A stretch of DNA of 39,716 bases from Oscillospiraceae bacterium (lineage in GTDB: Bacteria; Bacillota; Clostridia; Oscillospirales; Ruminococcaceae), in NCBI GenBank assembly GCA_017436575.1, contig JAFSCU010000011.1, positions 1 through 39,716 on the forward strand. Direction: 5' to 3'. The notes below the pieces were generated by a model that saw only the letters and a list, made by a program, of their open reading frames with translations, was not told where the DNA came from and did no database searches. The translations under genes and the position numbers were made by a program. Positions 1 through 39,716 of this stretch are shown here, in pieces. How positions within the stretch are numbered: position 1 is the stretch's first letter; each line of letters opens with the position of its first letter.

Positions 1-15
1 AAAAGCATTTTACGG

Positions 16-56
16 GTAAAAAAGAAGCGATACTCGGTTATCAAACCAAGTATCGC
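16..56 (-). terminator. Terminator of the prmA-nudF operon
   Basis: An 11-bp inverted repeat (arms 27-37 and 46-56, one G-U pair, 8-base loop) is followed on the minus strand by a T-rich run. It lies downstream of the last gene of the minus-strand operon. A second hairpin (92-128) lies between it and the gene. Confidence 0.7.
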
Positions 57-91
57 TAACTTTTGTTTAGCCAACCCCGTCTGACAGATGC

Positions 92-128
92 CGTAAAATA
101 GTTAAATTTTTGGTTTAACTGTTTTACG
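92..128. repeat. 15-bp inverted repeat, hairpin
   Basis: Arms 92-106 and 114-128 pair over 15 positions with one G-U pair and a 7-base loop. No T-run follows on either strand, so it is not a standard intrinsic terminator. It sits in the 3' untranslated stretch of the minus operon and may be an mRNA-end stabiliser or the scar of an element. No function can be read from it. Confidence 0.45.
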
Positions 129-165
129 AGCACCCGCCAAAACACCGCTTTAGCTTTTTATGTAT

Positions 166-702
166 TTATTTGCCCAGCAACTCTTTTGCTTTCAGCAGGG
201 CAATCAGGGTTTTGCCGTCTTTTATTGTGCCGTCCATACACATATTATAGGCCTGTTCAAAAGGCATTTTCACTGTGGTTACAAATTCATCATCGTCAGG
301 ATGAATTTCGCCGGCTGTCAGCCCTGTGGCCAGATACAGATAAATCTTTTCGCCGCAGTAACCTACAGTAGGCCACATTTCGCCCAGATTGAAATAATGC
401 TTTGCAGTAAAGCCTGTTTCTTCGCTCAGCTCTCTTTTGGCGGCTTCAAATGGGTCTTCGCCTTTTTCCAGTTTGCCCGCAGGCATTTCCAGCACCTCTT
501 CTTCAAAGGCTATGCGGTACTGGCGGATAAGGTATACATTGCCCTCATCGTCTACAGGCAGTATGGCGGCACCGCCGTTGTGCAGCACAACCTCTCTGTC
601 CTGTATTTTGCCGTTTTCCAGCTCAACCTGTCTGGTTTTTACTGTAAAAACCCTGCCGGTGAATATGGTTTCTTCGCTGATTATTTTTTCTGTGTGTGCC
701 AT
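166..702 (-). CDS. nudF: NUDIX ADP-ribose pyrophosphatase
   Basis: The 178-residue protein carries a complete Nudix box at residues 76-98: G76, E82, then R90-E91-L92 and E94-E95-T96-G97. The upstream strand with Ile-Arg-Gln-Tyr-Arg and the Glu-rich segment before the box (residues 59-75) are typical of the NudF/ADP-ribose pyrophosphatase branch. This cytosolic Mg2+-dependent branch cleaves ADP-ribose to AMP and ribose 5-phosphate. Length fits the family. It is the last gene of a five-gene minus-strand operon and starts 15 bases after aroQ, with a GGGAG ribosome site. The exact substrate is inferred from family resemblance; other nucleoside diphosphate derivatives remain possible. Confidence 0.88.
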   Translation of the reverse strand: MAHTEKIISEETIFTGRVFTVKTRQVELENGKIQDREVVLHNGGAAILPVDDEGNVYLIRQYRIAFEEEVLEMPAGKLEKGEDPFEAAKRELSEETGFTAKHYFNLGEMWPTVGYCGEKIYLYLATGLTAGEIHPDDDEFVTTVKMPFEQAYNMCMDGTIKDGKTLIALLKAKELLGK

Positions 703-717
703 TTTTACACTCCCAAA

Positions 718-987
718 TTATCTCAGGGTTTCCTGGTACTGTTTGCTCAGGTCCATCATTGTACGGAAAAATTCCAGTGCATACTGGCGGAATTCTTCAT
801 CTGTGCCGTCAGCTACTTTCTGCAGTATTGCTTCTTCTCTTTTTCTGTCCAGTGTTGGCAGGCCGTTGGCCTTTTTGTATGCTGCCACCTGGCTGGACAG
901 TTCCATTCTTTTTATAAACAGTGCCAGCATTTCATCATTGATGGCGCTGATTTCTTTTCTTATTTCTTCCAGATTCAGATTATCCAT
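718..987 (-). CDS. aroQ: Chorismate mutase, AroQ type (monofunctional)
   Basis: This is an 89-residue all-helical protein. It matches the AroQ fold: N-terminal Leu-Arg/Lys-x-x-Ile-x-x-Ile-Asn-Asp-Glu helix, a basic residue in Ile-Lys-Arg-Met, the Val-Ala-x-Tyr-Lys segment with a conserved Lys near residue 38, and a second catalytic Arg/Glu set around Asp-Arg-Lys-Arg-Glu. The family converts chorismate to prephenate at the branch to phenylalanine and tyrosine. The stand-alone form without a prephenate dehydratase or DAHP synthase partner is common in Clostridia. The start codon lies inside the end of the upstream carboxypeptidase gene (8-base overlap), with a GGGAGGAAG ribosome site, which suggests translational coupling. 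No other aromatic-pathway gene is nearby. Confidence 0.85.
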   Translation of the reverse strand: MDNLNLEEIRKEISAINDEMLALFIKRMELSSQVAAYKKANGLPTLDRKREEAILQKVADGTDEEFRQYALEFFRTMMDLSKQYQETLR

Positions 988-1789
988 TTTGTTTTACTTC
1001 CTCCCAATATTCTTCCAGTGTCAGGTCGTTGTCCATTATGTAATGTGCTACTTCCCGGCCTACATATCTGTAGTGCCATGGTTCGTAAACAATGCCTGTC
1101 ACGCTTTCCTTTGTTTTAGGGTAACGCAGTATAAAGCCGTAATCTGCACAGTTTTCCACCAGCCAGTCAAACAATGGCTGCTCTTCAAAATACTGTTCCA
1201 GTTCTCCGGTGTAACCCTGGTTTACTATATCCACCACTATACCCAGATTATGTTCACTGGTGCCAGGCACAGCCACCCATTTGGCTGCCTCTGTCTGGGC
1301 GGCCTGCTGGCTGTAACCTGCATTCAGATAGGCCTGCACTTTGTTGTTGTACAGCATTTTCTGATAATTGATTGTGCGGTGTGCACTTCTTATCAGCACA
1401 GGGTGGCCTGCATCGGCGGCATCTTTCAGCATAGCTTCCAGATGTTCCACTGCACGCACATCAAATTTGAAATCGGTGGTTACACCGTTGTTTACAATGT
1501 TTCTGGTTTCCACCTGATAGTCATCGCTCAGCGGGTTTTCCCGGTTTACCAGCAGTGTAAAATCATTTGGCTGTGGTATGGGGTTGGGTGTTGGTGTTGG
1601 CAGTGGTGTTTCCTGCGGCTGGCTTCCCACAATCTGTGAATTGCCTTCTGTTTTTACTCCTCTGCCTGTAATCAGCCCCATCAGTCCGTTTACTGCGAAA
1701 ACTGTCAGTGCTGTAAACAGCAGTGTAAAAATAATCCTGTTTCTTTTCTGCTGTCTGCGTTTTCTGCTTCTTGTCTGTCTGTTTGCCAT
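980..1789 (-). CDS. VanY/DacB-type D-Ala-D-Ala carboxypeptidase (peptidase M15B)
   Basis: The 269-residue protein has a very basic N-terminus (residues 1-18), one membrane segment (about 19-40), a Thr/Pro-rich linker (about 55-75) and a C-terminal M15B domain. Zinc-site motifs are visible: Ser-Ala-His-Arg-Thr, then Gly-Thr-Ser-Glu-His-Asn-Leu-Gly-x-x-x-Asp-Ile (H and D ligands), and the late Glu-Pro-Trp-His-Tyr-Arg-Tyr signature with the catalytic Glu and third ligand. The family trims the terminal D-Ala from peptidoglycan stems outside the membrane. It starts 8 bases after rsmE and overlaps aroQ. No van regulatory genes are present, so a housekeeping cell-wall role is more likely than glycopeptide resistance. 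Confidence 0.88.
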   Translation of the reverse strand: MANRQTRSRKRRQQKRNRIIFTLLFTALTVFAVNGLMGLITGRGVKTEGNSQIVGSQPQETPLPTPTPNPIPQPNDFTLLVNRENPLSDDYQVETRNIVNNGVTTDFKFDVRAVEHLEAMLKDAADAGHPVLIRSAHRTINYQKMLYNNKVQAYLNAGYSQQAAQTEAAKWVAVPGTSEHNLGIVVDIVNQGYTGELEQYFEEQPLFDWLVENCADYGFILRYPKTKESVTGIVYEPWHYRYVGREVAHYIMDNDLTLEEYWEEVKQNG

Positions 1790-1797
1790 ACTGTCTC

Positions 1798-2523
1798 CTA
1801 TTCCAGTTCGCCCAGGGCAAACATAACCAGGCTGGCACCTGTTACTGCCGCTGTTTCACAGCGCAGTATTCTTGCCCCCAGAACTATGTTCACAGCGCCC
1901 TTTTCTGTCATAAGGTCGGCTTCCCTCTGGGAAAAACCACCTTCGCTGCCTATGATTATAGCCACATTTTCACAGCCGGAAAAATCAATTTCACTCAATT
2001 TTTCACTGCCCTGCTCATAAAACAGTATAACCTTGTCATACTCTGGCAGCTGCCCCAGAATTTCTTTGAATGTATGGGTTCTTTCCACTGTCATTGGTGC
2101 ACTGCGGCCGGACTGTTTGCAGGCTTCGTCACTGATTTTCTGCAGACGGCTTATTTTGTTGTCGTCTTTTTTGCTTTTCTGTGCCACACAGTATTCGCTG
2201 ACAAAAGGCACCAGGCGCACAGCACCCAGCTCGCACATTTTCTGTGTTATAAATTCCAGTTTGTCACTTTTTGGCAGTGCCATATACACTGTCATTTTCT
2301 TTGTCGGTTCAGCAGGGTTTTTCTCTTTTGACAGCACATCGAAGGTTATGCTGTCTTTTTCCACTGCTGTTGCCTGTGCAGTATAGTCCCAGCCGCTTCT
2401 GTCGGTGAGAATAACCCGGTCGCCGGGTTTTATGCGCATCACCTTTATCAGATGGGCTGCTTCCGGTCCTGTTACAGTGGCGGTGTTCCGGTTTATGTCC
2501 GTTAAAAAATATCTATGTGCCAT
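1798..2523 (-). CDS. rsmE: 16S rRNA m3U1498 methyltransferase
   Basis: The 241-residue protein has a PUA-like N-terminal domain (about 1-70) and a SPOUT/trefoil-knot methyltransferase domain. The knot is marked by Ile-Ile-Gly-Ser-Glu-Gly-Gly-Phe and, further on, Leu-Gly-x-Arg-Ile-Leu-Arg-x-Glu-Thr-Ala, which binds S-adenosylmethionine. RsmE methylates N3 of U1498 in 16S rRNA. It follows prmA by 55 bases; the prmA-rsmE pair is a conserved arrangement in Firmicutes and supports both calls. Length is normal. Confidence 0.95.
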   Translation of the reverse strand: MAHRYFLTDINRNTATVTGPEAAHLIKVMRIKPGDRVILTDRSGWDYTAQATAVEKDSITFDVLSKEKNPAEPTKKMTVYMALPKSDKLEFITQKMCELGAVRLVPFVSEYCVAQKSKKDDNKISRLQKISDEACKQSGRSAPMTVERTHTFKEILGQLPEYDKVILFYEQGSEKLSEIDFSGCENVAIIIGSEGGFSQREADLMTEKGAVNIVLGARILRCETAAVTGASLVMFALGELE

Positions 2524-2578
2524 ATTATTGATTATAGAACTTTCCTTTTGAATAATTTGTCAGAACAGGCAATGGGAA

Positions 2579-3490
2579 TCAGTGAGTTGCTTCAATACAT
2601 ACCCAGCCGTTCTTTTCGTGGATTTTCAGAATTTCAAAACCCAGATTTTCCAGGCAGGCCACTACTTCGTCTTTTCTTGTGTCGATAATACCGCTGGTGA
2701 TGTACAGGCCGCCTTTTTTCAGGAACTGTGGCACCACGCCGGACAGCATCATTACAGCATTTGCCACAATGTTTGCCACAACAATATCGTATGTGCCGCT
2801 GGCCTGGTCTGCCAGGTCGCCAACCTTGATTTCAAATTTGTCTTCCACGCCGTTCAGCTGTGCGTTTTCTATGGCCACTTTTACAGCAGTAGGGTCAATA
2901 TCCACACCTTCCACATCAGCAGCACCCAGCAGAATAGCGCCTATACCCAGAATACCGCTGCCGGTGCCAACATCCAGAACTCTTTCGCCGCCTTTGATTT
3001 CTCTGTCCAGCACTTCCAGACACAGGTATGTGGTTTCGTGTGTGCCTGTGCCGAATGCCATACCAGGGTCCAGTTTCAGCACTTTACGGTCTGTTTCATA
3101 ATTTTCCCAGCTTGGACATACAGCCAGATTGTTGCCGATATCCATTGGGTGATAATATTTTTTCCAGCCTGTTTCCCAGTCTTCCTGGTTGATGAATACC
3201 ACTTCACATCTGTATTCTACCCCCAGGGCGTCCAGTCTGCTTTCCAGTGTCAGGCGGGCATTCTGTGCATCCAGTTCAGGTGAAATATAGTGATGAACGA
3301 TAATTTCGTTTCTGTCTTTTTCCAGCAAATCCTGCTCAATCAGGTCTACATGGGCGATTTCCTCCACCTGCTGTTCCAGGTCGGAATAGTCTTCTATCTG
3401 CACACCCATCGGGCAGACTTCTGCTGAAACAAAATCAAAAATATCTTCAAACTTTTTGTCAGTAATAATTTTAATATCAGTCCACTGCAT
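2579..3490 (-). CDS. prmA: Ribosomal protein L11 methyltransferase
   Basis: The 303-residue protein has an N-terminal substrate-recognition domain (about 1-110) and a Rossmann methyltransferase domain with Val-Leu-Asp-Val-Gly-Thr-Gly-Ser-Gly-Ile-Leu-Gly at about residues 170-181. A downstream Val-Ala-Asn-Ile motif takes the place of the N/D-P-P-Y motif, as is usual for PrmA. It trimethylates ribosomal protein L11 using S-adenosylmethionine. First gene of the minus-strand operon; an AAGGAG ribosome site precedes the ATG, and a TATAAT-rich stretch about 30-45 bases upstream is the likely promoter region, although no good -35 hexamer is visible. Confidence 0.95.
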   Translation of the reverse strand: MQWTDIKIITDKKFEDIFDFVSAEVCPMGVQIEDYSDLEQQVEEIAHVDLIEQDLLEKDRNEIIVHHYISPELDAQNARLTLESRLDALGVEYRCEVVFINQEDWETGWKKYYHPMDIGNNLAVCPSWENYETDRKVLKLDPGMAFGTGTHETTYLCLEVLDREIKGGERVLDVGTGSGILGIGAILLGAADVEGVDIDPTAVKVAIENAQLNGVEDKFEIKVGDLADQASGTYDIVVANIVANAVMMLSGVVPQFLKKGGLYITSGIIDTRKDEVVACLENLGFEILKIHEKNGWVCIEATH

Positions 3491-3550
3491 AGTTAAATCT
3501 CCTTATTAACATTAAATTATATTATATCATAAATAAATGGGTTTTCATAG

Positions 3551-3578
3551 AGAAAACACCTGCTTTCAGGCAGGTGTT
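3551..3578 (-). terminator. Terminator after the 620-residue glycosyltransferase gene
   Basis: Arms 3555-3563 and 3570-3578 form a 9-bp perfect stem with a 6-base loop. On the minus strand it is followed by TTTTCTCT. It separates the glycosyltransferase gene from the prmA operon. Confidence 0.75.
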
Positions 3579-3583
3579 AGGGG

Positions 3584-5446
3584 TTAATTTTTTATTAAGT
3601 TGAAAAGCTTTGTAAGTTTGTTTAAAAATGGTGCGTCCTGGGCATCTATCACGAAACGCTGCACACTGCCGTAATCATCTGTTTGGCTTTGCAGTTTTGC
3701 AGGCCCAAACCAGTTTGCGATTCTTGCAAAAAATGTAGAAAGCCCACTTAATGCCTGGATAAAAGGTGCCGCAATGCGATAAGCTTTGGAGTTTTCTATT
3801 TGTGTAGCGGTATCCTGTAGAAGGAGAAAGTCTTGTTTATAGTTTTCTTTCTGAGAGAGCATTGTAAGACTTATTATTTCTTTTGCAGAAAAGACAACGG
3901 TATATTTTTCTGCTTTTTCCAATAAATGGAAAAGGTTATCTGGTTGTATCCTAGAATGCGCAATAACGAGGGTTTTTTCTGTGGATGCAATTTCACATTC
4001 CTGTGCATATCTCATAATTAATTCTGTTATTGCCAAATCATTTAAAGAAACATCAAAACCGCCGTATTGGTCATAAAGAGAAGAATGAAACATTAGAGCT
4101 TCTGAAGGTAAGTTCCGTTCTGCATAAAATTTAATACGTGTTATATCTTTTGCAGACATATTTGTTGGCTTTGTATTTTCGTCTTTGGCAGCTGCACTGC
4201 AGCAAAGAATTTTGCTGTCAGGGTTATGGTAAGCCAGAACTGACATCTGTTCTACAAAATCAGCAAACAATAAATTCCCTTCATTTATAAAAGTTATATA
4301 TTGTGAGTCGATTTTTTCCAGTGCCCTGTTTACTGTGGATAAAATGTTTTCGTTGCCTACTGGTGCGAAATAATGAATATCCAGCTTTTGCCGGAAGTCA
4401 AGTGCTTTGGCTGAACCGATAACAATTACAGAAAAATCTTTTTTTGTCTGATTAGCCATACTTGTAAGGGTGGCGAACAGTTTATCGGTGTTGCCGTCTG
4501 ATTTTACAATAAAAGTTATGGATATTGGCTTGTTAAATTTTGATACAGCAAAGCTTTCTCCCAGGCGGATAAATTCATATCCGCTTTCAAAATTGAATTG
4601 TACACCGCTGTTTTTTACATTTTCATTATAAAATTTGCGGTAGTCTTTACGGTGCTTATCAACATCTGCCAACAGTTTGTCCGCCAAAGTGGCGGCAAAT
4701 TCATTCTTATCCAGCAATGGTTGCCAACTTCTGCGCAGTTCTTTCCATTTTGCCAATTCTTTATCATCTGCATATTTTAGTCGCAATATCTTTTCGCCTG
4801 CCAACTGACCTGCAATCTGGGTAGGCTTCATTTCAGTCACATCAGGTATGAAATGCTGCGTGGTGGCATGTGGCAGATATTTTATACTGTAACCGGCCAG
4901 ACGTATTCTCCATGACAGGTCCACGTCTTCACAGTACATAAATATTCTTTCATCAAAGCCCCCTGTCTTTTCAAACACTTCCCTTTTCAGCGCCAGTGCA
5001 GCACCGGATGCCCAGCTGGTTTCCAGTGTTACAGGGTTGTAGTATTTAGGGTGTTCATAAGGCAGCTGACGCAGCTCAAATGCACCCACAGTTTCTGGGC
5101 TGCTTTCAACTTCATTGCTGAGAATAGTAAAAGCATCAGGATCAATAGCAGTATCCACGTTGTAGAACAATACAACATCGCCACTGCCGGCCTGGGCAGA
5201 TAGATTGCTGGCAACGCCAAAACCAGCATTATAGCCGGTCTGCAAAATTTTAAAATTACCGAACAGATTGCCTGTTTTCACTTTGTGACTTTCCAATGTA
5301 GCCAATGTCTCATCAGTGGAAGCATTATCAGTAAAATACAGATGCAGTTTCTTTTTGTCATAATTAACATTTGTTATTGCGTCAAAGAATTTTTCGAACC
5401 ATTTTGATGAATTATAAGTACAACAACAAATATCTATGTCTATCAT
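3584..5446 (-). CDS. Two-domain GT2 glycosyltransferase, second domain degenerate
   Basis: The 620-residue protein has two GT-A domains in tandem. Domain 1 (about 1-250) has the GT2 set: Asp-Asn-Ala-Ser-Thr-Asp-Glu, the Asn-Val-Asp-Thr version of the DXD motif, and Glu-Asp-Val-Asp-Leu-Ser-Trp-Arg, close to rhamnosyltransferase-like GT2 enzymes. Domain 2 (about 305-480) keeps the fold pattern, but the DXD position reads Ile-Asn-Glu-Gly-Asn, so it is probably not catalytic. The C-terminal tail (about 480-620) has no recognised domain. The gene is a compositional mosaic: the part encoding domain 1 is clearly richer in GC than the part encoding domain 2. It starts 21 bases after the 205-residue GT gene. 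Cell-surface glycan synthesis is the inferred role; donor and acceptor are unknown. Confidence 0.8.
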   Translation of the reverse strand: MIDIDICCCTYNSSKWFEKFFDAITNVNYDKKKLHLYFTDNASTDETLATLESHKVKTGNLFGNFKILQTGYNAGFGVASNLSAQAGSGDVVLFYNVDTAIDPDAFTILSNEVESSPETVGAFELRQLPYEHPKYYNPVTLETSWASGAALALKREVFEKTGGFDERIFMYCEDVDLSWRIRLAGYSIKYLPHATTQHFIPDVTEMKPTQIAGQLAGEKILRLKYADDKELAKWKELRRSWQPLLDKNEFAATLADKLLADVDKHRKDYRKFYNENVKNSGVQFNFESGYEFIRLGESFAVSKFNKPISITFIVKSDGNTDKLFATLTSMANQTKKDFSVIVIGSAKALDFRQKLDIHYFAPVGNENILSTVNRALEKIDSQYITFINEGNLLFADFVEQMSVLAYHNPDSKILCCSAAAKDENTKPTNMSAKDITRIKFYAERNLPSEALMFHSSLYDQYGGFDVSLNDLAITELIMRYAQECEIASTEKTLVIAHSRIQPDNLFHLLEKAEKYTVVFSAKEIISLTMLSQKENYKQDFLLLQDTATQIENSKAYRIAAPFIQALSGLSTFFARIANWFGPAKLQSQTDDYGSVQRFVIDAQDAPFLNKLTKLFNLIKN

Positions 5447-5467
5447 AATTTAACTCCCAAAAAATAA

Positions 5468-6085
5468 TTATTCAATACATACAAACAGCAGCGGTTCATC
5501 TGTAATTGTCACTTTGCGGCAGTTTTTTGCCAGTTTCTGCACAATGCCTGTTTCTATTGTATCTTCGCTGGCCAGCGGTCTGCATTTTTCCAGCATAGTG
5601 CGGCGGTACAGTTTGTTTTCAAAGTAGTTGTGCATTTCCACGCTGACCACATCGCCGTCTGTAAGTTTGCCCATATATTCGTCTGCTGTCAGTGTCTGGG
5701 GGTGATACATCATCAGCGGCACACCCACCTGGCTCAACAGTGTTTCCCGCTGAATGCCCACATAGCCGCACCCGGCCATATCAGCATCTTCACCGCACAT
5801 ATCAGTCATCTTTTCAGCAAAGAAAGGGGAAAAACAGTGCACACTGTCAATAAAGCATACAAAATCACCCTGAGCCCAGTCCAGAGCTGTTTCCAGCATA
5901 TCAGAAATATCGTCCAGACAGGTGTAATATTTTGCGGTGATGCCATCGGCAGTAATTTCCTGCATATCGCGCATACCGACCACTATAATTTCATAGTCTT
6001 CCATTGTCTGCAACGCCACAGACTGCATACATCTTTCAAAGGTGGACTCATCATAACAGTCCATTATAACAAAAGTAACTTTCAT
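5468..6085 (-). CDS. Short GT2-like protein lacking the DXD motif
   Basis: The 205-residue protein begins like a GT2 enzyme (Val-Thr-Phe-Val-Ile-Met-Asp-Cys-Tyr, then Cys-Met-Gln-Ser-Val-Ala-Leu-Gln-Thr-Met-Glu-Asp-Tyr-Glu-Ile-Ile-Val-Val), as in the common initial strand-helix unit. The expected Asp-x-Asp after Phe-Ile-Asp is Asp-Ser-Val-His, and the protein is about 50-100 residues shorter than a normal GT2 domain. It may be a non-catalytic partner of the neighbouring enzymes or a decayed copy. The ribosome site GGGGGAATT precedes ATG at 6085. It is transcribed divergently from the 546-residue GT gene and just upstream of the 620-residue one, with which it probably forms an operon. Confidence 0.65.
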   Translation of the reverse strand: MKVTFVIMDCYDESTFERCMQSVALQTMEDYEIIVVGMRDMQEITADGITAKYYTCLDDISDMLETALDWAQGDFVCFIDSVHCFSPFFAEKMTDMCGEDADMAGCGYVGIQRETLLSQVGVPLMMYHPQTLTADEYMGKLTDGDVVSVEMHNYFENKLYRRTMLEKCRPLASEDTIETGIVQKLAKNCRKVTITDEPLLFVCIE

Positions 6086-6110
6086 ATAATTCCCCCAAAA
6101 TTTCTTATTA

Positions 6111-6139
6111 TTGATTATTATAACATTATTTAGTATACT
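6111..6139 (+). promoter_or_regulatory. Sigma-A promoter for the plus-strand GT gene
   Basis: TTGATT (6111-6116), a 17-base spacer and TATACT (6134-6139) lie about 20 bases before the ATG. The interval is shared with the divergent minus-strand GT gene. Confidence 0.75.
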
Positions 6140-6158
6140 TGCAATAGAGGTAATTTTT

Positions 6159-7796
6159 ATGAAATATGAAGTAATTTATTTTTCAAAATACAATATGTCG
6201 GCGGCAAAACAGGCAGCCGGAAAAGCTGGTGCTGACTGGCTTTTGTTTGTGCAGCAGGGTGGTGCCCTGACAGATGATTCACCAGTCCGGCTGGAAAAAT
6301 ATGTGGCAATGGCAGATGAAAAAACTGTTGCTTTTGAACTGCACACTGAACCTGTGGCCACAGGCAGACACACCGACCCTGTAACTCTGGAGATTATGTG
6401 GGCGGATCCTGGTGCTGTTCTCATAAAACGTTCTGCTTTTATGCAGGTGGGTGGTTTTGACCCTGCCTTCAATCTGCTGGCGTTTATAGATCTTTCGTGG
6501 CGACTTCGCAGTGCAGGTTATACTTTGCAGGCATGTCCTTTGGCGGCAGTAAAGGTGAATGAAGTTCCAGACGAAAGATATGAATATATTTATAGCGAGT
6601 ATGAACGACTGCTTTTGGGTATCAAATGGGGCAGGGGTGCACAGGCAAGGGCGGAATTTGAACAGACGCTGAAAGCACCACGCCATTTTGATGGTGTAAG
6701 AAAAGAACTGGCAAAGCTGTATGCACAGCACTTTTTAAAAACCGCGACCCTTAAAAAGTTTCGGAAAACAGAGTTGTTCAATCCGTTGGTGTGCGACTTT
6801 TCACGGCATTATGGCCCATGGCGTGGACAGTCAGAGATGATGAGAATCCGGGTTGAACCGCTGGTTTCTGTAGTCATCCGCACCCATAAACGTAAAGAGG
6901 TTTTGCGACGCACACTGATGTGCCTGCGCAATCAGATTTATAAAAACTTTGAAATCGTTATTGTAGAGGATGGCGAAAATACAGCTGAAGAAATGGTAAA
7001 AACTGATTTTGCCGATCTGAATATAAATTATTACGCCACAGGTAAAAATGTAGGACGCGGCAGGGCAGGAAATATCGGCATAGAAAGAGCCAAAGGCCAG
7101 TTTGTTTCTTTCCTTGATGATGATGATTTCTATTATGCTGATCATATTTCTTCCTTTGTGGATTTTTTTGAAAAGAATCCACAAATTGATCTGGCGGTCA
7201 GTGGCGGAATGGCCTATAAAACGGATATTTTGTCTTTGGATCCATATCAGTTTACTGTGGAAGAAACATACCCTATTCTTTTTGACCATATAACCTTGAT
7301 GGATATGTGTGTGAGATGCCGTGTGCCTATGCCGTGTGGTATGTTCCGCAGAGAAATGTATAATAAATTCGGCGGAATGCATGAAGCCATTGGTGGCGAT
7401 GAAGACTGGCATATGTGGTTGAAATATATGGCATGGGGTAATCGTGCCAATAAAAATGGTGATGACATCCATCGCTCGCTCAGCCTTTTTGGTTATCCGG
7501 CAAATGAGCAGGCGGCGCAGAAAAGGGAGGACGCCTATAGGGTTTTTGACAGAATAATGCTGTATGATGAAAGCCTTGTATTTGATGTTCACGGCAGTGA
7601 AATCCGCCAGTGGGAAGAATATGTAAAAGCAGACATAAATCATCTGAAAAATATTGGCCAGCTGTCACAGTTCCTGGTAAATCTCAAACCGCTGGATGTG
7701 GCAAAGCTGGAATACAACCCTGACGGTGAAAATAAAATATCTGCCAGACAGATAAACAACTATTATTACTGGCTGGTAGAAGAATATTCAAAATAA
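6159..7796 (+). CDS. Two-domain GT2 glycosyltransferase, first domain degenerate
   Basis: The start at 6159 is chosen because AGAGG sits 8 bases upstream; an in-frame ATG at 6111 lies in the promoter. The product has 545 residues. Residues 1-170 form a reduced GT-A remnant that keeps the acceptor-side block (Asp-Pro-Val-Thr-Leu-Glu-x-x-Trp-Ala and Asp-Leu-Ser-Trp-Arg-Leu-Arg-x-Ala-Gly-Tyr) also seen in the 620-residue enzyme, but has lost the nucleotide-binding half. Residues about 230-450 are a full GT2 domain with Val-Ser-Val-Val-Ile-Arg-Thr-His, Glu-Asp-Gly-Glu, and the metal-binding Phe-Leu-Asp-Asp-Asp-Asp. It is probably cytosolic, making a surface polysaccharide or glycoprotein glycan. 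No terminator is obvious before the tRNA promoter. Confidence 0.8.
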   Translation: MKYEVIYFSKYNMSAAKQAAGKAGADWLLFVQQGGALTDDSPVRLEKYVAMADEKTVAFELHTEPVATGRHTDPVTLEIMWADPGAVLIKRSAFMQVGGFDPAFNLLAFIDLSWRLRSAGYTLQACPLAAVKVNEVPDERYEYIYSEYERLLLGIKWGRGAQARAEFEQTLKAPRHFDGVRKELAKLYAQHFLKTATLKKFRKTELFNPLVCDFSRHYGPWRGQSEMMRIRVEPLVSVVIRTHKRKEVLRRTLMCLRNQIYKNFEIVIVEDGENTAEEMVKTDFADLNINYYATGKNVGRGRAGNIGIERAKGQFVSFLDDDDFYYADHISSFVDFFEKNPQIDLAVSGGMAYKTDILSLDPYQFTVEETYPILFDHITLMDMCVRCRVPMPCGMFRREMYNKFGGMHEAIGGDEDWHMWLKYMAWGNRANKNGDDIHRSLSLFGYPANEQAAQKREDAYRVFDRIMLYDESLVFDVHGSEIRQWEEYVKADINHLKNIGQLSQFLVNLKPLDVAKLEYNPDGENKISARQINNYYYWLVEEYSK

Positions 7797-7809
7797 TTTA
7801 AAAAAATGC

Positions 7810-7838
7810 TTGACAAAACAGCAACTTGGTGCTAATAT
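7810..7838 (+). promoter_or_regulatory. Sigma-A promoter of tRNA-Arg
   Basis: TTGACA (7810-7815), a 17-base spacer and TAATAT (7833-7838) end 13 bases before the tRNA. Confidence 0.88.
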
Positions 7839-7851
7839 TATTAGTGCATTA

Positions 7852-7928
7852 GCGCTAGTAGCTCAGCTGGATAGAGTGCTTGACTACGAATCAAGAGGTC
7901 AGGGGTTCGAGTCCCTTCTAGCGCACCA
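7852..7928 (+). tRNA. tRNA-Arg (anticodon ACG)
   Basis: The acceptor stem GCGCTAG pairs with CTAGCGC. The anticodon stem CTTGA/TCAAG holds the loop CTACGAA with anticodon ACG. The T-arm has the TTCGAGT loop, the discriminator is A, and CCA is encoded (7926-7928). A34 would be edited to inosine, reading CGN codons. Its last 21 bases are repeated exactly at 8093-8113. Confidence 0.95.
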
Positions 7929-7930
7929 AA

Positions 7931-7964
7931 AAATAACAGGTACTTTTGTACCTGTTATTTTTTT
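7931..7964 (+). terminator. Terminator of tRNA-Arg
   Basis: A 13-bp stem (7931-7943 with 7948-7960) with a TTTT loop is followed by a T-run, starting 2 bases after the CCA end. Confidence 0.9.
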
Positions 7965-7975
7965 GTACCGATTTT

Positions 7976-8113
7976 GAGGACTCGAACCCGAGAGGGTTTT
8001 GCCGTTAAAAAAACAGTGTAGCACACTGTTTTTAGGCAAAAGAGCCGAGCGCCCAAGCGAGGCCAGTTAGCGCTTGCCGAAGGTAAGAGCGGCGAGTCCC
8101 TTCTAGCGCACCA
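7976..8113 (+). repeat. tRNA-linked structured repeat, module 1
   Basis: The module begins with the perfect reverse complement of the tRNA-Arg T-arm (12 bases, 7978-7989 against 7903-7914) and ends with an exact copy of the last 21 bases of tRNA-Arg including CCA (8093-8113). Inside are nested stems: 7997-8003 with 8035-8041, and 8009-8019 with 8023-8033. The outer bases 7978-7984 also pair with 8093-8099. A homologous second module follows. There is no long reading frame. It may be a small mobile or satellite element inserted at the tRNA 3' end, or a structured RNA; the sequence does not decide which. Confidence 0.75.
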
Positions 8114-8155
8114 TAAAAACGGTTAACCCAAAAGGGTTGACCGTTTTTATTTTTA
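8114..8155 (+). terminator. Terminator after module 1
   Basis: A 16-bp stem (8114-8129 with 8134-8149, one G-U pair) is followed by ATTTTT. It starts directly after the CCA that ends module 1, as the tRNA's own terminator does after the true CCA. Confidence 0.85.
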
Positions 8156-8164
8156 CAAATCAAT

Positions 8165-8393
8165 AAGGACGAGAACCCGAGAGGGTCGCTGCGTTAAACA
8201 AACAGTCCGGTGGACTGTTTGTAGCAAGCGAGAGCTTGAGCGACAGCGAAAGCCAGTTAGCACTTGCCACAGGCAAGGGCGGCGAGTCTGCGACTCACGC
8301 AGTAAACTGCGTTCACTTGCATAAGTTCCACTGGCTGAAAATTGTTCGCTGGCACTCCAATTTTCAGAGTGTCACTTACCTTCATCCGCACCA
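8165..8393 (+). repeat. tRNA-linked structured repeat, module 2 (longer)
   Basis: Positions 8165-8290 align along their whole length with module 1. The same hairpins are present (8186-8192 with 8224-8231; 8198-8208 with 8212-8222), but with changed paired bases. Module 2 continues for about 100 bases with two further hairpins (ACGCAG/CTGCGT around 8297-8312, and CTGAAAATT/AATTTTCAG around 8334-8366). It ends in TCATCCGCACCA, the 3' end of some tRNA other than the Arg gene here. An 89-codon frame runs through it but has no ribosome site and follows the repeat structure. Confidence 0.7.
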
Positions 8394-8432
8394 AAAAGAG
8401 ATTAATCCGAATGGGTTAGTCTTTTTGTTTTT
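8393..8432 (+). terminator. Terminator after module 2
   Basis: The stem of 8393-8408 with 8413-8426 contains G-U pairs and one bulge and is followed by a T-run. It again begins directly at the CCA that ends the module. Confidence 0.75.
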
Positions 8433-8501
8433 TACAATTACTGATATTCTTTACCGCCTTGGGAGTGCAATTGGTGAAACATTATATGCTGTAATCTATA
8501 A

Positions 8502-8530
8502 TTGACATTGCAGGCGGAGTGGAATATAAT
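8502..8530 (+). promoter_or_regulatory. Consensus sigma-A promoter of the MarR gene
   Basis: A perfect TTGACA (8502-8507), a 17-base spacer and a perfect TATAAT (8525-8530). Two direct TCTAACA heptamers follow between the promoter and the ribosome site GGAGA, and could be regulator contacts. Confidence 0.9.
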
Positions 8531-8581
8531 TGTATTAATTCTAACAGTAATAAATCTAACAAAATATAATGGAGAAAACTT

Positions 8582-9037
8582 ATGGCAGGCGAACAAAGAC
8601 TGGGCAAGCACATATTGCAGGCATCACATCAGCTGAAAAACTATCTTGATTCTGTTTTTGGCAACACAGATCTTAACGGACTTCAGGCCCGTATACTGAA
8701 TTTTGTAGAAAGCAACGACTGGCAGGGTGTTGATGTATATCAGAAAGATATAGAGGCAGAGTTTAAAATCCGCCGTTCTTCTGTCAGCAGTGTGCTGGAC
8801 ACCATGGAAAAAAACGGATATATACGCCGTGTTTCAGTGTTGGCTGATGCCAGACTGAAAAAGCTGGTGCTTACTGACAAAGCAAAAGAAACAGCAGTAT
8901 CTCATCGCAACAGTCTGACAGAATTTGAAGCCGCGCTGGAAAGCGGGCTTACAGAGGAAGAAATACAGGCGTTTAAAACAGTCCTGTACAAAATTGTGGA
9001 CAATGCCATAAAAATCAAAAACGAGAAAAAAGACTGA
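8582..9037 (+). CDS. MarR-family transcriptional regulator
   Basis: The 151-residue protein has the winged-helix pattern of MarR. Residues 28-95 hold the helices and wing (Gln-Lys-Asp-Ile-Glu-Ala-Glu-Phe-x-Ile-Arg-Arg-Ser-Ser-Val-Ser as recognition region, then Asp-x-Met-Glu-Lys-Asn-Gly-Tyr-Ile-Arg-Arg, and Asp-Ala-Arg-Leu-Lys-Lys-Leu-Val-Leu-Thr as wing). N- and C-terminal helices would form the dimer. The family binds palindromic DNA and often responds to phenolic or oxidant ligands. GGAGA lies 7 bases before the start. It is monocistronic, with a consensus promoter and its own terminator, so its targets are elsewhere; no efflux pump or enzyme is adjacent on this strand. Confidence 0.9.
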   Translation: MAGEQRLGKHILQASHQLKNYLDSVFGNTDLNGLQARILNFVESNDWQGVDVYQKDIEAEFKIRRSSVSSVLDTMEKNGYIRRVSVLADARLKKLVLTDKAKETAVSHRNSLTEFEAALESGLTEEEIQAFKTVLYKIVDNAIKIKNEKKD

Positions 9038-9047
9038 TGTTTATTGT

Positions 9048-9074
9048 AAAGGGCGGCTGGATGCCGCCCTTTTT
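9048..9074 (+). terminator. Terminator of the MarR gene
   Basis: The stem AAAGGGCGGC (9048-9057) pairs with GCCGCCCTTT and is followed by a T-run. Confidence 0.88.
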
Positions 9075-9137
9075 CATCTCCGGCGCAAAAAGACTGAAAT
9101 GTCTGCATAAAACTGATGAATACAGTACAATAATTTT

Positions 9138-9172
9138 TACAATAAAACGGGCGATACCGCAAGGTATCGCCC
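9138..9172 (-). terminator. Terminator of the glpK-lysoplasmalogenase operon
   Basis: A perfect 10-bp stem (9149-9158 with 9163-9172) with a 4-base loop is followed on the minus strand by GTTTTATTGT. It lies 8 bases downstream of the minus-strand gene. Confidence 0.82.
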
Positions 9173-9179
9173 ACTGTCT

Positions 9180-9920
9180 TTATATTTTATAGTTCACTCT
9201 GATGGTGTTTATATGAACCCTTTGTCTTTTGTTTTCTTCTGCATAATGCAGAAGTGCCCACGCCAGCAAAAGCTGGGCTGGCCAGTATACATAGATGCAC
9301 AGCACCCAGAACAGTCTTAATGGGCTGTAAAACATATATGCCATCAATGACACATCAGACAGCAGAAACAGCACACTGCTGGCGGCTATCATCAGTCTGG
9401 CCCTGGTTCTGTCCATTGAAAAGTTACTTACAGATTTGCCCGCCATAAACGAGATAATCACTGCGTAAACCATCAGCCCTTTTTCCAGTACAGGGTCAGG
9501 CACATTTATAAATGGGGTGCCGCCCACTACAAAAATGGAAATGGCTGAAACAGGAGTACTGATAATCAAATCAAGCAGATGTGGCCTTTCTATCATATAA
9601 AACCCTGCCAGATACAGTATGTGGCCTATTGCAAAGAATATTACTCCTTTGGCAAAATCAACAGCCAGCAACACATCGGCAATCATCCCTACTGCCAGCC
9701 CGGCAGATATAAAATATACAGGCAGTATACCGGTAATCCTGTTTTTTACGGCGTACACCAGATTTATACAGCCCAGCAACACAAACCAGAAACTGGCCCA
9801 GCCTTTCAGTACAGGGGTGCCAAAATTGCCAAACAGGTCATAGCACACCAGTGCTATCAGTCCACATATTATAACCAATATGTTTGCAATATGAAATTTT
9901 TTCTGTACGGGATTTTGCAT
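9180..9920 (-). CDS. Lysoplasmalogenase (YhhN family)
   Basis: The product has about 246 residues and up to eight membrane segments. YhhN/TMEM86 family marks are visible: Gly-Met-Ile-Ala-Asp-Val-Leu-Leu, Ile-Gly-His-Ile-Leu-Tyr, and Phe-Leu-Leu-Ser-Asp-Val-Ser with the two conserved Asp residues in membrane segments. Family members hydrolyse the vinyl-ether bond of lysoplasmalogen, giving a fatty aldehyde and a glycerophospho-headgroup. The start at 9920 is preferred because AAAGGAAC lies 6 bases upstream; the frame extends 10 codons further into the end of glpK. It is only 10 bases after glpK, so both are probably one transcript. Anaerobic Clostridia make plasmalogens, which suits a membrane-lipid turnover role. 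Confidence 0.85.
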   Translation of the reverse strand: MQNPVQKKFHIANILVIICGLIALVCYDLFGNFGTPVLKGWASFWFVLLGCINLVYAVKNRITGILPVYFISAGLAVGMIADVLLAVDFAKGVIFFAIGHILYLAGFYMIERPHLLDLIISTPVSAISIFVVGGTPFINVPDPVLEKGLMVYAVIISFMAGKSVSNFSMDRTRARLMIAASSVLFLLSDVSLMAYMFYSPLRLFWVLCIYVYWPAQLLLAWALLHYAEENKRQRVHINTIRVNYKI

Positions 9921-9930
9921 AATAGTTCCT

Positions 9931-11421
9931 TTAGTGTTCTGCCCAGTCAAGGCTGCGGCCTACTGCCTTATGCCAGCCTTTTACCAGTTTTTCACGTCTG
10001 TCACTGTCCATATCAGGTGTAAACACTGTGTCACACCAGTCGCCGGTTTTCAGTTCTTCACGGCTGTTCCACAGCCCTGTTGCCAGCCCTGCAAGATATG
10101 CTGCACCCAGTGCAGTTGTTTCTTTTACTATAGGTCGCTGCACTTTTTTGTCCAGAATATCAGCCTGGAACTGCATCAGGAATGCGTCACGGCTGGCGCC
10201 ACCGTCAGCGTTCAGTACTGACAGCTGTATGCCGGTGTCTTTTTCCATTGCTTTCACCAGGTCAAGTGACTGGTAAGCGATGCTTTCCTGTGCTGCGCGG
10301 ATAATATGTTCGCGTTTTGTACCGCGGGTAATGCCTACAATGGCGCCACGGGCATACATATCCCAGTATGGCGCACCCAAACCTGTAAAGGCAGGTATAA
10401 GATATACACCGCCGGTGTCCGCCACTTTCTGTGCATAGTATTCAGCATCACGGCTTTCAGTCAGGAATCTCATTTCGTCTCTCAGCCACTGAATTACTGC
10501 ACCGCCTACAAAAACACTGCCTTCCAGAGCATATTCCACCTTGCCGTCAATGCCTACTGCGATGGTTGTTACCAGACCGCTGTTGCTTTCATAAGGTGTG
10601 GTGCCTGTGTTCATCAGCAGGAAACAGCCTGTGCCGTAAGTGTTTTTGGCGTCGCCTTTGTTGAAACATCTCTGGCCAAACAGTGCCGCCTGCTGGTCAC
10701 CGGCAATACCGGAAATAGGCACCTGTACGCCCATAATGTCTGCATAACCATAGATATGGCTGCTTGGCAGTACCTGTGGCAGAATACTTTGCGGAATATC
10801 CAGTTCTTCCAGCAGTTTTTTGTCCCACTGCAGTGTGTGAATGTTGAACAGCATTGTTCTGGATGCATTTGTATAGTCTGTTACATGGACTTTGCCGCCG
10901 GTCAGTTTGTACACCAGCCAGGAGTCCACAGTACCAAAGAGAATTTCGCCTTTTTCAGCCTTTTCACGCACGCCATCCACATTGTCCAGAATCCACTTGA
11001 TTTTAGTGGCGGAGAAATAGGCGTCTACCACCAGACCGGTGCTTTCTTTTATGTATTTGTCCAGACCTCTTGCCACCAGGCCGTCACATATATCGGCTGT
11101 GCGGCGGCACTGCCACACGATGGCGTTGTAGACAGGGCGGCCGGTGTCTTTTTCCCACAGCACAGTGGTTTCACGCTGATTTGTAATGCCTATACCGGCT
11201 ATTTCTTCCACATTGATGCCACTTTTTACAATGGCTTCAATCATCACACCATACTGTGAAGAATAAATTTCCACAGCATCGTGTTCTACCCAGCCTTCTT
11301 TTGGATAATGCTGGGTAAATTCTTTCTGTGCCATAGCCACGATTTTCTGGTCTTTGTCAAAAATTATTGCTCGGGATGAAGTGGTGCCCTGGTCCAGGGC
11401 CAGTACATATTTCTTTTCCAT
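9931..11421 (-). CDS. glpK: Glycerol kinase
   Basis: The 496-residue protein has normal length and FGGY kinase features: [10 protein letters not shown] phosphate loop at residues 8-17, the Trp-Gln-Cys-Arg-Arg-Thr substrate block, [12 protein letters not shown] with the catalytic Asp, and Ala-Asp-Gly-Gly-Ala-Ser near the C-terminus. It converts glycerol and ATP to glycerol 3-phosphate. A strong AAGGAG site precedes the ATG, and a possible extended -10 (TGCTAAAAT, 11458-11466 minus) is visible. The usual partners glpF and glpD are absent; the partner here is a lysoplasmalogenase. The His phosphorylation site of PTS-regulated GlpK was not located. Confidence 0.97.
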
Positions 11422-11457
11422 AGCTTCTCCTTATATATTTCGATGTTTATTGGTTTT

Positions 11458-11466
11458 ATTTTAGCA
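11458..11466 (-). promoter_or_regulatory. Possible extended -10 promoter of glpK
   Basis: TGCTAAAAT reads on the minus strand about 37 bases before the glpK start. There is no good -35 hexamer. Confidence 0.35.
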
Positions 11467-11569
11467 TAAATAATATACAGTCCACAAGACATACATCCGT
11501 TGTGATATGTATATTTCCCATTTTTCTTCCCACAATAACATAAAATTCCACTTGAACAGGAGATATGTT

Positions 11570-12109
11570 ATGAGAGCAACAGGTGTTGTGAGAAGAATAG
11601 ATGACCTTGGCCGAATTGTTATTCCCAAGGAAATACGCCGTAATTTCAGAATGAAAGAGGGTGACCCTCTGGAAATATATACAAATGCAGGCGGCGAGAT
11701 TATGCTGAAAAAATATTCCATGATGGAAGGGCTGTCTACCCTGGGGCAAAACTATGCCGACAGTCTGTACAAAGTCAGCGGTCTGGCCTGTGCTATATGT
11801 GACACAGACCGCGTGGTGGCCTATGCCGGCAGCGGCAAAAAAGAGGCTGTGGATATGCCTGTCACAAAGGATATAGAAGATGTTATTTCTTCACGTATGT
11901 CCTATTTTAAACAGTTTCCAGGTGAAAAAAGCATTTACACCCACACAGGTGCGCCTGTGGCTGCAGTGGGCATTACCCCGGTTATAAACGGTGGCGACTG
12001 TGCCGGTGCAGTGGCTCTTTTATCTGAAAACGGCCGGGTGCTGACCGACAGCCAGAAAAAACTGCTGGTGCTTACAGCCACTTTATTGGCGGCCAACCTG
12101 GAAAGCTGA
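11570..12109 (+). CDS. spoVT: SpoVT-like AbrB-family regulator
   Basis: The start at 11570 is chosen for the AGGAGA site 7 bases upstream; the longer frame lacks one. The protein has 179 residues. Residues 1-50 are a SpoVT-AbrB swapped-hairpin DNA-binding domain that begins Met-Arg-Ala-Thr-Gly-Val-Val-Arg-Arg-Ile-Asp-Asp-Leu-Gly-Arg, almost the same as Bacillus SpoVT. Residues about 60-178 form a GAF-like domain. In Bacillus SpoVT tunes late forespore (sigma-G) genes. Clostridial genomes carry several paralogues, so the exact sporulation step is uncertain. It is divergent from glpK and upstream of trmB, which has its own promoter. Confidence 0.85.
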   Translation: MRATGVVRRIDDLGRIVIPKEIRRNFRMKEGDPLEIYTNAGGEIMLKKYSMMEGLSTLGQNYADSLYKVSGLACAICDTDRVVAYAGSGKKEAVDMPVTKDIEDVISSRMSYFKQFPGEKSIYTHTGAPVAAVGITPVINGGDCAGAVALLSENGRVLTDSQKKLLVLTATLLAANLES

Positions 12110-12115
12110 TTTTTC

Positions 12116-12145
12116 TTGACAAGCCACAGGGATAAACTGTAATAT
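12116..12145 (+). promoter_or_regulatory. Sigma-A promoter of trmB
   Basis: TTGACA (12116-12121), an 18-base spacer and TAATAT (12140-12145). It begins 6 bases after the spoVT stop codon. Confidence 0.78.
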
Positions 12146-12176
12146 ATTCCCATAGAAACTGAAAGGTGATTAATCT

Positions 12177-12830
12177 ATGAGAATGCGCAGAAAACCCTGG
12201 GCACGTCCTGAACTGGACGCCAGCGAAGTATATATTAAAAACCCACACGACTACTATGAAAACTGGCAGTCTGCCTTTGACAAAGAGCAGCCGCTGGTAA
12301 TGGAACTGGGCTGTGGCAAAGGCGGTTTTATCAGTCAGAAAGCCTTTATGCACCCCGAAAAAAACTTTATTGCTTTTGACATCAAAAGCGAAGTTCTGGC
12401 CATTGCCAAACGAAATATTGAGGCAGTTTACGGCTCAACCCACTGCCCAAATGTAAAAATTACAGCCTTTGATATTGAAAGAATACCGCTGGTAGTGTCT
12501 CCAAAAGATACAGTGGAAGAAATCTATATCAATTTCTGTAACCCATGGCCAAAAGACAGGCATAAAAAACGCCGTCTTACCCATACACGCCAGCTGAACA
12601 ATTACAAAACATTCCTGAAACCGGGCGGCAAAATTTTCTTTAAAACAGATGACGACGAATTGTTTTGTGAAAGTCTGGATTATTTTAAAGAAGCAGGCTT
12701 TGAAATTGAATTTATCACCTATGATATGGCCGAAAATCCACTGCCTGAAAATATTGTGACAGAACACGAAAAGATGTTTACCCGGCAGGGCATTAAAATA
12801 AAAGGTCTTATTGCGGTGAATAAGGGCTGA
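12177..12830 (+). CDS. trmB: tRNA (guanine-N7)-methyltransferase
   Basis: The 217-residue protein has the TrmB layout. The S-adenosylmethionine loop is Met-Glu-Leu-Gly-Cys-Gly-Lys-Gly-Gly-Phe at about 41-50. The family signature is Asn-Phe-Cys-Asn-Pro-Trp-Pro-Lys-Asp-Arg-His-Lys-Lys-Arg-Arg at about 119-133. Near the C-terminus is a Thr-x-x-Glu-like segment (Val-Thr-Glu-His-Glu-Lys). It makes m7G46 in the variable loop of tRNAs. AAAGGTGAT precedes the ATG. It is monocistronic with its own promoter and lies upstream of a tRNA cluster. Length is normal. Confidence 0.95.
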   Translation: MRMRRKPWARPELDASEVYIKNPHDYYENWQSAFDKEQPLVMELGCGKGGFISQKAFMHPEKNFIAFDIKSEVLAIAKRNIEAVYGSTHCPNVKITAFDIERIPLVVSPKDTVEEIYINFCNPWPKDRHKKRRLTHTRQLNNYKTFLKPGGKIFFKTDDDELFCESLDYFKEAGFEIEFITYDMAENPLPENIVTEHEKMFTRQGIKIKGLIAVNKG

Positions 12831-12841
12831 TTGCAGTGCAA

Positions 12842-12868
12842 AAAGGGCGTTTTACGCCCTTTAAAAAT
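12842..12868 (+). terminator. Probable terminator of trmB
   Basis: A 9-bp stem (12842-12850 with 12854-12862) has a 3-base loop. The following tract is A-rich before it becomes T-rich, so termination strength is uncertain. Confidence 0.55.
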
Positions 12869-12904
12869 TTTCTGAAAATTTTTAAAATTTTTTTGAAAAA
12901 AGTG

Positions 12905-12933
12905 TTGACAAATCGTATTTTCTGTATTATAAT
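12905..12933 (+). promoter_or_regulatory. Consensus sigma-A promoter of the tRNA-Met/tRNA-Glu unit
   Basis: A perfect TTGACA (12905-12910), a 17-base spacer and a perfect TATAAT (12928-12933), 29 bases before tRNA-Met. Confidence 0.92.
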
Positions 12934-12962
12934 AATCAAGCATTAGGAAATGCACCATATGT

Positions 12963-13038
12963 GGCGGTATAGCTCAGTGGCTAGAGCAACCGGTTCATAC
13001 CCGGTAGGTCGTAAGTTCAAATCTCACTGCCGCTACCA
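12963..13038 (+). tRNA. tRNA-Met (anticodon CAT, elongator)
   Basis: The acceptor GGCGGTA pairs with TGCCGCT (two G-U pairs), with discriminator A and encoded CCA. The anticodon stem ACCGG/CCGGT holds the loop TTCATAC. The stem lacks the three G-C pairs of initiator tRNA and the sequence resembles elongator tRNA-Met of Bacillus. A CAT anticodon could also mean tRNA-Ile2, which is less likely from the acceptor stem. Confidence 0.9.
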
Positions 13039-13043
13039 TATAT

Positions 13044-13118
13044 GGCCCGTTGGTCAAGCGGTTAAGACACCGCCCTTTCACGGCGGTATCACGAGTTCGA
13101 TTCTCGTACGGGTCACCA
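13044..13118 (+). tRNA. tRNA-Glu (anticodon TTC)
   Basis: The acceptor GGCCCGT pairs with ACGGGTC, and the anticodon stem CCGCC/GGCGG holds the loop CTTTCAC. CCA is encoded. It is nearly identical to Bacillus tRNA-Glu. It lies 5 bases after tRNA-Met and shares its promoter. Confidence 0.96.
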
Positions 13119-13155
13119 AAAGCAGTAAGTCGGATGACTTGCTGCTTTTTCTTTT
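13118..13155 (+). terminator. Terminator of the tRNA-Met/Glu unit
   Basis: A 14-bp stem (13118-13131 with 13136-13149, one G-U pair) is followed by a T-rich run. It overlaps the CCA end. Confidence 0.88.
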
Positions 13156-13159
13156 TGTA

Positions 13160-13480
13160 CAAACCGGTACGATGTGGGCATCGTACCCTACAAAGATTGT
13201 GGTATACATCACTGCGTAGGGGCTGATGCCTACATCAGCCCGTATTTATATTAAATCGCAGGTACGAATTGTGTTCACCTGTTAGTCAGGAAGAGGCAGA
13301 ATGCATTCACTGCTGTGTCATTACTATAGTACGTAGGGGGAGGGGTTCCGCCTCCTGCTTTTTCTGGATGGTATGGGAGTTTGGCTTTACAGGTGTATTG
13401 ACAAATTGTGCGTAGGGGATGGCCTCCCGGACATCCCGCTTTGGTACGGATATAGGCATCCGCCCCTACTGTTTTTAAAC
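13160..13480. repeat. Intergenic cluster of GTAGGGG-type repeat units
   Basis: This gene-free stretch holds several short palindromic units: GGTACGATG/CATCGTACC (13167-13187), GCTGATG/CATCAGC (13222-13239), and at least three CGTAGGGG starts (near 13215, 13331 and 13402) with facing CCCTAC ends (near 13186 and 13464). Two of the units recur at 33233-33302. This pattern resembles small non-coding palindromic repeats dispersed in Clostridia. No protein-coding signal is seen. The remaining bases up to 13560 hold nothing I recognise. Confidence 0.6.
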
Positions 13481-13570
13481 TGAGAAAAAACGTAGATATT
13501 TACAACTGATTACTCTATATAAATCTATACTGCAAAAAAGACAGCCACGGCTGTCTTCCTGTGTTTCTGC

Positions 13571-13984
13571 TTATATCAGCACGCCATCACAATGGTCGAT
13601 TTCGTGCTGTATTATCTGTGCGGCAAAACCTTTGAAAGTTTTGATTTTTATTTTAAAATCTGCATCCTGCCACTGCACTTTTACTGATTTGTAGCGTATT
13701 GTTTCCCTGGGCCCTCCCAGCAATGAAAGACAGCTTTCCTTTGTTTTGTAACTGCCGTCTTTTTTCAGTATAACAGGGTTATACATCACCATATATTCGC
13801 CGTCATTGTCAATGGCGATTATCCTTTTGGCCTGTCCTATCATATTGGCGGCCATGCCTACACAGCTGTCCCGGTGGGCTATCAGTGTTTCCAGCAGGTC
13901 TCGGCCGGTTTCCACATCTTCTTTTGTGGCTGCTTCTGCCTTTATCGCCAGAAAAACAGGGTCATGTATCAATTCTTTTACCAT
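13571..13984 (-). CDS. def: Peptide deformylase, variant motif-1 subfamily
   Basis: The start at 13984 follows a GAGGTGAT ribosome site; the frame runs 10 codons further without one. The product has 137 residues, shorter than typical deformylase (about 150-190). Motif 2 reads Glu-Ser-Cys-Leu-Ser (usual Glu-Gly-Cys-Leu-Ser) with the metal Cys, and motif 3 reads Gln-His-Glu-Ile-Asp-His with both metal His and the catalytic Glu. Motif 1 reads Gly-Met-Ala-Ala-Asn-Met instead of Gly-Leu-Ala-Ala-x-Gln, so the Gln that contacts substrate is Met. The family removes formyl groups from nascent proteins; this branch may be a second deformylase. It is monocistronic. Confidence 0.82.
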   Translation of the reverse strand: MVKELIHDPVFLAIKAEAATKEDVETGRDLLETLIAHRDSCVGMAANMIGQAKRIIAIDNDGEYMVMYNPVILKKDGSYKTKESCLSLLGGPRETIRYKSVKVQWQDADFKIKIKTFKGFAAQIIQHEIDHCDGVLI

Positions 13985-14084
13985 AATATCACCTCGTTTT
14001 TTACAGAATATCATAATTTTGCCCTGAAAACAATTAAAATTAGTGTGTATTTTATCATTGGTTAATCAGTTTTTAATATTTTTG

Positions 14085-14093
14085 TGTTATACT
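14085..14093 (+). promoter_or_regulatory. Extended -10 promoter of the DUF1287 gene
   Basis: TGTTATACT lies 23 bases before the start; the -35 region is poor. The same extended -10 form recurs upstream of several genes in this window. Confidence 0.5.
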
Positions 14094-14115
14094 GTTTAAA
14101 AATGGGGGTACGGAT

Positions 14116-14823
14116 ATGAAAAAACTGTTGGGAATAATTTTTATATTTTTTCTGGTTATGGCGTGGCCTGCCATAAAAACCGCATATCAGCTGGCAGATT
14201 TGTATAATCTATTGCCGCAGATTTCCTATTCAAACAAAGATTTTGATATAGAAACTGTTACATCTTCTGTGGACTATAACGAAAACGGCACAGACGATTA
14301 CACAGATATTATGCTGGGTGCCCGTGCAGACCGGAAAAACAAACCTGATTATGACCCATCCTATGTGCTGGGTGGCTACCCCCCTGAAGACAAAGGTGTA
14401 TGTACCGATGTAGTGTGGCGCGGTTTTAGAAATGCAGGCTACAGTCTGCGCTGGATGCTGGACAGAGATATCACCCTTTATCCCCGGGATTATCCAAACG
14501 CCAACCCAAAGGATGACAATATTGACTTCCGCAGGGTGAAAAACCTGCGAGTGTTTTTTGATAAATATGCAGTGGAACTGACAACGGATATAAACGATAT
14601 TGAACAGTGGCAGGGTGGTGACATAGTTATTTTCAAGGACAATAAACATATAGGTATTGTCAGTGACAAACGCAATGCTGACGGGCAGTGCTATATTATA
14701 CACAATGGCGGTCAGCCCAAAAGGGAAGAAGACTATTTCAAACGCGGTGAAGTGCTGCGCCATTACCGTTTTGATGCCAGCCTGGTGCCACAGGAAATTC
14801 TGGTGCGGTGGGAAGGAGACTGA
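14116..14823 (+). CDS. DUF1287 family secreted or membrane-anchored protein
   Basis: The 235-residue protein has an N-terminal membrane segment or uncleaved signal (residues 4-24). The DUF1287 core follows: Gly-Val-Cys-Thr-Asp-Val (about 93-98) with its Cys, Asp-Asp-Asn-Ile-Asp-Phe-Arg-Arg-Val (about 134-142), Gln-Gly-Gly-Asp-Ile-Val-Ile-Phe (about 171-178), His-Ile-Gly-Ile-Val-Ser-Asp and Ile-His-Asn-Gly-Gly. The Cys and His placement suggests an NlpC/P60-like papain fold, hence a possible cell-wall peptidase or amidase. The biochemical role of this family is not established to my knowledge. It is monocistronic. The ribosome site is a weak GGGGG/ACGGAT. Confidence 0.8.
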   Translation: MKKLLGIIFIFFLVMAWPAIKTAYQLADLYNLLPQISYSNKDFDIETVTSSVDYNENGTDDYTDIMLGARADRKNKPDYDPSYVLGGYPPEDKGVCTDVVWRGFRNAGYSLRWMLDRDITLYPRDYPNANPKDDNIDFRRVKNLRVFFDKYAVELTTDINDIEQWQGGDIVIFKDNKHIGIVSDKRNADGQCYIIHNGGQPKREEDYFKRGEVLRHYRFDASLVPQEILVRWEGD

Positions 14824-14997
14824 CAGGGAAATAAATTGAAAATACTGTCCAATGGCGTCGAAGGAAAACAGTTGCAGTTCCGACAGAATCATCTGCCGGT
14901 ACAGTTTTTGTATATAGCACAGATATGTGCTTGAAATAAATCAATCAGTCAGATGAATTTGAATATGTCGAACAGATTGACATATTTAAAAAAGCAA

Positions 14998-15037
14998 CAA
15001 CAAGCATAGTAGTTAGGCCATTATGCTTGTTTTTTAT
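14998..15037 (+). terminator. Terminator in the 14824-15172 gap
   Basis: Arms 15000-15008 and 15022-15030 pair and are followed by TTTTTT. The hairpin closes the region downstream of the DUF1287 gene. A weaker inverted repeat (14962-14969 with 14979-14986) precedes it. The gap holds no gene I can support. Confidence 0.75.
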
Positions 15038-15082
15038 TTAATCTGCTCTTTAAAACAACTACAAGAGAATTATTCACCATAT

Positions 15083-15104
15083 GGTTGTACTTAACTATAC
15101 AACC
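15083..15104. promoter_or_regulatory. Operator-like palindrome upstream of the HTH-PyrE gene
   Basis: GGTTGTA (15083-15089) and TACAACC (15098-15104) form a perfect 7-bp inverted repeat with an 8-base spacer. It ends 6 bases before the -35 hexamer. It is a candidate binding site for the HTH protein itself. Confidence 0.5.
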
Positions 15105-15110
15105 ACTACA

Positions 15111-15140
15111 TTGAAAATACTTATCATAGGGGTTTATAAT
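15111..15140 (+). promoter_or_regulatory. Sigma-A promoter of the HTH-pyrE/pyrF operon
   Basis: TTGAAA (15111-15116), an 18-base spacer and TATAAT (15135-15140). Confidence 0.72.
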
Positions 15141-15172
15141 TATAGTGCACAATGGAAAAAGGAGATAAATCT

Positions 15173-16000
15173 ATGTTAATTGGTGATAAGATACGAGTGT
15201 TACGCAAAAATAAAAATATAACACAAACTCAACTTGCAGAAGCTTTGTCTGTTTCCTCTCAATCAGTGAGTAAATGGGAAAATCATTTATCTTCTCCTGA
15301 CATTAGTGTTTTACCTGTTATTGCACGTTACTTCGGTATAACGATGGATGAGTTGTTTGGTTATCGTCTTGATGCACTCAACTATAAGGAGCGTTTTATT
15401 CGCTTTATGGTAAATAATGGAATGTTGCGTTTTGGAGAATTCACGCTGAAAAGCGGTCGCCTTTCCCCGTACCTTATACATAGTGGTTATAATCTTACTG
15501 GAAGTCAAATATCTAAACTCGGTGAGTTTTACGCTGAGTGTATCAGAGAGCATAGCATTGAGGCGAACTGTCTTATAGGGATAAACAACAGGGAAATTCC
15601 ACTTGTAATAGCAACAAGCATGACACTATTTAATAAATATGGCATAGATTCATCGCATTGTGTTGATTATGACATTGAAAATAATGCTTTGATGTCTCAT
15701 GAAATAACATTGATTACCGATACTTTTACATCGGGTGCCTCTCTTTGCTCTGCGTTAGAGCAAATCAAAATGAAAATGAACAAATATCCGTCAGATGTCG
15801 TAGTTTGTGTCGATAGAATGGAAAGCTCTGACCATTCTTCTCTGTCAGCTAAACACGAGATAGAAAAACGATATGGAGTAAAAATATATCCTATCGTAAA
15901 TGCAGACGATATAATCAAGGCTATTGAAAGTGGTGTAATTACAGCAGGCGAATATTTTGAAGAGCTAAAAGATTACATAAAGCAATATAAAGGAGAATAA
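15173..16000 (+). CDS. XRE-type HTH fused to a degenerate orotate phosphoribosyltransferase domain
   Basis: The start at 15173 has AAAGGAG 8 bases upstream; an earlier ATG at 15152 has none. The protein has 275 residues. Residues 4-60 are an XRE helix-turn-helix (Thr-Gln-Leu-Ala-Glu-Ala-Leu, Ser-Gln-Ser-Val-Ser-Lys-Trp-Glu). Residues 71-270 align with PyrE throughout: Leu-Arg-Phe-Gly-Glu-Phe-Thr-Leu-Lys-Ser-Gly-Arg-Leu-Ser-Pro-Tyr at 85-100 keeps the equivalent of E. coli Lys26. The Ala-Tyr-Lys-Gly-Ile-Pro block is Asn-Asn-Arg-Glu-Ile-Pro (138-143), the catalytic loop with its Lys/His residues is missing (about 164-177), and the PRPP loop is Ile-Thr-Asp-Thr-Phe-Thr-Ser-Gly (181-188) with one Asp lost. 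It is probably a ligand-sensing regulator rather than an enzyme. Codon use is AT-rich, unlike its neighbours. pyrF follows 2 bases later. Confidence 0.88.
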   Translation: MLIGDKIRVLRKNKNITQTQLAEALSVSSQSVSKWENHLSSPDISVLPVIARYFGITMDELFGYRLDALNYKERFIRFMVNNGMLRFGEFTLKSGRLSPYLIHSGYNLTGSQISKLGEFYAECIREHSIEANCLIGINNREIPLVIATSMTLFNKYGIDSSHCVDYDIENNALMSHEITLITDTFTSGASLCSALEQIKMKMNKYPSDVVVCVDRMESSDHSSLSAKHEIEKRYGVKIYPIVNADDIIKAIESGVITAGEYFEELKDYIKQYKGE

Positions 16001-16002
16001 CC

Positions 16003-16959
16003 ATGAATGTTGTTGACAGACTAATTGAAAATACGATAAAAACCAAAAACCCGTCTATTATAGGGCTTGACCCAGACATTAGGAAAATTCCTGCATGTTA
16101 TAAAGTTAATGTAAAAGGAAATAATCCATTTGAAGCAGTAGCGAATGTAATATATGAATTTAATCGCGATGTGATTAATACTGTTGCCGACATAGTACCT
16201 GCAATTAAACCACAAATGGCATTTTACGAAAAATACGGTTCTTATGGTGTTGCAGCTTTTGAAAAAACAGTAGCATATGCAAAATCAAAAGGGCTGGTTG
16301 TTGTAGAGGATGCAAAGCGAAATGACATTGGCAATACAGCACAAGCTTATGCAGATGGACATCTTGGATGTGTAGAGTTGCTTGATGGTTCTCAAAATCC
16401 ATCTATTGATTCTGATTTCTTAACTGTTACGCCTTTTTTGGGAAGTGAAAGTCTGAATCCTTTTATTGATGTGTGTAAAAAGAATGACAAAGGCATCTTT
16501 GTATTGGTAAAAACTTCAAATATAAGTTCTGGTGAAATTCAGGATGTCGTTACCTTGAACGGAATGACAATCAGCCAAAGTATTGCACAATACGTGTTCG
16601 AGCAAGCTGAAACGTTTAGGGGTAAACACGGATATTCCTCTATCGGTGCTGTAGTTGGAGCAACTTATCCAGAGGAAGCGGTTTTACTTCGAAAGATAAT
16701 GCCGAAGAGTTATTTCCTTGTTCCAGGTTATGGAGCACAAGGTGGTAATGCAGAAGACATTTTACCTTGTTTCAACCAAGATGGTCTTGGTGCTATTGTC
16801 AATTCATCAAGAGGAATCTTGTATATGCATATGAGCGACGAAGAAAGAGCACAGTGTTCTCGTCAAGAATATTTGTCAAATGTAAGAATGGCTACTTTAC
16901 AGATGCAAAATGATATTTATTCGGTCTTAAAAAAAGAATATCTACAGATGGTATATTGA
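16003..16959 (+). CDS. pyrF: Orotidine 5'-phosphate decarboxylase, type 2
   Basis: The 318-residue protein has the length of type-2 PyrF. The active-site block is Glu-Asp-Ala-Lys-Arg-Asn-Asp-Ile-Gly-Asn-Thr-Ala with the catalytic Lys and Asp residues. Other blocks are Ile-Gly-Leu-Asp-Pro-Asp near the N-terminus, Thr-Val-Thr-Pro-Phe-Leu-Gly, Gly-Ala-Val-Val-Gly-Ala-Thr, Val-Pro-Gly-Tyr-Gly-Ala-Gln-Gly and Asn-Ser-Ser-Arg-Gly-Ile for the phosphate site. It turns OMP into UMP, the last step of de novo pyrimidine synthesis. Its ribosome site GGAG lies in the last codons of the HTH-PyrE gene, so the two are coupled. It is AT-rich like its partner. Unlike the partner, all catalytic residues are intact. 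Confidence 0.95.
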   Translation: MNVVDRLIENTIKTKNPSIIGLDPDIRKIPACYKVNVKGNNPFEAVANVIYEFNRDVINTVADIVPAIKPQMAFYEKYGSYGVAAFEKTVAYAKSKGLVVVEDAKRNDIGNTAQAYADGHLGCVELLDGSQNPSIDSDFLTVTPFLGSESLNPFIDVCKKNDKGIFVLVKTSNISSGEIQDVVTLNGMTISQSIAQYVFEQAETFRGKHGYSSIGAVVGATYPEEAVLLRKIMPKSYFLVPGYGAQGGNAEDILPCFNQDGLGAIVNSSRGILYMHMSDEERAQCSRQEYLSNVRMATLQMQNDIYSVLKKEYLQMVY

Positions 16960-17050
16960 TTATTTACACAGTGAATATAAAATATATCTGTTCGATAAAT
17001 TTCAATTTATCAAACAGTTATAAAAAAGCCGTTCTGAAACCGAGATACCG

Positions 17051-17087
17051 CAAAAATCCTCCCTATGAGAAGTCTCATAGGGAGGAT
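17051..17087 (-). terminator. Terminator of the minus-strand membrane protein gene
   Basis: A perfect 14-bp stem (17056-17069 with 17074-17087) with a 4-base loop is followed on the minus strand by TTTTT. It may also stop transcription from pyrF on the plus strand, although the tract there is poorer. A weaker inverted repeat is visible at about 16990-17018. Confidence 0.75.
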
Positions 17088-17135
17088 AACTGTTTTATGC
17101 GGCCCCATCTGACCGGCAGATATTTTGTTATCTGA

Positions 17136-17954
17136 TTATTCTATGTCCTGTGGCAGTGCCCGGGGCATCAAACCCTTTGGTTTAGGACCGGGTATTTTAA
17201 CCCCTATAATAGCCTTTACCACCCATACAAAGAACAGCAGTACCACCACAGGTACAATGCAGGAGGTTACCACCATCACAGCAATGGCTTCCATAAAACG
17301 GTTTACAACCATTTTCATTTCTTCCATTGCACCGCTGACACCCTGTGTGATATTTGAAATGATGTTCAGCCCTTTTTTGTTTTCCCGCTGCGCGGCATCC
17401 TCTATATCCTGGGTTGCCTGTGTGGCAGAATCAATGGTCTGCTGTATAGATGTTGCGTATGTTTCTTCTATAATGGCAGATGCCTTTACGCTGGCAGGTA
17501 TAACCAGTGCTATTGCAAACCCCAGTACTATCAGTTTTGTGGCTATCTGCCGCACCATAGCGCGGGTGCCGCCTTTCTGCATTACAAACCAGCTGGCAAG
17601 CAGCAACAGCCCCACAGGTATCAGCAGATACCAGCTGGCATAACCGGCGATTATAACCAGATATTTTTCCAGAAAGATAGCGCACAGCACTATCAAAAAC
17701 CAGCCGCTTAAATCAGCCACTTTGTCAGCAATAGGTGTGGCCACATCACCCGGAATAAGGGTGATTGCCGCAGATGCCGCTGTGGATGCGGCGGTAAGTT
17801 CCATTACAGTTTCTTTTTTTGCATCAAGGGAAGCTATTGTTTCTGAATGGGTTTCCAGGCTGGTCATAGGTTTGGCCACAACCAGAACAGATGCCAGTGC
17901 CAGTGCCACACACAGCACGGCACCGATGATTTTCTTACTTTTGAAATTATCCAT
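17136..17954 (-). CDS. Polytopic membrane protein of unknown function
   Basis: The 272-residue protein is not recognised. An N-terminal hydrophobic segment (about 8-27, possibly a signal) is followed by an extracytoplasmic Ser/Thr/Ala-rich stretch (about 30-80). Two adjacent membrane segments (about 84-125), another (about 138-158), a polar and amphipathic region rich in Gln, Thr and Glu (about 165-215), a last membrane segment (about 220-248), and a short Pro/Lys-rich tail follow. AGGAAAGGG precedes the ATG. The gene is alone on its strand between two intergenic gaps, so context gives no role. The composition matches the host genes. Confidence 0.7.
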   Translation of the reverse strand: MDNFKSKKIIGAVLCVALALASVLVVAKPMTSLETHSETIASLDAKKETVMELTAASTAASAAITLIPGDVATPIADKVADLSGWFLIVLCAIFLEKYLVIIAGYASWYLLIPVGLLLLASWFVMQKGGTRAMVRQIATKLIVLGFAIALVIPASVKASAIIEETYATSIQQTIDSATQATQDIEDAAQRENKKGLNIISNITQGVSGAMEEMKMVVNRFMEAIAVMVVTSCIVPVVVLLFFVWVVKAIIGVKIPGPKPKGLMPRALPQDIE

Positions 17955-18073
17955 AGTTGCCCTTTCCTTTATTCATATCTGAAATTGTGAAAATTGCTTT
18001 ACGCCCCCATTATATACACAAAAATATGTAAAGATTATGAAAAACATCAGTTTTTTTGTATATAAATATCACA

Positions 18074-18092
18074 TTCAGTATGATATACTGAA
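18074..18092 (+). promoter_or_regulatory. Extended -10 promoter overlapped by a palindrome
   Basis: TGATATACT (18081-18089) is an extended -10. It lies inside a perfect 8-bp inverted repeat, TTCAGTAT/ATACTGAA (18074-18081 with 18085-18092). The placement suggests control of the following four-gene cassette by a repressor. Confidence 0.5.
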
Positions 18093-18118
18093 AACAGTAT
18101 ATGAACAGAGGTGCGCAA

Positions 18119-18505
18119 ATGAAACTTTTATTGTTTTTTGTAATCGGTGCGGCAGTTTGCTGGCTGATGTGGGAAAAGGGATATTATGTAATTCAAAAGA
18201 AAATAGCCGTAGCGTTTATCGGCCGCAGAGGCAAAAACCGATGGGGTGCCAGCATGACATCTGCCACCGGCTGGACAAAGCGTGTTTTGCCGTTGGAAGC
18301 AGGTAAAAAATACAGGTTTTACTATGATGTTTCGCTGACTGACGGCGATATTGTAGTAGAAATACTTTATAATAACCAGGTTGTGTGCAGTTTTGATGCC
18401 CACAGTCGCACAGCCACACTGCCTGCAGAAAAAGGCAGATATATTTTAGGCACAAGATTTAAAAAAGCCAGCAGTGACTATGAACTGAAGTGGGAGGAAA
18501 TATGA
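18119..18505 (+). CDS. Small membrane-anchored protein of unknown function
   Basis: The start at 18119 has AGAGGTG 6 bases upstream. The product has 128 residues: an N-terminal membrane segment (about 2-20), a basic stretch with Gly-Arg-Arg-Gly-Lys, then a beta-rich domain (about 45-125) with a pattern like a small carbohydrate-binding-module-type or C2-like sandwich (Leu-x-Ala-Gly-Lys-Lys-Tyr-Arg-Phe-Tyr-Tyr-Asp-Val, and a late Gly-Thr-Arg-Phe). I do not recognise the family. It overlaps the next gene by 4 bases (ATGA), so it is the first gene of a coupled cassette with GNAT, nucleotidyltransferase and NUDIX genes. Confidence 0.65.
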   Translation: MKLLLFFVIGAAVCWLMWEKGYYVIQKKIAVAFIGRRGKNRWGASMTSATGWTKRVLPLEAGKKYRFYYDVSLTDGDIVVEILYNNQVVCSFDAHSRTATLPAEKGRYILGTRFKKASSDYELKWEEI

Positions 18506-19362
18506 ATTTTAAACTGATTAAAAACCCAATGGGAGATGATGATACCAGGGCAGCATACAATGCACTGGCCAGTGAAACCTTTGGTCTGGCTTTTGAAGAC
18601 TGGTATCAGGGCGGTTATTTTGATGGCTCTCATATACCATACACAGTGTTTGATGACGGCAAAGCTGTGGCCAATATTTCTGTAAATCTTATGGATGTGG
18701 AGTATGCCGGTACAGTGAAAAAATATATTCAACTGGGCACTGTAATGACAAAGGCTGAATACCGCGGCAAAGGTTTGCAGAGACAGATATTCAATGAAAT
18801 TATCAAAGATTTCAGCGGAAAATTTGACACAATGTTCCTGTTTGCCAATAAAACCGTAACGGAATTTTATCCGAAACTCGGTTTTGAAAAAGCGGTGGAG
18901 TATTCTTTTGAAAAGAATATTACTCCGCAGACCGCCACTGTGAAAAAACTGGATATGTCAAAGACTGAAGATGTGCAGTTTTTCAGAGAATATTACGAAA
19001 AAGGCAACAGTTTTTCTGGTTTTGAAGTAAAAAACGGTTTTGCCCTGGAGATGTTTTATCTGGGCGGACCATACAGCGAAAATGTGTTTTATATAGAAAA
19101 ATACGATACAACAGTTGTGGCGGAAACAGATGGAAACACTGTAACCTGTCTGGATATTTTTGGCGGGCGGGGATACAGCGCAGAAGAAATAATGTCTGCT
19201 TTTGGCTGTGAAAGGCTGGTTATGGGCTTTACCCCAAAAGACAGCACAGGCTTTGATATACAGCCGATAAATGACGAGGACACTGTGCTGTTTGTATACA
19301 GCGGCGGTGAAAATATTTTCAGCGATAAAAAACTGCTGTTCCCGATGATTGCACATACATAG
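18502..19362 (+). CDS. GNAT-family acetyltransferase
   Basis: The start at 18502 follows GGGAGGAAAT and overlaps the previous stop. The product has 286 residues. The GNAT acetyl-CoA block is Gln-Leu-Gly-Thr-Val-Met-Thr-Lys-Ala-Glu-Tyr-Arg-Gly-Lys-Gly-Leu-Gln at about 77-93, followed by the helix; Phe-Tyr-Pro-Lys-Leu-Gly-Phe at about 121-127 is the usual late motif. A second C-terminal half (about 140-286) may be a degenerate GNAT-like unit. The acceptor substrate is unknown; the nucleotidyltransferase next door makes a small-molecule modification role plausible, but this is an inference from context. Confidence 0.8.
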   Translation: MNFKLIKNPMGDDDTRAAYNALASETFGLAFEDWYQGGYFDGSHIPYTVFDDGKAVANISVNLMDVEYAGTVKKYIQLGTVMTKAEYRGKGLQRQIFNEIIKDFSGKFDTMFLFANKTVTEFYPKLGFEKAVEYSFEKNITPQTATVKKLDMSKTEDVQFFREYYEKGNSFSGFEVKNGFALEMFYLGGPYSENVFYIEKYDTTVVAETDGNTVTCLDIFGGRGYSAEEIMSAFGCERLVMGFTPKDSTGFDIQPINDEDTVLFVYSGGENIFSDKKLLFPMIAHT

Positions 19363-19370
19363 GAGATAAA

Positions 19371-20129
19371 ATGGAAAATATAAAAAAGATTATCGCTTCA
19401 TTTTTACAGGACTATAAAAACGAAGATTATTTTATCGGTGCCATACTTACCGGCAGTTATGCCACAGGCAACAATGATATAAACAGCGATATTGATATTT
19501 TTATAATAACAAAAGACAGCACGCCATGGCGTGAGCGCGGCAACAGGCTGATTGACGGATATATGGTGGAATATTTTATAAACCCACTGCGACAGGTGGT
19601 AAAAGAATTTGATGAAGGCTTTGCTACAGGCAATATTGCCACCACACTGATGTTTGCGGGCAGTGTAATTCTGCGGGATACCGACGGTATTGTGACAGGG
19701 CTGGTGGAAAGGGCAAAAAGTGACCTGGGCAAGCCTGTTGCACCGGCCTCCGGCTTTAAATGGAATTCCAACTGCTACAATGTGTGGCATTCTTTTACAC
19801 AGCTGGATGAAAAATATATAAAAGGCGCTGATATAGACTTTACATACAATATTTTTCTGACCAATGTTATCTCTGCCCATTTTTCCAACAGGGGAATACC
19901 CGGGCTGTCTATGCACAAAATAGAAAGAATACTGACCGACGAACAGTATCGAAAGAAATACAACAATGCCAGACTGCCTGAAAGGGAATTCTGCGAAAAA
20001 TTGGTAAAATGTTTTGATGAAAAAGATTATCATAAAAAATACCTGTGCGCTAAGGAATTGTATGACTACTATATGGCGCAGAACAGTAATTTTGACATAA
20101 ATAACTATTCTTTCAGAAGCAGTATATGA
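19371..20129 (+). CDS. Nucleotidyltransferase-fold protein (aminoglycoside adenylyltransferase-like)
   Basis: The 252-residue protein has the polymerase-beta-type site Gly-Ser-Tyr-Ala-Thr-Gly-Asn-Asn at about 27-34, then Ser-Asp-Ile-Asp-Ile-Phe at about 39-44, giving the Asp-x-Asp pair for metal. A third acidic residue could be the Glu of Met-Val-Glu-Tyr-Phe (about 67). The C-terminal half is helical, as in substrate-binding parts of drug adenylyltransferases. Proteins like this add nucleotides to small molecules or proteins; the acceptor is not predictable. GGAGAT is present 8 bases after the GNAT stop. Confidence 0.8.
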   Translation: MENIKKIIASFLQDYKNEDYFIGAILTGSYATGNNDINSDIDIFIITKDSTPWRERGNRLIDGYMVEYFINPLRQVVKEFDEGFATGNIATTLMFAGSVILRDTDGIVTGLVERAKSDLGKPVAPASGFKWNSNCYNVWHSFTQLDEKYIKGADIDFTYNIFLTNVISAHFSNRGIPGLSMHKIERILTDEQYRKKYNNARLPEREFCEKLVKCFDEKDYHKKYLCAKELYDYYMAQNSNFDINNYSFRSSI

Positions 20130-20143
20130 CAGAAAGGTGCAAA

Positions 20144-20704
20144 ATGGAAAAACTGTATAAACAGATAAAGGAATACACACCATACAACCGGCAGGAAGCA
20201 GCGGACAAGGCGCTGATGCTGGCTTTTATGGAAAGGAATCCGGATGCACTGCATAGGGATAATCTGGCCGGACATTTTGCGGCCACCGCCTGGGTGGTGA
20301 ATAAAAACCGCACAAAAGTGCTGATGGTTTACCACAATATCTATAAATCCTGGTCATGGGCCGGCGGCCACGCAGATGGCGAAAGCGACCTGCTGGCTGT
20401 GGCACACAGGGAAATAACAGAAGAAACCGGTCTGTCAGATATGAAACTGCTGTGTGACGGAATATTTGCCATAAATGTACTGACAGTGGAAAGACATATA
20501 AAGAAAGGCCGGCCGGTGGCCTGTCACCTGCATCTGGATGTGGAATACCTGTTTGAAGCTGATGACAGCCTGCCACTGAAAATCAAACAGGACGAAAACA
20601 GTGCAGTGGGCTGGGTAAATATAGAAGACATAGATACAGCGGTAACCGAAGAAAAGATGAAACCTGTCTATGCACTGCTGTGTGAAAAGATGAAGAAATA
20701 CTAA
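20144..20704 (+). CDS. NUDIX hydrolase
   Basis: The start at 20144 has AAAGGTG upstream; an in-frame ATG at 20126 overlaps the previous stop but has no ribosome site. The product has about 186 residues. The Nudix box is Gly-Gly-His-Ala-Asp-Gly-Glu-Ser then Arg-Glu-Ile-Thr-Glu-Glu-Thr-Gly-Leu, complete with the metal Glu residues (about 74-97). The family hydrolyses X-linked nucleoside diphosphates; the substrate is unknown. It is the last gene of the cassette and is followed by a strong terminator. Confidence 0.85.
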   Translation: MEKLYKQIKEYTPYNRQEAADKALMLAFMERNPDALHRDNLAGHFAATAWVVNKNRTKVLMVYHNIYKSWSWAGGHADGESDLLAVAHREITEETGLSDMKLLCDGIFAINVLTVERHIKKGRPVACHLHLDVEYLFEADDSLPLKIKQDENSAVGWVNIEDIDTAVTEEKMKPVYALLCEKMKKY

Positions 20705-20736
20705 AAGCACGGTTTATATAAGGTTTATAAAAATAT

Positions 20737-20771
20737 ACAGCCAGACTGCAAGATGCAGTCTGGCTGTTTTA
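20737..20771 (+). terminator. Terminator of the GNAT-NTase-NUDIX cassette
   Basis: A perfect 14-bp stem (20737-20750 with 20754-20767) has a 3-base loop and is followed by TTTT. A further 11-bp hairpin (20802-20812 with 20816-20826) stands between it and the converging gene and lacks a T-run. Confidence 0.88.
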
Positions 20772-20846
20772 TCCGCCCAAAATCCGCCATCGCATACAGC
20801 AACAGGCACAGCATAGCTGTGCCTGTAAAACGCTTTGTAAATTACT

Positions 20847-22199
20847 TTATTTATTCAGTTTCTTATCCAGGTCATCCAATACCTTTTTATATGGCATCAG
20901 CATACCCTCGTTCATATTGTTGCCCAGTTTTGATTTGATTTTGGGGTTTGAAATCATTGCCCCCACCAGATACATAAACAGCATTGTGGCCGGTTTTTTC
21001 TGTGGGAAGTCATACTGGCCGTGCTGTTTGTAAAATTTGTGGTCGGCTTTCATCATGCCCTGCATCTGCCAGATAAGGTCGCGGAAGATTTTCATACCGC
21101 CCACGCCGTAGAAGTTGGCAGGCTGGGTGTTTTTGTGGCGCAGTGCATAGACCAGGTTTTCTGCCAGTGCCAGAATTTCGCCGTCCGGGTTGGTTTCGTC
21201 GGTGGCGATACCTGTCAGTATATTGCCGCCTACCTGGGCACGGCCTTCTATAATCATCTGCAGGTTGAATTCCTGTTTGTATGGGCCGCTGATAAGATAG
21301 CCCATTGGCATACCCATTGTAACTGTGCGGTGACCGTTGCAGAACTGGCGGTCATCATACAGCTTGAAACGGCTGCCCATTGAGTGGTCTTTTATGGAAA
21401 AGGCATAGACAATGGCCTGTCCGCCCTGAATTTCGTTGCGCAGAAATTCATCAAAGCCGTCTTTGTAAATACATTTGCCGTCAACAGCACAGTTAAAACA
21501 CCCCAGACATCCGCCGGAAAACGGAAAATCGTTCAGGTTTACCACCTTTACATTTACAGGCAGTATACCGATAAAGCGGGTTACCATTGCTTTCAGGCTT
21601 ATATCTGTTTCTTTCATATCGGTGACAATTACTATGTCGCCTTTCTTTTCTGCCCTGTTTATGGCAGGGGTTGCCATTATCGGTGTGTGGTCTGCTTTCA
21701 GTGTGGAAACAGGCTCTGAATGGCCTTTTTTTATGCTCCACTCAAGATGACGCCAGAAAGCCACTGCTTCCTGCTGGCCTTTTTCTTTTGGCAGGTCGTC
21801 CATATCTGCAGACAGGCCACGGATAAATTTCAGCCCCAGGTCACAGCAGTTATCCTGTATGTATCTGTGGGCGGTCACATCATAAAAATGCTTTGATGTG
21901 GTTATCTGGGTGGCGTATTTGCCTTTCAGGTCCACACCGCTGGCCTTCAGCAGCTCAATAAATCTGTGCAGCTGATAAGGTGCAATAAATGTGTATACAG
22001 GGTATGAAAACAGCAACAGGTCTGCCTGTGCCACTTCTTCAATAACAGATGAAAAATCCTGTTCCAGTTTTCTTATCTGCTGGCCTGCATGGATTGTTAC
22101 AAACTGATGCTGTGGGTTCAGCTTTTCCAGATAATTTACAGTCTGCCAGGTAATGGAATATTTACCTTTCGGGCTGCCGTTAATAACCAGTATTCTCAT
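20847..22199 (-). CDS. Tandem flavodoxin-fold NAD(P)H-dependent oxidoreductase
   Basis: The start at 22199 follows GGAGGT. The product has 450 residues with two flavodoxin-like domains. Domain 1 (about 1-165) starts Met-Arg-Ile-Leu-Val-Ile-Asn-Gly-Ser-Pro-Lys-Gly, a normal FMN phosphate loop. Domain 2 (about 185-360) lacks that loop (Thr-Asp-Met-Lys-Glu-Thr) but has the Cys cluster Gly-Gly-Cys-Leu-Gly-Cys-Phe-Asn-Cys-Ala-Val-Asp-Gly-Lys-Cys typical of iron-sulfur flavoproteins. A helical tail follows. It probably shuttles electrons between an FMN and a cluster; the partner is unknown. It is divergent from a single-domain iron-sulfur flavoprotein-like gene. Confidence 0.78.
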   Translation of the reverse strand: MRILVINGSPKGKYSITWQTVNYLEKLNPQHQFVTIHAGQQIRKLEQDFSSVIEEVAQADLLLFSYPVYTFIAPYQLHRFIELLKASGVDLKGKYATQITTSKHFYDVTAHRYIQDNCCDLGLKFIRGLSADMDDLPKEKGQQEAVAFWRHLEWSIKKGHSEPVSTLKADHTPIMATPAINRAEKKGDIVIVTDMKETDISLKAMVTRFIGILPVNVKVVNLNDFPFSGGCLGCFNCAVDGKCIYKDGFDEFLRNEIQGGQAIVYAFSIKDHSMGSRFKLYDDRQFCNGHRTVTMGMPMGYLISGPYKQEFNLQMIIEGRAQVGGNILTGIATDETNPDGEILALAENLVYALRHKNTQPANFYGVGGMKIFRDLIWQMQGMMKADHKFYKQHGQYDFPQKKPATMLFMYLVGAMISNPKIKSKLGNNMNEGMLMPYKKVLDDLDKKLNK

Positions 22200-22336
22200 T
22201 GCGACCTCCATTGGTTTACTGTTAAACTTTAAGTTCAGTATAGCAGAAAAATAATATTTTGCATAGCAGAAATAATTATAGAATATGGTAAATAAAAATG
22301 TTACAATGTAAATAATAAAAGACTATGAGGTAAATT

Positions 22337-22954
22337 ATGAAGGTTTTACTTATAAGCGGCAGCCCCCGCAAAGAGGGCAACACTGCTATTGCACTGAACG
22401 AAATGGTAAAAGTGTTTGAAAAAGAGGGTATTGAAACAGAAATAATGCATATCGGCGGTAAAGACATCCGCGGTTGCATCGCCTGCGGCAAATGCAGACA
22501 GCTGGGACATTGTGTTTTTGATGATGCAGTGGTTGAAGCAGGCAAAAAACTGGCACAGGCAGACGGTCTGGTGGTGGGCAGCCCTGTTTACTATGCATCA
22601 GCCAACGGCACTGTAACATCTTTTATGGACAGGCTGTTTTATTCCAACAGCAGCGACCTGCGTATGAAGGTGGGCGCCGCCATTGCAGTGGCACGCCGCG
22701 GCGGACAGACCACTACTTTTGACCAGCTGAACAAATATTTCACCATCAGCGGTATGCCTGTAGCGTCCGGCCAGTATTGGAACGGTGTGCACGGTTCAGC
22801 CCCGGGTGAAGCAGAGCAGGACAGTGAAGGTCTGCAGCAGATGCGTACATTGGCGTCAAATATGGCTTTTCTTATGAAAAGTATTGCCCTGGGCAAAGAT
22901 AAATTCGGTCTGCCTGAAAGGGAAGCCCCACAGAGAATGAATTTTATAAGATAA
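22337..22954 (+). CDS. NADPH-dependent FMN reductase / iron-sulfur flavoprotein family
   Basis: The 205-residue protein has the FMN loop Ile-Ser-Gly-Ser-Pro-Arg-Lys-Glu-Gly-Asn-Thr at 6-16. The compact Cys cluster is Gly-Cys-Ile-Ala-Cys-Gly-Lys-Cys at about 46-53, with a fourth Cys (Gly-His-Cys-Val-Phe) a few residues on. The Gly-Ser-Pro-Val-Tyr-Tyr strand follows at about 82-87. This set is typical of iron-sulfur flavoproteins of anaerobes, which carry FMN and a 4Fe-4S cluster. TGAGGT precedes the ATG. A role in anaerobic electron transfer or oxidant reduction is a family inference. Confidence 0.85.
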   Translation: MKVLLISGSPRKEGNTAIALNEMVKVFEKEGIETEIMHIGGKDIRGCIACGKCRQLGHCVFDDAVVEAGKKLAQADGLVVGSPVYYASANGTVTSFMDRLFYSNSSDLRMKVGAAIAVARRGGQTTTFDQLNKYFTISGMPVASGQYWNGVHGSAPGEAEQDSEGLQQMRTLASNMAFLMKSIALGKDKFGLPEREAPQRMNFIR

Positions 22955-22987
22955 AACTGAAAAATTAAAAGAAATCTGGTAAATGTT

Positions 22988-23959
22988 ATGATTATAGGTT
23001 ATCTGTTTTTACTTTTGTTGCCACTGATATTTGTGCTGATGATTATTGGTACAGTTCTGGGGGCAATGCTATATATTGCAAAATACCGGTTTGTGGCGTT
23101 TATAGTGATAAGCATTGTCAGCGTACCTGTGCTGAAAGTTCTGACTGCTGCCGAGAAAAACCCGGTGGTCACAAAAATTGTGGTGGGTCTGGCCGGGCTG
23201 GCGCTGGCAGGTGTAGCCGCCTGGTATCTGATGCCTGCAGGCAATGTGTTCTCTGTTGCTGACAATGCCGCCAGTATGGAAATATCATACAAAAAACTGG
23301 GCGATAAAGATATGGAACGGACAGTCAGCTATCAAGACAAACAGGTTATACAGCAGGCTGTGGACAGTATTGACGATTTAATTTACAAACCTGTGCGAAA
23401 CAGTATTTCTCCGTCAGCCAGCGAACCGGTTTATTATATACAGCTTAAAGATGACAGCGGCAATGCTGTCGGGACGATAGCTGTTATCGGGGATAAATAT
23501 CTGACTGTTACAGACAAAAATGGCAAAATAAAAAAATATGTGCCATATTTTTATGGTGAAGACAATTATATACCGGTGACAAAGGTTGTCAGCCAGTTGT
23601 ACAGGGCTCCTGTAAGAGAAAATATTGAAGGCATATGGGAAAAATTTATGGATGACCTGAAACGCAGTTTTTCCTATGACGATAAAAAAATAACCTTTAC
23701 TATGCCTGCTGAACCGGAAGGCGAATACAAAAAATTCAGCATAAAAATAAAATTGGTGGTACCATACAAAGACCGCAGGGAATTCAAAGAGGTATTGTAT
23801 ATAAAAGATGCCGAAAAAGTACCAGCCGGTCAGGTATATCAGTTTGATATGCCAAAAGAAAAACTGATGTTTATAAGCATAGACCTGTCAATGGACGGCA
23901 GGGCAAAACCATTGGAAATAAAAAATATTCCTGCAAAATATAAATATTCTGCCAAATAG
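22988..23959 (+). CDS. Membrane-anchored protein of unknown function
   Basis: The 323-residue protein is not recognised. Three hydrophobic segments lie at the N-terminus (about 3-31, 34-51, 61-83), and the rest (about 90-323) is soluble and beta-rich, with many Lys, Asp and Tyr residues. It has a middle stretch that could be a small alpha/beta domain (Val-Tyr-Tyr-Ile-Gln-Leu-Lys-Asp-Asp, Ile-Gly-Asp-Lys-Tyr-Leu). The ribosome site is weak (CTGGTAA). It starts 33 bases after the FMN reductase gene and ends 17 bases before the nitroreductase gene, so the three may form a transcript. Confidence 0.65.
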   Translation: MIIGYLFLLLLPLIFVLMIIGTVLGAMLYIAKYRFVAFIVISIVSVPVLKVLTAAEKNPVVTKIVVGLAGLALAGVAAWYLMPAGNVFSVADNAASMEISYKKLGDKDMERTVSYQDKQVIQQAVDSIDDLIYKPVRNSISPSASEPVYYIQLKDDSGNAVGTIAVIGDKYLTVTDKNGKIKKYVPYFYGEDNYIPVTKVVSQLYRAPVRENIEGIWEKFMDDLKRSFSYDDKKITFTMPAEPEGEYKKFSIKIKLVVPYKDRREFKEVLYIKDAEKVPAGQVYQFDMPKEKLMFISIDLSMDGRAKPLEIKNIPAKYKYSAK

Positions 23960-23976
23960 TAATTAAGGAGAAGACT

Positions 23977-24510
23977 ATGGAACTGAACAACGCAATTTTT
24001 GAAAGAAGAAGTATCCGCAAATACAAAGACCTGCCTGTAACAGAAGAACAGGTGAGAGAAATACTGTGGGCTGCCAGCAATGCACCGTCATGGACAAACA
24101 GCCAGCCTTCACGATATTTTGTGGCAATGGGCGCCGCCCGTGACCAGGTGGCTGAAATGCTGCCGCAGTTCAATAAAAACAATGTAATCAATGCACCGGT
24201 GCTGATTGTTTCCTGTGTGAAAAAAGGCACATCCGGCTATGGCAAAGACGGCGTGGCACGCACCCATCTGGATGATGGTTTTCTGCATTTTGACAACGGC
24301 CTGCGGGTGCAGAATATCTGTCTGAAAGCATTGGATATGGGTCTGGGTACACTGATTATGGGCCTGTATGATGAAAAAGCTATCAGAGAATACTTTGAAA
24401 TCGACGACAGCCTGGAAATTGTATGTGTGCTGTCTGTTGGTGTGCCTGACGATGCACCTGAAGCAAGACCAAGAAAATCAGTGGACGAAATAGCAGTATT
24501 CAAAAAATAA
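23977..24510 (+). CDS. Nitroreductase family protein
   Basis: The 177-residue protein begins Asn-Ala-Ile-Phe-Glu-Arg-Arg-Ser-Ile-Arg-Lys-Tyr, the FMN-binding start of nitroreductases, and continues with Ala-Ala-Ser-Asn-Ala-Pro-Ser-Trp-Thr-Asn-Ser-Gln-Pro. A Gly-Leu-Gly-Thr-Leu-Ile-Met-Gly block lies near residue 130. Family members are homodimeric FMN enzymes reducing nitro compounds or quinones with NAD(P)H. The gene has an AAGGAG site and lies behind an FMN reductase and an unknown membrane protein. Confidence 0.88.
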   Translation: MELNNAIFERRSIRKYKDLPVTEEQVREILWAASNAPSWTNSQPSRYFVAMGAARDQVAEMLPQFNKNNVINAPVLIVSCVKKGTSGYGKDGVARTHLDDGFLHFDNGLRVQNICLKALDMGLGTLIMGLYDEKAIREYFEIDDSLEIVCVLSVGVPDDAPEARPRKSVDEIAVFKK

Positions 24511-24516
24511 TTTTTA

Positions 24517-24525
24517 TGTTATACT
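24517..24525 (+). promoter_or_regulatory. Extended -10 promoter of the guanine deaminase gene
   Basis: TGTTATACT lies 45 bases before the start. There is no convincing -35 hexamer. It sits directly after the nitroreductase stop codon. Confidence 0.4.
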
Positions 24526-24570
24526 GAAAACACTGAAACATCGATAATTATTATATATATGGAGGATACA

Positions 24571-25827
24571 ATGGCAGTACAGATTCATCACGGCGATATT
24601 CTTTATGCCGAAAACAAAGACAGCCTGAAAACCCACGAAAACAGCTATATAGTTGTAGTTGACGGTATGGTTGAAGGTATTTACACACAGATTCCACCAC
24701 AGTTTGCAGATTCACCTGTTACACACCACGGCCGTGGTGTAATCATTCCTGCATTTTCCGACCTGCATGTCCACGCTTCACAGTATACAGAACGCGGCCT
24801 TGGCATGGACTGCCTGCTGTACAACTGGCTGAATGACTACACCTTCCCACAGGAAGCAAAATTTGCAGACCTGGATTATGCCAAAGATACTTATGATGCC
24901 TTTGTGGATGAGCTGATTGCCAACGGCACTTTCCATGCCGCAATCTTTGCCACAATTCATCGTCCTGCTACCAATTATCTTTTCAAAAAGATGGAAGAAA
25001 AAGGCCTCTATGGCTATGTGGGCAAGGTAAATATGGATATGGGCAGCCCTGAATACCTGTGCGAAACTACCGAAGAATCCCTGGCAGAGACAGAAAAATA
25101 TCTGGCAGAACACACAGAATGCACCACAGTAAAACCAATTATCACTCCACGCTTTGCACCTACCTGTTCACAGGAACTGATTACAGGCCTGGGCAAACTG
25201 GCACAGAAATATAAAGTGGGTTTGCACACTCATATTGTAGAATCAAAATGGGAAGCAGCCGAAGCACTGAAACTGTTCCCGGACCACGGCTCTGATGCTG
25301 AAATTTACGAAAGGGCAGGGCTTATGGACCACGGCCCGGTTGTACTGGCCCACGTTATTTTCCCTACAGAAGAAGATATCCGCATTATGAAAAAACACAA
25401 TGCAGTTGCAGTTCATTGCCCTGATGCAACTACAAACGTTATTGCAGGCATTATGCCACTGGCAACACTGCAGGACAAAGGTGTGGACGTTTGTGTGGGC
25501 TCTGACGTAGGCGGCGGCCATCATCTGGCAGTTTACAAACAGGTGGCACGCGCTGTGCAGCTGTCAAAAATCAAAGAATTCTATGAACCGGAGGAAAGCA
25601 GAACAATCAATTTTGCTAATGCTTTCTACTGCGCCACAAAGGTGGGCGGTTCTGCTTTCGGCAAGATGGGCAGTCTGGAACCGGGCTACCATTTCAACGC
25701 CATTGTTGTTGACGGTGTGGAAGACAAAGGCATCAGCCTGACACCTGCTGAAAGGGTGGAACGTTTCTGCTATATCGGTGATGACAGAAATATTGTTGCC
25801 AGATATATCGACGGCAAAGCATTGTAA
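24571..25827 (+). CDS. guaD: Guanine deaminase (amidohydrolase)
   Basis: The start at 24571 follows GGAGG at 24561; the ATG at 24559 overlaps that site. The product has 418 residues. Zinc-site motifs are visible: Asp-Leu-His-Val-His at about 65-69, His-Thr-His-Ile-Val-Glu-Ser, His-Val-Ile-Phe, and Val-Gly-Ser-Asp-Val-Gly-Gly-Gly with the metal Asp. The early Gln-Tyr-Thr-Glu-Arg-Gly block after the first His pair matches guanine deaminases. The block Val-His-Cys-Pro-Asp-Ala-Thr-Thr-Asn departs from the usual His-Cys-Pro-x-Ser-Asn. It converts guanine to xanthine in purine salvage. No xanthine permease is adjacent. Confidence 0.85.
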   Translation: MAVQIHHGDILYAENKDSLKTHENSYIVVVDGMVEGIYTQIPPQFADSPVTHHGRGVIIPAFSDLHVHASQYTERGLGMDCLLYNWLNDYTFPQEAKFADLDYAKDTYDAFVDELIANGTFHAAIFATIHRPATNYLFKKMEEKGLYGYVGKVNMDMGSPEYLCETTEESLAETEKYLAEHTECTTVKPIITPRFAPTCSQELITGLGKLAQKYKVGLHTHIVESKWEAAEALKLFPDHGSDAEIYERAGLMDHGPVVLAHVIFPTEEDIRIMKKHNAVAVHCPDATTNVIAGIMPLATLQDKGVDVCVGSDVGGGHHLAVYKQVARAVQLSKIKEFYEPEESRTINFANAFYCATKVGGSAFGKMGSLEPGYHFNAIVVDGVEDKGISLTPAERVERFCYIGDDRNIVARYIDGKAL

Positions 25828-25836
25828 TACAAATCC

Positions 25837-25870
25837 GTGCAGACAGAGATGTCTGCACTTTTATTTTTTG
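25837..25870 (+). terminator. Terminator of guaD
   Basis: A perfect 9-bp stem (25837-25845 with 25850-25858) with a 4-base loop is followed by TTTTATTTTTT. Confidence 0.88.
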
Positions 25871-25885
25871 ATACCAAATATCTGA

Positions 25886-25914
25886 TTGACAATGTTTTTC
25901 CTGGATAATATTAT
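25886..25914 (+). promoter_or_regulatory. Sigma-A promoter of the surface protein/MscS pair
   Basis: TTGACA (25886-25891), a 17-base spacer and TATTAT (25909-25914). Confidence 0.8.
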
Positions 25915-25973
25915 ATAGATATAATACATAAGACAACTTTTATATATAAAAACACAGGAAAGGAAGTGGTACA

Positions 25974-28646
25974 ATGGCTGATTTCAACCGACAGGAAATA
26001 CATCAGGATTTTGATGAGTTTTTCCCTGTCCAGGCTGACGTTGGTAAGCGCTCCATAAAAATACCGGCGGCTAAAATGCTGGCTGCGCTGGCTACAATGG
26101 CCGTTACCGCAGCATTGGTTTTCAACACTTATGTGGATTGTTTTGCTACACAGATATGGCACAATTCTGCCTTGCTGGATGTAAATGTGCTCAACCGGCA
26201 GGAATACCGGACCATAGACTGGCAACTGACAGAAGAAGACGGAGATATTGTCCGGCAGGGCCAGCTTGATATCCATCAGCAGACACTGCAAATAGAAAAC
26301 CTGACCCCCGGCACAGGCTATTCAATTACCTTTACCACACAGGCAGAGGACGAAACAAAGATAATAGGGAATTACCGCTTTACCACAGGCAGCCCACCTG
26401 CGGCTGCTCCTGCACCGGTCGGCACACCTGCTCCGGCTGTTACACCAACTCCTGTTGTTACATCTACACCGGCTCCTACTGTGGAACCTACCGCCACACC
26501 GACGGCCACACCTGTCTCGACTGCTACCCCATCACCTACACAGCGGTCAGTAATAGTGCCGCCGGCACCTGTGGTTACAGCAACCCCGGCACCTACAGCA
26601 GTACCTACAGTGCGGCCAACTGTCCGGCCTTCAACCGAACCAACAACAGAACCTACTGTTGAACCAACCGCAGAACCTACTGTTGAACCAACTGCAGAAC
26701 CTTCTCCGGAACCAACTGCAGAACCAACACCTGTTTCATATGCAGTATCAGTTACTGCTGCAGGCGGCGGTACAGTATCCGCCAATCCTGAAACAGCCAC
26801 AGCCGGCACACAGGTTACGCTTACCGCTACAGCAGACAGTGGTTACCGCTTTGCAGAATGGCAGCAGACTGCCGGCCCTACTGTAACAATCACTGATAAT
26901 GTATTTACAATGCCGGAAGGCGATGTGGAATTCACAGCTGTATTTGAAGAAATTCTCTACACAGTTACAGTCACATCCCAGGGCGATGGCACAGTATCTG
27001 CAAATCCTGTATCAGCACCGGCAGGCACATTGGTTACACTTACTGCCACACCTATCGAAAACAACATATTTGTACAGTGGCAGCAGACATCCGGCACAAC
27101 TGTACAAATCACTGACAACACATTTACAATGCCTGAAAGCGATGTTGCTTTCACCGGCATGTTTGAATATGTTCCACAGCGGCCGCAGGCAATGGAAACA
27201 GTGGTAAACGACATCACTGTGGAAGAACTGGCGCCGGAAATCACTACACCGCCTACAGCAGAAGTGGATGTTGACTTTGTATTCCGGCTCAACGATGCAC
27301 AGCTGGTTGATATTACTGTGGAACACGCTATATACAATACATATGACAACAGTGTGATTACCCAGTATGACGATATACAGACCACACCGGTAACAGACGC
27401 TGATATGGTGGCCAGTGCAAACCATACCTTTACAATAACCGAAGGCATGGCGGACTATTACAGATATGTGGCTACCCCACTGCTTACATACACTATGCCG
27501 GATGGTTTACAGTACACCTTGACAGGCAACAGGTTCACATTCCAGACGGCGACTTTCAATAATGCTGATTACAGCAGCAGTTCTGTAACCTACAGCATAT
27601 CCGACAATCCTGATGGTACTAAACAACTGGATTATACAGTTACTGTCGGTTCTGAAGATATTATGGGCAATGCTGACAATCTGCGAATAACTGCACTGTC
27701 TGTATATTTTGACCGGACAGAAATAGAAGTACCGGCTGCTGACTTCCCGCTGGCACCGGGTGTAATGATTTACAGTGGCAGTATATTGCTGACAGATGAC
27801 ATGCTGGCCACAGATACACATATTCTCGATGTTACTGTAACAGGCCATTCATATGTGACACTGTCAGACGGTACAGTAAAAGACCTGGGCAACGAAAGTA
27901 TGCTGTATCTGTACAATGATGAAGTCCGCACCAACACCGGCGGATATACGCTGACGGCATCATTGCCGGCCAACAACCCTGAATCAGACGGCATCAGCAT
28001 TTCAGATGTACAGATTTCTGTAAACGGAAACAACTATTCTGACAGCCTGTCAAACGTAGTCCTGTCACCGGATACACCGACTGCGGTATCTTTACGTTAC
28101 ACCATCGGCAGCAGCACGGATACCTGGCCGGATGCGTATTACTATCCGCAGGTAGCCCCTGCAAACGGCGCAACAGATTTCTACTGCAACGTTACACCGG
28201 ATGCACCGTACTATATCGAAGAAACAAAATTTGATGTTTCCTTCACATTGCCTGCAATCACAGCTGCGGAAGGCGCAACCATCGACTTGTCACAGTATGT
28301 GGATTACACAGGTATTAACCTTGTGTACAACAGATATATCGTTACTTCCGGCACATTTGTGTCTGATGACTACAGCTGGAAAGATGAATATTACCTGCGG
28401 GGCGAAACCTTTACCCTGTCAGACCATATCACCGGTGGCGATATCCGGGAAGGCAGTGAATATACTGTCACAATTCTGCAGACTGTTTTAGACCAGAATG
28501 GCAATGAAGTGGACACTTTGCGGGCAGAGTACAACACCACAGCCACGCGGGGGGTATCCGGCCCACAGCTGGAAATCACCTACACCGAATCACCTGTGGA
28601 ACAGTGCAACAAAGAAATATATATAACCTACCGGTTGGTAAGCTAA
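25974..28646 (+). CDS. Large membrane-anchored surface protein with InlB-B-like repeats
   Basis: The 890-residue protein has a cytoplasmic N-terminus (1-33), one membrane segment (about 34-55) and a fibronectin-III-like unit (about 60-138, with Leu-Thr-Pro-Gly-Thr-Gly-Tyr). A Pro/Thr/Glu linker (about 139-255) with Pro-Thr-Val-Glu/Pro-Thr-Ala-Glu repeats follows, then two InlB-B/bacterial-repeat units (about 256-328 and 329-402; Gly-Gly-Thr-Val-Ser-Ala-Asn-Pro, Phe-Thr-Met-Pro-Glu-x-Asp-Val), and a long beta-rich part (about 410-890) without recognised domains. There is no LPxTG motif and no classic cleaved signal, so it should stay anchored by the N-terminal helix. Two AGGAA/AGGAAG sites precede the ATG. 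An MscS gene follows 26 bases later. Confidence 0.8.
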   Translation: MADFNRQEIHQDFDEFFPVQADVGKRSIKIPAAKMLAALATMAVTAALVFNTYVDCFATQIWHNSALLDVNVLNRQEYRTIDWQLTEEDGDIVRQGQLDIHQQTLQIENLTPGTGYSITFTTQAEDETKIIGNYRFTTGSPPAAAPAPVGTPAPAVTPTPVVTSTPAPTVEPTATPTATPVSTATPSPTQRSVIVPPAPVVTATPAPTAVPTVRPTVRPSTEPTTEPTVEPTAEPTVEPTAEPSPEPTAEPTPVSYAVSVTAAGGGTVSANPETATAGTQVTLTATADSGYRFAEWQQTAGPTVTITDNVFTMPEGDVEFTAVFEEILYTVTVTSQGDGTVSANPVSAPAGTLVTLTATPIENNIFVQWQQTSGTTVQITDNTFTMPESDVAFTGMFEYVPQRPQAMETVVNDITVEELAPEITTPPTAEVDVDFVFRLNDAQLVDITVEHAIYNTYDNSVITQYDDIQTTPVTDADMVASANHTFTITEGMADYYRYVATPLLTYTMPDGLQYTLTGNRFTFQTATFNNADYSSSSVTYSISDNPDGTKQLDYTVTVGSEDIMGNADNLRITALSVYFDRTEIEVPAADFPLAPGVMIYSGSILLTDDMLATDTHILDVTVTGHSYVTLSDGTVKDLGNESMLYLYNDEVRTNTGGYTLTASLPANNPESDGISISDVQISVNGNNYSDSLSNVVLSPDTPTAVSLRYTIGSSTDTWPDAYYYPQVAPANGATDFYCNVTPDAPYYIEETKFDVSFTLPAITAAEGATIDLSQYVDYTGINLVYNRYIVTSGTFVSDDYSWKDEYYLRGETFTLSDHITGGDIREGSEYTVTILQTVLDQNGNEVDTLRAEYNTTATRGVSGPQLEITYTESPVEQCNKEIYITYRLVS

Positions 28647-28672
28647 AAAATAAAGTAAATGAGGTATCAGAA

Positions 28673-29605
28673 ATGAAAAAATCAAATGGATTATTAAAGG
28701 TTGCAGGTCTTGTGGTGCTGCTGATAGTATTGCTGAACCCAGCTATGAACCCTCTTCTCAGCGAAGGTGTAAAAAACGCCACAAAAGCACAACTGCAGTC
28801 AACTTTCGGTCTGTTGGCAGGCGGCACATCTGGCCTTTTCTCACCGGCAAGGATTATGACAGTATTGGCTGTTATTATCTTTATGTGGCTGGTTACAACG
28901 CTGTCCTGTGCAATACTGGAAAAAATTTCAAAAGGCAAACGCCGCAGCCAGACAGTTGCAGGCCTGACAATCAGCGTTATCAAAGTGGTTGGCGCAATTG
29001 CCACAATAGTATGGGTTCTCAGTGTTGTTGGTGTTGACATCGGCACTATCTTTGCTTCCCTTGGTATTATGTCACTGATTATAGGCTTTGGTGTACAGAG
29101 CCTTATCGAAGACTGTGTAACAGGTTTGTTTATCATTTTCGAAGGTGTCTACAACATCGGTGATGTCATCGTGCTGGACACTTTCCGCGGCACGGTGGAA
29201 AAAATCACACTGCGTACAACAACCATCAAAGACGCCGGCGGCAACCTGAAAATCATCAACAACTCTGACATCCGCAATGTACAGAACCGTTCAACAGTTG
29301 AATCTCTGGCTATATGCGATATCGGCATCACATATGAATCAGACATCCGTGAAGTTGAAAAACTGATTTTGCCGGAACTGCCAAGAATCTATGAAGAAAA
29401 CAAAGACGTTTTCCTGAATGTTCCTCAATACTCCGGCGTACAAACACTGGACGCATCAGCTGTTGTACTGCGTTTTAATGTCCCTACCACAGAAAGCAAT
29501 TTCTTTGCTGCGACAAGACGCCTGAACAGAGAAATGAAATGCCTCTTTGACGATAAGGGAATCGAAATTCCATTTAACCAGTTGGTTATTCATCAGGCAA
29601 AATAG
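28673..29605 (+). CDS. mscS: MscS-family mechanosensitive channel
   Basis: The start at 28673 has GAGGT about 7 bases upstream. The product has 310 residues. Membrane segments lie at about 9-28, 62-82 and 100-160; the last pore segment has the Gly/Ala-rich Ala-Ser-Leu-Gly-Ile-Met-Ser-Leu-Ile-Ile-Gly-Phe-Gly-Val-Gln, followed by the beta domain Gly-Asp-Val-Ile-Val-Leu-Asp and Gly-Thr-Val-Glu-Lys-Ile-Thr-Leu-Arg-Thr-Thr-Thr, then Ile-Asn-Asn-Ser-Asp-Ile. These are hallmark MscS residues. The channel releases osmolytes on membrane tension. It is 26 bases downstream of the surface protein and shares its promoter. Confidence 0.92.
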   Translation: MKKSNGLLKVAGLVVLLIVLLNPAMNPLLSEGVKNATKAQLQSTFGLLAGGTSGLFSPARIMTVLAVIIFMWLVTTLSCAILEKISKGKRRSQTVAGLTISVIKVVGAIATIVWVLSVVGVDIGTIFASLGIMSLIIGFGVQSLIEDCVTGLFIIFEGVYNIGDVIVLDTFRGTVEKITLRTTTIKDAGGNLKIINNSDIRNVQNRSTVESLAICDIGITYESDIREVEKLILPELPRIYEENKDVFLNVPQYSGVQTLDASAVVLRFNVPTTESNFFAATRRLNREMKCLFDDKGIEIPFNQLVIHQAK

Positions 29606-29616
29606 TATATATACAG

Positions 29617-29648
29617 AACACCGCAGTGCAAACTGCGGTGTTTTCTAT
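29617..29648 (+). terminator. Terminator of the surface protein-mscS operon
   Basis: A perfect 11-bp stem (29617-29627 with 29632-29642) has a 4-base loop and is followed by TTTTCT. Confidence 0.88.
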
Positions 29649-29710
29649 CGCTTACTGTCTGATATAAGTGTTATAATTATAGTTAACAATTAAACATTTG
29701 AGAGGTTTTT

Positions 29711-30808
29711 ATGAACAAACTGGGTTTTGGATATCTTCGTCTGCCAAAAATTGATGAAGAGCTGGACTATGAAAAAATAAATCAGATTACTGATGCCTAT
29801 CTTGCGGCAGGAGGCATATATTTTGACACCGCCTATTCTTATCTGGGCGGCAAAAGTGAAGAGGCCATCGGTCGTTGTCTGTCTGCGCGTCATCCACGCG
29901 ACAGCTTTATGCTGGCGTCAAAACTGGCAGGCTATGATGCAAAAAGCATAGACGACTGCTGGGCACAGTTCAACACCCAGCTTTCACGCTGTGGCGTGGA
30001 ATATTTTGATGTATATATGCTGCACTGGCTGAACAAAAAGAACTACACCATTGCTGAAAAATATGATGAATTCGGCTTTTTACAGCAGCTGAAAGATAAA
30101 GGTCTGGCAAAGAAAACAGGCTTTTCTTACCACGATACAGCCGACCTGCTGGACGAAATCCTTACAAAACATCCGGAAGTTGACTATGTACTGCTGCAGA
30201 TAAACTATCTGGACTGGGAAAGCGATGCTATACAGAGCCGCCTGTGTTATGAAACCTGTGTAAAACACGGCAAAAAAGTAATAGTTATGGAACCTGTAAA
30301 GGGTGGCAGTCTGGCAAATATTCCTGACCGGGCAAAAGAAATTCTGAAAGAAATTGACGAAAATGCTACTCCGGCAGCCCATGCCATCCGATTTGCTCAA
30401 AGCCTGGAAAATGTGGAAATCGTGTTGTCCGGCATGAACAGCCTGGAGCAGATTGAAGAAAATATGCGTCAAATCACTCCGATGCCAGAAAAAGAAATGG
30501 CAATACTGCAGAAAGCGGTTTCAGTTATCAAAGGTGCGACAGCTGTTGACTGTACAGCCTGTGGCTATTGTCTGAAACACTGTCCGAAAAGCATTGCAAT
30601 TCCGCAGTACTTCAAGCTTTACAACGAATATAAACGCAACCCTAACGATGACTGGAAAATAATTCCTGTTTACGACAGCTTGATACTTAAAAACGGGGCA
30701 GCATCAGAATGTATTTCCTGCCGACGCTGTGAAAATAACTGTCCGCAGAAACTGCCGATTACAAAGCATCTGGCAGATATTGTACAGGCATTTGAAACAA
30801 AAGAATAA
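29711..30808 (+). CDS. Aldo/keto reductase with C-terminal ferredoxin-like clusters
   Basis: The 365-residue protein has a TIM-barrel aldo/keto reductase part (about 1-265). The tetrad is present: Asp-Thr-Ala-Tyr-Ser-Tyr, Ser-Lys-Leu and Met-Leu-His-Trp. The C-terminus (about 275-350) carries two Cys motifs, Cys-Thr-Ala-Cys-Gly-Tyr-Cys-Leu-Lys-His-Cys-Pro and Cys-Ile-Ser-Cys-Arg-Arg-Cys-Glu-Asn-Asn-Cys-Pro, for two 4Fe-4S clusters. This combination is common in anaerobic Clostridia, often with unknown substrate. GAGAGG precedes the ATG, and a TATAAT lies at 29672-29677. It is monocistronic. Confidence 0.92.
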   Translation: MNKLGFGYLRLPKIDEELDYEKINQITDAYLAAGGIYFDTAYSYLGGKSEEAIGRCLSARHPRDSFMLASKLAGYDAKSIDDCWAQFNTQLSRCGVEYFDVYMLHWLNKKNYTIAEKYDEFGFLQQLKDKGLAKKTGFSYHDTADLLDEILTKHPEVDYVLLQINYLDWESDAIQSRLCYETCVKHGKKVIVMEPVKGGSLANIPDRAKEILKEIDENATPAAHAIRFAQSLENVEIVLSGMNSLEQIEENMRQITPMPEKEMAILQKAVSVIKGATAVDCTACGYCLKHCPKSIAIPQYFKLYNEYKRNPNDDWKIIPVYDSLILKNGAASECISCRRCENNCPQKLPITKHLADIVQAFETKE

Positions 30809-30817
30809 TACAAAGAT

Positions 30818-30847
30818 AAAAGCACAGGCCGGCCAGCCTGTGCTTTT
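30818..30847. terminator. Bidirectional terminator between the aldo/keto reductase and purine nucleoside phosphorylase genes
   Basis: A 12-bp stem (30818-30829 with 30836-30847) with a 6-base loop has A and T runs within the stem ends on both sides. It serves the two converging genes. Confidence 0.85.
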
Positions 30848-30849
30848 GC

Positions 30850-31674
30850 TTACATATTTGCAATAATATCTTTTACATAGGCCGGGAAAGTTTCTTCCAC
30901 CATTTTTGCGGCCTTGTCCACTTCTTCAGCAGACAGGGAAATTTCCAGCATATCAGTTGGCAGTGCTGTAACAACAGACAGCCCCAGTATCGGCATACCG
31001 CAGTGGGCGGCAGTAATGGCTTCCACTACTGTGGACATACCCACGGCATCAGCACCCAGCAGTCTGGCCATTTTGGCTTCTGCCACTGTTTCGTACTGTG
31101 GGCCTTCAAAGAACATATACACACCTTCACGGATGGTCAGCGGGCTGTTTTCACCGCATTTTCTTGCGATTCCTCGCAACGCAGGGGTGTAAACATCTCT
31201 CATTTCAAAAAATCTTTCGCCAAATTCGTCTACATTTGGTCCGCGAAGCGGGCTGTGACCAAAGATTTTGATGTGGTCAGAAATAATCATTACATCGCCT
31301 ACGCCGTATTCTTTGTTTATTGCGCCGCTGGCATTGGTAAGTATTGTTTTTTCCACTCCCAGCAGTTTGAACAGGCGGATTGGAATAACCAGCTGTTCAA
31401 AGTCATACCCTTCATAAACGTGGAATCTGCCGGACATACAGATAACCTTTTTACCTGCCACTGTGCCGGCAATCAGTTTGCCTGCGTGGAAAGGTGCAGT
31501 GGAGATAAGAAAGTTAGGGATATCTTTGTAGTCAATTACCACAGGGTTTTCTATTTCATCACCAAAACGGCCCAGGGACGAGCCAAGGATAATTGCGATT
31601 TCAGGAGTAAACGGCAGTCTTTCTTTTACATAGTCAGCGCTTTTTTTATAAAATTCAAAATTGTACAGGTCCAT
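30850..31674 (-). CDS. punA: Purine nucleoside phosphorylase, type I (PunA)
   Basis: The 274-residue protein carries the PunA marks: Ile-Leu-Gly-Ser-Ser-Leu-Gly-Arg-Phe phosphate loop (about 29-37), Met-Ser-Gly-Arg-Phe-His-Val-Tyr-Glu-Gly-Tyr (about 75-85), Thr-Asn-Ala-Ser-Gly-Ala-Ile-Asn, and Gly-Met-Ser-Thr-Val-Val-Glu near residue 215. It splits guanosine and inosine to a base and ribose 1-phosphate, which would feed the guanine deaminase encoded at 24571. Length is normal. GGAGG lies about 9 bases before the start. Confidence 0.95.
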   Translation of the reverse strand: MDLYNFEFYKKSADYVKERLPFTPEIAIILGSSLGRFGDEIENPVVIDYKDIPNFLISTAPFHAGKLIAGTVAGKKVICMSGRFHVYEGYDFEQLVIPIRLFKLLGVEKTILTNASGAINKEYGVGDVMIISDHIKIFGHSPLRGPNVDEFGERFFEMRDVYTPALRGIARKCGENSPLTIREGVYMFFEGPQYETVAEAKMARLLGADAVGMSTVVEAITAAHCGMPILGLSVVTALPTDMLEISLSAEEVDKAAKMVEETFPAYVKDIIANM

Positions 31675-31705
31675 ATCCAGCCTCCGTCATATATTTATTA
31701 TTTTC

Positions 31706-31738
31706 AGTATAGCATACTCGGCCTCGGTGTGCTATACT
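31706..31738. promoter_or_regulatory. Back-to-back extended -10 promoters
   Basis: TGCTATACT is present on the plus strand at 31730-31738 and on the minus strand at 31706-31714. Together they form a perfect 9-bp inverted repeat with a 15-base spacer. The plus copy serves the gene at 31769 and the minus copy serves punA. Each -35 region falls on the other's -10. Confidence 0.6.
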
Positions 31739-31768
31739 TATTTTAACAATTATTTATGAGGTATTATT

Positions 31769-32134
31769 ATGTATAGTAAAATAGAAGAATGGATTGACAG
31801 CCTGCCATTACATACACTGCCTGAAAATGTGGCGGCTTTTAACTTTAACCTGTATGACGACGGTGACAACTGGTGGAGTGTGGAACTGGTGGCCTGTGAC
31901 CGCTTTGATGTGCTGGACCAGGACTGGGCCTGTGATGAAATTGCAGATTTCGGCACACGTGATAACCCTTTCAGCTGGCAGGAAGAAGCTGATTGGAGCG
32001 ATATTCAGGAACAAATGAACACCGCTTTAAGAAGTTATCTGGAAGACGGCCGGTTCAGTGATGTTCTGAAAGGTTACGAAGCTGTTGGCTGTGGCTTTAT
32101 AGATGGCAATATCCATATTCTGTATATCAGATAA
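31769..32134 (+). CDS. Small acidic protein of unknown function
   Basis: The 121-residue protein is not recognised. It is acidic and Trp-rich (Asp-Asp-Gly-Asp-Asn-Trp-Trp-Ser at about 30-37; Asp-Gln-Asp-Trp-Ala-Cys-Asp-Glu at about 51-58; Trp-Gln-Glu-Glu-Ala-Asp-Trp-Ser at about 70-77) with no membrane segment. A GAGGT site precedes the ATG. It is followed after 2 bases by a GNAT gene and then ruvX, so it is first in a three-gene unit. A small immunity-like or SMI1/SUKH-like shape is conceivable, but I cannot support it. Confidence 0.65.
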   Translation: MYSKIEEWIDSLPLHTLPENVAAFNFNLYDDGDNWWSVELVACDRFDVLDQDWACDEIADFGTRDNPFSWQEEADWSDIQEQMNTALRSYLEDGRFSDVLKGYEAVGCGFIDGNIHILYIR

Positions 32135-32136
32135 TT

Positions 32137-32580
32137 ATGATTATTGAAAAAGTTACCGCCGACAATATCCGACAGGCGGCCTTTGTACACGCTGAAAGCT
32201 GGAAAGAATCCCACAAAGCCTTTGTTTCGGCTGATGCTGTGGCAAAACGCACTGTGGACAGGCAGACAGCTTATCTGCAGCGGCAGATTGACAGTGGAAA
32301 GGACCTGTATATGCTGACAGATGACATCCCTGTGGGGGTGGTGTCTGTGGCAGAAAATCTTATTGAAAATCTGTATGTTTTACCCCAAAGACAGCGCCGT
32401 GGCTATGGCGCCCGTTTGCTGGATTTTGCTGTGGAAAAATGCACCGGCAGCCCTGTGCTGACTGTTCTTTGCAACAACACAGCCATAGAAATGTACAGGA
32501 AATACGGTTTTAAAGAAACAGGGAAGATTATCCCGTTAACCCCTGATTTGTGGGAAATAGAAATGATATTGGAGAGATAA
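32137..32580 (+). CDS. GNAT-family N-acetyltransferase
   Basis: The 147-residue protein has the compact GNAT fold: Ile-Glu-Asn-Leu-Tyr-Val-Leu-Pro-Gln-Arg-Gln-Arg-Arg-Gly-Tyr-Gly at about 69-84 (acetyl-CoA loop) and Met-Tyr-Arg-Lys-Tyr-Gly-Phe at about 119-125. The acceptor is unknown. It has no clear ribosome site of its own and starts 2 bases after the upstream stop, so translation is probably coupled. Confidence 0.85.
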   Translation: MIIEKVTADNIRQAAFVHAESWKESHKAFVSADAVAKRTVDRQTAYLQRQIDSGKDLYMLTDDIPVGVVSVAENLIENLYVLPQRQRRGYGARLLDFAVEKCTGSPVLTVLCNNTAIEMYRKYGFKETGKIIPLTPDLWEIEMILER

Positions 32581-32581
32581 A

Positions 32582-33001
32582 ATGAGAATAATGGCAGTTG
32601 ACTACGGCGAAAGCCGTACAGGCATAGCAGTGTGCGACCCTACCGAATTTCTGGCCAGCCCTGTGTGTATAATCAAAGAAAAAAACACACTTAAAGCTAT
32701 TGCAAAAATAGTGGAAAAGGCCCGGGAACTGAAAGCAGAGCAGATTGTGGTGGGCCATCCGCTGAATATGGACGGCAGCCGAGGTGAAAGGGCAGAAAAA
32801 TGCACTTTTGTAAAAGAAGAAGTGGAAAAACTGTCAGGTATTGAAACAGTGCTGTGGGACGAACGCGCCACCACAAAAACAGCACTGGGCATGCTGACTG
32901 ACAGCGGCACCTTTGGCAAAAAACGCAAGGAAGTGCTGGACGCAGTTGCCGCCACAGTTATTCTGGAAAATTACCTTGCCTGGAGAAAAAATAATAAATA
33001 A
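32582..33001 (+). CDS. ruvX: Putative pre-16S rRNA nuclease / Holliday junction resolvase (YqgF)
   Basis: The 139-residue protein has the RNase-H fold of YqgF. Asp-Tyr-Gly-Glu-Ser-Arg-Thr-Gly-Ile-Ala near the N-terminus holds the first Asp, Val-Gly-His-Pro-Leu-Asn-Met-Asp-Gly-Ser is at about 57-66, and Trp-Asp-Glu-Arg-Ala-Thr-Thr at about 97-103. A C-terminal Asp-Ala-Val-Ala-Ala-Thr provides the last acidic residue. It acts in the 5' maturation of 16S rRNA, or as a resolvase in older descriptions. GGAGAG lies 5 bases before the ATG. Confidence 0.93.
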   Translation: MRIMAVDYGESRTGIAVCDPTEFLASPVCIIKEKNTLKAIAKIVEKARELKAEQIVVGHPLNMDGSRGERAEKCTFVKEEVEKLSGIETVLWDERATTKTALGMLTDSGTFGKKRKEVLDAVAATVILENYLAWRKNNK

Positions 33002-33010
33002 CTATCGAAA

Positions 33011-33035
33011 AGGGAGGCATCAGCCTCCTGTTTTT
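33011..33035 (+). terminator. Terminator of ruvX
   Basis: GGAGGC (33013-33018) pairs with GCCTCC (33023-33028) around a 4-base loop, followed by TGTTTTT. Confidence 0.78.
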
Positions 33036-33098
33036 GTATTGTTATGCGTAGGGACAGGCATTCCCGACCGCCTGTTCTATATCCGCTGACGACCACTT

Positions 33099-33209
33099 TG
33101 TCATTCTGAGGAACAAAATGACGAAGAATCTTCGTACTGAAACCATTATAAAAACTATAATTTTTACACTGTATCAGTGCAAAGATCCTTCGCTTTGCTC
33201 AGGATGACA
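33099..33209. repeat. Inverted pair of TGTCATTCTGAG-type repeats
   Basis: Arm 33099-33130 starts TGTCATTCTGAGG and ends in GAAGAATC. Arm 33184-33209, read on the minus strand, starts TGTCATCCTGAGC and ends in GAAGGATC. This short repeat family (TGTCATTCTGAG...GAAGAATC) occurs in many bacterial genomes, so its presence is not unusual by itself. Confidence 0.6.
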
Positions 33210-33232
33210 CCGCTCAAATTTGCATGTCATAT

Positions 33233-33302
33233 CGGTACGATGTGGGCATCGTACCCTACACATTCTACATATCCCGCAGGTGCTGATGCCTACATCAGCC
33301 CG
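33233..33302. repeat. Second copy of the 13165-13242 repeat pair
   Basis: 28 identical bases (33233-33260) match 13165-13192, and a 21-base unit (33282-33302) matches 13222-13242. The internal palindromes GGTACGATG/CATCGTACC and GCTGATG/CATCAGC are kept. The rest of 33002-33409 contains no gene. Confidence 0.75.
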
Positions 33303-33409
33303 CTTTATACCTGCAATTCAGTATTCTGACATTCTGGGCCTGCGGCGAAGAATCTTTTGGCTGAAAAAAGCCGCTATATATGTTAAAATATTAAAAAAGG
33401 GGGGATACC

Positions 33410-34096
33410 GTGAAACGACTGTTTATATTTATGCTGGCAGTTCTGCTGACAGCCTGCGGCGGAAAACAGGACTTCACAACGCTGTGCAGTTATATATCCG
33501 GAGAAATACAGCCCGGTCCCGGTGGCTGGTACGAAGTAATACGCCACACAGACGATACCATAGATATTGTTTATACAGATATTTCATCTGCCACACGCGC
33601 GCCGCTGGGCGGTGATACCGCCATGCCTGTTCCCCACGGTGCAGTGGGTGGTATATTTGTGACACAAACCCACCTGTATTATTTTGACAGCGGTTTCCCA
33701 CAGGCAATGGGCATAACCCCCAACCCCCAGACCCTTTATCAGTTTTCACTTGCCGGCCGTCTTGAAAACACAGTAACTCTGCCGGATGACATTGATATTA
33801 GCATAGACAGCGCTGTAATAACTGACGGTGAGATGATTTATTTTGTAGCTGACAGTGCCTTCAGTTTCAACCCTGACAGCCTGACTTTTGAAAAATATAT
33901 ATGGCAGGGTGATATACCACAGCCGGGAAATACCAGTGGCGGCTGGTTGCTGGTGCCCAGTCACAGCAGGACTGTGTATGTAAACAACGGTTTTTATAAA
34001 ATAACGGATAAATATTATTCCATTATAAAGGAAACAGACTTTGACAGCGGTAAAAATACTTTCATACCCATAGAAAATCGCATTGAGTACAGATAA
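33410..34096 (+). CDS. Secreted lipoprotein of unknown function
   Basis: The 228-residue protein begins with a lipoprotein signal (residues 1-15) ending in the lipobox Leu-Thr-Ala-Cys, so Cys16 should be lipidated outside the membrane. The rest is beta-rich with several Tyr/Phe-x-Asp and Val-Thr-Leu-x-Asp stretches, and resembles a short beta-propeller-like part (for example Leu-Tyr-Gln-Phe-Ser-Leu-Ala-Gly-Arg-Leu-Glu-Asn). The family is not recognised. GGGGGG lies about 5 bases before the ATG, and the gene is monocistronic. It follows a repeat-rich gap. Confidence 0.75.
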   Translation: MKRLFIFMLAVLLTACGGKQDFTTLCSYISGEIQPGPGGWYEVIRHTDDTIDIVYTDISSATRAPLGGDTAMPVPHGAVGGIFVTQTHLYYFDSGFPQAMGITPNPQTLYQFSLAGRLENTVTLPDDIDISIDSAVITDGEMIYFVADSAFSFNPDSLTFEKYIWQGDIPQPGNTSGGWLLVPSHSRTVYVNNGFYKITDKYYSIIKETDFDSGKNTFIPIENRIEYR

Positions 34097-34164
34097 AATT
34101 GTGTTTAAAATATTACAATTTTGTAACCCTTTGTGAAATTTTGTTGATTGTTATATTTACCCAC

Positions 34165-34193
34165 TTGAAAACAGCTTTTCAATAGAATATAAT
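34165..34193 (+). promoter_or_regulatory. Sigma-A promoter of the SGNH hydrolase gene
   Basis: TTGAAA (34165-34170), a 17-base spacer and a perfect TATAAT (34188-34193). Confidence 0.8.
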
Positions 34194-34224
34194 CATTAGA
34201 GAGATTTATGAGAGAGGTGAAAAT

Positions 34225-35163
34225 TTGGCTAAATACAGAACACCCGAAGAAAAAATAAAATACAGAAAACAGCAAAAACGCAGAAAGCTGGCCATGTATG
34301 GCTGTATGGCACTGTTTGTTTTTGTATGTTCTTTTTCAATTATAAAGGCAGTGGAATTCTTTGCAGGCAAAGTGGTGAAAACTGCAGGCAATGATGGCCC
34401 GGTACAGCAGATAAACACTGATGTTGAAAAACAGGCCGAAAGCTGGTCTGACTACACCGGCGAAGTGGCAGCCACCATCAACACCCAGATGGATATTGTG
34501 CCTGAAATGTCTATGGTTCAGGTAATGGAAACAGACCCTGTGGCTATTTCATATTTTGACGATGCAATGTTTTTGGGAGACAGCCTGGCAGACGGTTTCA
34601 AAGTTTATACCCGCACAGGCAGTCTGGCGCTGAAAGATTCCGGTGCCTGCTACCTGACACAGAAAAGTACCACACCCCGCACCTTCCTGCAGCCTGGTGT
34701 ACATGTTGACGCCGGCCGGGGTCCTGTTGATGTATGGGCCACTATCCAGCAGCTGCAGCCAAAGAAAATGTATATTACGCTGGGTACAAATGCACTGATG
34801 TCTATGGATGCCGCCACATTTATTGACGGATACTATAAACTTATTGATAAAATCAGGGAAACCAGCCCGGACACTATGATTTATGTTACAACAGTTACGC
34901 CTGTTGCCGCCTGGAAAAGCCAGCAGGAACCACGAATGTCCTTTGACAAAATTCTGTCCTTTAACCAGCGGATTACAAAAATGTGTGTGGAAAAGGACTT
35001 GGCCCTTATCAACCTGTATGACGTGCTGAAAAGTTCCAGCGGTTATCTGCGTGAAGATATTGCGGCAGGGGATGGCTATCATCTGACACCTACCGGCTAT
35101 CAGCAATGGCTGGATTATCTTATCACACATACTGTGTACAACCCTGCAAATCAGTATATTTAA
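34225..35163 (+). CDS. Membrane-anchored SGNH/GDSL hydrolase
   Basis: The start is TTG at 34225, supported by GAGAGGTGA 4-12 bases upstream. The 312-residue protein has a basic N-terminus (1-24), one membrane segment (about 28-45), and an SGNH hydrolase domain: Phe-Leu-Gly-Asp-Ser-Leu-Ala-Asp with the catalytic Ser at about residue 117, Leu-Gly-Thr-Asn-Ala at about 189-193, and Asp-Gly-Tyr-His-Leu-Thr with the catalytic His near residue 292. Such proteins remove acyl groups from cell-wall or exopolysaccharide sugars; the substrate is unknown. Its promoter and terminator make it a single gene. Confidence 0.85.
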   Translation: MAKYRTPEEKIKYRKQQKRRKLAMYGCMALFVFVCSFSIIKAVEFFAGKVVKTAGNDGPVQQINTDVEKQAESWSDYTGEVAATINTQMDIVPEMSMVQVMETDPVAISYFDDAMFLGDSLADGFKVYTRTGSLALKDSGACYLTQKSTTPRTFLQPGVHVDAGRGPVDVWATIQQLQPKKMYITLGTNALMSMDAATFIDGYYKLIDKIRETSPDTMIYVTTVTPVAAWKSQQEPRMSFDKILSFNQRITKMCVEKDLALINLYDVLKSSSGYLREDIAAGDGYHLTPTGYQQWLDYLITHTVYNPANQYI

Positions 35164-35170
35164 TAAAAAG

Positions 35171-35198
35171 AAAAGGCTCTGCAACTGCAGAGCCTTTT
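35171..35198. terminator. Terminator of the SGNH hydrolase gene, probably bidirectional
   Basis: AAAAGGCTCTGCA (35171-35183) pairs with TGCAGAGCCTTTT (35186-35198) around a 2-base loop. It serves the converging GlsB gene as well. Confidence 0.85.
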
Positions 35199-35236
35199 GC
35201 TATTGGACTATATTGTTCTGTCAGGTCACAATGCCT

Positions 35237-35461
35237 TTATGCAATCTTTCTGGCCAGGGCAATTACCACGCAGGCACCTATAATGTCTACGATAAAACCT
35301 GCAAAGCCGTGGGCGGAAAAGCCAACTATACCAAACAGAAAATGACCTACTGTGGAACCCACCATACCGATAAGTATATTCATAAACAGACCATGACGGC
35401 TGTTCATAATATTGCCGGCCAGCATGCCCACAATGGCACCGATAATTATTGAACCTATCAT
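35237..35461 (-). CDS. GlsB/YeaQ/YmgE family small membrane protein
   Basis: The 74-residue protein has three hydrophobic stretches with many small residues: about 3-17, 25-45 and 50-70. Gly-Ala-Ile-Val-Gly-Met-Leu-Ala-Gly at the start and Ile-Val-Asp-Ile-Ile-Gly-Ala near the end match the GlsB/YeaQ (transglycosylase-associated) family. These are stress-linked membrane proteins of unclear biochemistry. GGAGAG lies about 6 bases before the ATG. Confidence 0.85.
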   Translation of the reverse strand: MIGSIIIGAIVGMLAGNIMNSRHGLFMNILIGMVGSTVGHFLFGIVGFSAHGFAGFIVDIIGACVVIALARKIA

Positions 35462-35547
35462 ACTCTCTCCTTGAAATGTGAAATTCTGTTTTAATTTAAA
35501 ATTATCACTAATTTATGAAAAATATGTGTTGAAAGATATATATAAAA

Positions 35548-35572
35548 CAAAAACCGCTCAGATTGAGCGGTT
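35548..35572 (-). terminator. Terminator of rpsT
   Basis: AACCGCTCA (35552-35560) pairs with TGAGCGGTT (35564-35572) and is followed on the minus strand by TTTTGTTTT. Confidence 0.85.
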
Positions 35573-35585
35573 ATTATTCACTTAA

Positions 35586-35846
35586 TTATTTTACAGCGTT
35601 AGCTTTTTTCATCATTCTAGAAACTTTTCTAGCTGCTGTGTTTTTGTGCAGAATACCTTTAGAACGAGCTTTGTCGATTGTAGATACTGCTTCTACAACT
35701 GCCTTCTGTGCGTCAGCGGAACCATCAGCTACAGCAATGTCTGCTTTTTTGATAACTGTTTTAAGGTTGCTTTTCACAGCTTTGTTGCGAAGATTTTCCT
35801 TTTTGGACTGAGCTACTCTGTCTTTCTGAGATTTAATGTTTGGCAT
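35586..35846 (-). CDS. rpsT: 30S ribosomal protein S20
   Basis: The 86-residue, very basic, all-helical protein begins Met-Pro-Asn-Ile-Lys-Ser-Gln-Lys-Asp-Arg-Val, as S20 does, with Lys-Gly-Ile-Leu-His-Lys-Asn-Thr-Ala-Ala-Arg-Lys at about 62-73. It binds the 5' domain of 16S rRNA. GGAGGTGGG lies just upstream of the ATG. It is divergent from spoIIP; the rpsT-spoIIP proximity is known from Bacillus, but gpr, which lies between them there, is absent here. Confidence 0.97.
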   Translation of the reverse strand: MPNIKSQKDRVAQSKKENLRNKAVKSNLKTVIKKADIAVADGSADAQKAVVEAVSTIDKARSKGILHKNTAARKVSRMMKKANAVK

Positions 35847-35859
35847 GATCCCACCTCCT

Positions 35860-35880
35860 TTAATACTGTGACAGTATTAA
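35860..35880. promoter_or_regulatory. Palindrome at the rpsT transcription start
   Basis: TTAATACTG (35860-35868) and CAGTATTAA (35872-35880) form a perfect 9-bp inverted repeat, 2 bases downstream of the rpsT -10 hexamer. It could be an operator or a 5' hairpin. Confidence 0.45.
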
Positions 35881-35882
35881 TT

Positions 35883-35911
35883 ATAATACCATTTTTATTT
35901 TCAAATTGCAA
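35883..35911 (-). promoter_or_regulatory. Sigma-A promoter of rpsT
   Basis: On the minus strand: TTGCAA (35906-35911), a 17-base spacer and TATTAT (35883-35888). Confidence 0.7.
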
Positions 35912-35958
35912 GAGTTTTTTTAATATTTTTTAAATTTATCCAAACTTCTTTTCAACTG

Positions 35959-35987
35959 TTATATTATATCACTGTTTTTCATATATT
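35959..35987 (+). promoter_or_regulatory. Possible sigma-E-type promoter of spoIIP
   Basis: TTATATT (35959-35965), a 14-base spacer and CATATATT (35980-35987) resemble the Bacillus sigma-E pattern with two -10 mismatches. spoIIP is a sigma-E gene in Bacillus. It is AT-rich DNA, so a chance match is possible. Confidence 0.4.
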
Positions 35988-36020
35988 TAAAGGTAACTTA
36001 TTGCTATCGGTGGTGATTTT

Positions 36021-37064
36021 TTGCAGAAAATAGTCAGATTTTGCAATTTACGGAGTATTTTTCTCCCGACTTTCATTTTTATCTTCCTTTCAGGCAAGTG
36101 GATGGGCTTTGCCGTGGGGGCGCTGAACCCTGTTGCAGCAGCACAATTTTACCATACTGCAAATATCTCAGAGGAAAATATTCTGTCTGCGCCCAATCCC
36201 TTTGAAGATTTTGTGCTGGAAAAGCAGAAGCCTCAGCCGGTGCAGGCAGCGGCAGAAAAGTATAACCCTGCCTATAACGTGATAGAAGAATTTATACAGT
36301 CTGCGGTCAGCAATATTGTGCTGAAAAAAGATAACTGTTATGTAAAGAATATGACACAGCACACTGCTGACTGGGTACAGGGCTATATGCTGGCAGAAAT
36401 GCCTTTTAAAGCGGAAAAAAATTCTACACAGCCTCAGATACTTATTTATCATACCCACGCTACAGAAAGCTATATGCCCACTTCTGATATGGCTTACAAT
36501 GCTTCATACGGCTGGCGCACCACAGATACATCCCAGAATATGGTGTCTGTGGGCAAGGTTATGGCTGATACACTTAACAGCCTGGGTTACAACACTGTTC
36601 AGGATACTACTCTCCACGACCACCCTTCATATAACGGCAGCTATGATTTAAGCCGTGAAACAGTGTCCGGTTATCTGGAAAAATATCCTTCTATAAAAAT
36701 AGTGTTGGACATACATCGTGATGCCATAGAGCGCCAGGGGACAATTATAAATCCTGTCACAACAATAAATGGTAAAAAATGTGCCCAGCTTATGATTATA
36801 TCAGGCTGTGACAATGGTTATATGAATATGCCTGATTATAGCGAAAATCTGAAATTTGCCACCAATCTGCAAAATCGGCTGGCAAAGTCTGCACCGGGGC
36901 TTATGCGACCGGTACTCTTTGACTATCGCCATTACAATCAGGATCTGTCCACAGGCAGTCTGCTGGTAGAAGTGGGCGGGCATGGCTCCACCTTGCAGCA
37001 GGCCAAAAATTCTGCTGTTATTTTTGCCACAACTCTGGCGGATATGCTGGATAAACAGCAATAA
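36021..37064 (+). CDS. spoIIP: Stage II sporulation protein P (peptidoglycan amidase/endopeptidase)
   Basis: Start codon TTG at 36021, with GGTGGTGAT immediately upstream. The 347-residue protein has a hydrophobic N-terminus (about 12-35) as signal-anchor, then the SpoIIP catalytic domain (about 140-345). Family blocks include Ile-Leu-Ile-Tyr-His-Thr-His-Ala-Thr-Glu-Ser-Tyr with the zinc His/Glu pair, Asp-Ile-His-Arg-Asp-Ala, and Leu-Val-Glu-Val-Gly-Gly near the C-terminus. In Bacillus it works with SpoIID and SpoIIM at the engulfing septum. Its presence supports a spore-former. Confidence 0.93.
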   Translation: MQKIVRFCNLRSIFLPTFIFIFLSGKWMGFAVGALNPVAAAQFYHTANISEENILSAPNPFEDFVLEKQKPQPVQAAAEKYNPAYNVIEEFIQSAVSNIVLKKDNCYVKNMTQHTADWVQGYMLAEMPFKAEKNSTQPQILIYHTHATESYMPTSDMAYNASYGWRTTDTSQNMVSVGKVMADTLNSLGYNTVQDTTLHDHPSYNGSYDLSRETVSGYLEKYPSIKIVLDIHRDAIERQGTIINPVTTINGKKCAQLMIISGCDNGYMNMPDYSENLKFATNLQNRLAKSAPGLMRPVLFDYRHYNQDLSTGSLLVEVGGHGSTLQQAKNSAVIFATTLADMLDKQQ

Positions 37065-37207
37065 ACCGGTGATAATATATATTGAACAAACTCATAAGCC
37101 ATTGCGGTCAGGTTGCTTTTTTGCTCTGACAGTCATGTTCATATGCCACTGTCTGTTTTTACAAAAAGATCTTTTCAAATTTATTTAAAATGACAATACG
37201 TTTCCTA

Positions 37208-37236
37208 TTGACATTTTAGTCTTAATGGTATATTAT
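37208..37236 (+). promoter_or_regulatory. Sigma-A promoter of perR-rubrerythrin
   Basis: TTGACA (37208-37213), a 17-base spacer and TATTAT (37231-37236). Confidence 0.85.
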
Positions 37237-37245
37237 ATCATTAAG
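37221..37245. promoter_or_regulatory. PerR/Fur-type operator
   Basis: CTTAATG (37221-37227) and CATTAAG (37239-37245) flank an AT-rich centre in a 25-base imperfect palindrome. It covers the spacer end and the -10 hexamer of the perR promoter, which suits autorepression. Confidence 0.65.
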
Positions 37246-37266
37246 GAAAGCGAAGGGGGGACAATA

Positions 37267-37656
37267 ATGAACCAGAGAAACACTTTTCAGCGCACATTGA
37301 CGTTGGATGCTGTACACGCCCTGGCAAATCACCCTACCGCAGATGATGTCTACAATTTTGTTCACACTAAATATCCGCAAATCAGCCGCACCACAGTTTA
37401 TCGCAACCTGAACAAATTGTGCGACTCCAACGATCTGCTGAGAGTGAAAATATTCGGTGCAGCAGACAGGTTTGACCACAATCTCCATTCACACTATCAT
37501 TTCAGATGTGATGAATGTGGCGAAGTCTGTGACCTGGATGCTCCATATATGGAAAGCATCAATGAAATGTTTGCAGGTATAGGTGGCAGAAAAGTAAACG
37601 CACACCAGATTTTATTTGACGGACTGTGTCCGGAATGTCAGAAAAATAGTAAATAA
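37267..37656 (+). CDS. perR: PerR-type Fur-family peroxide regulator
   Basis: The start at 37267 has GGGGGG about 7 bases upstream. The product has 129 residues. The DNA-binding part ends with Ser-Arg-Thr-Thr-Val-Tyr-Arg-Asn-Leu. Regulatory-metal residues match PerR: His of Asn-His-Pro-Thr-Ala-Asp, Arg-Phe-Asp, His-x-His in Ser-His-Tyr-His-Phe, and an Asp (Val-Cys-Asp) in place of the Fur Glu. Two Cys-x-x-Cys pairs (Cys-Asp-Glu-Cys; Cys-Pro-Glu-Cys) bind structural zinc. PerR senses peroxide by iron-driven His oxidation. It is followed after 36 bases by rubrerythrin, a common target in Clostridia. Confidence 0.9.
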   Translation: MNQRNTFQRTLTLDAVHALANHPTADDVYNFVHTKYPQISRTTVYRNLNKLCDSNDLLRVKIFGAADRFDHNLHSHYHFRCDECGEVCDLDAPYMESINEMFAGIGGRKVNAHQILFDGLCPECQKNSK

Positions 37657-37692
37657 AGCCAATAAAGGCTTGTTATAAAACGGAGGATTATT

Positions 37693-38232
37693 ATGAACTT
37701 AAAAGGTACAAAAACAGAAGCTAACCTGATGGAAGCATTTGCAGGCGAAAGCCAGGCAAGAAACAAATACACATACTATGCATCACAGGCTAAAAAAGAA
37801 GGCTACAACCAGATCGCTGACCTGTTTATCGAAACAGCTAACAACGAAAAAGAACACGCAAAACTCTGGTTTAAACTTCTCCATGACGATGCTATTCCAT
37901 CAACAGTAGAAAACCTGAAAGACGCTGCTGCTGGTGAAAACTATGAACATACAGATATGTACAAGAGAATGGCTGAAGAAGCTAAAGAAGAAGGCTTTGC
38001 AAGAATTGCATACCTGTTTGAAGCAGTAGGCAAAATTGAAAAAGACCACGAAGAAAGATACCTCAAACTCCTTGCCAACGTTGAAGGCGGCAAAGTATTT
38101 GAAAAAGACGAACCAGTTGCATGGTACTGTGCAAACTGCGGTCATGTACACTATGGTCTGAAAGCTCCAGCAATGTGCCCAGTATGTGCACACCCACAGG
38201 CTCACTTTGAAGTTAAAAAAACTAACTTCTAA
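37693..38232 (+). CDS. rbr: Rubrerythrin
   Basis: The 179-residue protein has a ferritin-like di-iron domain (about 1-140). [13 protein letters not shown] lies at about 14-26, and Asn-Asn-Glu-Lys-Glu-His-Ala carries ligands at about 50-56. A C-terminal rubredoxin-like domain has Cys-Ala-Asn-Cys-Gly and Cys-Pro-Val-Cys-Ala. It reduces hydrogen peroxide in anaerobes. A strong GGAGG precedes the ATG. It is highly biased in codon use (frequent GCA, GAA and AAA), a sign of high expression. It sits in an operon with perR. Confidence 0.96.
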
Positions 38233-38245
38233 TTTATAGCTTAAA

Positions 38246-38276
38246 AAAAGAGATGGCGAAAGCCATCTCTTTTTTG
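38246..38276 (+). terminator. Terminator of perR-rbr
   Basis: AGAGATGGC (38249-38257) pairs with GCCATCTCT (38262-38270) around GAAA, followed by TTTTT. Confidence 0.9.
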
Positions 38277-38313
38277 TGAGTATGTCCCACCTGTATCAAA
38301 CTATACTTTCGTA

Positions 38314-38703
38314 TTATCTTACCCCGAAATACCCCAGGCACAGTTTTGTCATAGCCCTGTCTTTTATGCGGTAAATCTGGCTGCGTTCCACCCCTAATTT
38401 TTCGCTTAGTATTTCTATATAATCCCAGGTGCGTTCAATATAAAAATGATGAATAACTGTCATTTCCCTGTCATTCAGCAGGGACAGCCGGCAGTCCATA
38501 TCCTTCAGATATTCGCTGTTGGCATTATATGTTTTTTCCATTTCTATCAAAGCCCGGCTGCGGCTCACTCCACTGCTGGTTACGCGGTCGCCACGTTTTT
38601 CCAGCTGCCATTTTGTGTTTTCTATCTGCTGTGCCAGTACAGGCTGCATCCGCTTTATATTGCCGTAATCTTTCAGCATTCTCAACATTCTGTGTTTATA
38701 CAT
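38314..38703 (-). CDS. Sigma-70 region-4-like regulatory protein (phage ArpU-like)
   Basis: The start at 38703 has GGAGGTGC close upstream; the longer frame runs through the promoter. The product has 129 residues. The C-terminal part (about 78-125) is a sigma-region-4 type helix-turn-helix: Leu-Asn-Asp-Arg-Glu-Met-Thr-Val-Ile, Tyr-Ile-Glu-x-x-Trp-Asp-Tyr-Ile, Val-Glu-Arg-Ser-Gln-Ile-Tyr-Arg-Ile-Lys. The N-terminal half is a basic coiled helix. It resembles late-gene regulators of phages and mobile elements (ArpU/RinA type), without other phage genes. It is divergent from an S24 repressor. Confidence 0.75.
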   Translation of the reverse strand: MYKHRMLRMLKDYGNIKRMQPVLAQQIENTKWQLEKRGDRVTSSGVSRSRALIEMEKTYNANSEYLKDMDCRLSLLNDREMTVIHHFYIERTWDYIEILSEKLGVERSQIYRIKDRAMTKLCLGYFGVR

Positions 38704-38724
38704 TTTGCACCTCCATAATAAAAT

Positions 38725-38741
38725 TATCACTAATCGTGATA
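38725..38741. promoter_or_regulatory. Operator TATCAC-N5-GTGATA (minus-strand gene)
   Basis: A perfect palindrome (38725-38730, 38736-38741) lies 2 bases downstream of the -10 hexamer of the sigma-like gene. The same motif occurs at 38844-38860. Confidence 0.78.
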
Positions 38742-38742
38742 T

Positions 38743-38771
38743 ATTATAAAGGAATAACAAATGAAAGTCAA
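38743..38771 (-). promoter_or_regulatory. Promoter of the sigma-like gene
   Basis: On the minus strand: TTGACT (38766-38771), a 17-base spacer and a perfect TATAAT (38743-38748). Confidence 0.82.
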
Positions 38772-38835
38772 TAGATTTTAATATAAAATACAACTAATAG
38801 TTGTAAAGACGACTTAAACAAAAATAAAACTTTGT

Positions 38836-38864
38836 TTTACAATTATCACAGTATGTGATATAAT
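38836..38864 (+). promoter_or_regulatory. Promoter of the S24 repressor gene
   Basis: TTTACA (38836-38841), a 17-base spacer and a perfect TATAAT (38859-38864). The spacer holds an operator. Confidence 0.75.
38844..38860. promoter_or_regulatory. Operator TATCAC-N5-GTGATA (repressor gene)
   Basis: A perfect palindrome (38844-38849, 38855-38860) between the -35 and -10 hexamers. A further half-site, ATCAC, lies at 38866-38870 downstream. Confidence 0.8.
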
Positions 38865-38886
38865 GATCACAAAGGGTGTGTAAACA

Positions 38887-39492
38887 ATGAAAAATCTTGC
38901 TGTTTTACGAAAGAAAAAAGGGCTGACCCAGATGCAGCTGGCAAAGCTGATAGGGGTGTCCACCAGCACAGTGGCAATGTGGGAAACCGGCCAGCGCAAA
39001 CCTGATTACCACACAATAGCAAAACTGCGGGACTTTTTTGCAGTGGGCTTTGAACAGCTGCTGGGCATAGAGCCAACTGTACTTCCGCCGGCGGAAAATA
39101 TTCCTGTACCTGTTGTGGGCCGGGTCCGTGCAGGGCTGCCTGCCATAGCCGGTGAAAACATAATCGGCTATGAAATGATAAACGAGCAACTGTCCCGCAC
39201 CGGTGAAATCTTTGCGCTGACTGTAAAAGGTGACAGTATGGAACCAAAAATGAGCGATGGTGATATTGTTATTGTCAGAAAGCAGTCCACCGCAGAAAAC
39301 GGACAGACTGCAGTAGTTATGGTGGGCAGGGAAGAAGCAACTGTCAAAAAAGTTTACTTCCATTCAGATGGCATCACCCTGGTGCCTACCAACCCTGACT
39401 TTATGCCTATGCACTACTCCGCCCTGGAATGTGAAAACCTGCCTGTAACTATTGTAGGTGTGGTGATAGAATTGAGATGTAAATATATATAA
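38887..39492 (+). CDS. XRE-S24 repressor (CI/LexA-like)
   Basis: The 201-residue protein has an XRE helix-turn-helix (about 1-58: Thr-Gln-Met-Gln-Leu-Ala-Lys-Leu-Ile-Gly-Val-Ser) and an S24 self-cleavage domain (about 75-198). The Ala-Gly cleavage site is Val-Arg-Ala-Gly-Leu-Pro at about 78-83, the catalytic Ser is in Val-Lys-Gly-Asp-Ser-Met-Glu at about 115-121, and a Lys in Ala-Thr-Val-Lys-Lys-Val is the likely base near residue 155. Such repressors cleave themselves after RecA activation. This is not LexA itself, whose N-terminus is a winged helix. GGGTG is the only ribosome site. It is divergent from the sigma-like gene and probably represses both promoters. Confidence 0.9.
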   Translation: MKNLAVLRKKKGLTQMQLAKLIGVSTSTVAMWETGQRKPDYHTIAKLRDFFAVGFEQLLGIEPTVLPPAENIPVPVVGRVRAGLPAIAGENIIGYEMINEQLSRTGEIFALTVKGDSMEPKMSDGDIVIVRKQSTAENGQTAVVMVGREEATVKKVYFHSDGITLVPTNPDFMPMHYSALECENLPVTIVGVVIELRCKYI

Positions 39493-39497
39493 TTTAT

Positions 39498-39530
39498 AAA
39501 GGCCATTGGTGCAAAACCAATGGCCTTTTG
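39498..39530 (+). terminator. Terminator of the S24 repressor gene
   Basis: AAAGGCCATTGGT (39498-39510) pairs with ACCAATGGCCTTT (39516-39528), followed by a short T-run. Confidence 0.82.
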
Positions 39531-39534
39531 CGTG

Positions 39535-39565
39535 AAAAAAGAGGTGCACATCTGTGCACCTCTTT
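39535..39565 (-). terminator. Terminator of the minus-strand aminotransferase gene
   Basis: A perfect 13-bp stem (39538-39550 with 39553-39565) is followed on the minus strand by TTTTTT. Confidence 0.85.
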
Positions 39566-39584
39566 GATATGACTCAGTAATAAA

Positions 39585-39716
39585 TTACCATTCAGCGTTG
39601 ATAACGTATTTTGTCAGTCTGTCGAATGCTTCAACTACAGAGCTGTGTGGGCAAGCAAAGTTGAAACGAGCGTGGCATGGACCGTGGAATGGACGGCCGT
39701 CCTGGCAGATAACGCC
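39585..39716 (-). CDS. C-terminal end of a MalY/PatB-like aminotransferase (partial)
   Basis: The last 43 residues and the stop codon are in the window; the rest lies beyond the right end. The end reads Gly-Val-Ile-Cys-Gln-Asp-Gly, then Arg-Phe-Asn-Phe-Ala-Cys-Pro and Val-Val-Glu-Ala-Phe-Asp-Arg-Leu, which matches the end of MalY/PatB-type PLP enzymes (Arg-x-Asn-x-Ala-Cys-Pro). The conserved Arg binds the substrate carboxylate in this fold. Family members act as cystathionine beta-lyase or an aminotransferase. The assignment rests on a short segment. Confidence 0.65.
   Translation of the reverse strand, partial: GVICQDGRPFHGPCHARFNFACPHSSVVEAFDRLTKYVINAEW

Follow-up and report, generated by a model that had tools for sequence, protein, structure and literature searches.

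A putative autoregulator built from a PyrE-like domain and an XRE helix-turn-helix accompanies a second OMP decarboxylase gene in gut Clostridia

A contig from an Oscillospiraceae bacterium encodes an XRE helix-turn-helix (HTH) fused to a PyrE-like domain directly upstream of pyrF, which raises the question of what such a protein senses and which genes it controls. The initial annotation of the window (the whole 39,716-nucleotide stretch of DNA that we analyzed) had read the protein as a catalytically degenerate PyrE acting as a pyrimidine-sensing repressor. The coding features concerned are as follows:

15173..16000, plus strand: HTH-PyrE fusion, a putative autoregulator (275 aa)
15191..15355, plus strand: XRE/HTH_3 domain of the fusion (residues 7-61; Pfam)
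15380..15988, plus strand: PyrE-like domain of the fusion, without the catalytic loop (residues 70-272)
16003..16959, plus strand: pyrF, a long-type OMP decarboxylase gene, the second copy in the genome (318 aa)

The fusion begins with an ATG at 15173 that is preceded by AGGAG at 15160-15164; an alternative in-frame ATG lies at 15152, about 12 nt past the -10 hexamer. For the DNA-binding head, the top Pfam match was HTH_3, which passed its cutoff on residues 7-61 (50.6 bits versus 23). TIGR00336 (pyrE) matched residues 78-247 at 78.9 bits, under its cutoff of 106.8, and a PDB sequence search returned the OPRT of Vibrio, Francisella, Salmonella, and E. coli (E value 6.7e-27 to 9.4e-25), with matches inside residues 70-272. 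We then built an AlphaFold2 model from a 35-sequence alignment (mean pLDDT 86.9). Foldseek ranked 1oro_B first for this model (TM 0.87 by target length), with the OPRT of E. coli and Francisella as the top matches in the structure search, and the protein is thus predicted to have the OPRT fold.

To follow the domain order across genomes, as had been proposed, we scanned genome contigs and kept the best 80 of 115 relatives. This yielded 34 complete fusions of identical layout (the window and the 33 loci L009-L041), and the proposed architecture of an XRE HTH ahead of a complete PyrE-like domain is therefore borne out. Three loci do not appear in the protein tables: L042, whose frame is broken, L043, which is cut off within the gene by the end of its contig, and L044, which lacks its 5′ part. 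In L042, found in a MAG contig, the fusion frame at 2726-3531 contains 15 stops in a naive reading and the remaining module is recognizable. A quick tree built from 67 PyrE-type sequences grouped all 34 fusions in a single clade (SH-aLRT 98), whose placement among the other PyrE groups this tree did not resolve. At a threshold of 1e-40, the full-length fusion was found in 5 of 295 genomes of the order, a patchy distribution, and four of these appear to be the genomes of L014, L017, L019, and L024. Among the 36 records L009-L044, 21 mention a ruminant in their titles (roe deer, goat, sheep, water buffalo, water deer, or reindeer). Values of dN/dS were low in the HTH (0.02-0.13; 8 pairs, three including the window), in the PyrE domain (0.04-0.17; 7 pairs, the eighth having saturated synonymous sites), and in pyrF (0.10 and 0.11; two pairs), which indicates that both fusion domains are under purifying selection and that this is not a decaying enzyme.

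We next compared the catalytic residues by aligning the fusions to E. coli PyrE, the numbering of which is used for K26, Y72, R156, and the other pocket positions. The window fusion has K93 at K26, N139-R140 at Y72-K73, T182 at D124, D183 at D125, and R215 at R156, and lacks K103, H105, and E107. These last three positions are alignment gaps in all 34 fusions, and the span between E. coli residues 94 and 122 is 20 aa in 30 fusions and 16-17 aa in four, as against 30-32 aa in 30 of 30 ordinary PyrE. The catalytic loop is therefore missing throughout the clade (34/34), and no homolog that keeps it, the observation named initially as evidence against degeneration, was found there; two proteins of a second HTH-PyrE type, described below, keep a different partial loop. 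The Y72-K73 pair is missing in 33 of 34 fusions, since only L040 retains Y72, and with it the whole pair; K73 is R in 22 fusions and is retained in five. By comparison, 22 separate PyrE from the carrier genomes have R99, H105, and D125 without exception and K103 in 21 cases. Catalytic degeneration thus holds for the family as well as for the window protein, and two finer points of the initial annotation fare less evenly. The Lys equal to K26 is present in the window protein, and as a family trait it fails, being retained in just 17 of 34 fusions. The change of one Asp of the PRPP pair to Thr is likewise present at position 124, where the fusions have T (21), K (9), E (3), or N (1), non-acidic in 31 of 34 and Asp in none; the reference residue needs correction, however, as ordinary PyrE of the carrier genomes have Glu rather than Asp there (22/22). 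D125 is retained in 32 of 34 fusions, and S31, P32, G130, D155, and R156 are invariant.

To determine which side of the pocket is conserved, we picked 13 positions for the orotate/OMP/5′-phosphate side and six for the pyrophosphate side. We assigned R156 as what we take to be the orotate contact of E. coli PyrE, and Y72, K73, D124, and D125 by their presumed contact roles in the OPRT pocket. Across the 34 fusions, mean entropy was 0.74 bits at the 13 positions and 1.29 bits at 174 other positions (P 0.010 for random sets of other positions being as conserved), or 0.79 bits and P 0.016 with D124 added. The six pyrophosphate-side positions averaged 2.35 bits and were among the most variable parts of the domain (P 0.0014 for random sets being as variable). 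Ordinary PyrE (26 rows, with the four divergent sequences L102, L107, L109, and L110 left out) had entropies of 0.47 on the OMP side and 0.00 on the pyrophosphate side; with those four included, the values were 0.80 (D124 in the set) and 0.38. We read the fusion PyrE domain as having lost its PRPP/pyrophosphate side and kept its nucleotide-product side, a pattern that would favor OMP over PRPP as the ligand. Of the candidates first put forward (orotate, OMP, and PRPP), PRPP would be the least likely because the pyrophosphate side is relaxed. The accessible part of PMC10087573 treats the roles of K26 (an OMP/orotate contact), K103, and the loop, and gives K103 as essential in E. coli OPRT.

The features that suggest regulation lie immediately upstream of the fusion:

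15073..15104, no strand assigned: putative operator, box ACCATATGGTTG (15076-15087) followed by AACTATACAACC
15111..15140, plus strand: promoter TTGAAA-18-TATAAT (11 of 12 consensus matches)

The pattern 5′ of the fusion reads TTCACC-n-AATGGTTGTA-n-AAAACT-n-TCCAA, then the -35 region and TATAAT, and the ACCATATGGTTG box is often CAACC-N3-GGTTG in relatives. We assessed 36 loci (the window plus L009-L044, minus L043), of which 30 align gap-free over the putative operator; L016, L019, L024, L035, L038, and L040, with a weak or absent site, were left out of this alignment, although L035 has CAACC-AAC-GGTTG. As the sequences are related, flanking DNA of the same loci served as the control. Conservation over 30 nt of the putative operator was 0.90 bits per position versus 0.12 in the DNA upstream (30 loci). 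The distance from GGTTG to the -10 hexamer is 52 in the window and 49-52 in 30 of 30 loci, taking the best TATAAT-like hexamer 40-61 nt past GGTTG and resolving ties toward 51; such a hexamer matched at least 5 of 6 positions in 28 of 30 loci versus 8 of 30 control stretches. A conserved dyad at a fixed distance from the -10 hexamer is suggestive, and only that, of an XRE operator. The inverted repeat first noted at 15083-15104 lies inside this element; its right arm, TACAACC, is not family-wide, the shared parts being only the left box and AAAACTnTCC.

To search for further targets, we built a 46-bp, sequence-only model (R1) from the module promoters and scored 150 candidates per genome. In each of the 21 genomes, the module promoter was the top hit (E 1.8e-9 to 0.0052), as expected because these promoters built the model, and no second strong match appeared among the 150 candidates in any of the 21 genomes (all others E 0.0099 or worse). 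At the best remaining place (L168, E 0.0099), no pyr gene was recognized. One strong operator per genome suggests that the module most likely targets nothing but itself and that its product is a local autoregulator. The pyrimidine repressor of the initial annotation would accordingly stand as a PyrE-derived putative regulator and not as a regulator of the pathway at large. A search of 12 genomes with the short palindrome and two mismatches was too unspecific for regulon finding; matches clearly exceeded the reversed control only in G001, G004, G005, and G006 and were fewer in G003, G008, and G011. In L173, from a carrier genome (R1 E 0.15), a perfect CAACCATTGGTTG palindrome lies upstream of a 166-aa XRE gene (921-1421, minus strand), whose recognition helix (VSAQAVSKWE) resembles that of the fusions, a hint that this type of helix may read GGTTG. 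No such palindrome was found upstream of four XRE genes of the window's own genome (L003, L004, L005, and L007).

Other control elements were considered and set aside. For PyrR-type RNA control, Rfam gave only tRNAs above threshold in the window, and in L119 (pyr cluster, part of pyrC) and L001 it gave three sub-threshold matches, none pyrimidine-related. We claim no terminator, since the hairpin at 16988-17017 is called on the minus strand only (A rather than T follows on the plus strand) and the plus-strand call at 17056-17087 falls outside the shared cassette. Elsewhere in the window, an 89-aa ORF at 12950-13219 (plus strand) runs across the genes for tRNA-Met and tRNA-Glu (12963-13118) and is probably not a gene.

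The gene that shares this putative operon, pyrF, encodes an enzyme whose substrate is OMP and whose product is UMP. It passed TIGR02127 (264 bits versus 110.6) and has an intact DxKxxD motif (DAKRNDI). A long-type pyrF follows the fusion in 30 of the 36 loci, of which 29 have the motif D[AS]KRNDI and one, L042, has DCKRNDI; it is missing beside the fusion in L020, L025, L026, L027, L040, and L041. The suggestion of an intact downstream pyrF in a self-contained module is supported by sequence, and we add that this pyrF is a second OMP decarboxylase gene. In the window's own genome (98.87% complete), a pyrC-carB-pyrK-pyrD-pyrF-pyrE cluster lies on contig C54, away from the cassette, with its pyrF at G000:C54:27735-28397 (pyrF and pyrE identified by profile model, the cluster names otherwise from translations). 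Of the 23 carrier genomes tested, 20 have pyrF next to the fusion; all of these but G020 encode a further OMP decarboxylase (19 of 20), which is short-type in 15 and a second long one in 4. A PyrE above cutoff and separate from the fusion was found in 22 of the 23, the exception being G022, where PyrE pieces sit at the ends of contigs. The fusion of G006 also exceeds the TIGR00336 cutoff (107.7 bits). Of the module PyrF, 27 were of sufficient length for a tree and grouped together in a single clade, separate from those of two plain pyrE-pyrF pairs and from five ordinary long PyrF, and fusion and PyrF distances were correlated (r 0.90, 26 loci, Mantel P 0.0005). In L045 and L048, a plain pyrE is directly followed by a long-type pyrF; such a pair is a possible model for the ancestral gene pair of the module, on which the trees give no resolution. 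A HAD-family hydrolase gene that overlaps the fusion at its 3′ end stands in place of pyrF in L027 (3510-4331, plus strand) and L041 (8806-9471, plus strand), and HAD genes follow pyrF in L010, L012, and L016 (Pfam was run on L010, L012, L027, and L041). These neighbors would fit clearance of a phosphorylated metabolite and prove nothing.

We next determined the limits of the unit with a blastn comparison of the complete window (39.7 kb) and 40 loci (L009-L044 plus L122-L125, the latter repeating four). The downstream limit is the following:

16960..17002, no strand assigned: point where the match to L009, the nearest relative, ends downstream, taken as the cassette edge (blastn stops at 17002)

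Matches were confined to 15071-17002 and reached both cassette ends for L009, L010, L011, L013, and L022. The G+C content is 0.357 in the fusion and 0.365 in pyrF, versus 0.44 on both flanks. The PyrE domain of the fusion is 90-92% identical to those of L009 and L010, while the ordinary PyrE of those genomes are 20-41% identical to that of the window's genome; six genomes with ordinary PyrE 65-84% identical carry fusions at 47-55%. Because similarity stops at its edges, the cassette (15073 to about 17002) is a self-contained unit that moves horizontally, with different neighbors across species. No mobile element was identified as its carrier: there was no plasmid protein match at 1e-25, and none of four candidate stretches in viral contigs proved a relative. 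In a phage collection, 13 records matched the fusion, all from residue 44 or later. What this analysis brings to light in gut Clostridia is a second, still unexplained OMP decarboxylase that has spread horizontally.

Taken together, our preferred reading is an OMP-sensing, self-regulated cassette for a spare OMP decarboxylase, for which we judge the chances to be about even. That the fusion is a putative regulator with a putative operator is well supported by sequence; its ligand, DNA binding, and regulatory sign we infer. The fusion would bind the putative operator as a dimer and control its own operon only. Its PyrE domain would no longer bind PRPP or pyrophosphate and would still bind the product-side nucleotide OMP, which could build up when orotate arrives from outside or when the ordinary PyrF is blocked or too slow. 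The OMP-bound regulator would then permit transcription of the operon, and the extra PyrF would turn OMP into UMP. We lean slightly toward OMP lifting repression rather than switching on an activator because the promoter is near consensus. Against OMP stand the pocket changes (K26 kept in half of the fusions, D124 in none, F34 and F35 replaced in most) and the retained Y72-K73 of L040; against the cassette as a whole stand the 6 of 36 loci without pyrF and the 6 of 36 without a clear operator or left out as weak. If the reading is true, it shows how an enzyme may become a sensor of its own product by loop deletion, retention of the product site, and addition of a DNA-binding head, and, with the consumer of that product encoded by the neighboring gene, both ligand and target are open to prediction and testing at once.

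A bolder version, which we consider possible though rather unlikely, is a mobile bypass: the loop-deleted PyrE would detect OMP that accumulates because an inhibitor blocks OMP decarboxylase or orotate in the animal gut overwhelms it, and would induce the spare enzyme. Such a unit would serve as a metabolic back-up or a means of resistance under the control of a dead form of the pathway's preceding enzyme and would represent, to our knowledge, the first OMP-responsive transcription factor. Less probable is a UMP feedback regulator or an orotate sensor. The adjacent PyrF makes UMP, and both UMP and orotate would fit parts of the same pocket; a pure UMP site, however, has no need of R156, present in 34 of 34 fusions, and a pure orotate site has no need of the retained 5′-phosphate loop. 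Slightly more doubtful again is an autoregulator that binds no small molecule, its PyrE fold merely pairing two HTH domains. Loss of the catalytic loop and the pyrophosphate side, together with the variable K26, would agree with this, but conservation on the nucleotide side exceeds that of the remaining domain, and R156 and G130 are invariant.

The remaining explanations have little chance of being right. A PurR-like protein that senses PRPP or orotate and governs the pyrimidine pathway as a whole would have the precedent of PurR for purines and is improbable given the lack of a strong second operator in 21 genomes, the loss of the pyrophosphate side, and the contrast between a patchy fusion and pyr genes that are general. 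About as improbable is a defense or toxin-antitoxin-like module with PyrF as the effector. It would account for a unit that is patchily distributed, moves horizontally, and carries its own operator, and PADLOC matches exist, yet these concern only the HTH part, PyrF itself looks like an ordinary OMP decarboxylase and has no PADLOC match at 0.01, and the plasmid, viral, and phage searches described above speak against it. An OPRT that has gained an HTH and remains active or bifunctional, for which the fold and the part of the pocket that is kept could be cited, is hardly credible beside the loss in every fusion of K103, H105, and E107 and the separate PyrE of nearly all carrier genomes.

Finally, we compared the fusion with known proteins. 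Ordinary PyrE (1oro, 1sto, 1opr) shares its whole-domain fold, 5′-phosphate loop, and R156, and differs in having the catalytic loop, the Y72-K73 pair, and an acidic residue 124, and in lacking an HTH. PyrR is a PRTase-fold regulator of pyrimidine genes that acts on RNA, whereas neither the window nor the fetched part of the pyr cluster from the same genome yielded a PyrR-binding RNA. Bacillus PurR, which has a PRTase fold, a winged-helix DNA-binding head, PRPP as effector, and a purine regulon, resembles the fusion as a PRTase-fold regulator with a DNA-binding head; the window protein has an XRE head and no winged helix, with one strong operator per genome, and has lost Y72, K73, R99, K100, K103, and H105 of a PurR-type PRPP site (positions taken from OPRT, not from the PurR sequence).

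A second, rare HTH-PyrE type (L120, 5955-6752, minus strand; L121, 5012-5800, plus strand) likewise combines HTH_3 and a PyrE-like domain in one protein. Unlike the window clade, it keeps both Asp of the PRPP pair, AYHG instead of AYKG, and the partial loop mentioned above. With a second-type query, 10 of 398 genomes of the phylum matched at 1e-30, and only the window protein spanned the HTH. No pyrF was noticed among the translated neighbors of L120 and L121; the L121 fusion adjoins glycosidase-like and other carbohydrate-like genes, a setting reminiscent of GfcR.

GfcR itself consists of an N-terminal HTH and a PRTase domain, and we equate it with NCBIfam NF002620/PRK02277, a model that the window fusion fails (19.9 bits versus a cutoff of 115, residues 110-219 only). 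As far as the accessible parts of the sources go, GfcR of Haloferax volcanii and Haloarcula hispanica is a transcription regulator encoded by pyrE1 and an archaeal activator of sugar degradation genes (PMC11519228), built on the PRTase fold (PMC11519228, PMC12607858). The window protein is similar in deriving from a pyrE-like gene and differs from this archaeal sugar-gene activator in failing the GfcR-type model. The proposed PyrE-based analogue of PurR thus keeps its place as a putative PRTase-fold regulator, and a PyrE-like regulator is already known in Archaea (PMC11519228, accessible part). The titles and abstracts that we searched contain no description of an XRE-PyrE fusion, which is weak evidence of absence. 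Regulators built on PRTases are known from PurR and GfcR; the XRE-PyrE fusion with its pyrF cassette would add a bacterial PyrE-based case beside them.
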